A stretch of 64,000 nt of DNA from Klebsiella variicola (GTDB lineage: Bacteria > Pseudomonadota > Gammaproteobacteria > Enterobacterales > Enterobacteriaceae): contig NZ_CP010523.2 in assembly GCF_000828055.2 (NCBI RefSeq), forward strand, positions 3,720,001-3,784,000. The letters are read 5' to 3'. Of this stretch, positions 1-64,000 are shown piece by piece. Numbering within the stretch: the stretch's first letter is position 1; every line of letters begins with the position of its first letter. The translations under genes were made by a program, and so were the position numbers. A model generated the notes under the pieces. That model worked only from the letters and a program-made list of their open reading frames with translations, ran no database searches and was not told the DNA's origin.

Positions 1-103
1 GCGGATCGAGGATCTCGACCTGATGCCCGCGCTGTTGCGCCGCTTCGCGCAGGCGTCGACATGAATAAAGCGTTCCATCCCGGGATAATATGGCAATTTT
101 CAT
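1..103 (-). CDS. rimK: RimK, ribosomal protein S6 modification ligase (N-terminal 34 codons only)
   Basis: The gene runs off the left edge of the window; only its first 34 codons are present. The minus-strand reading from the ATG at 103 begins [18 protein letters not shown] and continues with VEILDP, which matches the start of E. coli RimK, an ATP-grasp ligase that adds glutamate residues to the C-terminus of ribosomal protein S6. It lies downstream of nfsA as in E. coli, but a terminator-like hairpin stands between the two. The identification rests on the short N-terminus and on synteny. Confidence 0.9.
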
Positions 104-115
104 CCTGCACCTCTG

Positions 116-138
116 CAAAAAGACCCGCTCTGGCGGGC
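116..138 (-). terminator. Terminator-like hairpin between nfsA and rimK
   Basis: On the minus strand a GCCCGC/GCGGGT stem with a CAGA loop is followed by CTTTTTG. It lies after the nfsA stop and directly before the rimK ribosome binding region, so it may limit read-through from ybjC-nfsA into rimK. The stem is only 5-6 bp long, so it could be an attenuator and not a full stop. Confidence 0.45.
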
Positions 139-217
139 CTCAGCTATCGAACACACTTTCACCTTTCCTGCGGCCGGCGGCGGAGATCACCTGGCCGGAG
201 CAGCAGTGTACACGTAA

Positions 218-940
218 TCAGCGTGTTGCCCACCCCTGCTTATGCAGATAGTCGAGAATAAACGGACGACTCTCTTTCACGATAGTGCGACGGATATGAT
301 CGCTCCAGGTATCGCGGCGGGCGTTGCTGCCGCGCGACAGATAATAGTGCGCCAGCTGGTCGTCATAGTCCGCCAGCAGCGCGTTATCCAGCGGCTGATA
401 GCGGTTCTCATGCACCAGCATGGCGGCCGGCATCCGCGGCTTGATGTCCGGGTTATCCGCCGGCCAGCCAAGGCAAAGACCGAACAGCGGCAGGACGTGC
501 TGCGGCAGCGCCAGCAGCTCGGTCACCGCCTCGATGCTATTACGCAACCCGCCGATATAGACGCCGCCCAGCCCGAGGGACTCGGCGGCAATCAGCGCGT
601 TTTGCGCCAGCAGCGCCGTATCGACGACGCCGATCAGCAGCTGTTCAGCCAGCCCCAGCTGCGCCTGTGGGCAAATCTGCAGGTGGCGGTTAAAGTCGGC
701 GCAGAAAACCCAAAACTCCGCCGCCTGGGCGACGTGCTGCTGGCCGCCGGTCAGCGGGACCAGTTGCTCACGCAGCGCGGGGTCGGTAATACGGATGATG
801 GAGGTGCACTGTAAAAAACTCGAGGTAGATGCCGCTTGCGCGCTGGCGATAATCTCTGCGCGCTGTTCGTCGCTCACGGGGGCATCGGTGAAGTGGCGGA
901 TGGAACGATGGCTGCGCAGCAGCTCAATGGTCGGCGTCAT
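218..940 (-). CDS. nfsA: NfsA, oxygen-insensitive NADPH nitroreductase
   Basis: The 240-aa product is a flavin (FMN) nitroreductase of the NfsA/FRP family that uses NADPH to reduce nitroaromatics, including nitrofuran prodrugs, in the cytoplasm. The N-terminal RSHRSIRHFTDAPV stretch and the GLGGVYIGGLRN stretch near residue 125 are typical FMN-contact regions of the family. Length equals that of E. coli NfsA. The start codon lies inside the 3' end of ybjC (17-bp overlap), which implies translational coupling in a ybjC-nfsA operon. In E. coli this pair belongs to the SoxRS/MarA regulon. Confidence 0.96.
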   Translation of the reverse strand: MTPTIELLRSHRSIRHFTDAPVSDEQRAEIIASAQAASTSSFLQCTSIIRITDPALREQLVPLTGGQQHVAQAAEFWVFCADFNRHLQICPQAQLGLAEQLLIGVVDTALLAQNALIAAESLGLGGVYIGGLRNSIEAVTELLALPQHVLPLFGLCLGWPADNPDIKPRMPAAMLVHENRYQPLDNALLADYDDQLAHYYLSRGSNARRDTWSDHIRRTIVKESRPFILDYLHKQGWATR

Positions 941-1214
941 TACGTTTTTCTCTGTCAGACAAGGATTCAGGCTTTGGAGAGTGCGTTAACTGCGGGGCCA
1001 CGATCTGCGCCATCCGCCACATAACGACGATGGCGGCGGGGATCATCAGCACGATCCCGGCAAAGAGCATCACCAGCGCCGCGGTCGGGCTGGCAATGGG
1101 CGCAGGCAGCTGGACATACTGGTTAAGCGAGAGCCAGGCGAGGGTTAACAGCCCCATCCCGAGGATCTCAACCAGCAGAATGCTTTTCGGCAACGGGGCA
1201 AATTTTCGCATCAC
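924..1214 (-). CDS. ybjC: YbjC, DUF1418 small membrane protein
   Basis: The 96-aa protein has two hydrophobic segments (about residues 11-30 and 42-66) separated by a short polar turn, and a charged C-terminal tail, as expected of an inner-membrane DUF1418 protein. Its function is unknown. It is the first gene of the ybjC-nfsA operon, overlapping nfsA, and is divergent from grxA with a 199-bp shared promoter region, exactly as in E. coli. No catalytic motif is visible. Confidence 0.9.
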   Translation of the reverse strand: MMRKFAPLPKSILLVEILGMGLLTLAWLSLNQYVQLPAPIASPTAALVMLFAGIVLMIPAAIVVMWRMAQIVAPQLTHSPKPESLSDREKRNDADH

Positions 1215-1280
1215 GCCTCTCCGGTTGATAAGCGCGGCGCATCAGACAATCTCACTACGCCGCCGGGTCAGTATACGGGT

Positions 1281-1304
1281 TTTGATAGTACGACATTTAT
1301 CAAA
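1281..1304 (+). promoter_or_regulatory. Candidate OxyR-type operator between ybjC and grxA
   Basis: A 7-bp perfect inverted repeat, TTTGATA (1281-1287) and TATCAAA (1298-1304), lies about 110 bp upstream of grxA and is followed by ATAG at 1306. OxyR sites consist of spaced ATAG/CTAT elements; ATAG at 1285 and at 1306 are spaced nearly as required (one base short). E. coli grxA is an OxyR target, which makes this the obvious candidate, but the match is imperfect. Confidence 0.4.
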
Positions 1305-1413
1305 CATAGCCGTAAACCATCGAAGCAAAAGGCAGAACCTTCTTTCCCTCACCGGTCAATGCAGGCATCATAAGCGCCATTCGCCATCCGGCTGAGGTTT
1401 AAGGAGAGAAGCA

Positions 1414-1677
1414 ATGTTTACCGTTATTTTTGGTCGTCCAGGCTGCCCTTACTGCGTTCGCGCCAAAGAGCTGGCAGAAAAACTGACCAACGAGCGTGAT
1501 GATTTTAACTACCGTTACGTGGATATTCACGCCGAAGGCATCAGCAAAGCTGACCTGGAAAAGACCGTCGGCAAACCGGTTGAAACCGTGCCGCAGATCT
1601 TCGTCGACCAGAAACACATCGGCGGTTGCACCGATTTCGAAGCCTGGGCGAAAGAGAACCTTGGCCTGTTTGCCTGA
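1414..1677 (+). CDS. grxA: Glutaredoxin 1
   Basis: The 87-aa protein is a classical dithiol glutaredoxin. The CPYC active site occupies residues 11-14, and the TVPQIF cis-proline motif and GGCTDFE glutathione-binding motif follow in the C-terminal half. It transfers electrons from glutathione to ribonucleotide reductase and other disulfides in the cytoplasm. AAGGAGAG precedes the ATG at a good distance. The gene is divergent from ybjC-nfsA and convergent with ybjM, six bases away. Confidence 0.98.
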   Translation: MFTVIFGRPGCPYCVRAKELAEKLTNERDDFNYRYVDIHAEGISKADLEKTVGKPVETVPQIFVDQKHIGGCTDFEAWAKENLGLFA

Positions 1678-1683
1678 GTCAAT

Positions 1684-2067
1684 TTATTTGCTCGATGAGT
1701 GACTGCGCCAGGTATCAAGCCAGGCGCAGATAAACAAAAAGCACAACGCCCCGAGCGCGCACCAGAACACCGCGCTCAGTACCCACGCCATCTCCTGCCA
1801 GAACGTTCTGTGCGTCACGAAGAACAGCCGCATCGTCACCATACAGACCGGCGCCGCCAGCATCGCACCCAGCAAAGGACGCAGTACCCGCTGTCCGGGA
1901 GAGAGGCAGCTCGCCGCCGCCCCTGGCAGCAAAAAGAAGAGCAGGCCCAGCTCCGGGTTGCCGCTGGCGCGAAAGGCCCCTTTCATATGTAATAGCAGCG
2001 ATAAGCACACCACAATGAACAGAACGAAGCCGCAGATAATACCGGCCCAACTACGCTCAGACTTCAC
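1684..2067 (-). CDS. ybjM: YbjM, inner-membrane protein of unknown function
   Basis: The 127-aa protein is mostly hydrophobic, with about four predicted transmembrane segments (residues 9-26, 37-57, 64-83 and 92-117). It corresponds to E. coli YbjM by position (between grxA and ybjL) and by size. No conserved catalytic residues or known function can be read from the sequence. It is divergent from ybjL, with a 267-bp intergenic region in which I see no further gene. Confidence 0.85.
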   Translation of the reverse strand: MKSERSWAGIICGFVLFIVVCLSLLLHMKGAFRASGNPELGLLFFLLPGAAASCLSPGQRVLRPLLGAMLAAPVCMVTMRLFFVTHRTFWQEMAWVLSAVFWCALGALCFLFICAWLDTWRSHSSSK

Positions 2068-2334
2068 CGTATCCTCCTGATGTTGCCTCTAACTCACGTC
2101 CACGTCGCCCAGTCAGATAAAGCATTTCGGCAATCCATGCCAATAACTCCCCTACCAGCCTAAAAACGATTGTCACTAGCCGCCGCATCCAGGAAGGATT
2201 AAACTAGCGGGTATATTTTTGCTGGTTATAACAGGGTGCCAGAATAGGTTCGCCACAACGCGAACGCCTGAGCAACCTTAGACCAAATAACCATTTCCTT
2301 CAACAACTTACTAGTAAATGAGAAGTTGGCTTTC

Positions 2335-4020
2335 GTGAATATAAACGTCGCAGATTTGTTAAACGGGAATTACATCCTGTTATTATTCGTTGTACTTGCA
2401 TTAGGACTATGCCTGGGAAAACTGCGTCTCGGCTCAGTACAACTTGGTAATTCCATTGGCGTTTTAGTCGTTTCTCTCTTATTAGGTCAACAGCATTTCG
2501 CGATTAACACTGATGCCCTTAATCTCGGCTTTATGCTGTTTATTTTTTGCGTCGGCGTGGAAGCCGGGCCCAACTTTTTTTCCATTTTTTTCCGCGACGG
2601 CAAAAACTACCTGATGCTGGCGCTGGTGATGGTCGGCAGCGCGATGCTGATCGCCACCGTGCTGGGCAAAGTGTTCGGCTGGGATATTGGTCTTACCGCC
2701 GGTATGCTGGCGGGCGCCATGACCTCCACCCCGGTGCTGGTGGGCGCGGGCGACACCCTGCGCCATTTCGGACTGCCCAGCGATCAGCTGGCGCAGTCGC
2801 TTGACCATCTGAGCCTCGGCTATGCCCTGACCTACCTGGTCGGCCTGGTGAGTCTGATCGTCGGCGCCCGCTATATGCCCAAGCTGCAGCATCAGGATCT
2901 GCAGACCAGCGCCCAGCAAATCGCCCGCGAGCGCGGCCTCGATACCGATTCAAAACGTAAAGTGTACCTGCCGGTGATCCGCGCCTACCGCGTTGGCCCG
3001 GAGCTGGTGGCCTGGGCGGATGGCAAAAATCTGCGCGAGCTGGGTATTTATCGCCAGACCGGCTGCTATATCGAACGCATCCGCCGCAACGGCATTCTGG
3101 CCAACCCGGACGGCGACGCGGTGCTGCAGATGGGCGACGATATTGCGCTGGTGGGTTATCCGGACGCGCACGCTCGCCTCGACCCGAGCTTCCGTAACGG
3201 CAAAGAGGTATTCGACCGCGATCTGCTCGACATGCGCATCGTCACCGAAGAGATTGTGGTCAAAAACCACAACGCCGTCGGCCGCCGCCTGGCGCAGCTG
3301 AAGCTCACCGACCACGGCTGTTTCTTAAACCGGGTGATCCGCAGCCAGATTGAAATGCCTATCGACGATAACGTGGTGCTGAACAAAGGCGACGTGCTGC
3401 AGGTCAGCGGCGACGCCCGCCGCGTAAAAACCGTGGCCGACCGCATCGGCTTCATCTCCATTCACAGCCAGGTGACCGACCTGCTGGCCTTCTGCGCCTT
3501 CTTTATCGTCGGCCTGATGATCGGCATGATCACCTTCCAGTTCAGCTCTTTTAGCTTCGGCATCGGCAACGCCGCCGGCCTGCTGTTCGCCGGCATTATG
3601 CTTGGCTTCCTGCGCGCCAACCACCCAACCTTCGGCTATATCCCGCAGGGGGCGCTGAACATGGTGAAAGAGTTTGGCCTGATGGTGTTTATGGCCGGGG
3701 TCGGACTCAGCGCCGGGGCCGGGATCAATAACGGTCTGGGCGCCGTCGGCGGTCAGATGCTGGCGGCAGGGCTTATTGTCAGCCTGTTGCCGGTAGTGAT
3801 CTGCTTCCTGTTCGGCGCCTATGTGCTGCGCATGAACCGGGCAATGCTGTTTGGCGCCATGATGGGCGCCCGCACCTGCGCCCCGGCAATGGAGATCATC
3901 AGCGATACCGCGCGCAGCAACATTCCGGCGCTCGGCTACGCAGGCACCTACGCCATCGCCAACGTGCTGCTTACCCTTGCCGGGACGCTCATCGTGATCA
4001 TCTGGCCAGGGCTACAATAA
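2335..4020 (+). CDS. ybjL: YbjL, AspT/YidE-family transporter
   Basis: The product is 561 aa when started at the GTG at 2335, giving [16 protein letters not shown] as in E. coli YbjL. A TTG nine bases upstream in the same frame would extend it but would sit directly on the AGAAG ribosome binding sequence (2321-2325). The protein has a hydrophobic N-terminal half, a central soluble region with two RCK_C/TrkA-C-like segments (about residues 200-380), and a second hydrophobic half. The architecture matches the aspartate:alanine exchanger family; the substrate is not known. Confidence 0.93.
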
Positions 4021-4048
4021 ATTTTTGAGAAAAAAGCCGTCACAGGCA

Positions 4049-4074
4049 GAACTTTTTCTCAGGGCATCAGTCAT
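4049..4074 (+). promoter_or_regulatory. Sigma-E type promoter of rybB
   Basis: GAACTT at 4049-4054 and TCAGTCAT at 4067-4074 lie at the -35 and -10 positions relative to the expected RybB 5' end at 4082. E. coli rybB is driven by sigma E, whose consensus is GGAACTT with a TC-starting -10. The -10 here is degenerate; the assignment relies on the known regulation of rybB. Confidence 0.6.
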
Positions 4075-4081
4075 AAGTAAT

Positions 4082-4160
4082 GCCACTGCTTTTCTTTGAT
4101 GTCCCCATTTTGTGGAGCCCATCAACCCCGCCACTTCGGTTCAAGGTTGATGGGTTTTTT
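4082..4160 (+). ncRNA. rybB: RybB, sigma-E dependent Hfq-binding small RNA
   Basis: The 79-nt RNA begins GCCACTGCTTTTCTTTGATG, the conserved RybB 5' seed that base-pairs with outer-membrane protein mRNAs such as ompC, ompD and ompW. It ends in an intrinsic terminator: CCCATCAACC (4118-4127) pairs perfectly with GGTTGATGGG (4145-4154) and is followed by six T. It lies between ybjL and rcdA as in E. coli. The compensated pair inside the terminator stem, as I recall the E. coli sequence, supports a functional hairpin. Confidence 0.95.
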
Positions 4161-4199
4161 GTTGCCTGAATTTATCCCTCACGCATGTCTCGCACCGCC

Positions 4200-4763
4200 T
4201 CAGCGCCCCTCTTCCTGCGCCCTCTCCCCCGCCAGCTGCCCAACCAGCAGCCGGATTGCCGCCTTCGACAGCGGCGCGCGGTCGGTGACAAAGTGCAAAG
4301 TCATTCCTTCAATAAAGGCGTCGAGGCCGCGGGCGGTATCGGGGGCGAACCATTGCTCCAGCGTCTGCTGGCTGCGCCGCATCCAGTTCTGCATCACCCC
4401 CTTTAGCGCCGGCTGACTGCTGCAGAACGCGTACAGCTGATACATCAGCTCCATATTGCGCGCCGTGGTCACCTGGGCGCTGAAGATCAGCTCCGCGATG
4501 GCATCGCAGGCTTGTTCCCGGTTCGTTACCCCGGCAAAGCATTGCTGATACTGCGCCGACATCTCGGCGGTAAACAGGCTGAACGCCTCCTCAACCAGCG
4601 CCTCGATGCCGCTGAAATAATAGGTCAACGACCCCAGCGGCACATTCGCGCAGAGGGCGATTTTGCGGTGCGTCACAGCCTGGACGCCGTGCGCCGCGAT
4701 GGTGTCCAGCGTCGCCTGCAGGATGCGCTCGCGGCGCTGCGGATCGTTCGGTCTACGGGCCAT
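4200..4763 (-). CDS. rcdA: RcdA (YbjK), TetR-family regulator
   Basis: The 187-aa protein starts at the ATG at 4763, giving [25 protein letters not shown] lies seven bases upstream. Residues 9-55 form a TetR helix-turn-helix ([22 protein letters not shown]) and the rest is an all-helical ligand domain. It corresponds to E. coli RcdA, reported to activate csgD and to act in biofilm and stress control. It is divergent from ybjJ, and an inverted repeat made of two TGTACA boxes lies just upstream of its start. Confidence 0.88.
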
Positions 4764-4781
4764 GATTTTCCTCTTCCGGTT

Positions 4782-4800
4782 TATGTACAAATGTACACAT
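4782..4800. promoter_or_regulatory. Candidate RcdA operator
   Basis: TGTACA-AA-TGTACA at 4784-4797, extended on both sides to a near-palindrome TATGTACAAATGTACACAT, lies 20 bp upstream of rcdA and about 50 bp upstream of ybjJ. TetR regulators usually bind palindromes in such divergent regions, so this is the likely site of autoregulation. The link to RcdA is inferred from position. Confidence 0.6.
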
Positions 4801-4845
4801 GCTTGCTACTGTTGTCTTCACTCTTCTCCTTTAAGGCGTTTACGG

Positions 4846-6048
4846 ATGACGACGCAAACCTCGCGCAGAGCGCTCCAGCTTCGGCTGTGGGCGCTGTTTA
4901 TGTTCTTTTTCATCCCCGGCTTATTAATGGCCTCATGGGCTACCCGCACGCCGGCGATCCGCGATCAGCTGATGCTTTCTACGGCAGAAATGGGCGTGGT
5001 GCTGTTTGGTCTGTCGGTGGGGTCGATGAGCGGTATTCTCTGCTCGGCGTGGCTGGTGAAGCGCTTTGGTACCCGCAAGGTCATCCGCACCACCATGTCC
5101 TTCGCCGTACTCGGCATGCTGGTGCTCAGCCTGGCCCTGTGGGTCTCTTCCGCCCCGCTGTTCGCCTTCGGCCTGGCCATCTTTGGCGCCAGCTTTGGCT
5201 CCGCCGAAGTCGCTATTAACGTCGAAGGCGCGGCCATCGAGCGAGAGATGAATAAAACGGTGCTGCCGATGATGCATGGCTTCTACAGCTTTGGCACCCT
5301 GTTCGGCGCCGGGGTGGGCATGGCAGTGACCGGATTCGGCCTGCCTGCCGCCCCGCATATCCTGGCGGCCGCGCTGGTGGCTATTCTGCCCATCGCCATT
5401 GCCATCCGCGCCATTCCCGATGGCACCGGTAAAAACGCCGCCGAAGCCGCCCACGGTGAGGCGAAAGGTCTGCCGGTATGGCGCGACGCGCAGCTACTGC
5501 TGATCGGGGTCATCGTCCTGGCGATGGCATTTGCCGAAGGCTCGGCCAACGACTGGCTGCCGCTGCTGATGGTGGACGGCCACGGCTTTAGCCCCACCTC
5601 CGGCTCGCTGATCTATGCCGGCTTCACCCTCGGCATGACGCTGGGCCGCTTTACCGGCGGCTGGTTTATCGATCGCTACAGCCGGGTGACGGTGGTCCGC
5701 GGCAGCGCGGTGATGGGCGCCCTGGGTATTGGCCTGATCATCTTCGTCGATAACCCCTGGGTGGCGGGCATCTCGGTACTGCTGTGGGGCATCGGCGCCT
5801 CGCTCGGCTTCCCGCTGACCATCTCCGCCGCCAGCGATACCGGGCCGGACGCGCCCAAGCGCGTCAGCGTGGTGGCGATCACCGGTTATCTTGCTTTCCT
5901 CGTCGGGCCGCCGCTGCTGGGCTTCCTCGGCGAACACTTCGGCCTGCGCAGCGCCATGATGGTGGTGCTGGGTCTGGTGATGGTGGCGGCACTGGTCGCC
6001 CGCGCGGTGGCTAAGCCACAATCTGAACCCGTTATGGAGAACAGCTAA
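4846..6048 (+). CDS. ybjJ: YbjJ, MFS transporter
   Basis: The 400-aa product starts at the ATG at 4846 ([22 protein letters not shown]), matching the E. coli YbjJ start; the open frame extends further upstream but has no matching sequence there. About twelve transmembrane segments are visible, with conserved blocks such as [16 protein letters not shown] and [18 protein letters not shown]. The substrate is unknown. The stop overlaps the start of ybjI (TAATG), so the two are translationally coupled. Confidence 0.93.
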
Positions 6049-6860
6049 TGAGCATCAAACTGATTGCGGTGGATATGGACGGCACCTTTTTAAGCGATGC
6101 CAAAACTTACAACCGGCCGCGCTTCCTCGCCCAGTACCAGCGAATGCGTGAACAGAATATTCGCTTCGTGGTCGCCAGCGGCAACCAGTATTATCAGCTG
6201 ATCTCCTTTTTCCCGGAGATCGCCCATCAGATCGCCTTTGTGGCGGAAAACGGCGGCTGGGTGGTGAGCGGCAATGAAGACGTCTTCAACTGCCAGCTGC
6301 CGCTCCACCATTTCAACGCCGTGGTCGATCATCTGCAGACCCTGCCGAATATCGAAATCATCGCCTGCGGGAAGCGCAGCGCCTACACTCTCAACCGCTA
6401 TAACGACGCGCTGAAGAATGTGGCGGCGAAGTATTATCACCGCCTCGAACTGGTGGATGATTTTAACCACCTTGATGATGCGATCCTCAAATTTGGTCTC
6501 AACGTACCGGACAGCCTGATCCCGGAAATTCAGCCGAAGCTGCACGCGGCGCTGGGGGATATGGTCACCGCGGTGGCCACCGGCTACGGCAGTATTGACT
6601 TAATTATGCCTGGGGTGCACAAAGCCAACGGCTTGCGCATTTTGCAGCAGCGCTGGGGCATTGAGGATCATGAGGTGGTGGCGTTCGGCGATAGCGGCAA
6701 TGATATCGAGATGCTGCAGCACGCCGGATTTGGCTTTGCCATGGCCAACGCCCGGGAAGACGTCAAAGCCGTCGCCAGCCATCACGCGCCGCACAACAAT
6801 GAAGAAGGCGTGCTGCAGATTATTGATAAGGTGTTAAATCGCGAAGCGCCGTTCGCCTGA
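6048..6860 (+). CDS. ybjI: YbjI, Cof-type HAD phosphatase
   Basis: The 270-aa protein is a class IIB HAD hydrolase. The DMDGTFL nucleophile motif is at residues 9-15, VVASGNQ gives motif II, and GVHKANGL with FGDSGNDIEML gives motifs III and IV. E. coli YbjI hydrolyses FMN and sugar phosphates in vitro. It is coupled to ybjJ by a 1-bp overlap. The protein is closely similar to YbiV, encoded 24 kb away in this window. Confidence 0.95.
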   Translation: MSIKLIAVDMDGTFLSDAKTYNRPRFLAQYQRMREQNIRFVVASGNQYYQLISFFPEIAHQIAFVAENGGWVVSGNEDVFNCQLPLHHFNAVVDHLQTLPNIEIIACGKRSAYTLNRYNDALKNVAAKYYHRLELVDDFNHLDDAILKFGLNVPDSLIPEIQPKLHAALGDMVTAVATGYGSIDLIMPGVHKANGLRILQQRWGIEDHEVVAFGDSGNDIEMLQHAGFGFAMANAREDVKAVASHHAPHNNEEGVLQIIDKVLNREAPFA

Positions 6861-6866
6861 TAAGAC

Positions 6867-6893
6867 CCCGGATGCCTTTGTGCATCCGGGTTT
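6867..6893 (+). terminator. Terminator of ybjJ-ybjI
   Basis: CCCGGATGC (6867-6875) pairs perfectly with GCATCCGGG (6882-6890) and is followed by a short TTT. It sits between the convergent ybjI and mdfA and could act in both directions. The weak T tract lowers confidence in efficient termination. Confidence 0.6.
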
Positions 6894-6901
6894 GCCACCG
6901 G

Positions 6902-8134
6902 TTACGCCTGCTGCGAATTGCCGACGCTTTTATCTTTCAGGAAGTAGATCATCAGCCCCAGCCACAGTACTCCGCCCAGCAGGTTAAACAGGCTGAACAA
7001 GCCGTTGCCCCCCAGCTCATAAGCATGTTTGCTGAGCTCAATGCCGACGGTGAAGATCAGCATCTGCAGCATTCCCATCGCCGCCGAGACCGTGCCTTTG
7101 CTCATCTCGCTGGCGAACAGCGTTAAGCGCACGAGCCCGGCATTCGCGAGGCCAATTCCGAAGGCGTAAAAGCTCAGGCCGGCGGTCATCCACAGATAAG
7201 CGTGGGAAGAGACCACGGTCGCCGCCGCGGAGAGGATCAGACCAAACATGATCGGCCAGCCGCCCATGATAATCAGCGAGCGCACGGTACGGCGCGAAGT
7301 CAGGCGCGCCAGCACCAGGTTACCGGCAATCAGCGCGCCGAAAATCGGCACCTGCAGCATGCCATACTCATAGCTGGTGGCCTGTTCGCCGCTGATAATA
7401 ATCACCGGCGACTGGGCAATCCACGCCAGCAACGGCAGGCTGACGAAGCCTGTCGCCAGCGCACCGGCGACGAAGCGCAGGTTTTTCAGCACCAGGCGAT
7501 AATCGCGGCCCAGCTCTTTAACCGACAGCTTTTCGCCCAACCGCGTCGCGGTTTCCGGCATCGCCCGCTGCAGCCCGACGAATGAGATGGCCGCCAGCAC
7601 GGCGAACAGGACGAACATCATCTCCCATGGCAGCACGTGCACCCAGGCGGCGCCCACCAGCGGCCCCAGCAGCGGAGCAATCAGCGCCACGTTGGCCATC
7701 AGGGCGGTGATTTTGATACACACCGCCTCCTCAAAAGACTCCTGGATCGCCGCATAGCCTACCGCGCCGATAAAGCACAGGCTGATCCCCTGCAGGAAGC
7801 GCAGCAGGGTAAACTGCTCAATGGTCTGCGCCAGCAGCGTCGCCAGGCAGGTGACGATAAACCACACCACCCCGGTCAACATCACCGGGCGGCGGCCAAT
7901 ACGGTCCGACAGCGGCCCCAGCAGCCACTGTAAAAACATGCCGCCGGCCAGATAGGCGGTCATCGAGGTAGGTACCCATTCGTTGCCCACCTGAAACTCC
8001 TGAACCACGGCCAGCATACCCGGCTGGATCATATCGTTGCCGATATAGGTGGAAAACTCGTACAGCACCAGACATAGCGGGAACAGCAACGCCTGCCTTC
8101 CGAGGCGGCGGCCTGAAAGCGAATAATTTTGCAT
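6902..8134 (-). CDS. mdfA: MdfA, multidrug/H+ antiporter
   Basis: The 410-aa MFS protein has twelve predicted transmembrane segments and matches E. coli MdfA (Cmr) along its length. The key membrane-embedded acidic residues of TM1, E26 and D34, are both present in [16 protein letters not shown]. MdfA exchanges lipophilic cations and neutral drugs such as chloramphenicol for protons. It is divergent from ybjG across 326 bp. The E. coli neighbour ybjH is absent between ybjI and mdfA. Confidence 0.96.
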
Positions 8135-8460
8135 GAAATCTCTTATCTATCAAAAATCGCGCAAAGTGTAATGAAACTCCCGGCGCGGAGATAGTGAATT
8201 GTGGGTGACACCGCACAATATTGCGAATTGCGCGCCGCCGTCCGCACTCTCCCCCTGCTATTCAGCCTGCGTATATATTCCGTTTATGTTTCAGCAATGT
8301 GACAAACGATATACTGGCGCTTTTCAGGCGGTTAGCATTGAAATCCATTTGCAAGATTTCTTAACAACCTGATCTTTAAGACAATGCTGCTTTATCTCCA
8401 CACCGCTTTTTTTTAGGGTAGGCGGCTTATTTGCTATCGGACCAACGAGCCTGGAAGTCT
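8135..8460. other. Intergenic region between mdfA and ybjG
   Basis: This 326-bp region carries the promoters of two divergent genes. A TATACT at 8310-8315 is a possible -10 for ybjG. I looked for a PhoP box (two GTTTA-type hexamers five bases apart), since E. coli ybjG is PhoP-regulated, and did not find a convincing one. No open reading frame or structured RNA is evident. Confidence 0.5.
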
Positions 8461-9054
8461 ATGCTGGAAAATATTAACTACGCGCTGTTCGCCCTGATCA
8501 ACGCGACGCCGGCCTCGCCGCAGTGGGCCATTGAGGTGGCGATCCTGATCGCCAAAGATCTGATTCTGATCGTGCCCTTGCTGGTAGTGACATTATGGCT
8601 GTGGGGGCCTGCCCAGCGGCAGATGGTGTTTAAGCTGATGCTGGCGCTGATGATTAGCCTGACCGTGTCGTGGGCGATCGGCCACCTCTATCCGCACGAT
8701 CGGCCGTTTGTCGCCGGCGTAGGCTATAACTTCCTGCATCACGCGGCGGACGACTCCTTCCCCAGCGATCATGGCACCGTCAGCTTTACCTTTGCCCTGG
8801 CTTTTCTGTTCTGGCACCGCCTGTGGTCCGGCGCGCTGCTGATGGCCATCGCCGCCGCCATCGCCTGGTCCCGCGTCTATCTCGGCGTGCACTGGCCGCT
8901 GGATATGGTCGGTGGTCTGCTGGCCGGAATGTGCGGCTGCCTTGGCGCGGCGCTGATCTGGCATACGTTCGGCCCGGCGCTGTATCGCCAGCTGCAGCGA
9001 CTGTATCGTCTCTGCTTCTCCCTGCCGATCCGCAAAGGCTGGGTACGCGGCTAA
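8461..9054 (+). CDS. ybjG: YbjG, undecaprenyl-diphosphate phosphatase (PAP2 family)
   Basis: The 197-aa membrane protein starts at the ATG at 8461 (MLENINYALFALIN), six bases after GGAAG. It carries the three PAP2 motifs in order: PHDRPF, FPSDHGT and SRVYLGVHWPLD. It dephosphorylates undecaprenyl diphosphate on the periplasmic side, recycling the lipid carrier used for peptidoglycan and other surface polymers, and confers bacitracin tolerance in E. coli when abundant. It is upstream of deoR, with a weak terminator between. Confidence 0.93.
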   Translation: MLENINYALFALINATPASPQWAIEVAILIAKDLILIVPLLVVTLWLWGPAQRQMVFKLMLALMISLTVSWAIGHLYPHDRPFVAGVGYNFLHHAADDSFPSDHGTVSFTFALAFLFWHRLWSGALLMAIAAAIAWSRVYLGVHWPLDMVGGLLAGMCGCLGAALIWHTFGPALYRQLQRLYRLCFSLPIRKGWVRG

Positions 9055-9118
9055 ACGCCAGCCGTCGCTGCGGCCACCGCGTGACTAACCCGTAAGCGAC
9101 AGGTAAAATCCCGCTAAC

Positions 9119-9141
9119 GCCCTGCCCCCGCAGGGCGATTT
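9119..9141 (+). terminator. Weak terminator after ybjG
   Basis: GCCCTGC (9119-9125) pairs with GCAGGGC (9130-9136), followed by GATTTTAG. The T run is short and the hairpin is 15 bp upstream of the deoR ribosome binding site, so it could also act as an attenuator for deoR. Confidence 0.45.
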
Positions 9142-9156
9142 TAGCGCAGAGGGAAT

Positions 9157-9915
9157 ATGGAAACTCGCCGTGACGAACGTATCAGTCAGCTCATTCAGGC
9201 ACTCAAACGCAGCGATAAGCTACATCTGAAAGAAGCCGCCTCCCTGCTTGGGGTCTCGGAAATGACCATTCGTCGCGACCTCAATGGCCATAGCGGCCCG
9301 GTTGTGCTGCTCGGCGGATACATTGTGCTGGAGCCGCGCAGCGCCACCCATTACCTGCTCAGCGATCAAAAAACCCGGCTGGTCGAGGAAAAGCGCCGCG
9401 CCGCTCGCCATGCGGCCGCGCTGCTGGAGGCCCATCAGATGGCTTTCTTCGACTGCGGGACCACCACGCCGTGGATCATTGACGCCATCGATGATGCCCT
9501 GCCCTTCACCGGCGTCTGTTACTCCCTGAATACCTTCCTGGCCCTGCAGGAGAAACCGCAGTGTCGCGCGGTCCTGTGCGGTGGGGAATTTCACGCCAGC
9601 AACGCGATTTTTATGCCGCTGAGCCTTGAGGATACCCTCAGCCATCTGAGCCCCGACATCGCCTTTTACTCGGCGGCAGGCATTGACTGCGAGCAGGGGG
9701 CGACCTGCTATAACCTGGAGGAGCTGCCGGTCAAGCACTGGGCGATGCGTCACGCGCGCTACCACGTGCTGGTGGTCGACCACAGCAAGTTTGGCAAAGT
9801 GCGTCCGGCGCGCATGGGGGCGTTAGCGAAATTTGACGTGATCGCCAGCGATATCTGCCCGGATGATGAGCTGGTCGCGCTGGCGAAGGCGCAGCAGATC
9901 TCCCTGCTGTATTGA
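9157..9915 (+). CDS. deoR: DeoR, deoxyribonucleoside catabolism repressor
   Basis: The 252-aa protein has the DeoR-family helix-turn-helix at about residues 20-42 (LKEAASLLGVSEMTIRRDL) and the sugar-phosphate sensing domain containing FDCGTTTPWI and the VVDHSKFGK block. It represses the deo operon and related nucleoside genes; deoxyribose-5-phosphate is the inducer in E. coli. Length and order (ybjG-deoR-dacC) match E. coli. A perfect 11-bp hairpin follows the stop. Confidence 0.95.
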   Translation: METRRDERISQLIQALKRSDKLHLKEAASLLGVSEMTIRRDLNGHSGPVVLLGGYIVLEPRSATHYLLSDQKTRLVEEKRRAARHAAALLEAHQMAFFDCGTTTPWIIDAIDDALPFTGVCYSLNTFLALQEKPQCRAVLCGGEFHASNAIFMPLSLEDTLSHLSPDIAFYSAAGIDCEQGATCYNLEELPVKHWAMRHARYHVLVVDHSKFGKVRPARMGALAKFDVIASDICPDDELVALAKAQQISLLY

Positions 9916-9923
9916 GGCGTCAC

Positions 9924-9949
9924 TGACCGCGCCCCGCCGGGCGCGGTCA
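9924..9949. terminator. Bidirectional hairpin between deoR and dacC
   Basis: TGACCGCGCCC (9924-9934) pairs perfectly with GGGCGCGGTCA (9939-9949) around a CGCC loop. It lies between the convergent deoR and dacC genes. Neither side has a clear T run, so it may shield 3' ends more than terminate. Confidence 0.45.
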
Positions 9950-9954
9950 TGGCA

Positions 9955-11157
9955 TCAGGAGAACCAGCTGCCGAACCAGCCGTGGAGTTTCATCAGTACG
10001 AAGTCGATCATCCGGCTGAAGAAACCGCCCTCTTTCACCGGCTCCATGACGATCAGCGGGCGCTGCTCGATGGTTTTATCATTCAGCTTAAAGTCGATAG
10101 TCCCGACCACCTGCCCCTTCTCCAGCGGCGCGGTAAGCTGCGGCTGATTTAAGGTGTAGCTGGCTTTCAGGTTTTTCAGCTGGCCCTTCGGCAGGGTGAT
10201 AGAGCCCGCCTCGCCGGCTCCCAGTTTCGCTTCGCTGCTGTCGCCAAACCATACGCGCTGGGTAACGAAGGTGGCATCCGGTTTAATCGGCGTCACGGTT
10301 TCATAGAAGCGGAAGCCCCAGGTCAGCAGTTTTTCTGACTCGTTAAAGCGAATGCGGTCAGTTTTGGTCCCCAGTACCACGGCGATCAGACGCATATCAC
10401 CCTGGGTGGCTGAGGAGACCAGGTTATAGCCGGCCCCGGCGGTGGTCCCGGTTTTCACACCATCGGCGTTGAGGTTGGTGCTCCACAGCAGACGGTTGCG
10501 GTTCGGCTGGCGAATTTTATTGAAGGTGAACTCTTTCTCTTTATGTACCGCGTACTCTTCCGGCACATCGTGGATCATCGCTTTGGTCAGCAGCGCCATA
10601 TCGCGGGCGGTACTGAACTGACCCGGCGCATCAAGGCCGTGGACGGTCATAAAGGTGGTGTTGGTCAGCCCCATTTTTTTGGCATAGCCGTTCATCAGGC
10701 TGACGAATGCATCCTGGCTGCCCGCCACGTAGTCGGCAATGGCAATACTGGCGTCGTTACCGGACTGAATAATGACCCCTTTGTTCAGATCTTCCACCGA
10801 GACCTGCATGCCAGGCTTGAGGAACATCACCGATGAGCCGCGCAGCGCCGGGTTGCCGGTCGCCCAGGCATCACGTCCGACGGTCACCATATCGGTGAGC
10901 TTGATTTTTCCCGCTTTTATCGCCTGCCCCACCACGTAGCTGGTCATGATCTTCGTCAGACTGGCCGGGTCGAGTTTTTCATCGGCATTGCCTTCGCTGA
11001 GCACCTTCCCGCTGGCGTAGTCCATCAGGATCCAGGCGCGAGCGTCAATCGAAGGGGCGTCGGGGAGTTGTTCTGCAGCCTGCACCGCAGGTGCGACAAG
11101 AAATAACAGCGCGCAACCTGCAGCGAGGCCGCGAAGGGAAAAAGCGTCATGCATCAT
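9955..11157 (-). CDS. dacC: DacC, D-alanyl-D-alanine carboxypeptidase (PBP6)
   Basis: Started at the ATG at 11157 the product is 400 aa, the same length as E. coli PBP6; a longer in-frame start lacks support. A signal peptide ends at VQAAEQ. The penicillin-binding motifs are SLTK (SxxK), SGN (SxN) and KTGTTAGAG (KTG), followed by the PBP5-C domain and an amphipathic C-terminal anchor (GWFGSWFS). It trims the terminal D-Ala from peptidoglycan pentapeptides at the inner-membrane surface. Confidence 0.95.
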
Positions 11158-11412
11158 AAGAGCCACCCAAGTATCCTTTCCAAACAAAATATGCCGCACC
11201 ACTCTGACCGCGCCGCAGCAACCGGTGAGTAAAGCGTACAAATGACCTTAAAGAAACAGCGAGTTGGTAAAGTTTTTAAAGTTTACGCAATAACGTGCCG
11301 CTGTGCTTTAATCAGAACAACTTTTTTGATCGTGATTGCCTAAATATTAACTTTATCCCAACATGATCGCCGATCGCGCTGCAACGGCAGTGAAACAAAC
11401 TCAGGAGCGAAA

Positions 11413-12039
11413 ATGATTACACTGTGGGGACGTAATAACTCGACCAACGTGAAGAAAGTACGCTGGGTGCTGGAGGAGTTGGATCTTCCTTATGAGCAGA
11501 TCCTCGCCGGGCTGGAGTTTGGTCTCAATCATGACCCGGAATATCTGGCGATGAACCCGAACGGGCTGGTGCCGCTGTTAAAAGACGATGCTACCGGGGT
11601 GGTGTTGTGGGAATCAAATACCATTATTCGCTACCTTGCCGCCCAGTACGGCGTCGATCGCCTGTGGCTGGCCGCACCGGCGCAGCGCGCGCAAGGGGAA
11701 AAGTGGATGGACTGGTCCAACGGCACGCTCTCTCCCGCCCATCGCCCGGTGTTAATGGGCCTGGTCAGGACGCCGCCGGAGCAGCGCGATCCGGCGGTCA
11801 TCGCCGCGGGGATCGGCGCCTGTGAATCGCTGTTTGCCATGCTTGATGACGAACTGGCGAAAACGCCATGGCTCTCTGGCGAGCACTTCGGCCTTGGCGA
11901 TATTGCCGTTGCCCCCTTCGTCTACAATCTGCTGACGATCCTCGATACCTGGCAACCGCGGCCCCATCTGCAGCGCTGGTATCAGCAGATTAGCCAGCGC
12001 CCCGCCTGGCACGCGGTCGTGAAGATCCCGGTCACCTGA
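11413..12039 (+). CDS. gstB: GstB (YliJ), glutathione S-transferase
   Basis: The 208-aa cytosolic GST has a thioredoxin-like N-terminal domain ([40 protein letters not shown]) and an all-helical C-terminal domain. It corresponds to E. coli GstB, reported to detoxify bromoacetate-type electrophiles with glutathione. AGGAGCG precedes the ATG. The gene ends two bases from the convergent yliI stop. Confidence 0.9.
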
Positions 12040-12041
12040 GG

Positions 12042-13151
12042 TTAACCCTCCGGACTCAAGCGCAACAGTTCGCCGTTAGACTCGTCGGTTAATACGTACA
12101 GATAGCCGTCGGGTCCCACGCGGACGTCGCGGATACGCTTCCCGCGCGCCTCCAGTAACCTCCCCTCCTCGCGGACCTGATTACCGTCCACCGATAAGAC
12201 AATAAGCGACGTCTCCTTCAGCGCGCCGATAAACAGCTTATGCTGCCACTGGGGAAAAGTCTGCGCCGCGTAAAAGGCCATCCCGCTCACCCCTGGGGAG
12301 ACCGGCCAGACATACAGGGGAGGCTCGGTACCCGGGGCCGTCTTGCCCTTGGCCTCCGGGATCGGCAGGCCGCTGTAGTTAATGCCATGCGTCGCCAGCG
12401 GCCAGCCGTAGTTTTTCCCCGCCTGCGGGATGTTAATTTCATCCCCGCCGCGGGGGCCGTGCTCATTGAGCCACAGCGCGTCGCTCCATGGGTTCATCGC
12501 CATGCCCTGCGGATTGCGAATACCGTAGGCCCAGATCTCTGGCCTGGCGTCAGCCCGGCCGACAAAGGGATTATCCGGTGGAACGTCCCCGCTCTCCGTC
12601 AGGCGGACCACTTTCCCCTGCAGCTTGCTGAGCTCCTGGGCGGTGGCGCGCTGATTGTTCTCTCCCAGACCGATAAACAGATACCCTTTGCCGTCGAACA
12701 CCAGCCGGCCACCGAAATGATTGCCCACGGAGAGCTTCGGCTGCTGGCGAAACACCACGGTAAAGTTCGACAGCTGCGTGGCATCCTCACTTAACCGCCC
12801 GTAGCCTACCGCGGTGCCCGCTTTGCCGCTGGCGTCGCTTTCCGCATAGCTCAGCCAAACCCGCCGCGACTGCGCAAAATCCGGTGCCAGCGCCACATCC
12901 AGTAAGCCGCCCTGGCCGTTGGCCCACACCTGCGGCACGCCGGATATCGGCGCCGACAGGCCTTTACCTGGCTGCCAGCGCTTGAGCTCGCCGCCGCGCA
13001 AAGTAATCAACATGCCCTGATCGTCAGGGAGAAACGCCAGGCCCCACGGATGGGCCAGCCGGTTTTGCAATACCTCCACCCGCACCGCGGCCTGGCTCAG
13101 GGCTGGCAGCGCTAAGGCGCTCAATATCAACAGCAGCGGGATCGGACGCAT
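12042..13151 (-). CDS. yliI: YliI (Asd), soluble PQQ-dependent aldose sugar dehydrogenase
   Basis: The 369-aa periplasmic protein has a signal peptide (RPIPLLLILSALALPALSQA) and a six-bladed beta-propeller of the soluble glucose dehydrogenase family, with repeated blade motifs such as HPWGLAF, FGGRLVFDGKGYLFIGLGE, WAYGIRNPQGMA and NEHGPRGGDEIN. It oxidises aldose sugars with PQQ as cofactor. Klebsiella species make PQQ themselves, so here it may be a holoenzyme, unlike in E. coli K-12. Confidence 0.92.
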   Translation of the reverse strand: MRPIPLLLILSALALPALSQAAVRVEVLQNRLAHPWGLAFLPDDQGMLITLRGGELKRWQPGKGLSAPISGVPQVWANGQGGLLDVALAPDFAQSRRVWLSYAESDASGKAGTAVGYGRLSEDATQLSNFTVVFRQQPKLSVGNHFGGRLVFDGKGYLFIGLGENNQRATAQELSKLQGKVVRLTESGDVPPDNPFVGRADARPEIWAYGIRNPQGMAMNPWSDALWLNEHGPRGGDEINIPQAGKNYGWPLATHGINYSGLPIPEAKGKTAPGTEPPLYVWPVSPGVSGMAFYAAQTFPQWQHKLFIGALKETSLIVLSVDGNQVREEGRLLEARGKRIRDVRVGPDGYLYVLTDESNGELLRLSPEG

Positions 13152-13266
13152 GGCATTCTCCTTTAGTCAGCTCTGCGCTAAAGGGTAGCCAGCGGGGAAA
13201 TTTGCGCGGGGATTTTTACATAACCTTTAACAGGGGAAGCGTCCACTTCCCCTGAGTTTCAGCCGA

Positions 13267-13650
13267 TCAGGCATGAGTGATTGGCGACAATTTATTCAAT
13301 TTATGAATATTTGAAGTCAATCCTGTCAGACAGCGTTCTAGCTTCTCTACGTTAACAGCGATGTACAGCGGACAATCATGATGCCCGCTCATCAGGCATA
13401 CTGCAGCGGCGGCGAGGGACTCGCCCGCCAGGCGAAGGGCCTCCTTCTCCTCCGGTGAAACGACATTCTGCAGGCGCGGGGCCTGCGCACGCATTTCACG
13501 GCAAAGCTCAAACAAGTTATCACGCAGATGGTCATTTTCGCTGACTGACATGTAGCCTTTAGCCTTTCGCAGCTGCAGATAGGCATCAATATCGATATTG
13601 GCATTGATGAGCTTCTGCAAAAGGTGGCGATATTGTCTGTCAACGGTCAT
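13267..13650 (-). CDS. bssR: BssR (YliH), biofilm regulator
   Basis: Starting at the ATG at 13650 gives a 127-aa protein (MTVDRQYRHLLQKLINANID), the same length as E. coli BssR. The blocks YLQLRKAKGYMSVSE and AAVCLMSGHHDCP are conserved. BssR affects biofilm formation and signalling in E. coli by an unknown mechanism; no DNA-binding fold is apparent. A longer in-frame start upstream is less likely, since the homologous part begins here. Confidence 0.9.
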   Translation of the reverse strand: MTVDRQYRHLLQKLINANIDIDAYLQLRKAKGYMSVSENDHLRDNLFELCREMRAQAPRLQNVVSPEEKEALRLAGESLAAAAVCLMSGHHDCPLYIAVNVEKLERCLTGLTSNIHKLNKLSPITHA

Positions 13651-14027
13651 CACAGTTCCTCCTCTGTCGTCCTTTACCCTTCTCATGATACGGTTATTTT
13701 TTGTGCAAAATGATGCGCCAGGTCAATTATTCCCAAGCCTGTAACACCCTTTACAATGTGACAACCTTACCGCTTTGTAGGATATATACCAAATATAATG
13801 GTATACGATCACAATTAATTTCAAAAGAAATCAAATCGCGATTATTACCATTAAAAGGCGGAAATAGTGCTGCTAAGATCACACTACACCACAAATGCTA
13901 TTGCGCGATCGCCAGCCAGAATGCCATAACAAATCATTAATGTAATACGTATAACATTTCATAAAAACAGCGAACGCTGCCCGCGGATCGCTGATAATCT
14001 CTCTGCCCGTTTGCAAGGAACTGAAAC
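13651..14027. other. AT-rich intergenic region between bssR and the permease gene
   Basis: This 377-bp region is clearly more AT-rich than the flanking genes. It contains an inverted repeat TATACC (13785-13790) / GGTATA (13800-13805) with an AT-only 9-bp spacer, a candidate operator for either divergent gene. No coding sequence or stable RNA is evident. In E. coli bssR is directly next to rimO, so this AT-rich segment marks the left edge of the inserted permease and Kdo hydroxylase genes. Confidence 0.5.
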
Positions 14028-15269
14028 ATGACGCCCGGTAAAAGAAACTACCTCCTGTTGAGTCTTTTCGATTTCCTCTACCTGTTCGCCTGGTCGTCGA
14101 CCATGGCTTTCTTCGTCATCTGGACCACCCAGCATCTTGGCATCAGCGCCACGAAGACTGGCCTGCTGTACTCGGTCAACGCTTTTATCGCCCTGCTGAT
14201 GCAACCTTTCTTCGGCTTTATCTCCGACAAGTTCGGCCTGAAAAAACGGCTTATCTGGCTGCTGGTCGCCCTGCTCCTGCCGGTGGGCCCCTTCTTTATC
14301 TATGTTTACGCGCCGCTGCTGGTGCACAATTTCTGGTTCGGCGCGCTGCTGGGGGGGATCTATCTGGGGATCATCTTTAACTCCGGCTGCGGGGTGATCG
14401 ACTCTTACATCGATAAGATTTCCCGTCGCTACCAGTTCGAATACGGTCGGGTGCGGATGTGGGGCTCGTTAGGCTGGGCAGCGGCGGCCTGGATTGTGGG
14501 TAAATATATCGACAGCAATCCTAATCTGGCCTTCTGGCTCGCCAGCCTCGCCATCGTCATCGCCGCCATCTGCTTTATGCTGACCAAAATTGAATTAACC
14601 GACGCTGATGTGGCGCGAAGCGAATCGCTGAAGGTCTCCCATGCCCTCGAGCTGGCGAAGAATGGTCAGTTCTGGATGCTGCTGCTCTTTACCCTGTTCG
14701 TCACGCAAATTTATGACACCTACGATCAGCAGTTTGCCCAGTATTTCTCGCTGCAGTTCCCGACGCCGGAGGAAGGCAACCGCTGGTATGGGATCCTCGC
14801 CTCCATTCAGGTGTGCGGCGAAACGCTGTTCTTATGCCTGATGCCGTGGTTTGTTAACCGGACCGGCGCCAAATGGGCGCTGATCATCGCCGGGTTGATC
14901 ATGTCGGTACGTATTGTCGGGTCAGCCGTGCCCCTCGGTCCGGTGTGGATTGGCGCGGTGAAAATGATGCATGCCCTGGAGAAACCGTTAATTCTGGTAT
15001 CGGTCTTTAAATTCATCGCTGCCAACTTCGACCACAAGCTCTCTTCGACGGTCTATTTGCTGGTGCTGTTTGTCGCCTCGATCGCCACCGCCATCTACTC
15101 TCCGCTGGCAGGCTATCTGTACGATACCATTGGCTTCGCCGATACCTATCTGATCCTCGGCGGTATCGCCGGGCTCTTTACGCTGATCTCCATTTTCACC
15201 CTGAAGGATAAGCGCGAGCCGAAAAAGCCCAGCGCCAGGCCTTCCGGGGCCGTTACGCCGGCGCAATAA
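14028..15269 (+). CDS. LacY-family oligosaccharide:H+ symporter
   Basis: The 413-aa MFS permease resembles LacY, RafB and CscB throughout. Aligned by eye to LacY, the proton-relay residues E269, R302, H322 and E325 are kept (CGET; SVRIVGS; MMHALEKP) and so is R144 (YGRVRM). LacY E126 is replaced by Asp (about residue 125) and C148 by Ser; the LacY TM7 D237/D240 pair is present (YDTYDQQFAQ) but the K358 partner is not. It is probably a sugar importer, but there is no adjacent glycosidase or regulator to name the substrate. Confidence 0.85.
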   Translation: MTPGKRNYLLLSLFDFLYLFAWSSTMAFFVIWTTQHLGISATKTGLLYSVNAFIALLMQPFFGFISDKFGLKKRLIWLLVALLLPVGPFFIYVYAPLLVHNFWFGALLGGIYLGIIFNSGCGVIDSYIDKISRRYQFEYGRVRMWGSLGWAAAAWIVGKYIDSNPNLAFWLASLAIVIAAICFMLTKIELTDADVARSESLKVSHALELAKNGQFWMLLLFTLFVTQIYDTYDQQFAQYFSLQFPTPEEGNRWYGILASIQVCGETLFLCLMPWFVNRTGAKWALIIAGLIMSVRIVGSAVPLGPVWIGAVKMMHALEKPLILVSVFKFIAANFDHKLSSTVYLLVLFVASIATAIYSPLAGYLYDTIGFADTYLILGGIAGLFTLISIFTLKDKREPKKPSARPSGAVTPAQ

Positions 15270-15296
15270 TCCTCTGCCCGGTAGCCACGCCGGGCG

Positions 15297-16199
15297 CTAC
15301 ACGTTGCGCGCGACTAACGGCTTTTGCAGGAGCGTTTCCAGCACCCGCAGCGGCGAGAGCTGCGGGTGACTCATCGCTTTCACCGGCAACAGAAAGGTCT
15401 GCTCAAGCAGATACTGGCCGCGCATCGCGGCGTGCGGGGTCTGATCGGAAAAGCAGATCCAGGTACTGCCGGCGGCAAAGTCGATCTCCTGCTGCACCCC
15501 CTGTCGCTGGTACTCAGGGGTGCTTTTCATCGCATCGTGCAGGGCCAGCATCAGATGATCGTAATGGCTACGCCGACTTTTGGTGATCCCCAGCGCTGCC
15601 AGCAGCCAGGCGCCTGACGGCGACCAGGGTTTCAGCCGCGGCAGAAAGCGTGCCGCGAGGGTATCGAAATGCTCCCCTGTCCGCCAGGTTCGCGGTTCGC
15701 CGCGGGGATGAATATTGCAAAAGATGCGCAGAATACGATCACCCTTGACCGGGCGCGACGGGAATGCGTCCACATGCAAGCGCGAATCGTCTTTGCGCCA
15801 GGAGGTCGTTTCACGCCAGGCGGTAATGGGATGCAGACGCAGACTGGTTTGCGGATGGTGCAGCGACTCGCCATAGCCTGGCAATAACGCGTCGATCAGC
15901 TGCAGCGTCATCTGGTGGTAACGCGCCATCAGCCGGGCGATGGCAGCCGTTTTCTGCTTATCCGCCACGCCTCTGAGTATGCGGGTGTCGGGTTGATAGC
16001 TGATATTCTTGCGCCGCGGCGCGACCAGCTCAGGGGTCAGCAATGCCTGCTCCGTGGCGGTTAATGAAAACGCCAGCTGCGGCAGATAGAGCACATTTCC
16101 CTGCTCAAGGGAGTGTTGGATCTGCGGCGGTTGCGGGGGGATCTCCAGATTACTGAATGGCAGGGTGGCTATCGCCACCGGGGAGCCTGTTGGTGTCAT
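15297..16199 (-). CDS. kdoO: Kdo hydroxylase (KdoO), Fe(II)/2-oxoglutarate dioxygenase
   Basis: Starting at the ATG at 16199 (MTPTGSPVAIATLPFS), with GAAGAGG seven bases upstream, the product is 300 aa. H142 and D144 (LHVDAFPSRP) with H256 (TPHAAMRG) form the iron triad of this dioxygenase fold. KdoO enzymes of Yersinia and Burkholderia 3-hydroxylate the outer Kdo sugar of LPS to make Ko, which resists acid hydrolysis. E. coli K-12 lacks the gene. It is divergent from rimO. Confidence 0.85.
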   Translation of the reverse strand: MTPTGSPVAIATLPFSNLEIPPQPPQIQHSLEQGNVLYLPQLAFSLTATEQALLTPELVAPRRKNISYQPDTRILRGVADKQKTAAIARLMARYHQMTLQLIDALLPGYGESLHHPQTSLRLHPITAWRETTSWRKDDSRLHVDAFPSRPVKGDRILRIFCNIHPRGEPRTWRTGEHFDTLAARFLPRLKPWSPSGAWLLAALGITKSRRSHYDHLMLALHDAMKSTPEYQRQGVQQEIDFAAGSTWICFSDQTPHAAMRGQYLLEQTFLLPVKAMSHPQLSPLRVLETLLQKPLVARNV

Positions 16200-16444
16200 T
16201 TCCTTGCCTCTTCTCCTCGCGGTCATCGAGGTATTTAGTAAAGAAATTGTTATCATTTTGTAGATTACAACGTAAATGACGGGCGTTTTTATCAGGAATG
16301 GCGGTTTTGACCCGGTGCTGAAGCCCACGCGCTCCTCACCCGAGCGCTTTTTCACCATTAACCGCGACGGAGCTATACTCTTTTTCGCAAAGATCTGTAG
16401 AATTCCTGCCCTGACCATTCCAATAATTGAACACTTTTTAAGCT

Positions 16445-17770
16445 ATGAGCAATGTCACGCACCAGCCGAAAATCGGCTTCGTCTCCCTGGGCTGCCCGAA
16501 AAATCTCGTGGACTCAGAGCGTATCCTGACCGAACTGCGCACCGAAGGTTATGACGTCGTCCCCACCTACGACAACGCCGATATGGTCATCGTTAACACC
16601 TGCGGCTTTATCGATAGCGCTGTGCAGGAATCGCTGGAAGCGATCGGCGAAGCGTTAAAAGAGAACGGCAAGGTGATCGTCACCGGCTGCCTCGGCGCGA
16701 AAGAGGATCAGATCCGCGAAGTTCACCCGAAGGTGCTGGAGATCACCGGCCCGCACAGCTATGAGCAGGTGCTGGAGCACGTCCACCACTACTCGCCGAA
16801 GCCGAAGCACAACCCGTTCCTCAGCCTGGTGCCGGAACAGGGCGTTAAGCTGACGCCGCGTCACTACGCCTACTTAAAAATTTCTGAAGGCTGCAACCAT
16901 CGCTGCACCTTCTGCATCATCCCGTCCATGCGTGGCGATCTGGTGAGCCGTCCGATTGGCGAAGTGCTGGCGGAAGCCAAACGCCTCGCTGACGCCGGCG
17001 TGAAAGAGCTGCTGGTGATTTCTCAGGACACCTCCGCCTACGGCGTCGATGTCAAGCACCGTACCGGTTTCCACAACGGCATGCCGGTGAAGACCAGCAT
17101 GGTCAGCCTGTGCGAAGAGCTGGCGAAGCTCGGCATCTGGGTGCGCCTGCATTATGTTTACCCGTATCCGCACGTCGACGATGTGATCCCGCTGATGGCG
17201 GAAGGCAAAATTCTGCCGTACCTCGATATTCCGCTGCAGCACGCCAGCCCGCGTATTCTGAAGCTGATGAAGCGTCCTGGCTCTGCAGACCGCCAGCTGG
17301 CGCGCATTAAGCAGTGGCGTGAAATTTGCCCGGATCTGACCCTGCGCTCTACCTTTATCGTGGGCTTCCCGGGCGAAACGGAAGAAGATTTCCAGATGCT
17401 GCTCGACTTCCTGAAAGAGGCGCGTCTCGACCGCGTCGGCTGCTTCAAGTACAGCCCGGTTGAAGGCGCCACCGCCAACGAACTGGCGGATCAGGTGCCG
17501 GAAGAGGTGAAAGAGGAGCGCTGGAACCGCTTTATGCAGCTGCAGCAGCAGATCTCTGCCGAGCGTCTGCAGGAGAAAGTGGGCCGCGAAATCCTGGTGC
17601 TGGTGGATGAAGTTGACGAAGAAGGCGCCATTGGCCGCAGCATGGCCGACGCCCCGGAAATCGACGGCGCGGTCTACCTGAACGGCGAAACCCGCGTTAA
17701 GCCGGGCGACGTGGTGCGGGTGAAAGTCGAGCATGCCGACGAATACGACCTGTGGGGTACCCGGGTCTAG
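16445..17770 (+). CDS. rimO: RimO, ribosomal protein S12 methylthiotransferase
   Basis: The 441-aa radical SAM protein has the three domains of the family: an N-terminal UPF0004 domain with cysteines in LGCPKN, NTCGF and TGCLGA holding one 4Fe-4S cluster, the radical SAM core with [13 protein letters not shown] (CxxxCxxC), and a C-terminal TRAM domain. It adds a methylthio group to Asp88 of ribosomal protein S12. Length equals that of E. coli RimO. A 10-bp hairpin follows about 35 bp after the stop. Confidence 0.97.
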
Positions 17771-17805
17771 TCCAGCTTCCCGGATAGCGGCTTATCGCAT
17801 TCCCC

Positions 17806-17830
17806 AGCCTACGGGGTCCTCCCGTAGGCT
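17806..17830. repeat. Perfect 10-bp hairpin downstream of rimO
   Basis: AGCCTACGGG (17806-17815) and CCCGTAGGCT (17821-17830) form a perfect stem with a 5-nt loop. It lacks a T tract and resembles half of a REP-type palindrome, so it more likely protects the rimO mRNA 3' end than terminates. Confidence 0.55.
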
Positions 17831-17895
17831 CACCCCCCAGGTCCGCGCAAGCGCAGCGCCGCCGGGTAATTTATCAGTCATCAAGCCTTTATATT

Positions 17896-17928
17896 GCCGG
17901 GTGGCGGCTAACGCCTTACCCGGCCTAC
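17896..17928 (+). repeat. REP element
   Basis: An imperfect palindrome beginning GCCGGGTGGCGG and ending TTACCCGGCCTAC, the Klebsiella form of the enterobacterial REP/PU repeat. The same pattern recurs at 30305-30374 and 37756-38111 in this window, which supports the assignment. Confidence 0.8.
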
Positions 17929-17984
17929 AGTTCGTGCGACCTGTCGCTAATTTATTCACCAGTCTTGCTGAAACTGCCGGTGCT

Positions 17985-18180
17985 GGCGGCCTCAACATCG
18001 CTGAGACGTTCCCGGAAGGCCGGGGCAGCCCGCATGGATGCGGGCTGAGGGCCGTGTTTTGCAGGGACGCTGCCTCGGCCCGACCCGAAGCCTGCAGGGA
18101 TAAGTCGAAGGCACCACGCAGTGGCGATGTTGCTGGCCGGAGCCCGGGGGTACAAGGGGCGGCGGCGACTGGCCGCCCCC
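17985..18180. repeat. Structured palindromic element of unknown type
   Basis: CAACATCGC (17993-18001) pairs perfectly with GCGATGTTG (18124-18132), enclosing a domain with an AGCCCGCAT-GG-ATGCGGGCT palindrome (18027-18046) and a GGGCCG/CGGCCC stem (18049-18054 with 18076-18081) that contains an inner GCAG/CTGC stem. Outside the enclosing stem lies GGGGCGGC/GCCGCCCC (18156-18163 with 18172-18179). The multi-stem layout suggests a mobile palindromic element or an RNA fold. I believe similar sequences recur in Klebsiella genomes but cannot verify that here. Confidence 0.5.
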
Positions 18181-18280
18181 TGTGCGCTCCCTGCGCCATG
18201 CCAGGCATAACGCAGAAGATTAACCGGGAGCGCAATGTGCGCTGAAGCCGCAGCACCGCACGGCGGTGCTTTCCCTCACC

Positions 18281-19192
18281 CTACCCCTTTAACTTCGGAT
18301 CCAGCGCATCGCGCAGGCCATCGCCCAGCAGATTAAACGCCAGCACGGTCACAAAAATCGCCACCGCCGGAAACAGCGCTACGTGCGGGGACATCACCAT
18401 ATCCGCCCGCGCCTCGTTGAGCATCGCGCCCCACTCCGGGGTGGGCGGCTGCGCGCCGAGGCCGAGAAACGACAGACTGGCCGCCGAAATAATCGACACC
18501 CCAATACGCATCGTGAAGTAAACCACGATCGATGACACCGTCCCCGGCAGGATGTGGTTGAACAGAATGCTGGCGTCGCTGGCGCCGATGCTGCGCGCCG
18601 ATTCAATAAAGGTCTGCTGCTTTAACACCAGCGTATTGCCGCGCACCAGACGAGCAAACGCCGGGATCGAGAAGATCGCCACGGCGATGATCACGTTGGC
18701 CATCCCGCTGCCCATGACAGCGACCACCGCGATCGCCAGCAGGATCCCCGGAAAGGCGAACAGCACGTCGCAAAGTCGCATAATGAGCCGGTCCCACCAG
18801 CCCTCATAGTAGCCGGCCAGCAGCCCAAGCACCGTGCCGATAGCCGCGCCAATCAGCACCGCCAGTACCCCGGCAGCCAGCGAGATCTGCGCCCCGACCA
18901 GCACCCGGCTGAAAATATCGCGCCCCAGCGAGTCGACACCGAACCAGTGCACCAGCGAGGGCCCCTCGTTAAGCCGGTCATAATCGAAATAATTTTCCGC
19001 ATCGTACGGCGCTATCCATGGCGCAACGATGGCTACCGCAATCAGCAACAGCACGAAAATACCAGCGCCCATCGCCACCGGCTGGCGACGAAAGCGCCGC
19101 CAGAACTCATGCCATGGGGTATGGATCTCGCCGGGTCTGATACCCGGCATGGCGTTCAGCGCCGCCTGCCTTCTCCAGTTGAGCAATCGCAC
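18281..19192 (-). CDS. gsiD: GsiD, glutathione ABC transporter permease
   Basis: The GTG at 19192 lies one base after the gsiC stop and gives 303 aa beginning [15 protein letters not shown], as in E. coli GsiD; a longer open frame upstream overlaps gsiC and is unlikely. The protein has a cytoplasmic N-terminus and about six transmembrane segments with the permease EAA-type loop ([21 protein letters not shown]). With GsiC it forms the membrane channel of the glutathione importer. It is the last gene of iaaA-gsiABCD. Confidence 0.95.
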
Positions 19193-19193
19193 C

Positions 19194-20117
19194 TTACTTA
19201 TACCTGATAGCCGGGTTAATGGCCGCGTACAGCACATCCACCACTAAATTGATAAGAATAAACTCCAGCGAAAAGAGCAGGACTTCCGCCTGAATTACCG
19301 GGTAATCGCGCATCTCTACCGAATCGACCAACAGGCGCCCAAGTCCCGGCCAGTTAAACACCTTTTCCACGACGATCGACCCACCGAGCAGAAAGCCGAA
19401 CTGTAGCCCCATCATGGTCACCACCGGGATCATCGCATTGCGCAGGCCATGCTTGAGCACCACCCACGTTTCGCTCACCCCTTTCGCCCGCGCGGTACGC
19501 ATATAGTCTTCATGCAACACATCAACGAACGACGCGCGGGTAAAGCGCGCCATGACCGCCGCTACCGCCGCGCCAAGGGTCAACGACGGCAAAATATAGT
19601 GCCGCCAGCTGTCGGCCCCCACCGTCGGCAGCCAGCCCAGCTCAACCGAAAACACCTGCATCAGCAGCATGCCGAGAGCAAAAGCCGGAAACGAAATGCC
19701 GCTCACCGCCAGCGCCATTCCCAGACGGTCGGGCCAGCGATTGCGCCACACCGCGGCCGCGATCCCCGCCGCCATCCCGAACAGTACCGCCCAGCTCATG
19801 CTGGCCAGCGTCAGCCACAGCGTGGGCATAAAGCGGCTGGCTATTTCACTGGAAACGGGACGCCGCGAGGCCATGGAAATGCCAAAATCGCCGCGCAGCA
19901 CGTTGGTGATGTAGTGCCAGAACTGGACATGCAGCGGCTGGTCAAGCCCCAGCTGCTGGCGCACCATCGCCACCACCTGGGCATCGGCCTCCGGTCCGGC
20001 AATCAGCCGCGCCGGGTCACCGGGCAGCATATGGACGAACAGAAACACCAGTACTGCGACGATAAGCAGGGTGGGGATCAGCCCCAGCAGGCGCTTAATC
20101 ACATAGTAGAGCATCAT
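19194..20117 (-). CDS. gsiC: GsiC, glutathione ABC transporter permease
   Basis: The 307-aa inner-membrane permease of the DppB/OppB type starts [20 protein letters not shown] and carries the EAA loop ([26 protein letters not shown]). It partners GsiD. One base separates its stop from the GTG of gsiD, implying translational coupling. The 69-bp gap to gsiB contains short GC-rich inverted repeats but no clear terminator. Confidence 0.95.
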
Positions 20118-20186
20118 ACCTCCGCAACCCGCCCCGCGGAAAAACCGCCCCCCGCGCGCTGGCGCCGGAGAGCATCATCCCATCCT

Positions 20187-21728
20187 TCACGGTGTTAAAT
20201 CTGCCTGTTCAAAACTAAAGCCAGTATCCGGCTGGATATAGAAACCGGTGAGGTTCTTGCTGTGGGCGGAGACCAGTTTCTCGACCACCAGCGGTACCCA
20301 CGGCGACTCTTTCCAGATAATATCCTGCGCCTCTTTATAGAGTTTGGTTTTCTCTTGCGGGTCGGTGGTTTTCAGCGCCTCGCTCAGCGCGTTATCCACC
20401 TGCGGGTTGCTGTAAAACGCGGTATTAAACAGCGTCGGCGGCCAGTTTTGCGAGGCGAACAGCGGCGACAACGCCCAGTCGGCTTCACCGGTGGAGGCGG
20501 ACCAGCCGGTATAGAACATCCGTACACCGCTCTCTTTCTGCCCTTTACCTTCCACTTCCGCCGCCCGCTGACCAGCGTCCATCGCCGTCACCTGCGCCTT
20601 AATCCCCACCTGCGCCAGCTGCTGCTGGGTGAACTGCAGTACTTTCTGCGCGGTGCTGTGATTATGTGATGACCATAGCGTGGTGCTGAAACCGTTAGGG
20701 TAGCCAGCCTCTTTCAGCAACTGGCGAGCTTTCGCCGGATCGTAGGGCCAGGCGGTGTAAGTCTGGGCGTAGGCAATCGACGGCGGCACCACCCCGGTCG
20801 CCGGGGTGGCGTATCCGGCAAACGCCACCTTGACCAGCGCCTGACGGTTAATCGCATAGTTGATGGCTTCACGCACCTTCGGATTATCGAACGGCTTCTG
20901 CGTCACGTTCATGCTGATGTAGCGCTGCATGATCGACGGGCTGGCCACCAGCTCCAGTTTGCTGTTTTTTGCCAGCAGCGGCGCCTGTTCGTAAGGGATC
21001 GGGAAAGCAAACTGCGCTTCGCCGGTCTGCAGCATCGCCGCCCGGGTGTTGTTATCCACCACCGGACGCCAGGTGATGGAGTCCAGCTTCGGCAGGCCTG
21101 GCTGCCAGTAACCATCGAACTTGCTGACCTTCACGAAATCTGTCTGGTTCCAGGTGTCGAGCTTATACGGCCCGGTACCCACCGGATGGAAGCCAATATC
21201 CTTGCCATATTTTTTCAGCGCCGCCGGCGAAATCATCGCCGTCGCCGGATGGGCGAGAATGTTAATAAATGCCGAGAAGGGCTGCTTCAGGGTAATTTTG
21301 ACCGTGGTCGGATCGACCGCCTCGGTGCTGGCGATATTTTTATACAGGTTATAGCGCTTGAGATGGTTATCCGGGTTACTCGCGCGGTCGAGGTTAGCCT
21401 TGACCGCCTCGGCGTTAAAGTCGGTGCCATCCTGGAATTTCACCCCGCTGTGCAGCTTGATGGTGTACACCAGGCCGTCCGGTGACACGGTATAGCTCTC
21501 GGCAAGAACATTTTGTAGCTTCATCTCTTTATCAAGGCCGAACAGGCCTTGATAAAAGGACTTCGCCACCGCCTGCGACAGGGTATCGTTGGCATCATAG
21601 GGATCGAGCGTCGTAAAGTTAGACCCGACCGCCACGACCACATCTTTGGCGGCAAAGGCAGGGGCGCTCGCCAGGGCCGCCGCGATACTCAGCGCCAGCC
21701 ACCATTTGCGTGAAACAGGTTGTGTCAT
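20187..21728 (-). CDS. gsiB: GsiB, glutathione-binding periplasmic protein
   Basis: The 513-aa solute-binding protein of the peptide/nickel family (SBP_bac_5) has a signal peptide ([19 protein letters not shown]). It captures glutathione in the periplasm and delivers it to GsiCD. Length matches E. coli GsiB. It lies 32 bp downstream of gsiA in the operon. Confidence 0.95.
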
Positions 21729-21760
21729 CGTATTCTCCTGAAAAGGTGCGTTATGTGTTG

Positions 21761-23620
21761 TTATGCTCTGCCCAGCACATCGGCGGATTCGCGGGCGACA
21801 AAGTGGTCCGGCCCAACCTGCTGCAATGGCACGCTGGCCATCTCCTCGCCCCGCTTATAGATATTGCCCGGGACGTCATCAGACAGCAGGACTCGCTGCG
21901 GATGACGGTAGGCCGGGTCGGCCACCGGTACGGCGGCCATTAGCTTACGGGTATAGGGGTGCTGCGGGTTTTCAAACACCGCACGGCGCGGGCCTATTTC
22001 GACAATGCGACCGCGATACATCACCGCCACGCGGTGGCTGATGCGCTCCACCACCGCCATATCATGGGAAATAAACAGAAACGCGATACCCATCTCGCGC
22101 TGCAGGTCGAGCATCAGATTGATAATCTGCGCCCGAATGGAGACATCCAGGGCCGACACCGACTCATCGGCTATCACCACCTTCGGATTCAGCGCCAGCG
22201 CGCGGGCAATGCAGATCCGCTGCCGCTGGCCGCCGGAAAAGGCATGGGGGTAACGCCAGGCATGCTCCGGCTGAAGCCCCACGCGCTTCAGTAGCCAGGA
22301 AACCCGCTCACGCGCGGCTTCACCATGCAGCAGGCCATGCACCCGCAGCGGCTCCATGATCGAGTCACCGACCGTCTGACGCGGGTCAAGCGAAGCGTAA
22401 GGATCCTGAAAAATAAACTGAATATTACGGCGCAGGGATTGCAGCTTGCTACCGGAGAGCGTATCAATCCGTTGGCCGTCGAAGGTAATGGTGCCACCCT
22501 GGGTTTCGACCAGTCTCAGCAGCGCCCGGCCGGTGGTCGACTTGCCGCAGCCGGACTCTCCCACCAGCGACAGGGTCTCTCCCGGCCAGAGATCAAAACT
22601 GATCTTCTCCACCGCATGCACTTCGCGCGTCACGCGATTGAGCAGCCCGCCGCGCACCGGAAAACGGGCCACCAGGTCGCGCACCTGCAGGATAGGCTCC
22701 CCCGCCGCCACCGTGTCTGGCGTTTCGGTCTCCGCCTGCGGCTGACCGGGAAGCGAAAAACGGCGCGGCAGATCCTGACCCCGCATCTCCCCCAGCCGCG
22801 GAACCGCCGCCAGCAGCGACTGAGTATAAGGGTGCTGCGGCGAACGAAAGATCTCCTCAACGCTGCCGGTCTCTACCGCCTCACCGCGATACATCACCAG
22901 CACCCGATCGGCGATATCGGCCACGACGCCCATATCGTGGGTAATAAAGATCACCCCCATCGCCATCTCCTTTTGCAGGACGGCAATGAGTTGCAAAATT
23001 TGCGCCTGGATGGTGACATCCAGCGCTGTGGTCGGCTCATCGGCTATCAACACCGCCGGCCGACAGGAGAGCGCCATGGCGATCATCACCCGCTGGCGCA
23101 TGCCGCCGGAGAGCTGGTGCGGATAGCGTGAGAGCATCTCTTCCGCCTGGGGAATACGCACCTGGTCGAGCATCTTTTTCGCCGCGCGCAGCGCCTCTTC
23201 GCGCCCCAGCCCCTGGTGCAGGCGCAGGGATTCGGCGATTTGTTCGCCGATGGTAAAAACCGGATTCAGCGAGGTCATCGGCTCCTGAACAATCATGGCC
23301 AGATCCGCGCCGCGCACCCGGCGCATCTCGGCGTCCGTTTGCTCATTGAGCGCGATCACCTGCCGGTTACGCCGCCGCAGCCACAGCCCCTCGCTGCTCA
23401 CTTCGCTGCTGGCGGCGTCAAGCAAACGCATCAGCGCCAGCGCGGTCACCGATTTTCCCGAACCGGACTCACCCACTATCGCCAGCGTCTCGCCGCGACG
23501 CAGGCTGAAGGATAGCTGACGCACGGCCTGCACCTCTGGCGCATCCTGTTGGCGAAAGGCCACGTTCAGGTTGCGCACTACCAGCACTTCGCAGGTATCG
23601 GTTTCGTGAGTTTGCGACAC
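21761..23620 (-). CDS. gsiA: GsiA, glutathione importer ATPase
   Basis: Started at the GTG at 23620, preceded by GGGAGAGGGAGA, the product is 619 aa and begins [19 protein letters not shown]. It fuses two ABC domains: Walker A GESGSGKS and GESGCGKS, signatures LSGGMRQR and FSGGQRQR, and Walker B VLIADEPT and VVIADESV. E. coli GsiA is 623 aa. The second Walker B ends ESVSAL where E. coli has EAVSAL. The start lies 17 bp after the iaaA stop. Confidence 0.95.
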
Positions 23621-23637
23621 TCTCCCTCTCCCTTCTT

Positions 23638-24579
23638 CTATTCGCGATAAATGCCAATGGTCGGCGTATCGCCGGCATAGCACCAGGCGCGGTACATGCC
23701 TTCACTGTTAAACGGTAAAACGACGTTACCTTCGCGATCGACGGCAATCAGCCCGCCGCTACCGCCGAGAGCCGGCAGTTTCTCCATCACCACCCGCTCG
23801 CAGGCGGTGTAGAGACTCAACTGACCATACTCCATCAGGGCGGCGATATCGTAGGCCGCCAGGGTGCGCATAAAAACTTCGCCGGTGCCGGTGCAGGAGA
23901 CCGCCACGCTGGCATTGTTGGCATAGCATCCCGCGCCCGGCAGCGGGCTGTCGCCGACGCGTCCGGGCAGTTTGTTGGTCATGCCGCCGGTGGAGGTTGC
24001 CGCCGCCAGATTGCCAGCCAGGTCGAGCGCCACCGCGCCGACGGTGCCCATTTTCTGGCGTTCATCGAGCGGGGCGGCGTGGTGGTCGAGGATAATCTCC
24101 CCGCCCGCTTTCGCCTCCTGCAGCTGCAGCAGGCGCTCGGGCGTGGAGAAGAGATCGTTTTCCACGCGTTCCATCCCCCGGGAGAAGGCGAAATTTTCCG
24201 CGCCCTCGCCAATCAGCAGCACGTGCGGACTCTCCTCCAGTACCAGACGCGCCGCCAGCACCGGATTACGCAAATGTTTGACCCCGGCCACCGCGCCCGC
24301 CTGCAGGCTGTAGCCATCCATTACGCAGGCGTCCAGCTCGTGGGTTTGATCGTGGGTAAATACCGCGCCCATCCCGGCATTAAACAGCGGGCACTCTTCC
24401 AGCAGCCGAACGGCCTCGGTCACGGTATCCAGCGCACTGGCGCCCGCAGCCAACATCTTCTGCCCGCTTTCGACGATAGTCGACAGCGCCGCCACATACT
24501 CTCGCTCCCGCTCCGGCGTCATCTGCGCGCGAGAAATCGCCCCTGCGCCGCCGTGAATTGCTATAACCGCCTTGCCCAT
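23638..24579 (-). CDS. iaaA: IaaA, isoaspartyl peptidase/L-asparaginase
   Basis: The 313-aa protein is an N-terminal nucleophile hydrolase. Autocleavage before T179 in [11 protein letters not shown] generates the alpha and beta subunits; [15 protein letters not shown] and CTGTGE contribute to the active site. It removes isoaspartyl dipeptides and has asparaginase activity. It heads the iaaA-gsiABCD operon, so peptide turnover and glutathione import are co-expressed. It is divergent from moeA. Confidence 0.95.
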
Positions 24580-24670
24580 TTCGCCAGTCCTTAACGATGA
24601 AGTGGATCGCCCCTGCCCCGTCGTACCGCGGCGCGGCGCCGGTCACGTCAGGAATAAGGGTATTGATATC

Positions 24671-24676
24671 ATTATA
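24671..24676 (-). promoter_or_regulatory. Candidate -10 box for iaaA-gsiABCD
   Basis: On the minus strand a perfect TATAAT lies about 95 bp upstream of iaaA. A TTGTAT 14 bp upstream of it is too close for a standard -35, so the promoter may need an activator. Assignment is by motif only. Confidence 0.35.
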
Positions 24677-24814
24677 TTGCTGAATGTCTTATACAATTTT
24701 TGAATATAGAAAGAGCGGCGGGCGATGTAAAGCCTCGTACCCAGGTGGCATACAGCCCGCGCCGCTTTTCTGCCATAATAGGCGTTTTCGCTGTTTTGCC
24801 CGCAGGAGTGACCC

Positions 24815-26050
24815 ATGGATTTTACCGCCGGACTGATGCCGCTCGACACAGCCCTCGCCCAGATGCTCGATCGTATTACGCCGCTGAACGCGACGGAAAC
24901 TGTACCGCTGTTGCAGGCCTTCTCGCGTGTGACCGCCCATGACATCGTCTCCCCGCTGGATGTGCCCGGCTTTGATAACGCCGCGATGGATGGCTATGCC
25001 GTCCGGCTAAGCGACCTTCGCGACGGCGCGGCGCTGCCGGTCGCCGGTAAGGCCTTTGCCGGCCAACCGTTTCACGAGACCTGGCCCACCGGCACCTGTA
25101 TCCGCATCATGACCGGCGCGCCGGTGCCTGCGGGCTGCGACGCGGTGGTCATGCAGGAAGAGACCGAACAGACCGACGCCGGCGTGCACTTTACCGCGCC
25201 GGTGAAAGCCGGGCAGCACATTCGCCGTCGCGGAGAAGATATCGCCCACGGCGCGGTGGTCTTCCCGGCGGGGACGCCCCTGACGGTGGCCGAGCTGCCG
25301 GTGCTGGCCTCGCTGGGCATTGCCGAGGTCGAGGTGGTGCGCAAGGTCCGCGTCGCGGTCTTCTCAACCGGCGATGAGCTGCAGCTGCCGGGTCAACCGC
25401 TCGGCGACGGCCAGATTTACGATACCAACCGCCTGGCGGTGCACCTGATGCTGCAGCAGCTGGGCTACGAGGTCATTAACCTCGGCATTATTCCTGACGA
25501 CCCGGCGAAGCTGCGTGACGCGTTTATCGCCGCCGACCAGCAGGCCGACGTGGTCATCAGCTCCGGTGGCGTCTCGGTGGGCGAAGCCGACTACACCAAA
25601 ACCATTCTTGAAGAGCTGGGGGAGATCGGCTTCTGGAAACTGGCGATCAAGCCGGGGAAACCCTTCGCCTTCGGCAAACTCAGTAGCAGCTGGTTCTGCG
25701 GCCTGCCGGGTAACCCGGTTTCCGCCACCGTCACCTTCTGTCAGTTGGTGCAGCCGCTGCTGGCGAAACTCTCGGGCAAGCACGGCCCGCTTCAGGCAAC
25801 CCGCCTGCGGGTACGCGCCGCCACGCGACTGAAGAAGTCGCCGGGCCGTCTCGACTTCCAGCGCGGTATTCTGCAGCGCAACCCCGACGGCGAGCTGGTG
25901 GTGACCACCACCGGCCATCAGGGCTCGCACATTTTCAGCTCATTCAGCCTCGGTAACTGCTTTATCGTACTGGAGCGCGAACGCGGCCACGTCGAAGCGG
26001 GCGAATGGGTCGAAGTCGAGCCCTTTAATCATCTGTTTGGGGGGCTGTAA
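24815..26050 (+). CDS. moeA: MoeA, molybdopterin molybdenumtransferase
   Basis: The 411-aa protein inserts molybdate into adenylated molybdopterin in the last step of Moco synthesis. Characteristic blocks are [52 protein letters not shown] and [18 protein letters not shown] precedes the ATG. Its stop overlaps the moeB start (TAATG). Length equals that of E. coli MoeA. Confidence 0.97.
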
Positions 26051-26805
26051 TGGCCGTTGAGCTGAGCGACGAGGAGATGCTGCGCTATAACCGGCAGATC
26101 ATCTTGCGCGGTTTTGATTTCGACGGTCAGGAGCGGCTAAAAGCCGCTCGCGTACTGGTGGTCGGCCTCGGCGGGCTCGGCTGCGCCGCCGCTCAATATC
26201 TGGCGGCGGCCGGCGTGGGTCAGCTCACCCTGCTCGATTTCGACACCGTCTCGCTGTCCAACCTCCAGCGCCAGACGCTGCACAGCGACGCGACCATCGG
26301 CCAACCGAAGGTGGATTCTGCCCGCGAGGCGCTGGCGCGCATTAACCCGCACGTCCGGCTGGTCCCGCTCAATGCCTTGCTGGATGAGACCGCGCTGGCG
26401 GGGCAGATTGCCGATCACGATCTGGTGCTGGACTGCACCGACAACGTCGCCATTCGTAACCAGCTCAACGCCGGCTGTTTCCAGCACACCACCCCGCTGG
26501 TCTCCGGGGCGGCGATCCGCATGGAGGGGCAAATCAGCGTCTTCACGTATCAGGATGGCGAACCCTGCTACCGCTGCCTGAGCCGTCTGTTCGGCGAAAA
26601 TGCCCTCACCTGCGTCGAAGCCGGAGTAATGGCCCCGCTGGTGGGCACTATCGGTTCACTGCAGGCGATGGAGGCCATTAAACTGCTGACCGGCTACGGC
26701 ACCCCTGCCAGCGGAAAAATCGTGATGTACGACGCCATGACCTGCCAGTTTCGTGAAATGAAGCTGATGCGTCATCCGCAGTGCGAGGTATGCGGCTCGC
26801 ACTAA
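26050..26805 (+). CDS. moeB: MoeB, molybdopterin-synthase adenylyltransferase
   Basis: The 251-aa E1-like enzyme activates the C-terminus of MoaD with ATP. The nucleotide-binding GLGGLGCAAAQYLA loop is near residue 38, the D-rich DCTDNVAIRNQLN segment follows, and two CxxC pairs (CYRCL and CEVCG) bind zinc. It is translationally coupled to moeA. A hairpin with a T run follows. Confidence 0.97.
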   Translation: MAVELSDEEMLRYNRQIILRGFDFDGQERLKAARVLVVGLGGLGCAAAQYLAAAGVGQLTLLDFDTVSLSNLQRQTLHSDATIGQPKVDSAREALARINPHVRLVPLNALLDETALAGQIADHDLVLDCTDNVAIRNQLNAGCFQHTTPLVSGAAIRMEGQISVFTYQDGEPCYRCLSRLFGENALTCVEAGVMAPLVGTIGSLQAMEAIKLLTGYGTPASGKIVMYDAMTCQFREMKLMRHPQCEVCGSH

Positions 26806-26811
26806 CCCCCA

Positions 26812-26841
26812 CACCGGCGACGAGGGTCGTCGGTGGTTTTG
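26812..26841 (+). terminator. Terminator of moeAB
   Basis: CACCGGCGAC (26812-26821) pairs with GTCGTCGGTG (26826-26835), with one G-T wobble, followed by GTTTTG. It separates moeAB from the glycyl-radical operon. Confidence 0.65.
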
Positions 26842-26890
26842 TGACCTCTCTCGTTTTTTTATCCCCAGGAGCTTAGCCCCATCCCGCTTG

Positions 26891-26904
26891 TTGATTTGCG
26901 TCAA
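26891..26904. promoter_or_regulatory. FNR-type box upstream of ybiY
   Basis: TTGAT-TTGC-GTCAA matches the FNR consensus TTGAT-N4-ATCAA at nine of ten positions. It lies 55 bp upstream of the ybiY start. Oxygen-responsive control fits, since the operon encodes an oxygen-sensitive glycyl radical enzyme and its activase. Confidence 0.65.
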
Positions 26905-26908
26905 TATA

Positions 26909-26924
26909 ACTTTCATTCGAAAGT
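26909..26924. promoter_or_regulatory. Shared operator, copy 1 (ybiYW)
   Basis: ACTTTC-ATTC-GAAAGT is a perfect 6-bp inverted repeat with a 4-bp spacer, just downstream of the FNR box and 35 bp before the ybiY start. The same 12-base core TTTCATTCGAAA occurs at 30395 before ybiV and, inverted, at 31404 before ybiU. Confidence 0.75.
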
Positions 26925-26959
26925 GTTTTTATATTCATACGCAAACAAGAGGATAAGCC

Positions 26960-27859
26960 ATGATCTTCAACATCCAGCGCTACTCCACCCATGACGGCCC
27001 AGGGATCCGTACCGTCGTCTTCCTGAAAGGCTGCTCGCTGGGCTGCCGCTGGTGCCAGAACCCGGAAAGCCGCGCCCGCAGCGAAGATCTGCTGTATGAC
27101 TCGCGGCTGTGCCTGGCCGGCTGCGATCTGTGCCAGCAGGCGGCGCCGGAGGTTATCACCCGTACCCTCGATGGTTTGATCATTGATCGGCAAAACGTTA
27201 ACGACAAGCATATTACTGCGCTGCGTGACTGCTGCCCCACCACCGCGCTAACGGTCTGCGGCGAGGAGAAAAACGTCGAAGCGATCATGGCGACGGTGCT
27301 GCGTGATAAACCGTTCTACGATCGCAGCGGCGGCGGCATCACCCTTTCCGGCGGCGAACCCTTTATGAACCCGACGCTGGCGCAGGCGCTTTTCGAAGCC
27401 AGCCATCAGGCAGGTATTCACACCGCCGTGGAAACCTGCCTGCACGTGCCGTGGAAATACATTGAACCGGCTTTACCCTTTGTCGACCTGTTTCTCGCCG
27501 ACCTGAAACACGTCGACGAGGCCGTTTTCCAGCAGTGGACCGACGGCAGCGCCCGCCGGGTGCTGGATAACCTGCAGCGACTGGCGCAGGCAGGGAAAAA
27601 AATGATTATTCGCGTGCCGCTGATCCAGGGATTCAACGCCAGTGAAGCCGACATTGCCGCGATCACCGATTTTGCCGCCGACCGCCTGCAGGTCAGCGAG
27701 ATCCATTTCCTGCCGTACCACACGCTGGGAATGAACAAATACCAGTTACTCAGTCAGCCCTACACCGCACCGGACAAACCGCTGGATGCTCCTGAGCTGC
27801 TCGCCTTCGCGCAGGATTATGCGCGGAGCAAGGGGCTAACGGCGATCTTACGAGGATAA
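26960..27859 (+). CDS. ybiY: YbiY, glycyl-radical enzyme activase (radical SAM)
   Basis: The 299-aa radical SAM activase has the CxxxCxxC cluster motif at C25, C29 and C32 ([13 protein letters not shown]), then an inserted ferredoxin-like segment with extra cysteines ([18 protein letters not shown]), and the [12 protein letters not shown]-binding block. It generates the glycyl radical on YbiW, encoded four bases downstream. E. coli YbiY (PflE) is the counterpart. The ATG is preceded by AGAGGATAAG. Confidence 0.94.
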
Positions 27860-27863
27860 CCTT

Positions 27864-30296
27864 ATGACGACTCTCAAACTCAATACCCTCAGCGCCCGCA
27901 TCCAGGCCCATAAAATGGCACTGGTGCATATTGTCAAACCGCCGGTCTGTACCGAACGCGCCCGCCACTACACCGAGATGTATCAGCAGCATCTTGATAA
28001 GCCAATCCCGGTGCGTCGCGCCCTGGCGCTGGCGCATCACCTTGCCGAGCGCACCATCTGGATCAAGCACGACGAACTGATCGTCGGCAACCAGGCCAGC
28101 GAAGTGCGCGCTGCGCCGATTTTCCCGGAATACACCGTCAGCTGGATTGAGAAAGAGATCGACGATCTTGCCGACCGCCCCGGCGCCGGCTTCTCGGTCA
28201 GCGAAGAGAACAAACGCGTGCTGCATGAAGTGTGCCCATGGTGGCGCGGGCAGACCGTACAGGACCGCTGCTACGGTATGTTTACCGATGAGCAGAAGGC
28301 GCTCCTCGCCACCGGTATTATCAAGGCGGAAGGCAACATGACTTCCGGTGACGCCCACCTGGCGGTCAACTTCCCGTTACTGCTGGAGAAAGGCCTCGAC
28401 GGCATGCGCGCCAAGGTTGCTGAACGCCGGTCGCGCATTAACCTGACGGTACTGGAAGACCTGCACGGCGAGCAGTTCCTGAAAGCGATTGATATCGTTC
28501 TGGAAGCGGTCAGCGACCACAGCAAACGCTTCGCCGCGCTGGCGCGCGAGATGGCGACAGCAGAATCCCGTGAATCACGCCGCCACGAACTGCTGACGAT
28601 AGCCGAAAACTGCGACATCATCGCCCATGAGCCGCCGAAAACCTTCTGGCAGGCGCTGCAGCTGTGCTACTTCATTCAGCTTATCCTGCAGATTGAATCC
28701 AATGGCCACTCGGTCTCCTTTGGCCGTATGGACCAGTACCTCTATCCGTACTACCGTCGCGACGTTGAACTGCAGCAGTCGCTGGATCGCGAACAGGCCA
28801 TTGAGCTGCTGCACAGCTGCTGGCTGAAGCTGCTGGAGGTCAACAAAATTCGCTCCGGCTCGCACTCCAAGGCCTCTGCCGGCAGCCCGCTGTACCAGAA
28901 CGTCACCATTGGCGGCCAGAACCTGGTCGACGGCCAGCCGCAGGACGCCGTCAACCCGCTGTCGTATGCCATCCTGGAATCCTGTGGTCGTCTGCGCTCT
29001 ACCCAGCCGAACCTCAGCGTGCGTTACCATGCCGGGATGAGCAACGACTTCCTCGACGCCTGCGTCCAGGTTATCCGCTGCGGCTTCGGCATGCCGGCGT
29101 TTAATAACGACGAAATCGTCATCCCGGAATTTATCAAACTCGGCATCGAGCCGCAGGACGCCTACGATTACGCCGCCATCGGCTGCATCGAAACCGCGGT
29201 TGGCGGCAAATGGGGCTACCGCTGCACCGGCATGAGCTTTATCAACTTCGCGCGGGTGATGCTGGCGACGCTGGAAGGTGGCCGCGATGCCACCAGCGGT
29301 CAGGTATTCCTGCCCCAGGAGCATGCCCTGTCGAAAGGCAACTTCGCTAATTTCGACCAGGTGCTGGCAGACTGGGATAACCAGATCCGCTACTACACCC
29401 GTAAATCCATTGAGATTGAGTACGTGGTCGATACCATGCTGGAGGAAAACGTCCACGATATTCTCTGTTCGGCGCTGGTGGATGACTGTATCGAACGGGC
29501 GAAAAGCATCAAGCAAGGCGGCGCGAAATATGACTGGGTTTCTGGCCTGCAGGTGGGTATCGCCAACCTCGGCAACAGCCTGGCGGCGGTGAAAAAACTG
29601 GTCTTCGATCAGGGCGCCATCGGCCAGCAGGAACTGGCGAAGGCGCTGGCGGAAGATTTCGACGGTCTGACCCACGAGCAACTGCGCCAACGGTTGATCA
29701 ACGGCGCGCCGAAGTACGGTAACGATGATGACAGCGTCGACGAGTTGCTGGCGCGGGCCTACCAGACCTATATCGACGAGCTGAAGCAGTATCACAACCC
29801 GCGCTATGGCCGCGGCCCAATCGGCGGCAACTATTACGCCGGCACGTCGTCTATCTCCGCCAACGTTCCGTTCGGCGCCCAGACGATGGCGACACCGGAT
29901 GGCCGTAAAGCGCACACCCCGCTGGCGGAAGGGGCCAGCCCGGCCTCCGGTACCGACCATCTGGGGCCGACAGCGGTCATCAGTTCGGTGGGCAAACTCC
30001 CCACCGGCGCGATCCTCGGCGGCGTGCTGCTTAACCAGAAGCTGAATCCGTCCACCCTGGAGAATGAGTCCGACAAGCAGAAGCTGATGGTGCTGCTGCG
30101 CACCTTCTTCGAGGTGCACAAAGGCTGGCATATCCAGTACAACATCGTGTCCCGCGACACGCTGCTGGAGGCGAAGAAACACCCTGACCAGTACCGCGAT
30201 TTAGTGGTCCGCGTCGCCGGATACTCGGCGTTCTTCACCGCCCTGTCGCCGGATACCCAGGACGATATCATCGCCCGAACCGAACATACGCTGTAA
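27864..30296 (+). CDS. ybiW: YbiW, glycyl radical enzyme
   Basis: The 810-aa enzyme has the thiyl cysteine C441 in AIGCIETAVGG (with E443) and the glycyl radical G786 in RVAGYSAFF, both typical of the dehydratase branch of the PFL-like family. Length equals that of E. coli YbiW (PflF). E. coli YbiW has been reported to cleave the ring C-O bond of 1,5-anhydroglucitol-6-phosphate to 1-deoxyfructose-6-phosphate; the same activity is inferred here. It is active only without oxygen and is paired with its activase YbiY. Confidence 0.93.
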   Translation: MTTLKLNTLSARIQAHKMALVHIVKPPVCTERARHYTEMYQQHLDKPIPVRRALALAHHLAERTIWIKHDELIVGNQASEVRAAPIFPEYTVSWIEKEIDDLADRPGAGFSVSEENKRVLHEVCPWWRGQTVQDRCYGMFTDEQKALLATGIIKAEGNMTSGDAHLAVNFPLLLEKGLDGMRAKVAERRSRINLTVLEDLHGEQFLKAIDIVLEAVSDHSKRFAALAREMATAESRESRRHELLTIAENCDIIAHEPPKTFWQALQLCYFIQLILQIESNGHSVSFGRMDQYLYPYYRRDVELQQSLDREQAIELLHSCWLKLLEVNKIRSGSHSKASAGSPLYQNVTIGGQNLVDGQPQDAVNPLSYAILESCGRLRSTQPNLSVRYHAGMSNDFLDACVQVIRCGFGMPAFNNDEIVIPEFIKLGIEPQDAYDYAAIGCIETAVGGKWGYRCTGMSFINFARVMLATLEGGRDATSGQVFLPQEHALSKGNFANFDQVLADWDNQIRYYTRKSIEIEYVVDTMLEENVHDILCSALVDDCIERAKSIKQGGAKYDWVSGLQVGIANLGNSLAAVKKLVFDQGAIGQQELAKALAEDFDGLTHEQLRQRLINGAPKYGNDDDSVDELLARAYQTYIDELKQYHNPRYGRGPIGGNYYAGTSSISANVPFGAQTMATPDGRKAHTPLAEGASPASGTDHLGPTAVISSVGKLPTGAILGGVLLNQKLNPSTLENESDKQKLMVLLRTFFEVHKGWHIQYNIVSRDTLLEAKKHPDQYRDLVVRVAGYSAFFTALSPDTQDDIIARTEHTL

Positions 30297-30304
30297 CCCT
30301 TCGT

Positions 30305-30374
30305 GCCCGCTGGCGCTATGCTTAGCGGGCCTACCCTGTTCTGCAGGCCGGGTAAGGCAACGTTGCCACCCGGC
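30305..30374. repeat. BIME: two opposed REP units between ybiW and ybiV
   Basis: Unit one, 30305-30334, starts GCCCGCTGGCGC and ends GCGGGCCTAC. Unit two, 30343-30374, is in the opposite orientation (AGGCCGGGTAAGGC to GCCACCCGGC). The pair lies just after the ybiW stop and may protect the ybiYW mRNA end. Confidence 0.8.
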
Positions 30375-30392
30375 ATTTTCTGCGCTGAGTGA

Positions 30393-30407
30393 ACTTTCAT
30401 TCGAAAT
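30393..30407. promoter_or_regulatory. Shared operator, copy 2 (ybiV)
   Basis: ACTTTC-ATTC-GAAAT, with the core TTTCATTCGAAA at 30395-30406, lies 69 bp upstream of the ybiV start. It is identical to copy 1 for 14 consecutive bases, in the same orientation. Confidence 0.75.
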
Positions 30408-30476
30408 AAATTTGTGCTCCCCATCACATTGTAATTAGAATGTTACTGGTCGAAGTTAAGCCAGGAGCATCCCCTT

Positions 30477-31292
30477 ATGACCGTTAAAGTTATCGTCACC
30501 GATATGGACGGAACTTTTCTCAATGACGCCAAAACCTACGATCGCTCACGGTTTCTGGCGCAATTCGCCCAGCTGCAGCAGCGCGGCATTGAATTTGTTG
30601 TCGCCAGCGGCAACCAGTACTATCAGTTGATCTCCTTCTTCCCGGAGATCCGCGAGCAGATTTCGTTCGTCGCCGAAAACGGCGCGCTGGTCTTTGAGCA
30701 TGGTAAGCAGCTGTTCCACGGCGAACTGACCCGCCACGAATCGCAGGTGGTGATCGGCGAATTACTTAACGATCCGCAGCTGAACTTCGTCGCCTGCGGC
30801 CTGCAGAGCGCGTATGTGAGCGATAAAGCTCCGGACGCCTTCGTCGACCTGATGTCAAAGCACTACCACCGTCTGCAGCGGGTAAGCGATTACCACCGCA
30901 TCGACGACACGCTGTTCAAATTCTCCCTCAACCTGCCGGACAGCGAGATCCCACAGCTGATCGATAAACTGCACGTGTCGCTCGACGGGATCATGAAGCC
31001 GGTCACCAGCGGCTTTGGCTTTGTCGATTTGATTATCCCCGGCCTGCATAAAGCCAACGGCATCAGCCGCCTGCTCAAACGCTGGAACCTTTCGCCGCAG
31101 CAGTGCGTGGCCATCGGCGACAGCGGCAACGACGCCGAAATGCTGAAGCTGGTGAAATACGCTTTCGCCATGGGTAACGCCGCCGACACCATCAAGGCTA
31201 TCGCCGGCTACGCCACTGACGATAATAACCATGACGGCGCGCTGAACGTCATTCAGGCCGTCCTCGATAATACCGCTCCCTTCAACGCGTGA
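30477..31292 (+). CDS. ybiV: YbiV, Cof-type HAD sugar phosphatase
   Basis: The 271-aa HAD hydrolase has DMDGTFL (nucleophile, near residue 9), VVASGNQ (motif II), GLHKANG (motif III) and [11 protein letters not shown] (motif IV), with a C2B cap. E. coli YbiV dephosphorylates sugar phosphates such as ribose-5-phosphate and glucose-6-phosphate in vitro. Its position beside ybiW and its own copy of the shared operator suggest a role with the anhydrosugar locus. It is close in sequence to YbjI. Confidence 0.95.
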
Positions 31293-31401
31293 CCCTTCGC
31301 CGGGGCATCGCGCCCCGGTTTTTCCATTTTGTGCGCCGTAGCAAGATTTTAAACTTGCATTAACTCCATTTTAACTTAAATTAACGTTTGTAATATTTAA
31401 T

Positions 31402-31417
31402 ACTTTCGAATGAAAGA
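31402..31417. promoter_or_regulatory. Shared operator, copy 3 (ybiU)
   Basis: ACTTTC-GAAT-GAAAGA is the reverse-orientation version of copies 1 and 2 (spacer GAAT is the complement of ATTC), with the core TTTCGAATGAAA at 31404-31415. It ends 15 bp before the ybiU start, a position typical for a repressor site. Confidence 0.75.
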
Positions 31418-31432
31418 TACAGCGAGGTTATT

Positions 31433-32698
31433 ATGGCTGCTCTCCCGACCCACGAAACATTACCTGCCGACCACAAAGCGGCAATTCGCCAGATGAAACA
31501 GGCCTTACGGGCACAAATTGGCGATGTCCAGGCAGTGTTCGATAAACTCTCGGCGCGTATCAGCGAGCGCCTGGACGAGATTAATGCCCTGAAAGCCACA
31601 GGCCAGGAGGTCTGGCCGACGATCCCGTTCAGCGATATCGCCGAAGGAAAAGTGAGCGATGAGCAGCGCGCGGCGATTAAGCGCCGGGGCTGCGCAGTGA
31701 TCAAAGGACACTACCCGCGCGAACAGGCGCTGGCCTGGGACAACGCGATGCTGGAATACCTCGATCTGAACCATTTCGATGATGTTTACAAAGGACCTGG
31801 CGACAGCTTCTTCGGTTCGCTGGAGGCTTCGCGTCCGGAAATCTATCCGATCTACTGGTCCCCCTCGCAAATGCAGGCGCGACAGAGTGATGAAATGGCG
31901 GCGGTGCAATCCTTCCTCAATCGCCTGTGGCGCTTTGAACAGAATGGCAAGCGCTGGTTCGATCCGGATGTCAGCGTGATTTACCCTGACCGTATCCGCC
32001 GCCGCCCGCCGGGAACCACGTCAAAGGGGCTGGGGGCGCATACCGATTCTGGCGCGCTGGAGCGCTGGCTGCTTCCCGCCTATCAGCAGGTTTTCGCCAA
32101 CGTCTTTAATGGCAATATCGACGCCTACGATCCGTGGGACGCCGCGCACCGTACCGAAGTGGAAGAGTACACCGTCGACAACACCACCAAATGCTCGGTG
32201 TTCCGCACCTTCCAGGGCTGGACCGCGCTGTCGGACATGATCCCGGGTCAGGGGCTGCTACACGTGGTGCCGATCCCGGAGGCGATGGCTTATGTGCTGC
32301 TGCGCCCCCTGCTCGACGATGTGCCGGAAGATGAGCTGTGCGGCGTCGCGCCGGGCAGAGTGCTGCCGATCTCTGAGCAATGGCACCCACTCTTAATTAA
32401 AGCGTTAAGCTCGATTCCGGCGCTGAACGCTGGCGATTCCGTCTGGTGGCACTGCGATGTTATTCACTCAGTGGCGCCGGTGGAAAATCAACAGGGCTGG
32501 GGCAACGTGATGTACATCCCGGCCGCGCCGATGTGCGAAAAGAACCTCGCCTACGCGCAGAAAGTGAAAATTGCTCTGGAAAAAGGGGCCTCGCCGGGGG
32601 ATTTCCCGCGCGAGGACTATGAGGCCAGCTGGCAGGGGCGCTTCACCCTGGAAGATCTGAATATTCACGGGAAACGGGCGCTGGGTATCCCGGTTTAA
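31433..32698 (+). CDS. ybiU: YbiU, DUF1479 family protein, probable Fe(II)/2OG-type oxygenase
   Basis: The 421-aa protein corresponds to E. coli YbiU. Residues H203 and D205 (GLGAHTDSGALERW) and H345 (CDVIHSVAPV) have the spacing and order of the HxD...H iron triad of 2-oxoglutarate dioxygenases, so an oxygenase-like fold is likely, though the reaction is not known. The shared operator links it to ybiYW and ybiV. Its stop codon overlaps the stop of the convergent LacI gene by four bases. Confidence 0.9.
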   Translation: MAALPTHETLPADHKAAIRQMKQALRAQIGDVQAVFDKLSARISERLDEINALKATGQEVWPTIPFSDIAEGKVSDEQRAAIKRRGCAVIKGHYPREQALAWDNAMLEYLDLNHFDDVYKGPGDSFFGSLEASRPEIYPIYWSPSQMQARQSDEMAAVQSFLNRLWRFEQNGKRWFDPDVSVIYPDRIRRRPPGTTSKGLGAHTDSGALERWLLPAYQQVFANVFNGNIDAYDPWDAAHRTEVEEYTVDNTTKCSVFRTFQGWTALSDMIPGQGLLHVVPIPEAMAYVLLRPLLDDVPEDELCGVAPGRVLPISEQWHPLLIKALSSIPALNAGDSVWWHCDVIHSVAPVENQQGWGNVMYIPAAPMCEKNLAYAQKVKIALEKGASPGDFPREDYEASWQGRFTLEDLNIHGKRALGIPV

Positions 32699-33768
32699 TC
32701 GTCATACAGCCCCTGCGGCTCCACGGCGGTATGGCCTTTGCCCGGCCGGATCCGCCGTACCGAATCACGTACCACCAGCGTGCCGTGCAACAGTAGCGAG
32801 CCGTGCGGCGCCTCCGGGCGCAGCAGGCGCTGCTGCAGGAGATGCACCGCCTCGCTGCCCAGCTCATCTCGCGGCACATGCACCGCGGTCAACGGCACCT
32901 CCTGGATCGCCGCCAGATTAAACCCGTCGATACTCATTACCGAAACATCCTGCGGCACCCGCAGGCCTCGTTTTTGCAGGGCGCTGACGGTGCCGGCGGC
33001 CATAAAATCACCGCCCACCAGGAAGGCGGTGGGCATCGGGCGCCCCTGTAAAGCGTCAAGCCAGGCCCCTACCTGCTCTTCCGTCTCTCTGGCGCTAAAG
33101 TTGGCGACGCTGATGAGATCCCGGCTGGCGGTAAAGCGCAGATTGCGCGCGCGCCATGCTTCCTGGATCCCGCCCAGCCGCAGCTCCATGGTATAGCGGC
33201 GCAGGCACATCACGTTCATCACCGCCCGATGGCCCATATCAAACAGATAGCGGGCGGCGCACTGGCCAATCAGACGATGGTCGGGGGCAATGGACGGCAG
33301 CCGCATCCCTTCATCCCGACAGTTGATCAATACGCAGGGTTTGCCCACATCCGCCGCCAGGCCATGAATATGCGGATCGTCGATCCCCAGCAGCACCGCG
33401 GCCTGGGTCTCCGCTTCGTTCATGCGGGCAAGAAACAGATTGGCGTCGCTGTCGTTCTCGTCCAGTGCGCAGTAGCGCAGGCGCACTTCATGCGCCGCCA
33501 GCGCGTTATTGATGCTCTGGATCACCCGGTAGTAGAAGATATCCGATCGCTCATCGAAGGCGCGCTGTGGAGCAAACACCAGCAGATTATTGAGCAGCAG
33601 ACGCCCGGCGGCCAGTCCCTGCATGACCCCCAGCTCGCGGGCGCACTCCAGCACCGCCCGGCGCGCCTTATCGCTGGTATTCGCCTTTCCGGCCAGGACG
33701 CGCGAAACGGTGCTGGCCGACAGCCCGGTGCGGGCGGCGATTTCGGCGACGCGCAGCTTTTTATCCAT
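32695..33768 (-). CDS. LacI-family transcriptional regulator
   Basis: Starting at the ATG at 33768 (MDKKLRVAEIAARTGLSASTVSRVLAG) gives 357 aa. Residues 5-50 are the LacI helix-turn-helix and hinge; the rest is a periplasmic-binding-like effector domain ending in the DVSVMSIDGFNLAAI block. It is divergent from an MFS carrier and a GH31 glycosidase, which it most likely controls. It is also convergent with ybiU, so control of the ybiYWVU units is possible. The effector is unknown and E. coli has no gene here. Confidence 0.88.
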   Translation of the reverse strand: MDKKLRVAEIAARTGLSASTVSRVLAGKANTSDKARRAVLECARELGVMQGLAAGRLLLNNLLVFAPQRAFDERSDIFYYRVIQSINNALAAHEVRLRYCALDENDSDANLFLARMNEAETQAAVLLGIDDPHIHGLAADVGKPCVLINCRDEGMRLPSIAPDHRLIGQCAARYLFDMGHRAVMNVMCLRRYTMELRLGGIQEAWRARNLRFTASRDLISVANFSARETEEQVGAWLDALQGRPMPTAFLVGGDFMAAGTVSALQKRGLRVPQDVSVMSIDGFNLAAIQEVPLTAVHVPRDELGSEAVHLLQQRLLRPEAPHGSLLLHGTLVVRDSVRRIRPGKGHTAVEPQGLYDD

Positions 33769-33793
33769 TTTGTGATCCAGCTCCGATTGGAAA

Positions 33794-33809
33794 ATGAAAG
33801 AATTTTCAT
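33794..33809. promoter_or_regulatory. Inverted repeat upstream of the LacI regulator
   Basis: ATGAAA-GAAT-TTTCAT is a perfect 6-bp inverted repeat 25 bp upstream of the regulator start. The minus strand reads CTTTCATT across it, sharing eight bases with the operator upstream of ybiY. It may be an autoregulatory site; the resemblance is only to one half-site. Confidence 0.4.
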
Positions 33810-33933
33810 AATCACCAAAGCGCTTCCTGTAAGCAAATGACAGAGCGAAATTTGAGATCTCGGTCATTTCATGAAAAAAGTTGCATAAATAGCACTTTGC
33901 CCGACGTTTTTTCTCCCTTAGCCTGAATTGGTC

Positions 33934-33968
33934 CAACATCTCCCATACTAGTTATACCAATGATGTTG
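33934..33968. promoter_or_regulatory. Candidate operator in the LacI/MFS divergent region
   Basis: CAACATC (33934-33940) and GATGTTG (33962-33968) form a 7-bp inverted repeat with a 21-bp spacer, which itself contains ACTAGTTATACCAAT. The minus-strand ATTGGTATAACT resembles a half-site of the ExuR/UxuR type. Which protein binds is not evident. Confidence 0.35.
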
Positions 33969-34067
33969 AGATAAAAAATAGACTATTCAAATAGTTAAAA
34001 AAAACTATGTGACCACTCAGGGAAAGAGGCCGTCACTTTCCCCCTACAACGTCTTGTGGAGTGTGCT

Positions 34068-35369
34068 ATGAGTCAAGGCCTCAACAATGATATCGCGGTC
34101 AGTAAAACGCGCCGGGTGGTAAAAAACCTGCGCTGGTGGGTGCTGGTCCTGTTTTTACTCGGCGTCACCGTCAACTACATCACACGTAACTCGCTGGGGA
34201 TTATCGCCCCGGAACTGAAAGCGACGCTCGGTATTACCACCGAACAATATTCCTGGATCGTCGGCGCGTTTCAGCTGGCTTACACGATTTTCCAGCCGCT
34301 CTGTGGCTGGCTTATCGACGTCATCGGCCTGAAGCTCGGGTTTATGATCTGCGCTACCCTGTGGGCGCTGGCCTGTATCGCCCACGCCGGGGCTGGCAGC
34401 TGGCTGCACCTGGCTATGTTGCGCTTCTTTATGGGCGGCGCCGAGGCGGCCGCCACGCCGGCGAACGCCAAAACCATCGGCGAGTGGTTCCCGAAATCTG
34501 AACGGCCAATCGCCGCCGGCTGGGCTGGCGTCGGCTTCTCTATCGGCGCAATGCTGGCCCCGCCGATTATCTACTTCGCCCACGCCTCCTTCGGCTGGCA
34601 GGGGGCGTTTATGTTTACCGGCGCGCTGGCGCTGCTGTGGGTAGTGCTGTGGTGGGCTTTCTATCAGAACCCGGAAAAGCACCCGAACCTCAGCAAAAGC
34701 GAGCTGGAGTACATCAAGCAGGATAACGAAGCCCCGCCGGTGAAACAGCCCTTCTTTACCGCGCTCAAAACCGTCTCGAAGAATAAACGTTTCTATGGGA
34801 TCGCCATCCCCGCCTTTATGGCCGAGCCTGCCTGGGCGGTACTGAGCTTCTGGGTGCCGCTGTACCTGGCGAAAGAGCACGGCATGGATCTGAAGCAGAT
34901 CGCGATGTTCGCCTGGCTGCCGTTCCTCGCCGCCGATCTTGGCAGCGTGGTCAGCGGCTATCTCACCCGCCTGTACGTTCGCTGGTTCGGCTGCACGCGA
35001 GTCAACTCGGTTATCGCCAGCTCGGTAACCGGCGCGTTTCTGATGATCTCGCTGGCCCTGGTCGCCATTACTCGCGATCCCTATATCACCATCATCCTGA
35101 TCTCCATTGGTGGTTTCGGCCATCAGATCATCTCCTGCATGCTCAGCGCGCTGGTGGTGGAGTCTTTCGACAAGGGACAAATGGCGACGGTCAACGGTAT
35201 GCGCGGCTCCGCGGCGTGGATCGCCAGCTTCCTGTTCTCATTATTAATCGGGGTGACCGCCGACAAAATTGGCTTCAACCCGCTGTTTATCGCCATGGGG
35301 TTCTTTGACCTGATTGGCGCCGTTTTCCTGGTGGCATTTATTGCTGAACGTCGCGCCAAGCGCGCCTGA
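34068..35369 (+). CDS. MFS transporter of the anion:cation symporter (ExuT-like) family
   Basis: The 433-aa carrier starts at the ATG at 34068 (MSQGLNNDIAVSKTRR) after TGGAGTG. It has twelve predicted transmembrane segments and the ACS-family blocks NYITRNSLGIIAPEL in TM1 and RFFMGGAEAAATPANAKTIGEWFP in TM4. Members such as ExuT, GudP and GarP carry hexuronates or sugar acids with protons. The GH31 gene 15 bp downstream suggests an alpha-glycoside as substrate, possibly acidic; this is inference. Confidence 0.87.
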   Translation: MSQGLNNDIAVSKTRRVVKNLRWWVLVLFLLGVTVNYITRNSLGIIAPELKATLGITTEQYSWIVGAFQLAYTIFQPLCGWLIDVIGLKLGFMICATLWALACIAHAGAGSWLHLAMLRFFMGGAEAAATPANAKTIGEWFPKSERPIAAGWAGVGFSIGAMLAPPIIYFAHASFGWQGAFMFTGALALLWVVLWWAFYQNPEKHPNLSKSELEYIKQDNEAPPVKQPFFTALKTVSKNKRFYGIAIPAFMAEPAWAVLSFWVPLYLAKEHGMDLKQIAMFAWLPFLAADLGSVVSGYLTRLYVRWFGCTRVNSVIASSVTGAFLMISLALVAITRDPYITIILISIGGFGHQIISCMLSALVVESFDKGQMATVNGMRGSAAWIASFLFSLLIGVTADKIGFNPLFIAMGFFDLIGAVFLVAFIAERRAKRA

Positions 35370-35384
35370 GAGTGGATGTAAAAT

Positions 35385-37748
35385 ATGAAGACGTTGAAAC
35401 ACTGGAGTTTGCACCAACAGCTGGAGCATCACGTTGAATTGACCGTTGATGGTCAGCACACTTTGTGTCTGTACGTGCTGGAAGAGAATTTATTCCGCGT
35501 CTTGCTGAAGCGCCAGGGCCAACTGGCGCTGGATCGCACCTGGAGTATCGCCCCGCAGCAGGATGTGCCGTGGGAAGGCCGCGCGCGGGATGACCTCAGC
35601 GGTTTTAGCCTCCCGGCCTGGCAGATGACCAAAGAAGATGACGCGCTGACCATCGCCACCCGCCAGCTGCGCGTCACCGTCCACCAGCCGCTATGGCTGG
35701 AGTGGAGCTATCGCGACGACGCCGGCGAGTGGCAGACGCTCGCCAGTGACCGCCCCACCAGCGCCTATCTGGCAAACGCTCACGGCGACGGCGTCGCCCA
35801 TTATCTGAGCCGCCGCAAAGATGAGCGTTTCTACGGGCTGGGTGAAAAAGCCGGCGACCTGCAGCGTAACGGCAAACGCTATGAAATGCGTAACCTCGAT
35901 GCCATGGGCTACAACGCCGTCAGCACCGACCCGCTGTATAAACATATTCCGTTTACCATCACCCAGCGCAGCGATATCAGCTACGGCCTGTTCTATGACA
36001 ACCTGAGCAGCTGCTGGCTGGATCTGGGCAATGAAATCGACAACTACCACACCGCCTATCGCCGCTGGCAGGCGGAGGCCGGCGATATCGATTATTACCT
36101 GTTTACCGGTAAACAGGTGCTGGATGTGACCAAAGCCTTCGTCCGCCTGACCGGTAAAACCCTGTTCGGGCCAAAATGGAGCCTCGGCTACAGCGGCTCC
36201 ACCATGCACTACACCGACGCGCCGGATGCGCAAAATCAGCTGATGAACTTCATCCGCCTGTGCGAGCAGCACGCGATCCCTTGCGACTCGTTCCAGCTCT
36301 CTTCCGGCTATACCTCGATCAACGGCAAGCGCTACGTCTTTAACTGGAACTACGACAAGGTGCCGCAGCCAAAAGTGATGAGCCAGTCGTTCCATGATGC
36401 CGGGCTGAAGCTGGCCGCCAATATCAAACCCTGCCTGCTGCAGGATCATCCGCGCTATGGCGAAGTGGCGGAGCGCGGTCTTTTTATTCGCGATTCGCAA
36501 ACCGACGCGCCGGAGCGCTCCAGCTTCTGGGATGATGAAGGGTCGCATCTCGACTTCACCAACCCGCACACCGTGGCCTGGTGGCAGGAAGGCGTGACCA
36601 CCCAGCTACTGGAGATGGGTATCGATTCGACCTGGAACGATAATAACGAGTATGAGGTGTGGGACGGCGAGGCGCGCTGCTACGGCTTTGGCCGCGAAAT
36701 CGCCATTAAACATATTCGCCCGGTGATGCCGTTGCTGATGATGCGCGCCTCCATGGAAGCCCAGCAGCGCTTTGCGCCGCAAAAGCGCCCGTATCTGATC
36801 TCCCGCTCCGGCTGCGCCGGGATGCAGCGCTACGTCCAGACCTGGAGCGGCGACAACCGCACCAACTGGGATACGCTGCGCTATAACATCCGCATGGGGC
36901 TGGGCATGAGCCTTTCCGGGCTGTTTAACGTCGGCCACGACGTCGGCGGTTTCTCCGGCGATAAACCCGAGCCGGAGCTGTTCGTGCGCTGGGTACAAAA
37001 CGGCGTGATGCATCCGCGCTTTACCATTCATTCGTGGAATGACGACCAGACGGTCAATGAAGCCTGGATGTACCCGGAAATCACCCCGGCGATCCGCTCA
37101 GCCATCGAGCTGCGCTACCGTCTGCTGCCCTATTTGTACACCCTGTTATGGCAGGCGCATGCCGATGACGAACCGATGCTGCGCCCGACCTTCCTCGATC
37201 ACCAGCACGATACCCAGACCTTCGCCGAGTGCGATGACTTCCTGCTGGGTCGCGATCTGCTGGTGGCCAGCGTGGTCGAGCCCGGCGCCCGTCAACGCCA
37301 GCTGTGGCTGCCCGATAATCAGGACGGCTGGTACGATTTTTACAGCCACCAGTGGTTCGCCGGCGGCCAGTGGGTGACGCTGGACGCGCCGCTGGAAAAA
37401 CTGCCGCTGCTGGTCCGCGCCGGCGCCGGTCTGCCGCTTAGTGAACGTATCAGCCACGTCGATGCGCAAAAAGACGATCGTCGCGAACTGCAGTTGTTCC
37501 CGCTGAAAGGTACCGGCTCAACCCGCGGTCTGCTGTTTGAAGACGACGGCGAAAGCTGGGGCTATAAAGAGGGGGATGCGCTATGGCTGGAGTGGGAAAT
37601 GATCTGCAGCGCCAACAGCATAAACCTGAATATCAACGCTCGCGGCAGCTACCGTCCGGCGTGGAAAGCGCTGAAGCTGTCATTACCGGCGGGAGAAAAG
37701 CGCAAGCTGCTGGTGAATGGCGTTGAAGGGACCGAGTGGAGGCGCTAA
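35385..37748 (+). CDS. GH31 glycoside hydrolase, probable alpha-glucosidase
   Basis: The 787-aa protein has an N-terminal beta-sandwich (to about residue 230), a TIM barrel and C-terminal beta-sandwich domains as in GH31. The likely nucleophile is D419 in STWNDNNEYE and the acid/base D490 in TWSGDN. The WNDNNE form of the nucleophile motif recalls alpha-glucosidases of gut Firmicutes that favour alpha-1,6 links. No signal peptide is seen, so it acts on an imported sugar. It forms an operon with the MFS gene. Alpha-xylosidase or glucan lyase activity cannot be excluded. Confidence 0.85.
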   Translation: MKTLKHWSLHQQLEHHVELTVDGQHTLCLYVLEENLFRVLLKRQGQLALDRTWSIAPQQDVPWEGRARDDLSGFSLPAWQMTKEDDALTIATRQLRVTVHQPLWLEWSYRDDAGEWQTLASDRPTSAYLANAHGDGVAHYLSRRKDERFYGLGEKAGDLQRNGKRYEMRNLDAMGYNAVSTDPLYKHIPFTITQRSDISYGLFYDNLSSCWLDLGNEIDNYHTAYRRWQAEAGDIDYYLFTGKQVLDVTKAFVRLTGKTLFGPKWSLGYSGSTMHYTDAPDAQNQLMNFIRLCEQHAIPCDSFQLSSGYTSINGKRYVFNWNYDKVPQPKVMSQSFHDAGLKLAANIKPCLLQDHPRYGEVAERGLFIRDSQTDAPERSSFWDDEGSHLDFTNPHTVAWWQEGVTTQLLEMGIDSTWNDNNEYEVWDGEARCYGFGREIAIKHIRPVMPLLMMRASMEAQQRFAPQKRPYLISRSGCAGMQRYVQTWSGDNRTNWDTLRYNIRMGLGMSLSGLFNVGHDVGGFSGDKPEPELFVRWVQNGVMHPRFTIHSWNDDQTVNEAWMYPEITPAIRSAIELRYRLLPYLYTLLWQAHADDEPMLRPTFLDHQHDTQTFAECDDFLLGRDLLVASVVEPGARQRQLWLPDNQDGWYDFYSHQWFAGGQWVTLDAPLEKLPLLVRAGAGLPLSERISHVDAQKDDRRELQLFPLKGTGSTRGLLFEDDGESWGYKEGDALWLEWEMICSANSINLNINARGSYRPAWKALKLSLPAGEKRKLLVNGVEGTEWRR

Positions 37749-37755
37749 GCGATAT

Positions 37756-38111
37756 GCCGGGCGGCGGCTTACGCCTTGCCCGGCCTGGATTTTATGATGT
37801 TCCCGGATTGCGCTACGCTAATCCGGGCTACAAACGGGTGGCCTCAAAATCCCCGGTGGCGCTACCGCTTACCGGGGCTACAGCACTGTGCGGTTTGGTA
37901 GCCCGGGTAACGGACAGTTTCAGTAACCATGGGTACAAGATAGCGCTCTTAAGCTCACAATGGCACGGACCGTAGGCCGGATAAGGCGCAGCCGCCATCC
38001 GGCGCGAAAGTGGCTCTTTACCCGCAGTTATTGCCCGGCGGCGCTACGCTTGCGCGGGCCTACAGATCACATGCCAGGCGTAGCCCGGGTAAGGCGTAGC
38101 CGCTACCCGGG
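37756..38111. repeat. BIME cluster of about six REP units
   Basis: The 376-bp gap between the GH31 gene and ybiT is filled with REP palindromes: 37756-37786, 37802-37831, 37851-37881, 37972-38003 (inverted), 38033-38063 and 38080-38111 (inverted), plus a half unit near 37899. Each has a GC-rich stem with the family pattern ending GGCCTAC or GGGCTAC. It lies between convergent genes and contains no credible coding sequence. Confidence 0.85.
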
Positions 38112-38124
38112 TAACGGACAGGGA

Positions 38125-39717
38125 TTACTCGATACCTTTGCTGCGCAGGTAGTCTTCGTAGTTACCGCTGAAATCGATCACGCGTTCTGGGGTGATCTCC
38201 AGGACGCGGGTCGCCAGCGAGCTGACGAACTCGCGGTCGTGAGAAACGAAGATCAGGGTGCCCTGATACATCTCCAGCGCCATGTTCAGCGATTCGATCG
38301 ATTCCATATCCAGGTGGTTGGTCGGTTCGTCCATGATCAGGATGTTTGGCTTCTGCATCATCAGCTTACCGAACAGCATGCGCCCTTTCTCACCACCAGA
38401 AAGGACTTTCGCCGGCTTTTTGATATCGTCCTGGCTAAACAACAGACGGCCGAGGATACTGCGTACCGCCTGCTCGTCGTCGCTTTCCTGCTTCCACTGG
38501 CTCATCCACTCGAAGACCGTCAGGTCGTTTTCGAACTCGTACTCATGATCCTGCGCGTAGTAACCAATTTGCGCGTTTTCAGACCATTTCACGGTGCCGT
38601 TGTCCGGCTGCAGTTCGCCTACCAGAGTTTTCAGCATGGTGGATTTACCCACGCCATTGGCGCCCAGAATGGCAATCTTCTCGCCCACTTCCAGCAACAG
38701 GTTGACCTTTTTGAACAGCGGACCTTCATCAAAGCCTTTGGTAAGGGCTTCCACTTCCAGCGCGTTACGGAACAGTTTCTTGTCCTGTTCGAAGCGGATA
38801 AACGGGTTCTGACGGCTGGAGGCTTTAACCTCTTCCAGCTTGATTTTGTCAATCTGGCGCGCGCGCGAGGTGGCCTGACGTGATTTAGAAGCGTTGGCGC
38901 TAAAGCGGCTAACGAAGGACTGCAGGTCCGCAATCTGCGCTTTTTTCTTGGCGTTGTCCGCCAGCAGACGCTCACGCGCCTGGGTGGCCGCGGTCATGTA
39001 TTCGTCGTAGTTGCCCGGATAGACGCGCAGCTCGCCGTAGTCGAGGTCCGCCATGTGGGTGCAGACCATGTTCAGGAAGTGACGGTCGTGCGAGATGATG
39101 ATCATGGTGCTGTCGCGATCGTTCAGCGTCTGCTCCAGCCAGCGGATGGTGTCGATGTCCAGGTTGTTCGTCGGTTCGTCGAGCAGCAGGATATCCGGAT
39201 TGGAGAACAGCGCCTGCGCCAGCAGGACGCGCAGTTTCCAGCCCGGCGCGACTTCGCTCATCGGGCCGTAATGCTGTTCAACCGGAATGCCGACGCCGAG
39301 CAGCAGTTCGCCGGCGCGCGCTTCGGCGGAGTAACCGTCCATCTCGCCGTATTTGACTTCCAGGTCGGCCACTTTATAGCCGTCTTCCTCGCTCATTTCG
39401 GGCAGCGCGTAGATGCGATCGCGCTCTTGCTTCACTTCCCACAGCTCGCCGTGGCCCATGATAACCGTATCCAGCACGGTGAATGCTTCGAAGGCGAACT
39501 GATCCTGGCGCAGCTTACCGATACGCTCGTTCGGGTCGAGAGAAACGTTGCCCAGCGTCGGCTCGAGATCGCCGCCGAGGATCTTCATAAAGGTCGATTT
39601 ACCGCTGCCGTTGGCGCCGATCAGACCATAACGGTTGCCGCCGCCAAATTTAACGGAGATATTTTCGAACAGCGGCTTACTGCCAAACTGCATGGTAACG
39701 TTGCTGGATACTAGCAC
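38125..39717 (-). CDS. ybiT: YbiT, ABC-F family ATPase
   Basis: The 530-aa soluble protein has two ABC domains with Walker [10 protein letters not shown] and GANGVGKST, signature region LSGGEKGR in the second domain, and Walker [11 protein letters not shown] and [10 protein letters not shown]. The linker between them (about residues 240-320) is charged and helical, the P-site tRNA interaction motif of ABC-F factors. It has no membrane domain and acts on ribosomes. Length equals that of E. coli YbiT. Confidence 0.95.
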
Positions 39718-39895
39718 GGGGATATCCTGAAAAAAGAGAATGAGGGGTGTGACACAACAGACATTATGCCAGCAAATGACACACTTTTCACGGCCTGCGG
39801 TAAATTCCGCCGCGGCGCTTGTGCTAAGGTCTTTGTCAGATGAGCCGCAGACCAGGGCTCAAACGGTTATTCTGTACGTCATTATGAGGAACCCC

Positions 39896-40681
39896 ATGAC
39901 CACCAGCCTACCGCGACACCCGGCTTTTTTATCCCTGCAGGGCGGTATCAATTTTCGCGACCTCGGCGGCCAGCGCGCCGCCGACGGACGCACGGTACGC
40001 AGCGGCAAGCTGCTACGCTCCGGCGCGCTAAATCGGTTGACGGCGGACGATCTCAACCATCTGGCGACGCTGCCGCTCAGTCGGGTGCTCGACTATCGCG
40101 ACCCCGGCGAAGTGCAGCGCACCCCTGACAAGCTTAGCCCGCTCACTCACTATTTAAACGCGCCCGCTAATCCGCCGCTCGGCGATGTGAATGCGAAAGT
40201 CACCGAGCTGAATGCTGCCACCCTTAACGCGCTGAACGGGGAGCAGTTTATGCTGCAACTGTATCGCCAGTTGCCCTTTAATAACCCGGCCTATCGCCAG
40301 CTCGCCGCCTGGCTGACCACGCCTTTTGAAGGCGCTTTACTGCAACACTGCGCCGTCGGCAAAGATCGCACCGGCGTCGGCTGCGCGTTAACCCTGTTTG
40401 CCGTCGGATGCGACAGCGAGACGGTCATGGAGGAGTATCTGCTCACCCACGGCATGCTGACACAAGTGGAAGCCTGGATGCTGGAGATGCTGGGCAACGA
40501 CCTGACGCCCCAGGGACGCCAGAGTCTGGCGGATATCCTGACGGTGAAAGAGTCCTATCTCGCCGCCGCGCTGTCAGCCATCCACCAGCGCTATGGCACG
40601 GTCGACGCCTGGCTGGCAGAAGAGTACCAGCTCACCGCCCCGGCACGCGCTTCGCTACAGGACCGGTTACTGGAAGGATAA
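39896..40681 (+). CDS. Tyrosine-protein phosphatase family protein (CX5R)
   Basis: Starting at the ATG at 39896 (MTTSLPRHPAFLSLQGGINFRDLGG), with GAGGA six bases upstream, the product is 261 aa. It has the GINFRDLGG N-terminal signature and the P-loop HCAVGKDRTG with C152 and R158, as in Y_phosphatase3/LipA-type enzymes that act on phosphotyrosine or phosphoinositides. No signal peptide is seen. E. coli has no gene between ybiT and ldtB, so this is a genus-level addition. Its substrate is unknown. Confidence 0.85.
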   Translation: MTTSLPRHPAFLSLQGGINFRDLGGQRAADGRTVRSGKLLRSGALNRLTADDLNHLATLPLSRVLDYRDPGEVQRTPDKLSPLTHYLNAPANPPLGDVNAKVTELNAATLNALNGEQFMLQLYRQLPFNNPAYRQLAAWLTTPFEGALLQHCAVGKDRTGVGCALTLFAVGCDSETVMEEYLLTHGMLTQVEAWMLEMLGNDLTPQGRQSLADILTVKESYLAAALSAIHQRYGTVDAWLAEEYQLTAPARASLQDRLLEG

Positions 40682-40778
40682 CCTCCCTGTCACCCGCGTG
40701 AGAGGCGGCGATTGCATCATCCGCCAGCCCCGTCAGCCGAGGCTACAGGGAAAAAAATGTGATTTCGTACACATCTGA

Positions 40779-40808
40779 TTTACCTGTTTAGCGGAATGCA
40801 CATATAAT
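40779..40808 (+). promoter_or_regulatory. Sigma-70 promoter of ldtB
   Basis: TTTACC (40779-40784) and a perfect TATAAT (40803-40808) are separated by 18 bp, about 75 bp upstream of the ldtB start. Confidence 0.65.
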
Positions 40809-40881
40809 GCGCTCCCATCTACTGTCTCAATCATTAACAAAGGCCTGTGTGGCGTTGATTTCGCACACGACATTAAAGACT

Positions 40882-41796
40882 ATGAAATTATCTACACTCT
40901 TAGCGGCAGCCTTCGCCCTCGTAGGCTTTTGCAATACAGCGTCTGCTGTCACCTATCCTTTGCCGACCGACGGCAGCCGTTTGGTTGGTCAGAATCAGGT
41001 CATCACCATTCCGGATGATAACAAGCAGCCGCTGGAATACTTTGCGGCGAAATATCAGATGGGGCTGTCCAACATGCTGGAAGCCAACCCGGGGGTGGAC
41101 ACCTATCTGCCAAAAGGCGGTAGCGTCCTGAACATCCCGCAGCAGCTGATCCTGCCGGACACCGTCCACGAAGGCATCGTCATCAACAGCGCCGAGATGC
41201 GTCTGTATTACTATCCGAAAGGCACCAACACCGTGATCGTTCTGCCGATCGGTATCGGCCAGTTAGGTAAAGATACGCCGATTAACTGGACCACCAAAGT
41301 CGAACGCAAGAAGGCCGGCCCGACCTGGACGCCGACCGCCAAGATGCACGCTGAATACGCCGCTGCCGGCAACCCGCTGCCAGCCGTCGTACCGGCCGGT
41401 CCGGATAACCCGATGGGTCTGTACGCGTTATATATTGGCCGTCTGTACGCCATCCACGGCACCAACGCTAACTTTGGTATTGGCCTGCGCGTGAGCCACG
41501 GCTGCGTGCGTCTGCGCAACGATGACATCAAATTCCTGTTTGAGAATGTGCCGGTCGGCACCCGCGTGCAGTTTATCGATGAGCCGGTAAAAGCGACCAC
41601 CGAGCCGGACGGCAGCCGTTACATTGAGGTTCACAACCCGCTGTCGACCACCGAAGCGCAGTTCCAGGGCGGCGAAATCGTGCCGATCACCCTGACTCAG
41701 CCGGTACAGGCGATCACCAGCCAGTCTGATGTCGATCAGAACGTGGTTGAGCAGGCTATCCAGAACCGCTCCGGTATGCCGGTGCGTCTGAACTAA
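40882..41796 (+). CDS. ldtB: LdtB (YbiS), L,D-transpeptidase
   Basis: Starting at the ATG at 40882 gives a 304-aa precursor with signal peptide [22 protein letters not shown] LysM-like segment (about residues 48-92) precedes the YkuD domain with the catalytic SHGCVRLRN motif. E. coli LdtB attaches Braun lipoprotein to meso-diaminopimelate of peptidoglycan in the periplasm. An upstream in-frame start exists but would hide the signal peptide. A strong terminator follows. Confidence 0.95.
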
Positions 41797-41811
41797 GTTC
41801 TGCATGACAAG

Positions 41812-41844
41812 AAAAACGGCGGGCCTGATGCCCGCCGTTTTTTT
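41812..41844 (+). terminator. Intrinsic terminator of ldtB
   Basis: CGGCGGGC (41817-41824) pairs perfectly with GCCCGCCG (41830-41837), flanked by five A upstream and seven T downstream. The A run gives it bidirectional character towards the convergent GntR gene. Confidence 0.9.
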
Positions 41845-41855
41845 ATCTGCATTTC

Positions 41856-41888
41856 CCCGGGCTGCGGCTGACGCCTTGCCTGGGTTAC
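41856..41888 (+). repeat. Degenerate REP-like unit
   Basis: CCCGGGCTGCGGCTGACG to CCTTGCCTGGGTTAC follows the REP pattern with mismatches in the stem. It lies between the convergent ldtB and GntR genes. Confidence 0.5.
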
Positions 41889-41943
41889 CAAACCTGACAA
41901 CACCCTGGGCCTGCTAAGCGCTGCGCAAACAGGGGTCCCCGGT

Positions 41944-42660
41944 CTAGCCGTTATTCACCAGAATAATCCCGCCGTGATCGTAGCGATAGTGACAGTGGGC
42001 ATACTCCAGCGGCGTACCGTCTTCGAGGTAGATCACCTGTTCAACCTCCAGCACCGGGTCGGTGAGGTCGCAGTGAAGATGTAATTTATCCAGTTCATCC
42101 GGCTTCATCGCACGCACCACGCGGTAAGATCCCATCAGCTTCAGCCCCAGCGTCTCCTGGATATAGCGAAACACCGAGCTTTCCAGATGGCTTTTATTGA
42201 GCCCCGGCACCAGCCCCACCGGCATGACCGTCAGATCCAGCGACACCGGTTCCCCGTTGAGCAACCGCAGGCGAACGAAGTCATACACCGGCGCATCGGC
42301 GTCAATCAGCAGCGAACTCTGCTCTTTGTCGCTGGGAAAACGCACCTCAAAGCGCACCACTTCGCTTTGTACCTCGCCAAGATGCTCCCAGGTTTTGGTG
42401 GCGCCAAAATAGTCGCTGCCGGGCAACTCCCACTGCGACAGCTGGAGAAAATTTTTCCGCACAAAGGTACCCAGTCCTTTGCGGGTATAGATAAGCCCTT
42501 CGACGATTAACTGACGCATCGCCTGCTGGATCGTCATCCGGCTGGTGTTGAACTCCGCCGCCAGCGCAAACTGGTCGGGTAGCGGCGCGCTGGCAGGATA
42601 CTGCTGGCTGATGATGCGTTTTTTTATTTCCCGCGCGATTTGCAGATACTTCGCCGTCAT
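41944..42660 (-). CDS. GntR/HutC-family regulator with UTRA domain
   Basis: Starting at the ATG at 42660 (MTAKYLQIAREIKKRI), with AAAGGA upstream, gives 238 aa. Residues 1-68 are the winged helix of the GntR family (LPDQFALAAEFNTSRMTIQQAMRQLIVEGLIYTRKGLGTF split by the usual turn) and the rest is a UTRA sensor domain that binds small sugar phosphates. It lies 67 bp downstream of the GH1 gene on the same strand, so it is probably co-transcribed and autoregulated through the twin palindromes ahead of that gene. Confidence 0.88.
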   Translation of the reverse strand: MTAKYLQIAREIKKRIISQQYPASAPLPDQFALAAEFNTSRMTIQQAMRQLIVEGLIYTRKGLGTFVRKNFLQLSQWELPGSDYFGATKTWEHLGEVQSEVVRFEVRFPSDKEQSSLLIDADAPVYDFVRLRLLNGEPVSLDLTVMPVGLVPGLNKSHLESSVFRYIQETLGLKLMGSYRVVRAMKPDELDKLHLHCDLTDPVLEVEQVIYLEDGTPLEYAHCHYRYDHGGIILVNNG

Positions 42661-42727
42661 TCCCGGTCCTTTTACATTCTGTGTGTGGCTGGCGGACAGC
42701 ATACTTGACCTGACCGCCAGGACACTG

Positions 42728-44104
42728 TTACATCGCTTCGCCGTTGCTGTGGATCACCTGCTTTAGCCACGCATAGCTCTTCTTCGGCACCCGCCGCAGA
42801 TCCTTGAGGTCATGGTTCTCACGATTGACGTACACCACGCCGTAGCGCTTACGCATATCGCCCTGAGAGCTGAGGATATCGATTAATCCCCAGCCGAGAT
42901 AGCCAATCACCTGCGCGCCGTCCTCAAATATCGCCGCTTTCATGGCGTTAATATGGTCGCGATGGTAGGCGATGCGGTAATCATCGGCAATGGGATGTTC
43001 GCCATCCCAGGATTCGATCACCCCGATGCCATTTTCAATCGGGAACACCGGTAGCCGCCAGTCATTGTAATAGCGGGTGATGATCATGCGAAATCCCAGC
43101 GGATCGATCTGCCAGTTCCATTCCGTCGCTTTCAGGTACGGGTTATCCTGATTACCGAATAGCATGTAATTGTTGACCGCCGTTCCCGGCGGGATCGCGT
43201 CGCTATTGAGCGCACGGCTGGCGTAATAGCTGAACGCCAGATAATCGACCTTCACCGTCGCCATCAGCGCGATATCTTCAGGGCGATAAATATCGTCAAA
43301 GCCTTGGCGAGCGACAAAATGCATCACCTCCGGGCTATAACCCTCGCCGGCGTAGGCGCGCAGCAGGTTCTGGTTTAAAAACTCGTCCAGTTGCTGGGCG
43401 CAGAGAATATCGCGTGGTTTGCAGGTAGCCGGATAGACCAGCGCATGGGCCAGCATTCCGCCCATCAGGCACTGCGGCTTCGTCTGATGCAGATAGTGGG
43501 TCAGATGGACATGCGCCATCATCACGTGGTGCTGGATCTGGTAGAGTTCGCGCAGCGTTTTATCGCCACGCAAATAGCCGGTGATCAGGAAGGCTTCCGG
43601 CGAATGGTAGAGGTTCTGTTCATTGAAGGTCAGCCAGTACTTCACCTTATCGCCGTAACAGTCGATCATCTTCTGGCCATAGCGGATAAAGGCGTCCATG
43701 ACCCGGCGGTCGGTAAAACCGTTGTAACGCTCCGCCAGCGACAGCGGCATATCAAAGTGATACAGGCAGATCATCGGTTCAATACCGCGGGCAATGAGTT
43801 CATCGATAAACTGATGGTAGAACGCGATCCCCTCTTCATTGAATTCGCCGTCCCCTTCCGGGCACACCCGGCTCCAGGCGATCTGGAAGCGGTAGCAGTT
43901 CATGCCCAGATCCTGCATCAGATCGAAATCTTCGCGAAAGCGATGATAGGAGTCGGTCGCGACCTTCCAGTCCGAGGCGAATTCCGCCGGTTGACGAATA
44001 TCGTACACCGACATCCCCTTGCCCCCCTCGTTCCACGCCCCCTCCGTCTGCATGCTGGAGACGGAATTACCCCATAAAAAATCTGCCGGTAGTGTGTTCT
44101 TCAT
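42728..44104 (-). CDS. GH1 family glycosidase, probable 6-phospho-beta-glucosidase
   Basis: Starting at the ATG at 44104 (MKNTLPADFLWGNSVSSMQTEGAW), with GAGG six bases upstream, gives 458 aa. The GH1 acid/base is in WLTFNEQN and the nucleophile in PIENGIGV. The overall sequence resembles 6-phospho-beta-glucosidases, implying a PTS-imported substrate, but no PTS gene is adjacent. It is the first gene of an operon with the GntR regulator. A plain beta-glucosidase activity is the alternative. Confidence 0.87.
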   Translation of the reverse strand: MKNTLPADFLWGNSVSSMQTEGAWNEGGKGMSVYDIRQPAEFASDWKVATDSYHRFREDFDLMQDLGMNCYRFQIAWSRVCPEGDGEFNEEGIAFYHQFIDELIARGIEPMICLYHFDMPLSLAERYNGFTDRRVMDAFIRYGQKMIDCYGDKVKYWLTFNEQNLYHSPEAFLITGYLRGDKTLRELYQIQHHVMMAHVHLTHYLHQTKPQCLMGGMLAHALVYPATCKPRDILCAQQLDEFLNQNLLRAYAGEGYSPEVMHFVARQGFDDIYRPEDIALMATVKVDYLAFSYYASRALNSDAIPPGTAVNNYMLFGNQDNPYLKATEWNWQIDPLGFRMIITRYYNDWRLPVFPIENGIGVIESWDGEHPIADDYRIAYHRDHINAMKAAIFEDGAQVIGYLGWGLIDILSSQGDMRKRYGVVYVNRENHDLKDLRRVPKKSYAWLKQVIHSNGEAM

Positions 44105-44118
44105 GCTGCGCCTCGGTA

Positions 44119-44153
44119 TATGACTAGTCATTTAACTGTAATGACTAGTCATA
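44119..44153. promoter_or_regulatory. Twin palindromic operators of the GH1-GntR operon
   Basis: Two identical perfect palindromes, ATGACTAGTCAT at 44120-44131 and 44141-44152, are centred 21 bp apart (two helical turns), 15 bp upstream of the GH1 start. Perfect duplication and phasing indicate cooperative binding of a dimeric regulator, most likely the adjacent GntR protein. Confidence 0.85.
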
Positions 44154-44208
44154 TACAAAAGATCCGCCACCGAAGCAAAAGTCGGATCGTTTTCTGTGAG
44201 CCAGGCAA

Positions 44209-44240
44209 ACAAAAAAGATCGCCGCAAGCGGCGATCTTTA
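44209..44240 (-). terminator. Terminator after the aldo/keto reductase gene
   Basis: GATCGCCG (44217-44224) pairs perfectly with CGGCGATC (44229-44236) around CAAG, flanked by A and T runs; the minus strand reads into six T. It isolates the GH1 operon from the upstream reductase gene. Confidence 0.85.
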
Positions 44241-44260
44241 TAGGCACGGAAAAAACGGCG

Positions 44261-45301
44261 TTACTGCGCGTCAAGCTGATGACGACGATATTCCCCCTGT
44301 CGCTCCAGCATCCAGCCCGGATATTCGCGCGGCAGGGCGCTGACCGCGTCAAGCTGTCGCAACTCATCATCGCTCAGGCGGATAGCGGTCGCAGCGATGT
44401 TATCCTGCAACTGCTCGGCCCGTTTGGCGCCAATAATGACGCTGGTCACCGCCGGCTGATGCAGCAGCCACGCCAGGGCAATCTGCGCCACCGATACCCC
44501 TTTTGCTTCAGCTATCACCCGCATGACGTCGATGCAATCAAATGCGCGCGCTTTATCCACGGGCGGAAAGTCGAACGCCAGGCGACGACCACCCGCTTCC
44601 GCCTCGCCGTCGCGGCGGTATTTCCCGCTCAGCAGGCCGCCCGCCAGCGGACTCCAGACCATCAGGCCGAGTCCTTCGCTTTGCAGCATCGGCACCAGCT
44701 CACGTTCCAGGTCACGCCCGGCAATCGTGTAGTAGGCCTGCAGAGAAGCAAAGCGCGAGAGTCCAAGGCGTTCCGCGATGCCCAGCGCTTTGGCGATTTG
44801 CCAGGCCGCCCAGTTTGAAACACCGATGTAGCGCACATGCCCCTGCTGTACCAGCGTATCCAGGGCCGACAATGTCTCTTCGATCGGCGTCGCCGGATCG
44901 AAGCCGTGCAATTGATAGAGATCGATATGATCGAGCTGCAGGCGGCGCAGGCTCTCTTTCACGCTGCCCATGATGTGGTACCGTGAGCTGCCGCGCGAGT
45001 TCACGCCGGCGGTGCCGGTTTCGCCAAACACTTTGGTCGCCACCACCACGTTTTCACGCGGGATTTTCAGATTTATCAGCGCCTGACCGGTAATCTCTTC
45101 AGAGCGCCCTTCCGAGTAGACGTTGGCGGTATCGATAAAGTTGATCCCGGCGTCCAGCGCGCTGCCGACCAGCTGTTCGGCTTCAGCCTGGCGCAGCTGG
45201 CCGATTTTGCCCCACATCCCTTCTTCGCCGCCGAAGGTCATGGTGCCCAGGCACAGCTCAGAGACAAACAGACCGGTATTGCCCAGTTTTTGATATCGCA
45301 T
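44261..45301 (-). CDS. Aldo/keto reductase
   Basis: Starting at the ATG at 45301 (MRYQKLGNTGLFVSELCLG), with GAGGAGAG upstream, gives 346 aa. The catalytic tetrad of the superfamily is visible: Asp and Tyr in FIDTANVYSEG, Lys in VATKVFG and His in QLHGFD. The C-terminal SVIIGAKRAEQLQDNI block binds NADPH. The natural carbonyl substrate is unknown. It follows ybiR on the same strand with a 107-bp gap and has its own terminator; E. coli has no gene here. Confidence 0.9.
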   Translation of the reverse strand: MRYQKLGNTGLFVSELCLGTMTFGGEEGMWGKIGQLRQAEAEQLVGSALDAGINFIDTANVYSEGRSEEITGQALINLKIPRENVVVATKVFGETGTAGVNSRGSSRYHIMGSVKESLRRLQLDHIDLYQLHGFDPATPIEETLSALDTLVQQGHVRYIGVSNWAAWQIAKALGIAERLGLSRFASLQAYYTIAGRDLERELVPMLQSEGLGLMVWSPLAGGLLSGKYRRDGEAEAGGRRLAFDFPPVDKARAFDCIDVMRVIAEAKGVSVAQIALAWLLHQPAVTSVIIGAKRAEQLQDNIAATAIRLSDDELRQLDAVSALPREYPGWMLERQGEYRRHQLDAQ

Positions 45302-45408
45302 AGCACTCTCCTCAACAGGATGGTTAACGTCAGCGGTATAGTTATACCGCTGTGTCGAGGCGTGCGAATGGGGTGTTTCTGTCAGTTTCTTGCCCAATTC
45401 TGCAGAAA

Positions 45409-46521
45409 TCAGGCGCAGAGTTTAAAGAGCCAATAGCCGCTGATGGCCGCCCATAGCAGCATAGGAATGGAGTAAAGATGGAAGCGCCACCAGATCCGCC
45501 GATCGCTGGCCATGCGCAGGGCGATGATATTGGCCAGCGATCCTGGCAGCAGACCAAAGCCGCCCACGTTAACCGCCCAGGCAAGCAGTATCGACGGCGG
45601 GACATAGTTGAGCAGCAGAATGGTCGAGGGCACATTACTGATCACCTGAGACAGGCCGATGGCGGTCAGCCACAGTCCGCCGCCGGAAAGCGTCCCGACG
45701 CCGCTCAGCACATGATGCAGCGCCGGAAGCTGGGTCAGCAGGTGGACGTCGATAAACATCACCATAAACACCAGCAGCAGCGACCAGTCCACATGGACGA
45801 TCACCGCCCGGGCCAGAATCAGGAAGCCCAGCAGCACCAGCGCCAGCCCCCACAGCGCCTGATTCATCTCCAGCGCCGTCAGGAACACCAGATACAATCC
45901 CAGACAGCTCCAGACCAGCTTAGGCTGCCACGATGGCGCCTTATCGCTACTCTGGTAGCTGAGCCGGTTTGCCGGGAAACAGAACCAGCACAGCACCAGC
46001 AGGGTCAACATCATTGCCGCCGCCAGGGGTAACATCTCGCCGATAAACCCGACGAAAGAGAGGCCGGACCGTCCCCACAGCAAAATGTTCTGTGGGTTGC
46101 CGATCGGCGTCAGCAGCGACCCGGCGTTAACCGCCAGCGCTTCGAAGATAATCAGACGGTTAACCGGGATCGCACACCACTTTTTCAGCGTCAGCGTCAG
46201 CGGCACCACAATAAACAGGGCCACATCGTTGGTCAGGAAGGTGGACAGGAGCGCTGCCGCCAGCACCATAAAGATGGCCAGCTGGCGCTCAGTCACGAAG
46301 CGGCGGGCCATTTTCCTCCCCAGCACGTCAAAGTAGCCGCTCAGTTCAATGCCCTTGGTCAACAGCATCAGGCCGCTGAGCGTGATGATGGTATGCCAGT
46401 CAATGGCCGCCGGCCAGCTTGCCGGGACAAACGGCACGATGGCGCTGAGCACGCAGGCGATAATCAGCAGCAGGTGTAAAAAACGGTCGCGCAGCAGCGA
46501 CTGAATAAAGGGAAGAGTCAT
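45409..46521 (-). CDS. ybiR: YbiR, anion permease-like membrane protein
   Basis: The 370-aa protein has about ten to eleven transmembrane segments and belongs to the ArsB/NhaD/CitM-type ion transporter superfamily ([41 protein letters not shown]). The substrate is not known. It overlaps the end of mntR by four bases, forming an mntR-ybiR operon as in E. coli, which hints at a connection with metal homeostasis. Confidence 0.92.
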
Positions 46522-46991
46522 GCTTCCTGGGATCCCTGTTTCTGGGTAAATTTCAGGAACATCGCCAGCGTCTCTTCACTCACGTGATGCTCCATTCCCT
46601 CCGCATCGCGGCGGGCGATTTCCGGACTGACGCCAATGGCCAGCAGAAAGTTTTCCACAATCTGGTGGCGTTCGCGACTTTCCTGGGCCAGCTTTTCCCC
46701 TTCCGGGGTTAAGAAGATCCCGCGCCAGGGGATCTGTTCGATCAGACCCACGCTGGCCAGGCGTTTGAGCATTTTGGCGACCGTGGGCTGCGAAACGCCA
46801 AGACGCGCCGCCATATCCACCTGGCGCGCCTCCCCCACTTCGTTGATCAGATCGGAGATCAGCTCCACATAGTCATCGATCAGTTCGCGGCGATGCGCTT
46901 CCCGCACCTGACGGAACCCCTCAACGTGCTCTTCAACATTTACTAACTGCGTCACTTTTTTTGTTATTGGCTTACCTGCGCGACGGTTCAT
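46518..46991 (-). CDS. mntR: MntR, manganese-responsive regulator
   Basis: The 157-aa DtxR-family protein has an N-terminal winged helix (about residues 40-75, [19 protein letters not shown]) and a dimerisation domain with the Mn(II) ligands in the [11 protein letters not shown] stretch. With Mn(II) bound it represses manganese uptake and mntS and activates efflux. It is divergent from mntS, and a palindromic MntR-like box lies between them. Confidence 0.95.
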
Positions 46992-47098
46992 TGTGCTTCC
47001 TCATTCGTGTGACGCGTCAAGCATCATATAAAAAGATCCACATTGTAATGGATTGCGCCAAGAGCACAAAAAATTAACGTTTTAGCCATAGCTATAAA

Positions 47099-47116
47099 AT
47101 ATAGCCTGTGCTATAT
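47099..47116. promoter_or_regulatory. MntR-type box upstream of mntS
   Basis: ATATAGC-CTGT-GCTATAT is a perfect 7-bp inverted repeat 60 bp upstream of mntS. It matches the half-site pattern (ATAGC/GCTAT) of enterobacterial MntR boxes. A second partial TAGC/GCTA repeat lies just upstream near 47084-47096. Confidence 0.75.
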
Positions 47117-47176
47117 CTGTATGTAATGCAAACAGCCATCATGGATTGACGGCGTGAACAGGCAGGAGGAGAGCAG

Positions 47177-47302
47177 ATGAACGAATTCAAGAGGTGCTTA
47201 AACGTGTTTAGCCATTCCCCTTTTAAAGTACGATTAATGCTGATCGGTATGCTGTGCGAGATGATCAACGGTAAACCACAGCAGGGCAAACCCCATTCCT
47301 AA
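47177..47302 (+). CDS. mntS: MntS, small protein raising intracellular manganese
   Basis: This 41-codon gene reads MNEFKRCLNVFSHSPFKVRL and continues MLIGMLCEMINGKPQQGKPHS. The first residues and the FSHSPFKVRLML core match E. coli MntS (42 aa). AGGAGGAGAG precedes the ATG. MntS is made when manganese is low and inhibits the exporter MntP, letting Mn(II) accumulate. It is divergent from mntR as in E. coli and is followed by a terminator. Confidence 0.93.
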   Translation: MNEFKRCLNVFSHSPFKVRLMLIGMLCEMINGKPQQGKPHS

Positions 47303-47303
47303 G

Positions 47304-47331
47304 GCGGCGTCGCGGTACGCCGCTTCATTTT
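47304..47331 (+). terminator. Terminator of mntS
   Basis: GCGGCGT (47304-47310) pairs with ACGCCGC (47317-47323), followed by TTCATTTTT. It begins two bases after the mntS stop codon. Confidence 0.7.
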
Positions 47332-47570
47332 TCTGTCATCTTCTGCCGGTAAAATGACCGGTTTCCCCCGTTTCCCTGACCTTTTTTCAAGTTTTGTAAG
47401 CGCCCTCGCAAAACAATCTGTTATGTCTGGTTGACCTTACCATTTACAAGCCCTATCTTTGCACAGCCCTGCCACATTCGCGGCTCGCAGAGACCCTCTT
47501 CACGCACTGTCCAGCAGGTTTTACCCCTTGTCGCCAGGGGATGCGCATGGCCTCTTTTTGATTGTTTACT

Positions 47571-49151
47571 ATGAATGTCACCACCCTGAAAGATACGCTG
47601 GTCGCCCGCCGACTGGCACTGAACCCATGGACAGGATTCTACTTTTTACAATCGCTGTTGATTAACCTGGCGCTGGGCTATGAATTTAGCCTGCTCTATA
47701 CCGTGGCATTTACCTGCGTGTTACATCTTCTGTGGCGCGCTTTTCCGCGCGTCCAGAAAGGGGTAGTCGGCGCCTATTCGCTGCTGGCGGCCCTGTATTA
47801 CCCCTTTGGCCAGGCTTACGGCGCCCCCAATTTCAACACCTTGCTGGCGCTGCACGCGACCAACGTGGAAGAATCTACGGAAATTCTGACCATCTTCCCG
47901 TGGTACAACTATCTGCTGGCGGTCTTCATTTTCGCACTGGGGATCATTGCGGTCCGCCGCAGGATCGTTGAGCCCTCCCGCTGGGGAAAAATGGAGACCC
48001 TGGGCCTGCTGTTCAGCGTCGGGATCTTCTTTCTGCAGCCGGTGCAAAACCTCGCCTGGGGCGGCGTGTTCAAGGTGATTGACACCGGTTATCCGGCCTT
48101 TCGTTTTGTGAAAGACGTGGTGGTGAATAATAACGAGGTGCTGGACGAGCAGGCGCGAATGGCGCAGCTGGCCGGCATGAAAGACAGCTGGCACGTGCTG
48201 GCGGTGAAGCCAAAGTACCATCTCTATGTGGTGGTGATTGGCGAGAGCGCCCGTCGCGACGCCCTCGGCGCCTTCGGCGGCCACTGGGATAACACGCCGT
48301 TTGCCAGCTCAGTAAACGGTTATCTGTTTAACAACTATGTCGCCGCCAGCGGCTCGACGCAGAAATCGCTCGGCCTGACGCTTAACCGGGTGGTCGACGG
48401 CAAACCGCAGTTTCAGGATAACTTTGTCACCCTCGCCAACCGCGCGGGTTTCCAGACCTGGTGGTTCTCCAACCAGGGGCAGATTGGCGAGTACGACACC
48501 GCTATCGCCAGCATCGCCAAACGTGCGGATGAAGTCCAGTTCCTGAAAAACGGCGATTTCGAGGCCAATAAAAATACTCAGGACGAGCAGTTATTAAAGC
48601 TGACCGAGCAGGTACTCTCTACGCAGCGCACCCAGCCGCAGCTGATTGTCCTGCATCTGATGGGCTCTCACCCGCAGGCCTGCGATCGGACCAAAGGCAA
48701 GTACACGGTTTTCGTCCAGTCGAAAGAGACCTCCTGTTATCTCTACAGCATGACGCAGACCGATTCGCTGCTGGCTAAGCTATACAGTCAGTTGCAAAAC
48801 TCCGGCGATACCTTTTCACTGACCTACTTTTCCGATCATGGTCTGGCGTTCAAGGAGCGGGGAAAAGAGGTGCAGTATCTGGCGCATGACGATAAGTTCC
48901 AGCAGAACTTCCAGGTGCCGTTTATGGTGCTGTCCAGCGATGACAAAGCGCATAAAGTGATTAAAGCGCAGCGCTCAGCGAATGATTTCCTCAGTTTCTT
49001 CTCCCAGTGGACCGGGATCAAGGCGGCGGAAATCGTCCCGCGCTATCGTTTTATCTCTGAGCAAAAGGCCGGTCCGGTGTACATCACCAACTTCCAGCTG
49101 CAGAAGGTGGACTACGCTCACCTCGGTACCGATGAGTTCACCGTCAATTAA
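47571..49151 (+). CDS. opgE: OpgE (YbiP), phosphoethanolamine transferase
   Basis: The ATG at 47571 gives a 526-aa protein beginning MNVTTLKDTLVARRLALNPW. About five N-terminal transmembrane segments precede a periplasmic alkaline-phosphatase-like sulfatase domain with VVIGESARRD, the GSTQKS nucleophile region, HLMGSHPQACDR and FSDHG metal-binding blocks. E. coli YbiP/OpgE adds phosphoethanolamine to osmoregulated periplasmic glucans. No good ribosome binding site precedes the ATG; a TTG nine bases upstream is in frame but less likely. Confidence 0.92.
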   Translation: MNVTTLKDTLVARRLALNPWTGFYFLQSLLINLALGYEFSLLYTVAFTCVLHLLWRAFPRVQKGVVGAYSLLAALYYPFGQAYGAPNFNTLLALHATNVEESTEILTIFPWYNYLLAVFIFALGIIAVRRRIVEPSRWGKMETLGLLFSVGIFFLQPVQNLAWGGVFKVIDTGYPAFRFVKDVVVNNNEVLDEQARMAQLAGMKDSWHVLAVKPKYHLYVVVIGESARRDALGAFGGHWDNTPFASSVNGYLFNNYVAASGSTQKSLGLTLNRVVDGKPQFQDNFVTLANRAGFQTWWFSNQGQIGEYDTAIASIAKRADEVQFLKNGDFEANKNTQDEQLLKLTEQVLSTQRTQPQLIVLHLMGSHPQACDRTKGKYTVFVQSKETSCYLYSMTQTDSLLAKLYSQLQNSGDTFSLTYFSDHGLAFKERGKEVQYLAHDDKFQQNFQVPFMVLSSDDKAHKVIKAQRSANDFLSFFSQWTGIKAAEIVPRYRFISEQKAGPVYITNFQLQKVDYAHLGTDEFTVN

Positions 49152-49194
49152 TCGTGCAGGCCGGGCCAGTCGCTCAGGCTGGCCGGCAACAGGC

Positions 49195-49227
49195 AAAAAA
49201 AATCCGCCCCGAAAGGCGGATTTTTTA
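49195..49227. terminator. Bidirectional terminator between opgE and ompX
   Basis: ATCCGCC (49202-49208) pairs with GGCGGAT (49215-49221) around CCGAAA, flanked by seven A and six T, so it can serve both convergent genes. Confidence 0.88.
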
Positions 49228-49241
49228 TATCACCGGAGTGA

Positions 49242-49757
49242 TTAGAAGCGGTAACCCACGCCAGCAATCCAGGTACCGACGTCAACGTTACGAATACGAG
49301 ACTGCTCGTAGGAGAAGTCCAGAGCAACGTTTTCGATCGGGTTGAACTGCAGACCAGCACCGTAGGAGAAACCGTAGTCGCTCATATCGGATTTCTGGTT
49401 CGGGAAGTTGTTGTTCTGGAATTTACCGTAACCAACACCCACTACACCGTAGATGCTTGCCCAGTCGTTCAGACGGTAAGCCGGACCTGCGGTGATGCCG
49501 TAGTACTGACCTTTGTTGTAAGTACCGTTGCTGGTGTTATCCTTTTCGGTGTAGGTGAAGGAACCGATAACGCCCAGCGGGTTGTTATCTTGCTCGTAAC
49601 GGTATTTCAGGTTGAAACCGCCAGCTTTGTTCGCTTTACCCTGCATGTCGCTCTGCGCGTAACCGCCGGTTACGGTAGAAGTTGCAGCAAATGCAGTGGT
49701 ACCTACGGATGCAGCCAGAACAACGGCCAGTGCTGAAAGACGTGCAATTTTATTCAT
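49242..49757 (-). CDS. ompX: OmpX, outer-membrane beta-barrel protein
   Basis: Starting at the ATG at 49757, after GAGGTGG, gives 171 aa, the same length as E. coli OmpX. The signal peptide ends at TAFA before ATSTVTGGY. Alternating hydrophobic/polar strands and the C-terminal GVGYRF with terminal Phe indicate an eight-stranded outer-membrane barrel. Surface loops (around residues 75-85 and 118-127) differ from E. coli. It is a stress-responsive porin-like adhesin. Confidence 0.96.
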   Translation of the reverse strand: MNKIARLSALAVVLAASVGTTAFAATSTVTGGYAQSDMQGKANKAGGFNLKYRYEQDNNPLGVIGSFTYTEKDNTSNGTYNKGQYYGITAGPAYRLNDWASIYGVVGVGYGKFQNNNFPNQKSDMSDYGFSYGAGLQFNPIENVALDFSYEQSRIRNVDVGTWIAGVGYRF

Positions 49758-50108
49758 AACCACCTCAAATGTGTTTCTAATAAGTCCTAAGCCTTAAATA
49801 TATCAAAAACTTTTGGGAAACTCTTTGGAGTTTACATTGTCTAACATACTTTTTCATGTAACCAAAAGTTTCCATATTTCTATAACAATATGGAAAACAA
49901 CAATTTTTGGCGTTAACGTACATCTTAACGCTCATTAAGAAATTCGCAAGCATCCAGATTAATCTTAATCACCTGGCGAATTTCTCAGCAATGTGCGCCA
50001 TTCTACTGTTTTTGCCTCTGTTTTTTTCAACATTAGCTCAACCGTCAGCAGGTTATTCCAGTACACTGGCACTTTTACGACTTTTGACAAAACCTGACAG
50101 GAGAAAGG
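49758..50108. other. Intergenic region between ompX and rhtA
   Basis: This 351-bp AT-rich region holds the ompX promoter and leader and the rhtA promoter. It contains a perfect 10-bp inverted repeat TTTCCATATT (49869-49878) / AATATGGAAA (49887-49896) and a 9-bp pair AACTTTTGG (49808-49816) / CCAAAAGTT (49862-49870). An open frame upstream of rhtA lacks coding character. No sRNA is recognised. Confidence 0.5.
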
Positions 50109-50996
50109 ATGCCCGGTCCATCCCGAAAAGCGGCGGCATGGTTGCCGATTCTGGTGATTTTAATCGCCATGACCTCGATTCAGAGCGGCGCATCGCTCGC
50201 CAAATCGCTGTTCCCGTTGGTCGGCGCCCCGGGGGTCACCGCCCTGCGCCTGGCGCTCGGGACGCTGATTTTGGTGGTCGTGTTCAAGCCATGGCGGTTA
50301 CGTTTCTCCCCGGCGCAGCGCGTGCCGCTGCTACTGTACGGCCTGGCGCTCGGCGCGATGAACTATCTCTTTTATTTATCCCTGCAGCGTATTCCGCTCG
50401 GCGTGGCGGTAGCCCTGGAGTTTACCGGCCCGCTGGCGGTGGCGCTGTTTGGTTCGCGCCGACCGCTGGATTTTGTCTGGGTGGCGCTGGCGATCCTCGG
50501 ACTGTGGTATCTCCTGCCGCTGGGGCAGAACGTGGCGCAGGTCGATTTAACCGGCGCGCTCTTTGCCCTGGGCGCCGGCGCCTGCTGGGCGGTCTATATT
50601 CTGACCGGGCAGCGCGCCGGTGAAGAGCATGGGCCAGCCACGGTGGCGATGGGGTCGCTCATCGCCTCGCTGGTGTTTGTTCCGTTAGGCATGGCGCAGG
50701 CTACGGATACGCTGTGGCAATGGTCGCTGCTGCCGATGGGGCTGGGGATTGCTATTCTCTCAACCGCGCTGCCCTACTCTCTCGAAATGATGGCCTTGAC
50801 GCGCCTGCCGACGCGCACCTTCGGCACGCTGATGAGCCTTGAACCAGCATTAGCCGCCCTTTCCGGTATGGTCTTCCTCGGCGAAACGTTGAAGCTCTCC
50901 CAGACCCTGGCGCTGGGCGCGATCATTATCGCCTCGATGGGCGCCACGCTGACCATGCAGCGACAAAGTAAAATCGAGCAAGTCGATATCAATTAA
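50109..50996 (+). CDS. rhtA: RhtA, threonine/homoserine exporter
   Basis: The 295-aa protein has ten transmembrane segments with two EamA repeats (drug/metabolite transporter superfamily), with blocks SIQSGASLAKSLFPLVGAPG and YSLEMMALTRLPTRTFG. It exports threonine, homoserine and related amino acids. CAGGAGAAAGG precedes the ATG. Length equals that of E. coli RhtA, and the order ompX-rhtA-dps is conserved. Confidence 0.95.
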   Translation: MPGPSRKAAAWLPILVILIAMTSIQSGASLAKSLFPLVGAPGVTALRLALGTLILVVVFKPWRLRFSPAQRVPLLLYGLALGAMNYLFYLSLQRIPLGVAVALEFTGPLAVALFGSRRPLDFVWVALAILGLWYLLPLGQNVAQVDLTGALFALGAGACWAVYILTGQRAGEEHGPATVAMGSLIASLVFVPLGMAQATDTLWQWSLLPMGLGIAILSTALPYSLEMMALTRLPTRTFGTLMSLEPALAALSGMVFLGETLKLSQTLALGAIIIASMGATLTMQRQSKIEQVDIN

Positions 50997-51141
50997 CATT
51001 CTGTTACGCCGCCGGCCCGTGAGAAATCCGGGCCGTTCAGCTAAATATAACCCTATGATATTTAGCGATTTTCAAAATAACCAACCACTTTGCGCTATCG
51101 AAGTGATATGGCCTGCCGATGCCTCACTCTTTGAAACCCTT

Positions 51142-51150
51142 GCTATACTT
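51142..51150 (+). promoter_or_regulatory. -10 region of the dps promoter
   Basis: GCTATACTT lies about 85 bp upstream of dps. The C before TATACT fits sigma-S preference, in line with dps being a stationary-phase gene; no good -35 is evident, as expected for sigma S or OxyR-assisted initiation. Confidence 0.55.
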
Positions 51151-51203
51151 AGTCCCGAAGTTACCTGGGACAACGCTCCACATCATTCAGATTTGAAGTG
51201 TGA

Positions 51204-51737
<534 letters not shown>

Positions 51738-51743
51738 GGCTTT

Positions 51744-51781
51744 GCCGCCGGCCGCAGCGCGGTCGGCGGCGCCTTTACTTT
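51744..51781 (+). terminator. Terminator of dps
   Basis: GCCGCCGGCCGC (51744-51755) pairs with GCGGTCGGCGGC (51759-51770), with one G-T wobble, and is followed by GCCTTTACTTTT. Confidence 0.75.
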
Positions 51782-51996
51782 TCCCGCCCACCTTTCTGTT
51801 TTCCGTTCTATCCGTTTCCCCTTCTATGCTTTTCGTCCCCCTGCTGGCCATGCACTGTTTTAGGGCGCCAAATTGATGAAAATGCGCGCAAAAGTAAAAC
51901 AATTGTAATAATCACCTCACACAATCGTTACGTTGAGATTGTTTTCCCATCAGGGTTTGCGCTAAAAATGTGCTCGTTATTCAGCAACTCTATAAC

Positions 51997-52025
51997 GCAC
52001 CAAAGTGACGCCCCATCCTGGTGCA
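51997..52025. promoter_or_regulatory. NtrC-like binding sites of glnH
   Basis: GCACCAAAGTGACGC (51997-52011) and the adjacent GCCCCATCCTGGTGCA (52010-52025) each contain one good half of the NtrC dyad GCACCA-N3-TGGTGC. They lie about 90 bp upstream of the sigma-54 promoter, a usual position for this enhancer. Confidence 0.6.
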
Positions 52026-52095
52026 GTGAGTGCCTGTCATGATCGAAATTGTGCAACCGCTCGCGCTTCGTTTGTTGAAAAACAACAGCTTGTAA

Positions 52096-52914
<819 letters not shown>

Positions 52915-53039
52915 TAAGAACACACTTCGCCAGACGCAGCTCCGGCGACATCACAACGGTCTTCCGGCACAGACTCGGCGGGAGACCGTATTTTGGCGGA
53001 GGATTTCCTCTGCTCTCGACACGGTAACAGGAACGTATT

Positions 53040-53699
53040 ATGCAGTTTGACTGGAGTGCCATCTGGCCTGCCATTCCGATTTTGCTGGAAGGCGCCAAAA
53101 TGACGCTGTGGATTTCCGTCCTCGGCCTGGCCGGCGGCCTGATAATCGGTCTGGTGGCCGGTTTCGCCCGCTGCTTCGGCGGCTGGATCGCCAACCACAT
53201 CGCACTGGTGTTTATTGAAATCATTCGCGGCACCCCGATTGTGGTGCAGGTCATGTTCATCTACTTTGCGCTGCCGATGGCCTTTAGCGACCTGCGCATC
53301 GACCCCTTCTCCGCAGCGGTAGTGACCATCATGATTAACTCGGGCGCCTATATCGCGGAAATTACCCGCGGCGCGGTGCTCTCCATTCATAAAGGCTTCC
53401 GCGAAGCGGGCCTGGCGCTGGGCCTGTCGCGTCGCGAAACCATTCGCCACGTGATCCTGCCGCTTGCGCTACGCCGCATGCTGCCGCCGCTGGGCAACCA
53501 GTGGATTATCAGCATCAAGGATACCTCGCTGTTCATCGTCATCGGCGTCGCCGAACTGACCCGTCAGGGACAGGAGATCATCGCGGGCAACTTCCGCGCC
53601 CTGGAAATCTGGAGCGCCGTTGCTGTTATCTACCTGATTATCACCCTGGTCCTGAGCTTTATTCTGCGTCGTCTTGAAAGAAGGATGAAAATCCTGTGA
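53040..53699 (+). CDS. glnP: GlnP, glutamine ABC transporter permease
   Basis: The 219-aa inner-membrane protein has about five transmembrane segments and the permease EAA loop ([33 protein letters not shown], in two parts). It forms a homodimeric channel with two GlnQ subunits. Its stop overlaps the GTG start of glnQ (GTGA), implying coupling. Length equals that of E. coli GlnP. Confidence 0.97.
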
Positions 53700-54418
53700 T
53701 TGAATTTAAAAACGTCTCCAAGCACTTTGGCCCGACCCAGGTGCTGCACGATATCTCCCTGAAAATTAATCAGGGTGAAGTGGTGGTCATTATCGGCCCG
53801 TCCGGCTCCGGTAAATCGACGATGCTGCGCTGCATCAATAAACTGGAAGAGATCACCAGCGGCGATCTGATTGTCGATGGCCTGAAGGTCAACGACCCGA
53901 AGGTGGACGAACGTCTGATTCGTCAGGAAGCCGGGATGGTATTTCAGCAGTTTTATCTGTTCCCGCACCTCACGGCGCTGGAGAACGTCATGTTTGGTCC
54001 GCTGCGGGTGCGCGGCGCCAGCAAGCAGGCGGCAGAGAAGCAGGCGAAAGATCTGCTGGCGAAAGTCGGCCTGGCCGAGCGCGCGCATCACTATCCGTCT
54101 GAACTCTCCGGCGGCCAGCAGCAGCGTGTGGCCATTGCCCGCGCGCTGGCGGTGAAGCCAAAGATGATGCTGTTTGATGAACCGACCTCCGCGCTCGACC
54201 CGGAACTGCGCCATGAAGTGCTCAAGGTGATGCAGGATCTGGCTGAAGAGGGGATGACGATGGTGATCGTAACCCACGAAATCGGCTTTGCCGAAAAAGT
54301 GGCTTCGCGATTGATCTTTATCGACAAAGGACGCATTGCTGAAGACGGCAACCCGCAGGAGCTGGTGAAGAACCCGCCAAGCCCGCGCCTGCGCGAATTC
54401 CTGCAGCACGTCGCCTGA
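53696..54418 (+). CDS. glnQ: GlnQ, glutamine ABC transporter ATPase
   Basis: The 240-aa ATPase starts with GTG ([19 protein letters not shown]). Walker A is GPSGSGKST, the signature LSGGQQQR and Walker [13 protein letters not shown], followed by the THEIGFA switch histidine. It powers GlnHP-dependent glutamine import. A hairpin with a short T run follows the operon. Confidence 0.97.
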
Positions 54419-54425
54419 CCCGCAA

Positions 54426-54460
54426 CGGCTCTCTTCCTCCGCGGAGAGAGCCGCTTTTCC
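54426..54460 (+). terminator. Terminator of glnHPQ
   Basis: CGGCTCTC (54426-54433) pairs perfectly with GAGAGCCG (54446-54453), followed by CTTTTCC. It lies just after the glnQ stop. Confidence 0.65.
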
Positions 54461-54530
54461 AGATTCCTCTTCCCTCCCCTTCCGCCATCGGCTTCTATAC
54501 TTACCCGTTTACGTTGCAACGGAGGTGCCC

Positions 54531-56726
54531 ATGCCGTGGATCCTGCTTTTGCTCGCTGCACTGTTTACTGCCCCGCTTTCCGCCGCCGCCCTGCCCGGCG
54601 TGCCGACAGCTAACGCCGATAAAACCAGCGCCAGCGAACCCGATGCGGAACAGAAAAGAGCGGCCTACGCCGCGCTGGCTGACGTGCTGGCTAACGACAG
54701 CGCCCGTCAGGAGCTCATTGACCAGCTGCGTAAAGCAGCCGCCACGCCGCCGCCAGACAGCACCCCGACGCTGACGCCGCCGGCGGTGAAAGAAGAGACC
54801 ACGGTGCTGGAGAACGTCACGCAGATCAGCCGGGAATACGGCGAGCAGCTCTCGTCTCGCTTCTCTCAACTGTGGCGCAATATCACCGGCTCACCGCATA
54901 AACCTTTTAATTCGCAAACCTTCACCAGCGCGGCCTGGCATTTTTTACTGCTGGCCGGCCTGGTCTTTGCCTTCTGGTGGCTGGTGCGTCTTGCGGCGCT
55001 GCCGCTGTATCGCAAAATGGGTGAATGGGGGCGGCATAAAAACCGCGATCGCGGAAACTGGCTCCAGCTGCCCCTGACCATCGCCGGGGCGTTTGTTATC
55101 GACCTGCTGCTGCTGGCGCTGACCCTGTTTGTCGGCCAGTTGTTAAGCGATCGCCTGAATGGTAATAACCCCACCATCGCCTTCCAGCAGAGTCTTTTCC
55201 TCAACGCCTTCGCGTTGATCGAGTTTTTTAAAGCCATTCTGCGGCTCATTTTCTGCCCGCGCATCCCGGCGCTCCGGCCTTTTAACCTCAGCGACGAAGC
55301 CGCGTCATACTGGAGCCTGCGCCTGAGCGCGCTCAGCAGCCTGATTGGCTATGGCCTGATCGTCGCGGTGCCGATTATCTCCAATCAGGTGAATGTTCAG
55401 GTTGGCGCGCTGGCTAACGTCGTCATCATGCTGTGCATTACGCTGTGGGCGCTGTACCTGATTTTTCATAACAAGACCTTGATTACGCAGGGGCTAATCC
55501 ATCTGGCCGACCGTTCGCTCTCCTTCTTTAGCCTGTTTATCCGCGCCTTCGCGCTGGTCTGGCACTGGCTGGCCTGCGCCTACTTTGTGGTGCTCTTTTT
55601 CTTCTCCCTGTTCGACCCGGGCAATAGCCTGAAATTCATGATGGGCGCCACCCTGCGCAGCCTGGCCATTATCGGCGGCGCGGCGCTGGTGTCCGGCATC
55701 CTGTCGCGCTGGATAGCCAAAACCATCACCCTGTCACCCGCCACCCAGCGCAATTATCCTGAGCTGCAAAAGCGGCTGAATGGCTGGATCTCCGCCTCGC
55801 TGAAGGCCGCGCGCATTCTCACCGTCTGCGTCGCCGTCATGCTGCTGCTGAGCGCCTGGGGCCTGTTTGACTTCCGCGAATGGCTGCATAACGATGCCGG
55901 GCAAAAAACGGTGGATGTGCTGATCCGCATCGCCCTCATCCTCTTCTTCTCTGCCATCGGCTGGACGGTGCTGGCCAGCCTGATCGAAAACCGGCTGGCC
56001 TCGGATATCCATGGTCGCCCGCTGCCCAGCGCGCGGGCCCGGACGCTGCTGACCCTGTTTCGCAACGCGCTGGCGGTGGTGATCAGCACCATCACGGTGA
56101 TGATCCTGCTTTCGGAGATTGGGGTTAACATTGCGCCGCTGCTGGCGGGCGCCGGGGCGTTAGGGCTGGCGATTTCGTTTGGCGCGCAAACGCTGGTTAA
56201 AGATATTATCACCGGCATATTTATCCAGTTTGAGAACGGGATGAATACCGGCGACCTGGTCACCATCGGCCCTTTGACCGGCACCGTGGAACGAATGTCG
56301 ATTCGCTCCGTGGGGGTACGGCAGGATACCGGCGCCTATCACATTATTCCCTGGTCCTCGATCACCACTTTTGCCAACTTCGTGCGCGGCATTGGCTCGG
56401 TAGTCGCCAACTATGATGTCGACCGTCATGAGGATCTGGATAAAGCCAGCCAGGCGCTGAAGGCGGCGGTGGACGATCTGCTGGCCCAGGAGGAGATCCG
56501 CGGCCTGATCATTGGCGAACCGTCGTTCGCCGGGCTGGTGGGGCTGAGCAATACCGCCTTTACGCTACGCGTCAGCTTCACCACCCTGCCGCTGAAGCAG
56601 TGGACGGTGCGCTTTGCCCTCGACACTCAGGTGAAAAAGCACTTCGATCGCGCCGGGGTTCGCGCCCCGGTACAGACCTGGCAACAGCTGCCGATGCCGG
56701 GCTCAGACAGCCCGGCCGCCGAGTAG
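54531..56726 (+). CDS. ybiO: YbiO, mechanosensitive channel (MscS-type, large)
   Basis: Starting at the ATG at 54531 (MPWILLLLAALFTAPLSAAALPG), six bases after GGAGG, gives 731 aa. A signal peptide and periplasmic segment lead into several transmembrane helices, then the MscS core with the pore helix GAGALGLAISFGAQTLVKDI and the beta domain (FIQFENGMNTGDLVTIG). It opens under membrane tension to relieve osmotic shock. The proline-rich patch near residue 80 is variable. Its stop abuts the convergent rlmF stop. Confidence 0.93.
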   Translation: MPWILLLLAALFTAPLSAAALPGVPTANADKTSASEPDAEQKRAAYAALADVLANDSARQELIDQLRKAAATPPPDSTPTLTPPAVKEETTVLENVTQISREYGEQLSSRFSQLWRNITGSPHKPFNSQTFTSAAWHFLLLAGLVFAFWWLVRLAALPLYRKMGEWGRHKNRDRGNWLQLPLTIAGAFVIDLLLLALTLFVGQLLSDRLNGNNPTIAFQQSLFLNAFALIEFFKAILRLIFCPRIPALRPFNLSDEAASYWSLRLSALSSLIGYGLIVAVPIISNQVNVQVGALANVVIMLCITLWALYLIFHNKTLITQGLIHLADRSLSFFSLFIRAFALVWHWLACAYFVVLFFFSLFDPGNSLKFMMGATLRSLAIIGGAALVSGILSRWIAKTITLSPATQRNYPELQKRLNGWISASLKAARILTVCVAVMLLLSAWGLFDFREWLHNDAGQKTVDVLIRIALILFFSAIGWTVLASLIENRLASDIHGRPLPSARARTLLTLFRNALAVVISTITVMILLSEIGVNIAPLLAGAGALGLAISFGAQTLVKDIITGIFIQFENGMNTGDLVTIGPLTGTVERMSIRSVGVRQDTGAYHIIPWSSITTFANFVRGIGSVVANYDVDRHEDLDKASQALKAAVDDLLAQEEIRGLIIGEPSFAGLVGLSNTAFTLRVSFTTLPLKQWTVRFALDTQVKKHFDRAGVRAPVQTWQQLPMPGSDSPAAE

Positions 56727-57641
56727 TTAGAACGGACGGCGGCGTTTGGCGTCGTCCATAAAGCTCCAGGCGATAAAGCGGCTCTGCTTTTGACCCTGGG
56801 CCATCTCTTTTTTCACCACTTTCACGGCCCCAACCTCGGTCAGCAGGCGGTAGAGCGGCGGCAGATTGTCGCCGCGCGACACCAGCGAGGTAAACCATTT
56901 CACCTGGCGGGCGAAGGCCTGACTTTCGCGGATCATCTGCGAGATAAAGGCCACTTCGCCTCCTTCGCACCACAGCTCCTGCTGCTGACCGCCAAAGTTA
57001 AGCGCGCTGTCGGCGCCGAGTCCGAGATTGCGGCGCTTGCGCTCACCGCCCGCCCGGGCGCTCTCTGCGGAGTCATGGAACGGCGGATTACACAGCGTGG
57101 CGTCATAGGTCTCGTTTTTGTGGATGACGCCGTGGAAGATGGCCTGGCTCTCTTTTTGCCGACGCAGACGGATCTGCCGGGTCAATCCGGGGTTGCCATT
57201 GACAATCGCCTGCGCGCTGGCGAAGGCTTCCGGGCTGATTTCGCTGCCGGTAAAGCGCCAGCCGTACTCGTGAACGCCGATCAGGGGATAGATGAGGCTG
57301 GCGCCGGTACCAATATCAAGGATCGTGGCTTGCTTCGGCACCTCGCCACTATCCTGCGCCAGCAGATCCGCCAGATGATGAATATAATCGGCACGCCCGG
57401 GCACCGGCGGACAGAGAAAACCGTCAGGAATGTCCCAGTGTTTGACCGCGTAGAAATGCGCCAGCAGCGCTTTATTCAACGCCTTTACTGCCTGCGGATT
57501 GGCAAAATCAATGGTCTGCTCACCCAGCGGATTGAGCGTAATGTATCCCTGCAGGTCAGGATGCGCCTGGCAGAGCGCAGGCAGGTCGTAGCGTTGATGG
57601 TGGCGGTTACGCGGGTGTAACCCCGGTTTCTGGGCTTTCAT
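56727..57641 (-). CDS. rlmF: RlmF (YbiN), 23S rRNA m6A1618 methyltransferase
   Basis: Starting at the ATG at 57641 ([20 protein letters not shown]), six bases after AAGGAG, gives 304 aa. SAM-binding [14 protein letters not shown] and the catalytic NPPF motif ([11 protein letters not shown]) are present. It methylates the N6 of A1618 in 23S rRNA. The open frame continues far upstream of this start but without homology; AAGGAG settles the choice. Confidence 0.95.
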
Positions 57642-57737
57642 GACAATCTCCTTTGAACAGCCGCGTAAGATACCCGTTGACGGCGGCGCGGTAAATAAGG
57701 GAGTCTGGATATCTCCTTTATCCGTGACAGGTGCAGC

Positions 57738-58352
57738 ATGTACTTTTATCAACCTTCGCAGGGCCACGGCCTGCCGCACGACCCGCTGAACGCGATAATC
57801 GGGCCTCGCCCGATAGGCTGGATCGCCTCGCAGGACGCCGAGGGCCAGCGAAATCTGGCGCCATACAGCTTTTTTAACTGCTTTAACTATCGCCCGCCGA
57901 TCATTGGTTTCGCCAGCAGCGGCTGGAAAGACAGCGTGCGAAATATCGTCGAAACAAAGGAGTTCGTCTGGAACCTGGCGACGCGACCGCTGGCCGTGGC
58001 GATGAATGAAACGTCTGCCTCGATCCCGCACGATGAGGACGAGTTCGTGCGCGCCGGTCTCACCGCCGCCGCCAGCCGCCTGGTCAGCGCCCCCCGAGTC
58101 GCGGAGAGTCCGGTGAACTTTGAGTGCCGTCTGTCGCAATGTATTCAACTCACCACCGCCGACGGTAACCCTGTTGATACGTGGCTGGTGCTCGGCGAAG
58201 TGGTCGCCGTGCATATTGATGAATCACTGCTGGACAACGGCATCTATCAAACCGCCCGCGCCCAGCCGATCCTGCGCGCCGGAGGTCCGAGCGCCTATTA
58301 CAGTATTGATGATAGTCTGCGTTTTGACATGATCCGCCCTGACGCCCGCTAA
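57738..58352 (+). CDS. Flavin reductase-like domain protein
   Basis: The 204-aa protein has the split-barrel flavin reductase fold (FMN_red/DIM6-NTAB type): [14 protein letters not shown] near the N-terminus, [22 protein letters not shown] for flavin binding, and the [18 protein letters not shown] block. It could supply reduced flavin or act as a flavoprotein oxidoreductase; no partner oxygenase is nearby. It is divergent from rlmF. E. coli K-12 has fiu and ybiX in this area, and neither is present here. Confidence 0.83.
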
Positions 58353-58491
58353 ATAATCTACCGGCCAGAGTACCGCTGCCCTGCGCCGGTAGCCTACTAA
58401 ACGCCTTGTTTTGCATTAAAAATTCCCTATCGCACGGTCGGGAAAGACCTACACTTAAGCTATGTCCCATGCTGTTTATGAGGATATGCTG

Positions 58492-58752
58492 ATGAAAATC
58501 ACCTCGCTGCTATTCGCCGCTGCGCTCACCGCTCATGCCACCGCGGCCTCTCCCCTGCCACCGACACCCGTACTGCCCTATGCCGGGCCGCTCCGCCCTG
58601 TCGGCACCGTCTCCGCCTCCGGTGCCAGCACCCTTGATGATCTGGTGGCCGCCCTCGCGGATAAGGCCCACCGCCAGGGGGCGATAGCCTGGCGGGTCAA
58701 TGCCGCCAGCAGCGGTAACCGACTGCACGGTTCAGCTATAATTTATCAATAA
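58492..58752 (+). CDS. mcbA: McbA-like DUF1471 (YhcN-family) periplasmic protein
   Basis: The 86-aa precursor (MKITSLLFAAALTAHATAA) has a signal peptide and a single DUF1471 domain with RPVGTVSASGASTLDDL and the terminal GSAIIYQ strand. Position next to rlmF and length match E. coli McbA (YbiM), which affects biofilm and mucoidy. A proline-rich PLPPTPVLPYAGP stretch after the signal peptide differs from McbA, so the orthology is likely but not certain. ATG codons at 58462 and 58486 are alternative starts. Confidence 0.75.
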   Translation: MKITSLLFAAALTAHATAASPLPPTPVLPYAGPLRPVGTVSASGASTLDDLVAALADKAHRQGAIAWRVNAASSGNRLHGSAIIYQ

Positions 58753-58772
58753 CCTTTCACAGGAGGCAGACG

Positions 58773-59039
58773 ATGGCATCAGGTTGGGCAGGCGATGGGG
58801 CCGTTCAGGATCAGATCGACAGCACCATTGACGATGCGGTGGCTCGCGCGCGCCGCGAGCTTCCGCGCGGCGAAAGCAACAAATTTTGTGATGAATGTGG
58901 AGAGCCGATTCCGGAGGCCCGTCGACAGGCCATCCCAGGGGTCAGATATTGCGTGAAGTGCCAGCAGGAGAAAGATTTACATAACAATACATTTTCAGGA
59001 TATAATCGTCGCGGATCCAAGGATAGCCAGCTACGCTGA
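58773..59039 (+). CDS. ybiI: YbiI, DksA/TraR-type zinc finger protein
   Basis: The 88-aa protein has a four-cysteine zinc finger (CDECGEPIPEARRQAIPG followed by VRYCVKCQ) typical of TraR/DksA-like proteins but lacks the long coiled coil of DksA. It corresponds to E. coli YbiI. The function is unknown. It starts 20 bp after the mcbA-like stop, with CAGGAGG upstream, so the two may be co-transcribed. Confidence 0.92.
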   Translation: MASGWAGDGAVQDQIDSTIDDAVARARRELPRGESNKFCDECGEPIPEARRQAIPGVRYCVKCQQEKDLHNNTFSGYNRRGSKDSQLR

Positions 59040-59257
59040 CTTTCCTTTACCGTTCATGACAGCCTTTCGCATTATCTTTTCGCGCACATTTTTTGGCGGA
59101 AAAAGTCGCAATATGTGCCCTTAAACGCGTCGGTCTTCCTCGCTACGCTTCGTGACGAAAAGAATGAGAAATAATTTATTAATAATCAGTAAATTATTAA
59201 TCATTCAAAAAATTCGATGAAGACTGTGAATTTCCTTCGATTTTATCTCCCGCAAAA

Positions 59258-59279
59258 AAGCGTGATACTTATCACATCG
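59258..59279. promoter_or_regulatory. CRP-type site upstream of ybiJ
   Basis: CGTGA-TACTTA-TCACA matches the CRP core TGTGA-N6-TCACA at nine of ten positions, 48 bp upstream of the ybiJ start. No other convincing CRP site was seen nearby. Confidence 0.55.
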
Positions 59280-59324
59280 ACGGAACATCATCCCCTGAAC
59301 AGAACAACCTGCGAGAGATTAACT

Positions 59325-59585
59325 ATGAAAAACATCAAATATGCTGCCGCTGCCATCGCTCTGACCGCCCTTTCCTTCGGCGCCTTTGCCGCCGAACCGG
59401 TCACCCCCGCTCAGGCTGAAAGCATGAATAAAATCGGTGTGGTGTCTGCGCAAGGCGCAACCACTTTAGATGGTCTGGAAGCAAAACTGGCTGCTAAAGC
59501 CGAAGCCGCTGGCGCGACCGGCTACAGCATTACTTCCGCTAACACCAACAACAAACTGAGCGGTACTGCGGTTATCTATAAATAA
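59325..59585 (+). CDS. ybiJ: YbiJ, DUF1471 family periplasmic protein
   Basis: Starting at the ATG at 59325 gives an 86-aa precursor with signal peptide KNIKYAAAAIALTALSFGAFA and one DUF1471 domain (NKIGVVSAQGATTLDGLEAKL; GTAVIYK). It is nearly identical to E. coli YbiJ in length and sequence pattern. Family members BhsA and McbA act in stress and biofilm; YbiJ itself is uncharacterised. A strong terminator follows. Confidence 0.94.
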   Translation: MKNIKYAAAAIALTALSFGAFAAEPVTPAQAESMNKIGVVSAQGATTLDGLEAKLAAKAEAAGATGYSITSANTNNKLSGTAVIYK

Positions 59586-59646
59586 TCGCTGTTCCCTCTG
59601 TAAGCCACTGAATTAACCCTGAAAAGACCTTTAATACCCTTGCCTT

Positions 59647-59679
59647 GCCCGTCCGAGCCACCGGACGGGCTTTTTTTTA
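59647..59679 (+). terminator. Intrinsic terminator of ybiJ
   Basis: GCCCGTCCG (59647-59655) pairs perfectly with CGGACGGGC (59662-59670), followed by eight T. Confidence 0.92.
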
Positions 59680-59693
59680 TCCTGCAGATCCGA

Positions 59694-60662
59694 TCACCAG
59701 CAGTCGTTGACGCGGCTGAGGCCCTGCTCCAGGGTGGTGACTTCCCCGCTGGCCAGCAGACAACAGGCAAGCTGAATTTTCAACGAGTGGGGCACCGGTT
59801 CGACGCCGGCGACGCAGCGCTCGATCCAGCGCGCCGTGACCTCAGGATCTTTCGAGGCCGGCAGGACCACCGCCTCCGCTGCCGTCTCAGTCTGGCGTTC
59901 GTACAGCACCCGCACGCCCTGCTCATCGATCAGGCTGATCTGCGGGCAGCGCTGCGGGTTGGCATACACTTCGCCCTCGGTACCGTGCATCAACAGCGCG
60001 CGGCCACCGGTCTCACGAAAGAAGTTCGCCACCCGCGGAACATATTCCGGATGCGACACGCTGGAGAGACGCAATGCCTCCGCTTCGCCAAACGGTGTAG
60101 CCAGCTTGGCCAGGGTATGGGCGCTGTTGCGCACGCCCATCCGCCAGCGCATCGCCAGCTGTTTCTCCAGCGGCGGACAGAAAGCCCCCACCGGGATATA
60201 CACCGGTTCATGGCCCTCCAGCTGCGCCTGAGCCTGTCCGGCGTGCCGGGTGGCCGGAATATCCAGCAGGGTAAAAATGGTCTCGGTCAGCACCCGGGTG
60301 GGATCGTGACTGACGCCGTGAACCACCACCGGAAACCCCAGCTTGTGCAGAAGCATCGCCAGCAGCGGCGTCAGGTTCGCCTGCTTGCGCGCGCCGTTGT
60401 AGCTGGGGATGACAATCGGCATCGGCTTGCCGGCCGGCGGGGTCAGGCGCAGCGTATGCTGCTGCATCGCCGCGTAAAACCCTTTCATCTCCGCTTCGCC
60501 TTCGCCTTTGATGCGCAGGGCGATTAATATTCCCCCCAGCTCCAGCTCCGGCACCTCGCCGTCCAGCATCCGCGCATAGAGCGCACGGGCGGTCTCTTCA
60601 TCGAGGTCGCGGGCATGATTCTTACCGCGACCCACCTCTTTTATAATTTTGCTGTACTCCAT
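59694..60662 (-). CDS. ybiB: YbiB, TrpD2-family nucleic-acid-binding protein
   Basis: The 322-aa protein resembles anthranilate phosphoribosyltransferase (glycosyltransferase family 3 fold: NHARDLDEETARALYARMLDGEV; the HGVSHDPTRVL block) but E. coli YbiB (TrpD2) binds nucleic acids and lacks that enzyme activity. It is 29 bp downstream of dinG on the same strand, so it belongs to the SOS-inducible dinG-ybiB operon. Confidence 0.94.
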   Translation of the reverse strand: MEYSKIIKEVGRGKNHARDLDEETARALYARMLDGEVPELELGGILIALRIKGEGEAEMKGFYAAMQQHTLRLTPPAGKPMPIVIPSYNGARKQANLTPLLAMLLHKLGFPVVVHGVSHDPTRVLTETIFTLLDIPATRHAGQAQAQLEGHEPVYIPVGAFCPPLEKQLAMRWRMGVRNSAHTLAKLATPFGEAEALRLSSVSHPEYVPRVANFFRETGGRALLMHGTEGEVYANPQRCPQISLIDEQGVRVLYERQTETAAEAVVLPASKDPEVTARWIERCVAGVEPVPHSLKIQLACCLLASGEVTTLEQGLSRVNDCW

Positions 60663-60691
60663 GGCTCCCCCTGGTGCATCACGCGCCGGCG

Positions 60692-62848
60692 TCAGCGACG
60701 TTTGCGGCCTGACTGTTTTGCTGTCTGTTTTGCTTTCCGTTTTACTATAACCTCCGGGACGCCCGGCTGCTCTATGGGAAAAACAGGTAACGCGTTCAGT
60801 AGACGCGCGCCATAGTTTTTGGTCAACAGACGCTTATCGTAAATCACCACCTCTCCCCAGCAGTGATGGCTGCGGATCAGACGCCCCACCTGCTGAATAA
60901 GATTAAAGGAGGCGCTGGGCAAACTCTGTACCTCGAAAGGGTAACGATTAAGGCTTTTCAGCCATTCGCCTTCGGTGATCACTACCGGGCTGTCGATGGG
61001 CGGAAAGGCGATTTTATGGATATGTACCTGGCTTAGCAGATCGCCCTTTAAATCCAGCCCTTCGGCAAAGGACTGCAGACCCACCAGCACGCTGCGCTCG
61101 CCGCTTTCCACCCGTTTGCGATGCAGCTCCACCAGCCGATAGCGCGGCTGGTCGCCCTGCACCAGCAGTATCAGGCGCAGATCGGTCACATGCTCCAGGA
61201 AGCGGTTCATCGCCCGCCCGCTGGCAAACAGCACCAGCATCCCGAGATGTTTCTTGCTCTCTACCTGCTGGCGAAAATAGGCCGCCATCTCGGCAATGTG
61301 CTGCTCTTCGTTATCCATCAGCGGTTCATAGCGCATTTGAGGAATAATAATTTTCCCCTGCTCCACGTGGTTGAACGGCGAATCCAGCGCCACGAAGCGG
61401 TCACCCGCTTTCTCCTTCAGACCACTCATCTCCTGCAGGCGCGAGAAGCTGTTTAGCGAGCGCAGCGTCGCTGACGTCACGACGATATGCGGTACGCTGC
61501 GCCACAGCAGCCGTTCCAGCTGATCGCTGACGCGGATGCCGACACAGTGGAACCAGACATGGATCTGGCCGTCGCGCACCACTCGCGTCGCCCATTTGGT
61601 TACCGGCGCGCCTGAGGATTGCGCCAGCGACGCCAGGCGCCATAGCTTGCTTTGGCTTTCAAACATGCCGAGCGCGCGGTTCATCTGCAGCAGCACCCGA
61701 TGCAGGCGCACCACGTCATGGCTGCCGGTCTTTTCGCTGAGATCGTTAAGAAACAGCTCCGCCAGCCCGCGCAGCATCTCGGTGAGCTTCGCCAGCCGCT
61801 GGCAGATCTCCATCACCTCCTGCGGCAGTTCGCCCATCGGGAAGCGATGCTCCGCTTCCTGACCGGCGGGCATGTAGAGATTGAGAATATTATTCAACGA
61901 CGCAATCAGCTCGAACAGCTCTTCGCAATGGCCGGTGAGCCGCTCCGGATTGGCCAGCGGCGGCGTGGTTTTCGGACGAAACTGCTCCATGCAGGTGGCG
62001 ACCAGCTTGCAGAACAGATCCAGCTGCAGGCGAAACCAGGGGGCGGTGATCTCGGCGCTCATCTCCAGCGCGTCGCGGGCGACGTCCGGCAGATGATGGC
62101 CTTCATCGAGGACCAACAGCAGGTTTTTCGGCTCCGGCAGCACTGCCTCGCTCTCCATCGCCGCCATCACCAGCGCATGGTTGGCCACCACCACTTCCGC
62201 CTCCTGAATTTCCCGCCGCGCCACGAAGAACGGGCACTCGCGATAGTAGTGGCAGTTGCGGTTCAGGCAGCTGGCCTTATCGGTGCTCAGCCGGCTCCAC
62301 AGCGCGTCATCGATGGCTTTATCGGTATGATCGCGCAGGCCGTCCCAGCGGTAGCTGTCGAGGTCCTGCTTCAGGGTCGCACACAGCTTCTGCTCGGCCT
62401 GGTTGTTCGGGGTGAGATCGTCATCGAGGAAGGCCAGCAGATCCTGCTGTGACGGCTCGGTGCTGGCCAGTGCCGTCAGGTTACGCGGACAGACGTAGCG
62501 CCCACGACCGAAGGCGGCGGTAAAGCGCAGGTCGGGAATAATTTTACGCAGCAGCGGCAGGTCTTTACTGTAGATTTGATCCTGCAGGGCGACGTTGGCG
62601 GTGCTAACCACCAGCGTTTTTTGTTCCTCCCGGGCGATGGCGATGCCCGGGATCAGGTATGACAGCGTTTTACCGACGCCGGTCGGCGCTTCGATAGCCA
62701 GATGCCTGCCCTCTTCCCCGGCGAGAGTTTTCGCCACATCGGCGATCATCTGCCGCTGCGGGGGGCGGGGAATAAAGTCCGGGATCTGTTCCTGAAGCGC
62801 CTTATACCAGGCGGCGATTTGCGCTTTCAGCGCAGCGGTCAAAGCCAT
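60692..62848 (-). CDS. dinG: DinG, 4Fe-4S DNA helicase
   Basis: The 718-aa XPD-like superfamily 2 helicase has Walker A APTGVGKT, four iron-sulfur cysteines (GRYVCPRN, then CLNRNCHYYRECPFF), the DEGH box VLDEGHHLPD, and C-terminal motifs such as QQVGRLIRSHH. It unwinds 5'-3', including R-loops and D-loops, during replication-transcription conflicts and DNA repair. It is preceded by a LexA-like box 14 bp from the start. Confidence 0.96.
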   Translation of the reverse strand: MALTAALKAQIAAWYKALQEQIPDFIPRPPQRQMIADVAKTLAGEEGRHLAIEAPTGVGKTLSYLIPGIAIAREEQKTLVVSTANVALQDQIYSKDLPLLRKIIPDLRFTAAFGRGRYVCPRNLTALASTEPSQQDLLAFLDDDLTPNNQAEQKLCATLKQDLDSYRWDGLRDHTDKAIDDALWSRLSTDKASCLNRNCHYYRECPFFVARREIQEAEVVVANHALVMAAMESEAVLPEPKNLLLVLDEGHHLPDVARDALEMSAEITAPWFRLQLDLFCKLVATCMEQFRPKTTPPLANPERLTGHCEELFELIASLNNILNLYMPAGQEAEHRFPMGELPQEVMEICQRLAKLTEMLRGLAELFLNDLSEKTGSHDVVRLHRVLLQMNRALGMFESQSKLWRLASLAQSSGAPVTKWATRVVRDGQIHVWFHCVGIRVSDQLERLLWRSVPHIVVTSATLRSLNSFSRLQEMSGLKEKAGDRFVALDSPFNHVEQGKIIIPQMRYEPLMDNEEQHIAEMAAYFRQQVESKKHLGMLVLFASGRAMNRFLEHVTDLRLILLVQGDQPRYRLVELHRKRVESGERSVLVGLQSFAEGLDLKGDLLSQVHIHKIAFPPIDSPVVITEGEWLKSLNRYPFEVQSLPSASFNLIQQVGRLIRSHHCWGEVVIYDKRLLTKNYGARLLNALPVFPIEQPGVPEVIVKRKAKQTAKQSGRKRR

Positions 62849-62861
62849 GAGAAAACCTGAA

Positions 62862-62881
62862 TACTGTATAAACAGCCACTA
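62862..62881 (-). promoter_or_regulatory. LexA box of dinG
   Basis: Read on the minus strand, TAGTGGCTGTTTATACAGTA has one canonical half (ACAGTA) and one degenerate half (TAGTGG for TACTGT). The E. coli dinG box is degenerate in the same half, so the site is probably functional though weak. Confidence 0.7.
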
Positions 62882-62958
62882 TTGTGCCATTTTTGCCCGC
62901 CTGGAGGTATTGCTTTCTGCTGAGTGTGGAAGCGTGCTCGACAAATAGTGTAATGGAA

Positions 62959-62997
62959 AGAAAAAGGCCCGCCGCCGCGTAGCGGACAGACGGGCCT
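62959..62997 (-). terminator. Terminator of rhlE
   Basis: On the minus strand AGGCCCG (complement of 62991-62997) pairs with CGGGCCT (complement of 62965-62971) across a 19-nt loop, followed by TTTTCTTTCC. It lies 39 bp after the rhlE stop. Confidence 0.65.
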
Positions 62998-63035
62998 GAG
63001 CCGGGCCGCGTTATCGCGGCCGAGGCATCAGCGTG

Positions 63036-64000
63036 TTATTCGCCAGCCGGTTTACGCGGACGACGGCGGCGCGGCGGTTTGCCGTCCTGCGTACGCGCTT
63101 TCGGCGCCTCGCCGTCCTGACGGCGCGGGGCGCTGTTCTGGCTGCGCGGCTGTCCGCTGCGTCCCTGACCCTGGCCACCGCGTCCCTGACCTTGCCCACG
63201 ACCGCCGCCGCGCTGCTGGCGACCGTTCTGGATAGGTTCGGCTTTAATGGACGGATCCGGCTCATAGCCGGCAATCGCGATGCGCGGGATCTCTTTTTTC
63301 AGCAGGCGCTCGATATCGCGCAGCAGCTTATGCTCATCCACGCACACCAGCGACAAGGCTTCACCGGTGGCCGCCGCGCGGCCGGTACGGCCGATACGGT
63401 GGACGTAATCTTCCGGTACGTTCGGCAGCTCGTAGTTCACCACGTGCGGCAGCTCTTCGATATCCAGACCACGGGCGGCGATATCGGTCGCCACCAGCAC
63501 GCGAATGCCGCCGGATTTAAAGTCGGCCAGCGCGCGGGTACGCGCTCCCTGGCTCTTGTTGCCATGGATCGCCGCGCTGCGGATGCCGTCTTTATTAAGC
63601 TGCTCCGCGAGGTGGTTGGCGCCATGCTTGGTGCGGGTAAACACCAGCACCTGCTGCCAGTTGCCTTCGCCGATCAGCTGCGACAACAGTTCGCGCTTGC
63701 GGTTCTTATCAACGAAATGGACGTGCTGGGTGATCTGCTCGGACGCGGTGTTGCGACGCGCCACTTCCACTTCCAGCGGGTTGTGCAGCAGTTTCTCGGC
63801 CAGGCCCTTGATCTCGTCGGAGAAGGTCGCCGAGAACAGCAGGTTCTGTCGACGCGCCGGCAGTTTAGCCAGTACGCGACGGATGTCATGGATAAAGCCC
63901 ATATCCAGCATGCGGTCCGCTTCGTCCAGCACAAGGATTTCCACGCTATCAAGGCTGACCGCGTTCTGATGTTCGAGGTCCAGCAGACGGCCCGGGGTGG
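63036..64000 (-). CDS. rhlE: RhlE, DEAD-box RNA helicase (C-terminal part)
   Basis: The gene runs off the right edge; the N-terminus is missing. The visible part starts in motif Ib ([12 protein letters not shown]) and continues through VLDEADRM (DEAD), SAT (LLFSATF), the helicase C domain with [13 protein letters not shown] and HRIGRTGR, then an Arg/Gly/Gln-rich tail (about 75 residues) that binds RNA. RhlE remodels ribosomal assembly intermediates. The tail composition differs from E. coli RhlE, as is usual for this region. Confidence 0.96.

Follow-up and report, generated by a model that had tools for sequence, protein, structure and literature searches.

The window, a 64,000-nucleotide stretch of Klebsiella variicola DNA, carries the genes ybiY, ybiW, ybiV and ybiU together with three copies of a palindromic element, one ahead of ybiYW, one ahead of ybiV and one ahead of ybiU, the latter two genes likely having promoters of their own:

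26910..26923, + strand: operator copy 1, CTTTCATTCGAAAG, upstream of ybiYW (at most two mismatches in 35/39 genomes)
26960..27859, + strand: ybiY, glycyl radical enzyme activase (Radical_SAM; TIGR02494)
27864..30296, + strand: ybiW, glycyl radical enzyme (PFL-like and Gly_radical; close to solved YbiW structures 8id7 and 8yjn)
30394..30407, + strand: operator copy 2, CTTTCATTCGAAAT, upstream of ybiV (at most two mismatches in 12/18 genomes, at most three in 17/18)
30477..31292, + strand: ybiV, HAD-type sugar phosphatase (Hydrolase_3, Cof-subfamily)
31403..31416, − strand: operator copy 3, CTTTCATTCGAAAG on the − strand, upstream of ybiU (at most two mismatches in 19/19 genomes)
31433..32698, + strand: ybiU, Gig2-like (DUF1479) protein (PF07350; matches solved YbiU structures 2csg and 2dbi)

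The YbiU translation contains an HTD and, later, an IHS motif, which may supply iron ligands and would make YbiU a putative Fe(II)-dependent oxygenase.

The 12-mer TTTCATTCGAAA occurs exactly at 26911-26922 (+), 30395-30406 (+) and 31404-31415 (−), where an earlier note on this DNA had placed it, and a scan of the 64-kb window returned no fourth exact copy. The distances to the start codons, put at 15-70 bp in that note, measure 37 bp for ybiY (start 26960), 70 bp for ybiV (30477) and 17 bp for ybiU (31433). Copy 1 is indeed a perfect dyad (ACTTTC-ATTC-GAAAGT, 26909-26924); copy 3, read on the + strand as CTTTCGAATGAAAG, is a perfect 5+5 dyad, and copy 2, CTTTCATTCGAAAT, lacks the final G. When up to two mismatches are allowed, the window holds eight matches to the core, against a mean of 3.89 in shuffled sequence (eight or more in 4 of 100 shuffles), so that the signal rests in the exact copies. 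For these, simple arithmetic predicts ∼0.01 per 64 kb on both strands; together with the fixed distances across genomes, this bears out the view that three copies are hard to explain by chance.

Comparison across genera, where an absence of conservation would have counted against a shared operator, shows the element at a fixed distance from the start codon, with at most two mismatches, in the proportions listed above for each of the three genes, while shuffled ybiY upstream sequences never come within one mismatch (0/1560). Two perfect compensated dyads are found in relatives (G032 and G057), and each of the three places carries an exact 12-mer core in K-12 too. In many relatives copy 1 is common to ybiY and a divergent fsaA, a gene that the window lacks at this position. 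Cross-genus conservation and the published E. coli data described below thus support what had been postulated from the window, namely that the glycyl radical enzyme stands at the center of a small regulon whose members share one operator.

The repressor that could not be named from the window is very probably YciT, and the evidence as a whole is best explained, with high likelihood, if the three copies are operators of this DeoR-family repressor, encoded elsewhere in the genome. Its gene lies at C1:3183493-3184230, between rnb and osmB, in the same order (rnb-yciT-osmB-yciH) as in K-12. The product is 75% identical to K-12 YciT, scores 491.9 bits against the YciT model NF040887 (NCBIfam; cut-off 450) and shares with the K-12 protein the HTH_DeoR and DeoRC domains that assign both to the DeoR family. 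According to the available text of PMC8464067, YciT gave ChIP-exo peaks at ybiY, ybiV and fsaA in E. coli, and deleting yciT altered the expression of all three genes; that of a preprint (PMC12132413) describes DNA-affinity capture followed by mass spectrometry, in which YciT from an aerobic-cell lysate was enriched on the ybiYW promoter of E. coli. Genes and regulator are the same there as here, and the exact 12-mer stands at the three K-12 places; the window differs in having no fsaA beside ybiY. The parts of these two reports that were available do not list ybiU among the targets of YciT, nor do they mention the FNR arrangement, second dyad and ancestral gene cluster described below. YciT action at ybiY, ybiV and fsaA is known from E. 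coli, and what is new, as far as we have seen, is the co-occurrence of YciT with YbiY, the gene linkage, the FNR-like box and the second dyad; at ybiU, YciT binding is predicted from the operator sequence. RefSeq labels K-12 YciT a dual regulator; we infer that its action here is repression.

YciT is present in all 38 genomes with YbiY (among 119 family genomes) and occurs without YbiY in eight; across the order, YciT is matched (E up to 1e-60) in 52 of 295 genomes, and 36 of the 52 belong to other families. The yciT gene lies directly 3' of ybiW on the same strand in 13 of the 37 relatives fetched and also in G024, and 11 relatives have the gene order fsaA-ybiYW-yciT-osmB-yciH-pyrF, an ancestral cluster that explains today's orphan regulator gene. 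Where ybiYW is missing, yciT is found behind ybiU together with an operator that is exact in G031 and has a single mismatch in G106; G040 has lost the ybiY site, yet carries an exact operator between fsaA and yciT. Two further ybiU-yciT pairs (G020, G068) have three-mismatch candidates only, and in G016, G032 and G070 the gap between fsa and yciT contains nothing within four mismatches. The ybiU-linked protein of G031 (366.6 bits) and the fsa-linked one of G040 (365.4 bits) fall below the NF040887 cut-off, YciT still being their best model. Like the local DeoR-family sugar regulators (GlpR, UlaR, SrlR, AgaR and DeoR), YciT combines HTH_DeoR with a DeoRC sensor, has its gene beside the pathway in many relatives and has sites whose pairing is suggested; unlike them, it is encoded ∼0.5 Mb from its targets, both in the window genome and in K-12.

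Scanning the 5.52-Mb genome gave five exact 12-mers, three of them in the window, against one for the reversed control, rather than copies spread at random, and the 14-mer CTTTCATTCGAAAG was found with at most one mismatch at four places, three in the window. Allowing up to two mismatches yields 16 places, fewer than the 34 found with the control, so that weaker matches by themselves are uninformative. A site at C1:4142366, upstream of a TIM-barrel/Gfo-Idh pair and present before a TIM-barrel gene in G130 and G131 too, was rejected as a fourth operator because ∼2 such places within one mismatch are expected by chance (arithmetic) in 5.5 Mb. A count over 45 of the 46 YciT genomes (G028, completeness 49, was excluded) gave exact cores at 110 places, compared with 18 for the control sequence in reverse. 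Fifty-nine of these places (57 newly fetched plus L004 and L013) lie outside the ybi and yciT loci, in clusters of 17 (yjfP-bsmA), 4, 2, 2 and 2 and as 32 singletons; the 42 other than bsmA exceed the control count of 18 and may include further targets, or the control, which holds AAGCTT, may run low. The yjfP-bsmA core, exact in 17/45 genomes and in K-12, was not assigned to YciT: 14 of 15 further upstream stretches from YciT-bearing genomes (of 20 examined in all, that of G050 spanning just 203 bases) have no match within three mismatches, G028 has only a shifted three-mismatch match upstream of yjfP, and G056, without YciT, carries the exact core. UlaR is not favored for this site either, the K-12 ulaR-ulaG-ulaA stretch having no match within four mismatches.

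That YciT acts mainly in osmotic or envelope control, with a broad regulon in which the ybi sites play a minor part, seems improbable to us. Such a role would fit the 49 YciT peaks (just 23 in regulatory regions), the peak at ybiO and the salt phenotype (the yciT mutant grows more slowly at 0.5 M NaCl) in the available text of PMC8464067, the present position of yciT next to osmB and the yjfP-bsmA site, which hints at an extra conserved target. However, the exact core is rare in the window genome, with three of its five copies at ybi genes, and the linked neighbors of yciT are ybiYW, fsaA and ybiU; moreover, 11 relatives keep the whole fsaA-ybiYW-yciT cluster by osmB, so that proximity to osmB need not mean function, and YciT may owe its osmotic label to the history of the genome instead. 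Slightly less probable still is that another DeoR-family paralogue (SrlR, UlaR, AgaR or other) is the main binder and the E. coli YciT signals are secondary: 13 further DeoR-type proteins in the window genome match YciT at 23-33% identity, and regulators of this family read related TTTC/GAAA-type sites, but capture and ChIP in E. coli indicate YciT, the gene adjoining ybiYW, ybiU or fsaA is yciT and no other paralogue, and the K-12 ula stretch, as noted, has no such site. Finally, that the repeats are non-regulatory, through chance or a shared element of another kind, is scarcely credible given start distances fixed over 39, 18 and 19 genomes and the absence of comparable matches in shuffled ybiY upstream sequences, even though 32 of the 59 outside places are singletons.

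Four further elements flank the operators:

26891..26904, + strand: FNR-like box, TTGATTTGCGTCAA, centered 19 bp upstream of the operator center (exactly 19 bp, at most two mismatches, in 35/39 genomes)
26927..26932, + strand: candidate −10, TTTTAT (family consensus TTTAAT), centered 32 bp downstream of the FNR box center (column consensus, 38 genomes)
26932..26945, + strand: weak second dyad, TATTCATACGCAAA, 22 bp downstream of copy 1
30413..30428, + strand: CRP-like box, TGTGCTCCCCATCACA, 20 bp past copy 2, center to center (16/18 genomes, one mismatch, 20-21 bp)

The first is called FNR-like by comparison with the FNR consensus; it is found with at most one mismatch in 28/39 genomes. Shuffled sequences contain an FNR box somewhere in 160 bp in 15.5% of cases at up to two mismatches and in 1.2% at up to one; two-mismatch boxes are thus not rare by chance. 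In class II FNR promoters the box is centered near −41.5, ∼32 bp upstream of the −10 center. Two preprints, in the text available, mention for the ybiYW promoter an activator that they do not name and a start that may be misplaced, and the literature collection searched contained no paper linking ybiY with FNR. We propose that FNR may be this activator and that the start may lie ∼20 bp further downstream.

The second dyad is the best-scoring offset at ybiY (6.34/10 arm matches against a background of 2.55, SD 0.86; 38 genomes, G040 being left out of this and the −10 column analysis because its ybiY site is lost). At ybiU, offset −22 scores 5.89 and −35 nearly the same (5.68), and ybiV shows no peak at offset 22; the tandem reading therefore rests on ybiY and on site pairs whose second members have three to four mismatches. 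The 22-bp spacing at ybiY and ybiU suggests that YciT may bind in tandem along one face of the DNA, either as a pair of dimers or as a tetramer. The CRP-like box lies at a distance from the candidate −10 of ybiV that matches none of the usual activator positions, and its role is therefore left unassigned.

In the mechanism we envisage, YciT on copy 1, between the FNR box and the ybiYW −10, would block RNA polymerase; on copy 2 it would control ybiV beside the CRP-like box, and on copy 3 it would sit directly ahead of the ybiU start. Binding of a phosphorylated pathway sugar, most simply 1,5-anhydroglucitol-6-phosphate or 1-deoxyfructose-6-phosphate, to the DeoR sensor domain would lift repression, and FNR would contribute activation under anaerobic conditions only, in which the radical enzyme is able to function. 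The available text of a review (PMC12441222, citing Ma et al.) describes 1,5-anhydroglucitol breakdown by YbiW. Since YbiW cleaves 1,5-anhydroglucitol-6-phosphate, YciT probably represses the pathway for 1,5-anhydroglucitol and is released by an intermediate. The window genome has the predicted gene set, with a YbiW-type glycyl radical enzyme and activase, as in that account, and an Fsa aldolase (fsaB); what was available of the account does not cover regulation and gives YbiV and YbiU no known step. The little-characterized YciT would thereby gain a concrete operator, a set of conserved targets and, as its likely pathway, the anaerobic breakdown of 1,5-anhydroglucitol, a sugar that occurs in human blood; a search for the inducer becomes a direct test. 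A bolder extension, which we regard as unlikely though worth stating, is that the YciT regulon forms one program against 1,5-anhydroglucitol-6-phosphate at any oxygen level: FNR would add YbiW anaerobically, whereas aerobically YbiU would oxidize the same sugar and YbiV would remove the phosphate, much as human G6PC3 does, and the ybiU-yciT pairs without YbiY matches (G020, G031, G068, G106) would be the aerobic half alone.

The window genome has a single Fsa match (E up to 1e-60), the fsaB gene before gldA (C1:5383491), and 51 bp upstream of it stands CTTTCGTTCGAAGG, with two mismatches. We keep this site as no more than a lead, because two-mismatch sites in the genome are no commoner than those of the control. 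None of 26 other Fsa copies from relatives (including G001, of the same genus) has a site within three mismatches. Near matches in the genus number 59 places in 19 genomes, and among 30 tested loci just those of G130 and G131 adjoin an Fsa gene; in both the same site lies 51 bp ahead of fsa, so that it is confirmed in 3 of 20 genomes of the genus.

The + strand of the window carries moeB, ybiY, ybiW, ybiV, and ybiU (names from comparison with E. coli K-12), and the exact core TTTCATTCGAAA, a palindromic 12-mer, precedes each of ybiY, ybiV, and ybiU.

26050-26805, + strand, moeB (named by comparison with K-12)
26911, operator core before ybiY
30395, operator core before ybiV
31404, operator core before ybiU, inverted

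A count over the whole genome (5.52 Mb) gives five copies of the exact core and one of the reversed core, searched as a control; three of the five exact copies fall inside this one 4.5 kb stretch.

The operator is widely conserved. A search of 119 family genomes gave YbiY matches in 37 besides the window genome, and the ybiY upstream regions of all 37 and of K-12 were taken for comparison. Together with the window (n = 39), 23 regions have an exact site, 11 a site with one mismatch, 1 with two, and 4 with three, while none of 1560 shuffled controls had one mismatch or fewer and 0.13% reached two. Among the four weak sites, those of G032 (CCTTCATTAGAAGG) and G057 (GTTTCTTTCGAAAC) retain a perfect dyad in which both arms have changed, that of G087 is a near copy, and in G040 the operator has been lost. 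Upstream of ybiV (18 genomes with ybiV inside the stretch), nine sites have one mismatch, three have two, and five have three, and the operator is absent in the remaining genome; upstream of ybiU (19 genomes), ten are exact, seven have one mismatch, and two have two. Sites with at most two mismatches lie 31-66 bp from the start of ybiY, 67-70 bp from that of ybiV, and 7-16 bp from that of ybiU (38 bp in G075). Within the window's genus, CTTTCRTTCGAARG at up to one mismatch is found at two or more sites in all 20 genomes searched and at three in 17 of the 20, counting sites by position alone within 5.5 kb (in G129, spanning a contig break).

The protein that binds the ybiYW promoter has been sought experimentally in E. 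coli. According to one preprint, this promoter, which is active anaerobically, enriches the DeoR-family regulator YciT in DNA affinity capture coupled to mass spectrometry, with a lysate of aerobic cells (PMC12132413); the capture experiment by which the earlier note proposed to name the repressor has therefore in effect been performed. YciT ChIP-exo peaks are also described upstream of ybiV, ybiY, and fsaA in K-12, and deletion of yciT alters the expression of all three (PMC8464067). The link of YciT to these genes in E. coli is thus already published. In K-12, each of the three places carries an exact copy of the 12-mer core, and the window genome encodes a YciT (C1:3183493, flanked by rnb and osmB) that is 75% identical to that of K-12 and scores over the YciT model's cut-off.

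YciT also tracks the pathway genes. Of the 119 genomes of the family, 38 have a YbiY match (E up to 1e-80) and 46 a YciT match (E up to 1e-50), and the 46 include all 38 with YbiY. Restricting the comparison to genomes of 3.5 Mb or more leaves 71, divided into 38 with both, 0 with YbiY only, 8 with YciT only, and 25 with neither, a table whose Fisher value is not a probability because the genomes are related. Of the 37 relatives compared, 13 have yciT directly behind ybiW on the same strand (likewise G024, on another contig); in G057 it adjoins ybiW on the opposite strand, and in G075 it lies 1.6 kb past ybiW, after ybiU. The order fsaA-ybiY-ybiW-yciT-osmB-yciH-pyrF is seen in 11 relatives. 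In K-12, yciT keeps osmB, yciH, and pyrF without the ybi genes, which adjoin moeB. On the simplest reading, yciT and the pathway were once adjacent and later separated, which would have left an orphan yciT. G017 (L068, oriented 4902-5585) has two YciT copies, one (58%) behind ybiW and the other (73%) elsewhere, and may represent a stage between linkage and orphanhood. Four genomes that lack a YbiY match carry yciT after ybiU; the operator upstream of ybiU is exact in G031, has one mismatch in G106, and is represented only by three-mismatch candidates in G020 and G068. An fsa gene adjoins yciT in four genomes; an operator is present there in G040 (exact) and was not found in the fsa-yciT neighborhoods of G016, G032, and G070.

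In class II FNR promoters, the FNR box and the -10 element are centered ∼32 bp apart. A comparable spacing is seen upstream of ybiY, where the column consensus of 38 genomes reads gTTGA---a--TCAA-ataACTTTCaTTCGAAAGT-aTTTAAT, with 32 bp between the centers of the FNR-like box and TTTAAT, a candidate -10 element. An FNR-like box with at most two mismatches is centered exactly 19 bp upstream of the operator center in 35 of the 39 genomes, at 18 bp in G035, and, once aligned, equally well at 19 bp in G061; none was found at ∼19 bp in G108 or G040. In 28 of the 39 genomes the best-matching box departs from the FNR consensus at no more than one position, compared with 1.2% of shuffles. The operator fills the gap between the FNR-like box and TTTAAT, a position that, judged from sequence, would be suited to blocking polymerase. 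Relative to the predicted ybiYW start, one preprint found YciT at about -5 and an activator, which it does not name, at about -20 (PMC12132413); another suggests that the predicted position of the start may be wrong (PMC13228646). Both would be consistent with a start ∼20 bp further downstream, which would put the FNR-like box near -41.

A weaker second dyad accompanies two of the operators at a distance of 22 bp, on the downstream side at ybiY and on the upstream side at ybiU. This is the best offset beyond 4 bp, with 6.34 (ybiY) and 5.89 (ybiU) of 10 arm positions matching over backgrounds of 2.55 and 2.53; at ybiU, offset -35 scores close behind. The same scoring gave no second dyad at ybiV, where a CRP-like box (one mismatch) follows the operator by 20-21 bp in 16 of 18 genomes. 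Sites paired 21-22 bp apart, the second member weak, also occur in G020, G031, G040, and G106. In the literature searched, we found no account of a three-site array conserved across genera, of an operator separate to ybiU, of the arrangement with the FNR-like box, of a second dyad, or of a cluster of fsaA, ybiYW, and yciT. The search did not extend to supplements or to most subscription papers, and therefore some of these apparently new points may be in print.

The steps that follow from 1-deoxyfructose-6-phosphate are catalyzed by FsaA or FsaB and then by GldA. This compound is reported to be formed anaerobically in E. coli by YbiW, which cleaves 1,5-anhydroglucitol-6-phosphate (review PMC12441222, citing Ma et al.). 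A promoter driven by FNR and repressed by YciT would suit an enzyme that is sensitive to oxygen and acts on a sugar met only occasionally. Because phosphorylated sugars are the usual ligands of DeoR-family sensor domains, an intermediate of the YbiW pathway would, by analogy, be the first candidate for the inducer of YciT.

Operator-like sites also occur elsewhere. The yjfP-bsmA intergenic region contains TTTTCATTCGAAAA, which includes the exact core (L013:1501-1514; G000:C1:5018998); K-12 and 17 of 45 genomes have the core at this place, as does G056, which has no YciT, and the site is a possible further target. A two-mismatch operator, CTTTCGTTCGAAGG, lies 51 bp before fsaB-gldA (L014:1501-1514; G000:C1:5383426), where fsaB is the only close Fsa gene of the window genome; among the genomes tested it is shared only with G130 and G131. 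It might mean that the next pathway steps were recruited recently, or it might be a chance match. In G081, G096, G072, and G045 (L190, L191, L204, L207), fsaB is not preceded by ptsA, and a CRP-like box (at most one mismatch) lies 114-123 bp before it. A one-mismatch operator precedes a TIM-barrel/Gfo-Idh pair (L004:1501-1514; G000:C1:4142366), also in G130 and G131. Finally, the exact cores at L111, L119, L123, and L156 (G071, G048, G002, and G016) have a common neighboring gene by translated comparison.
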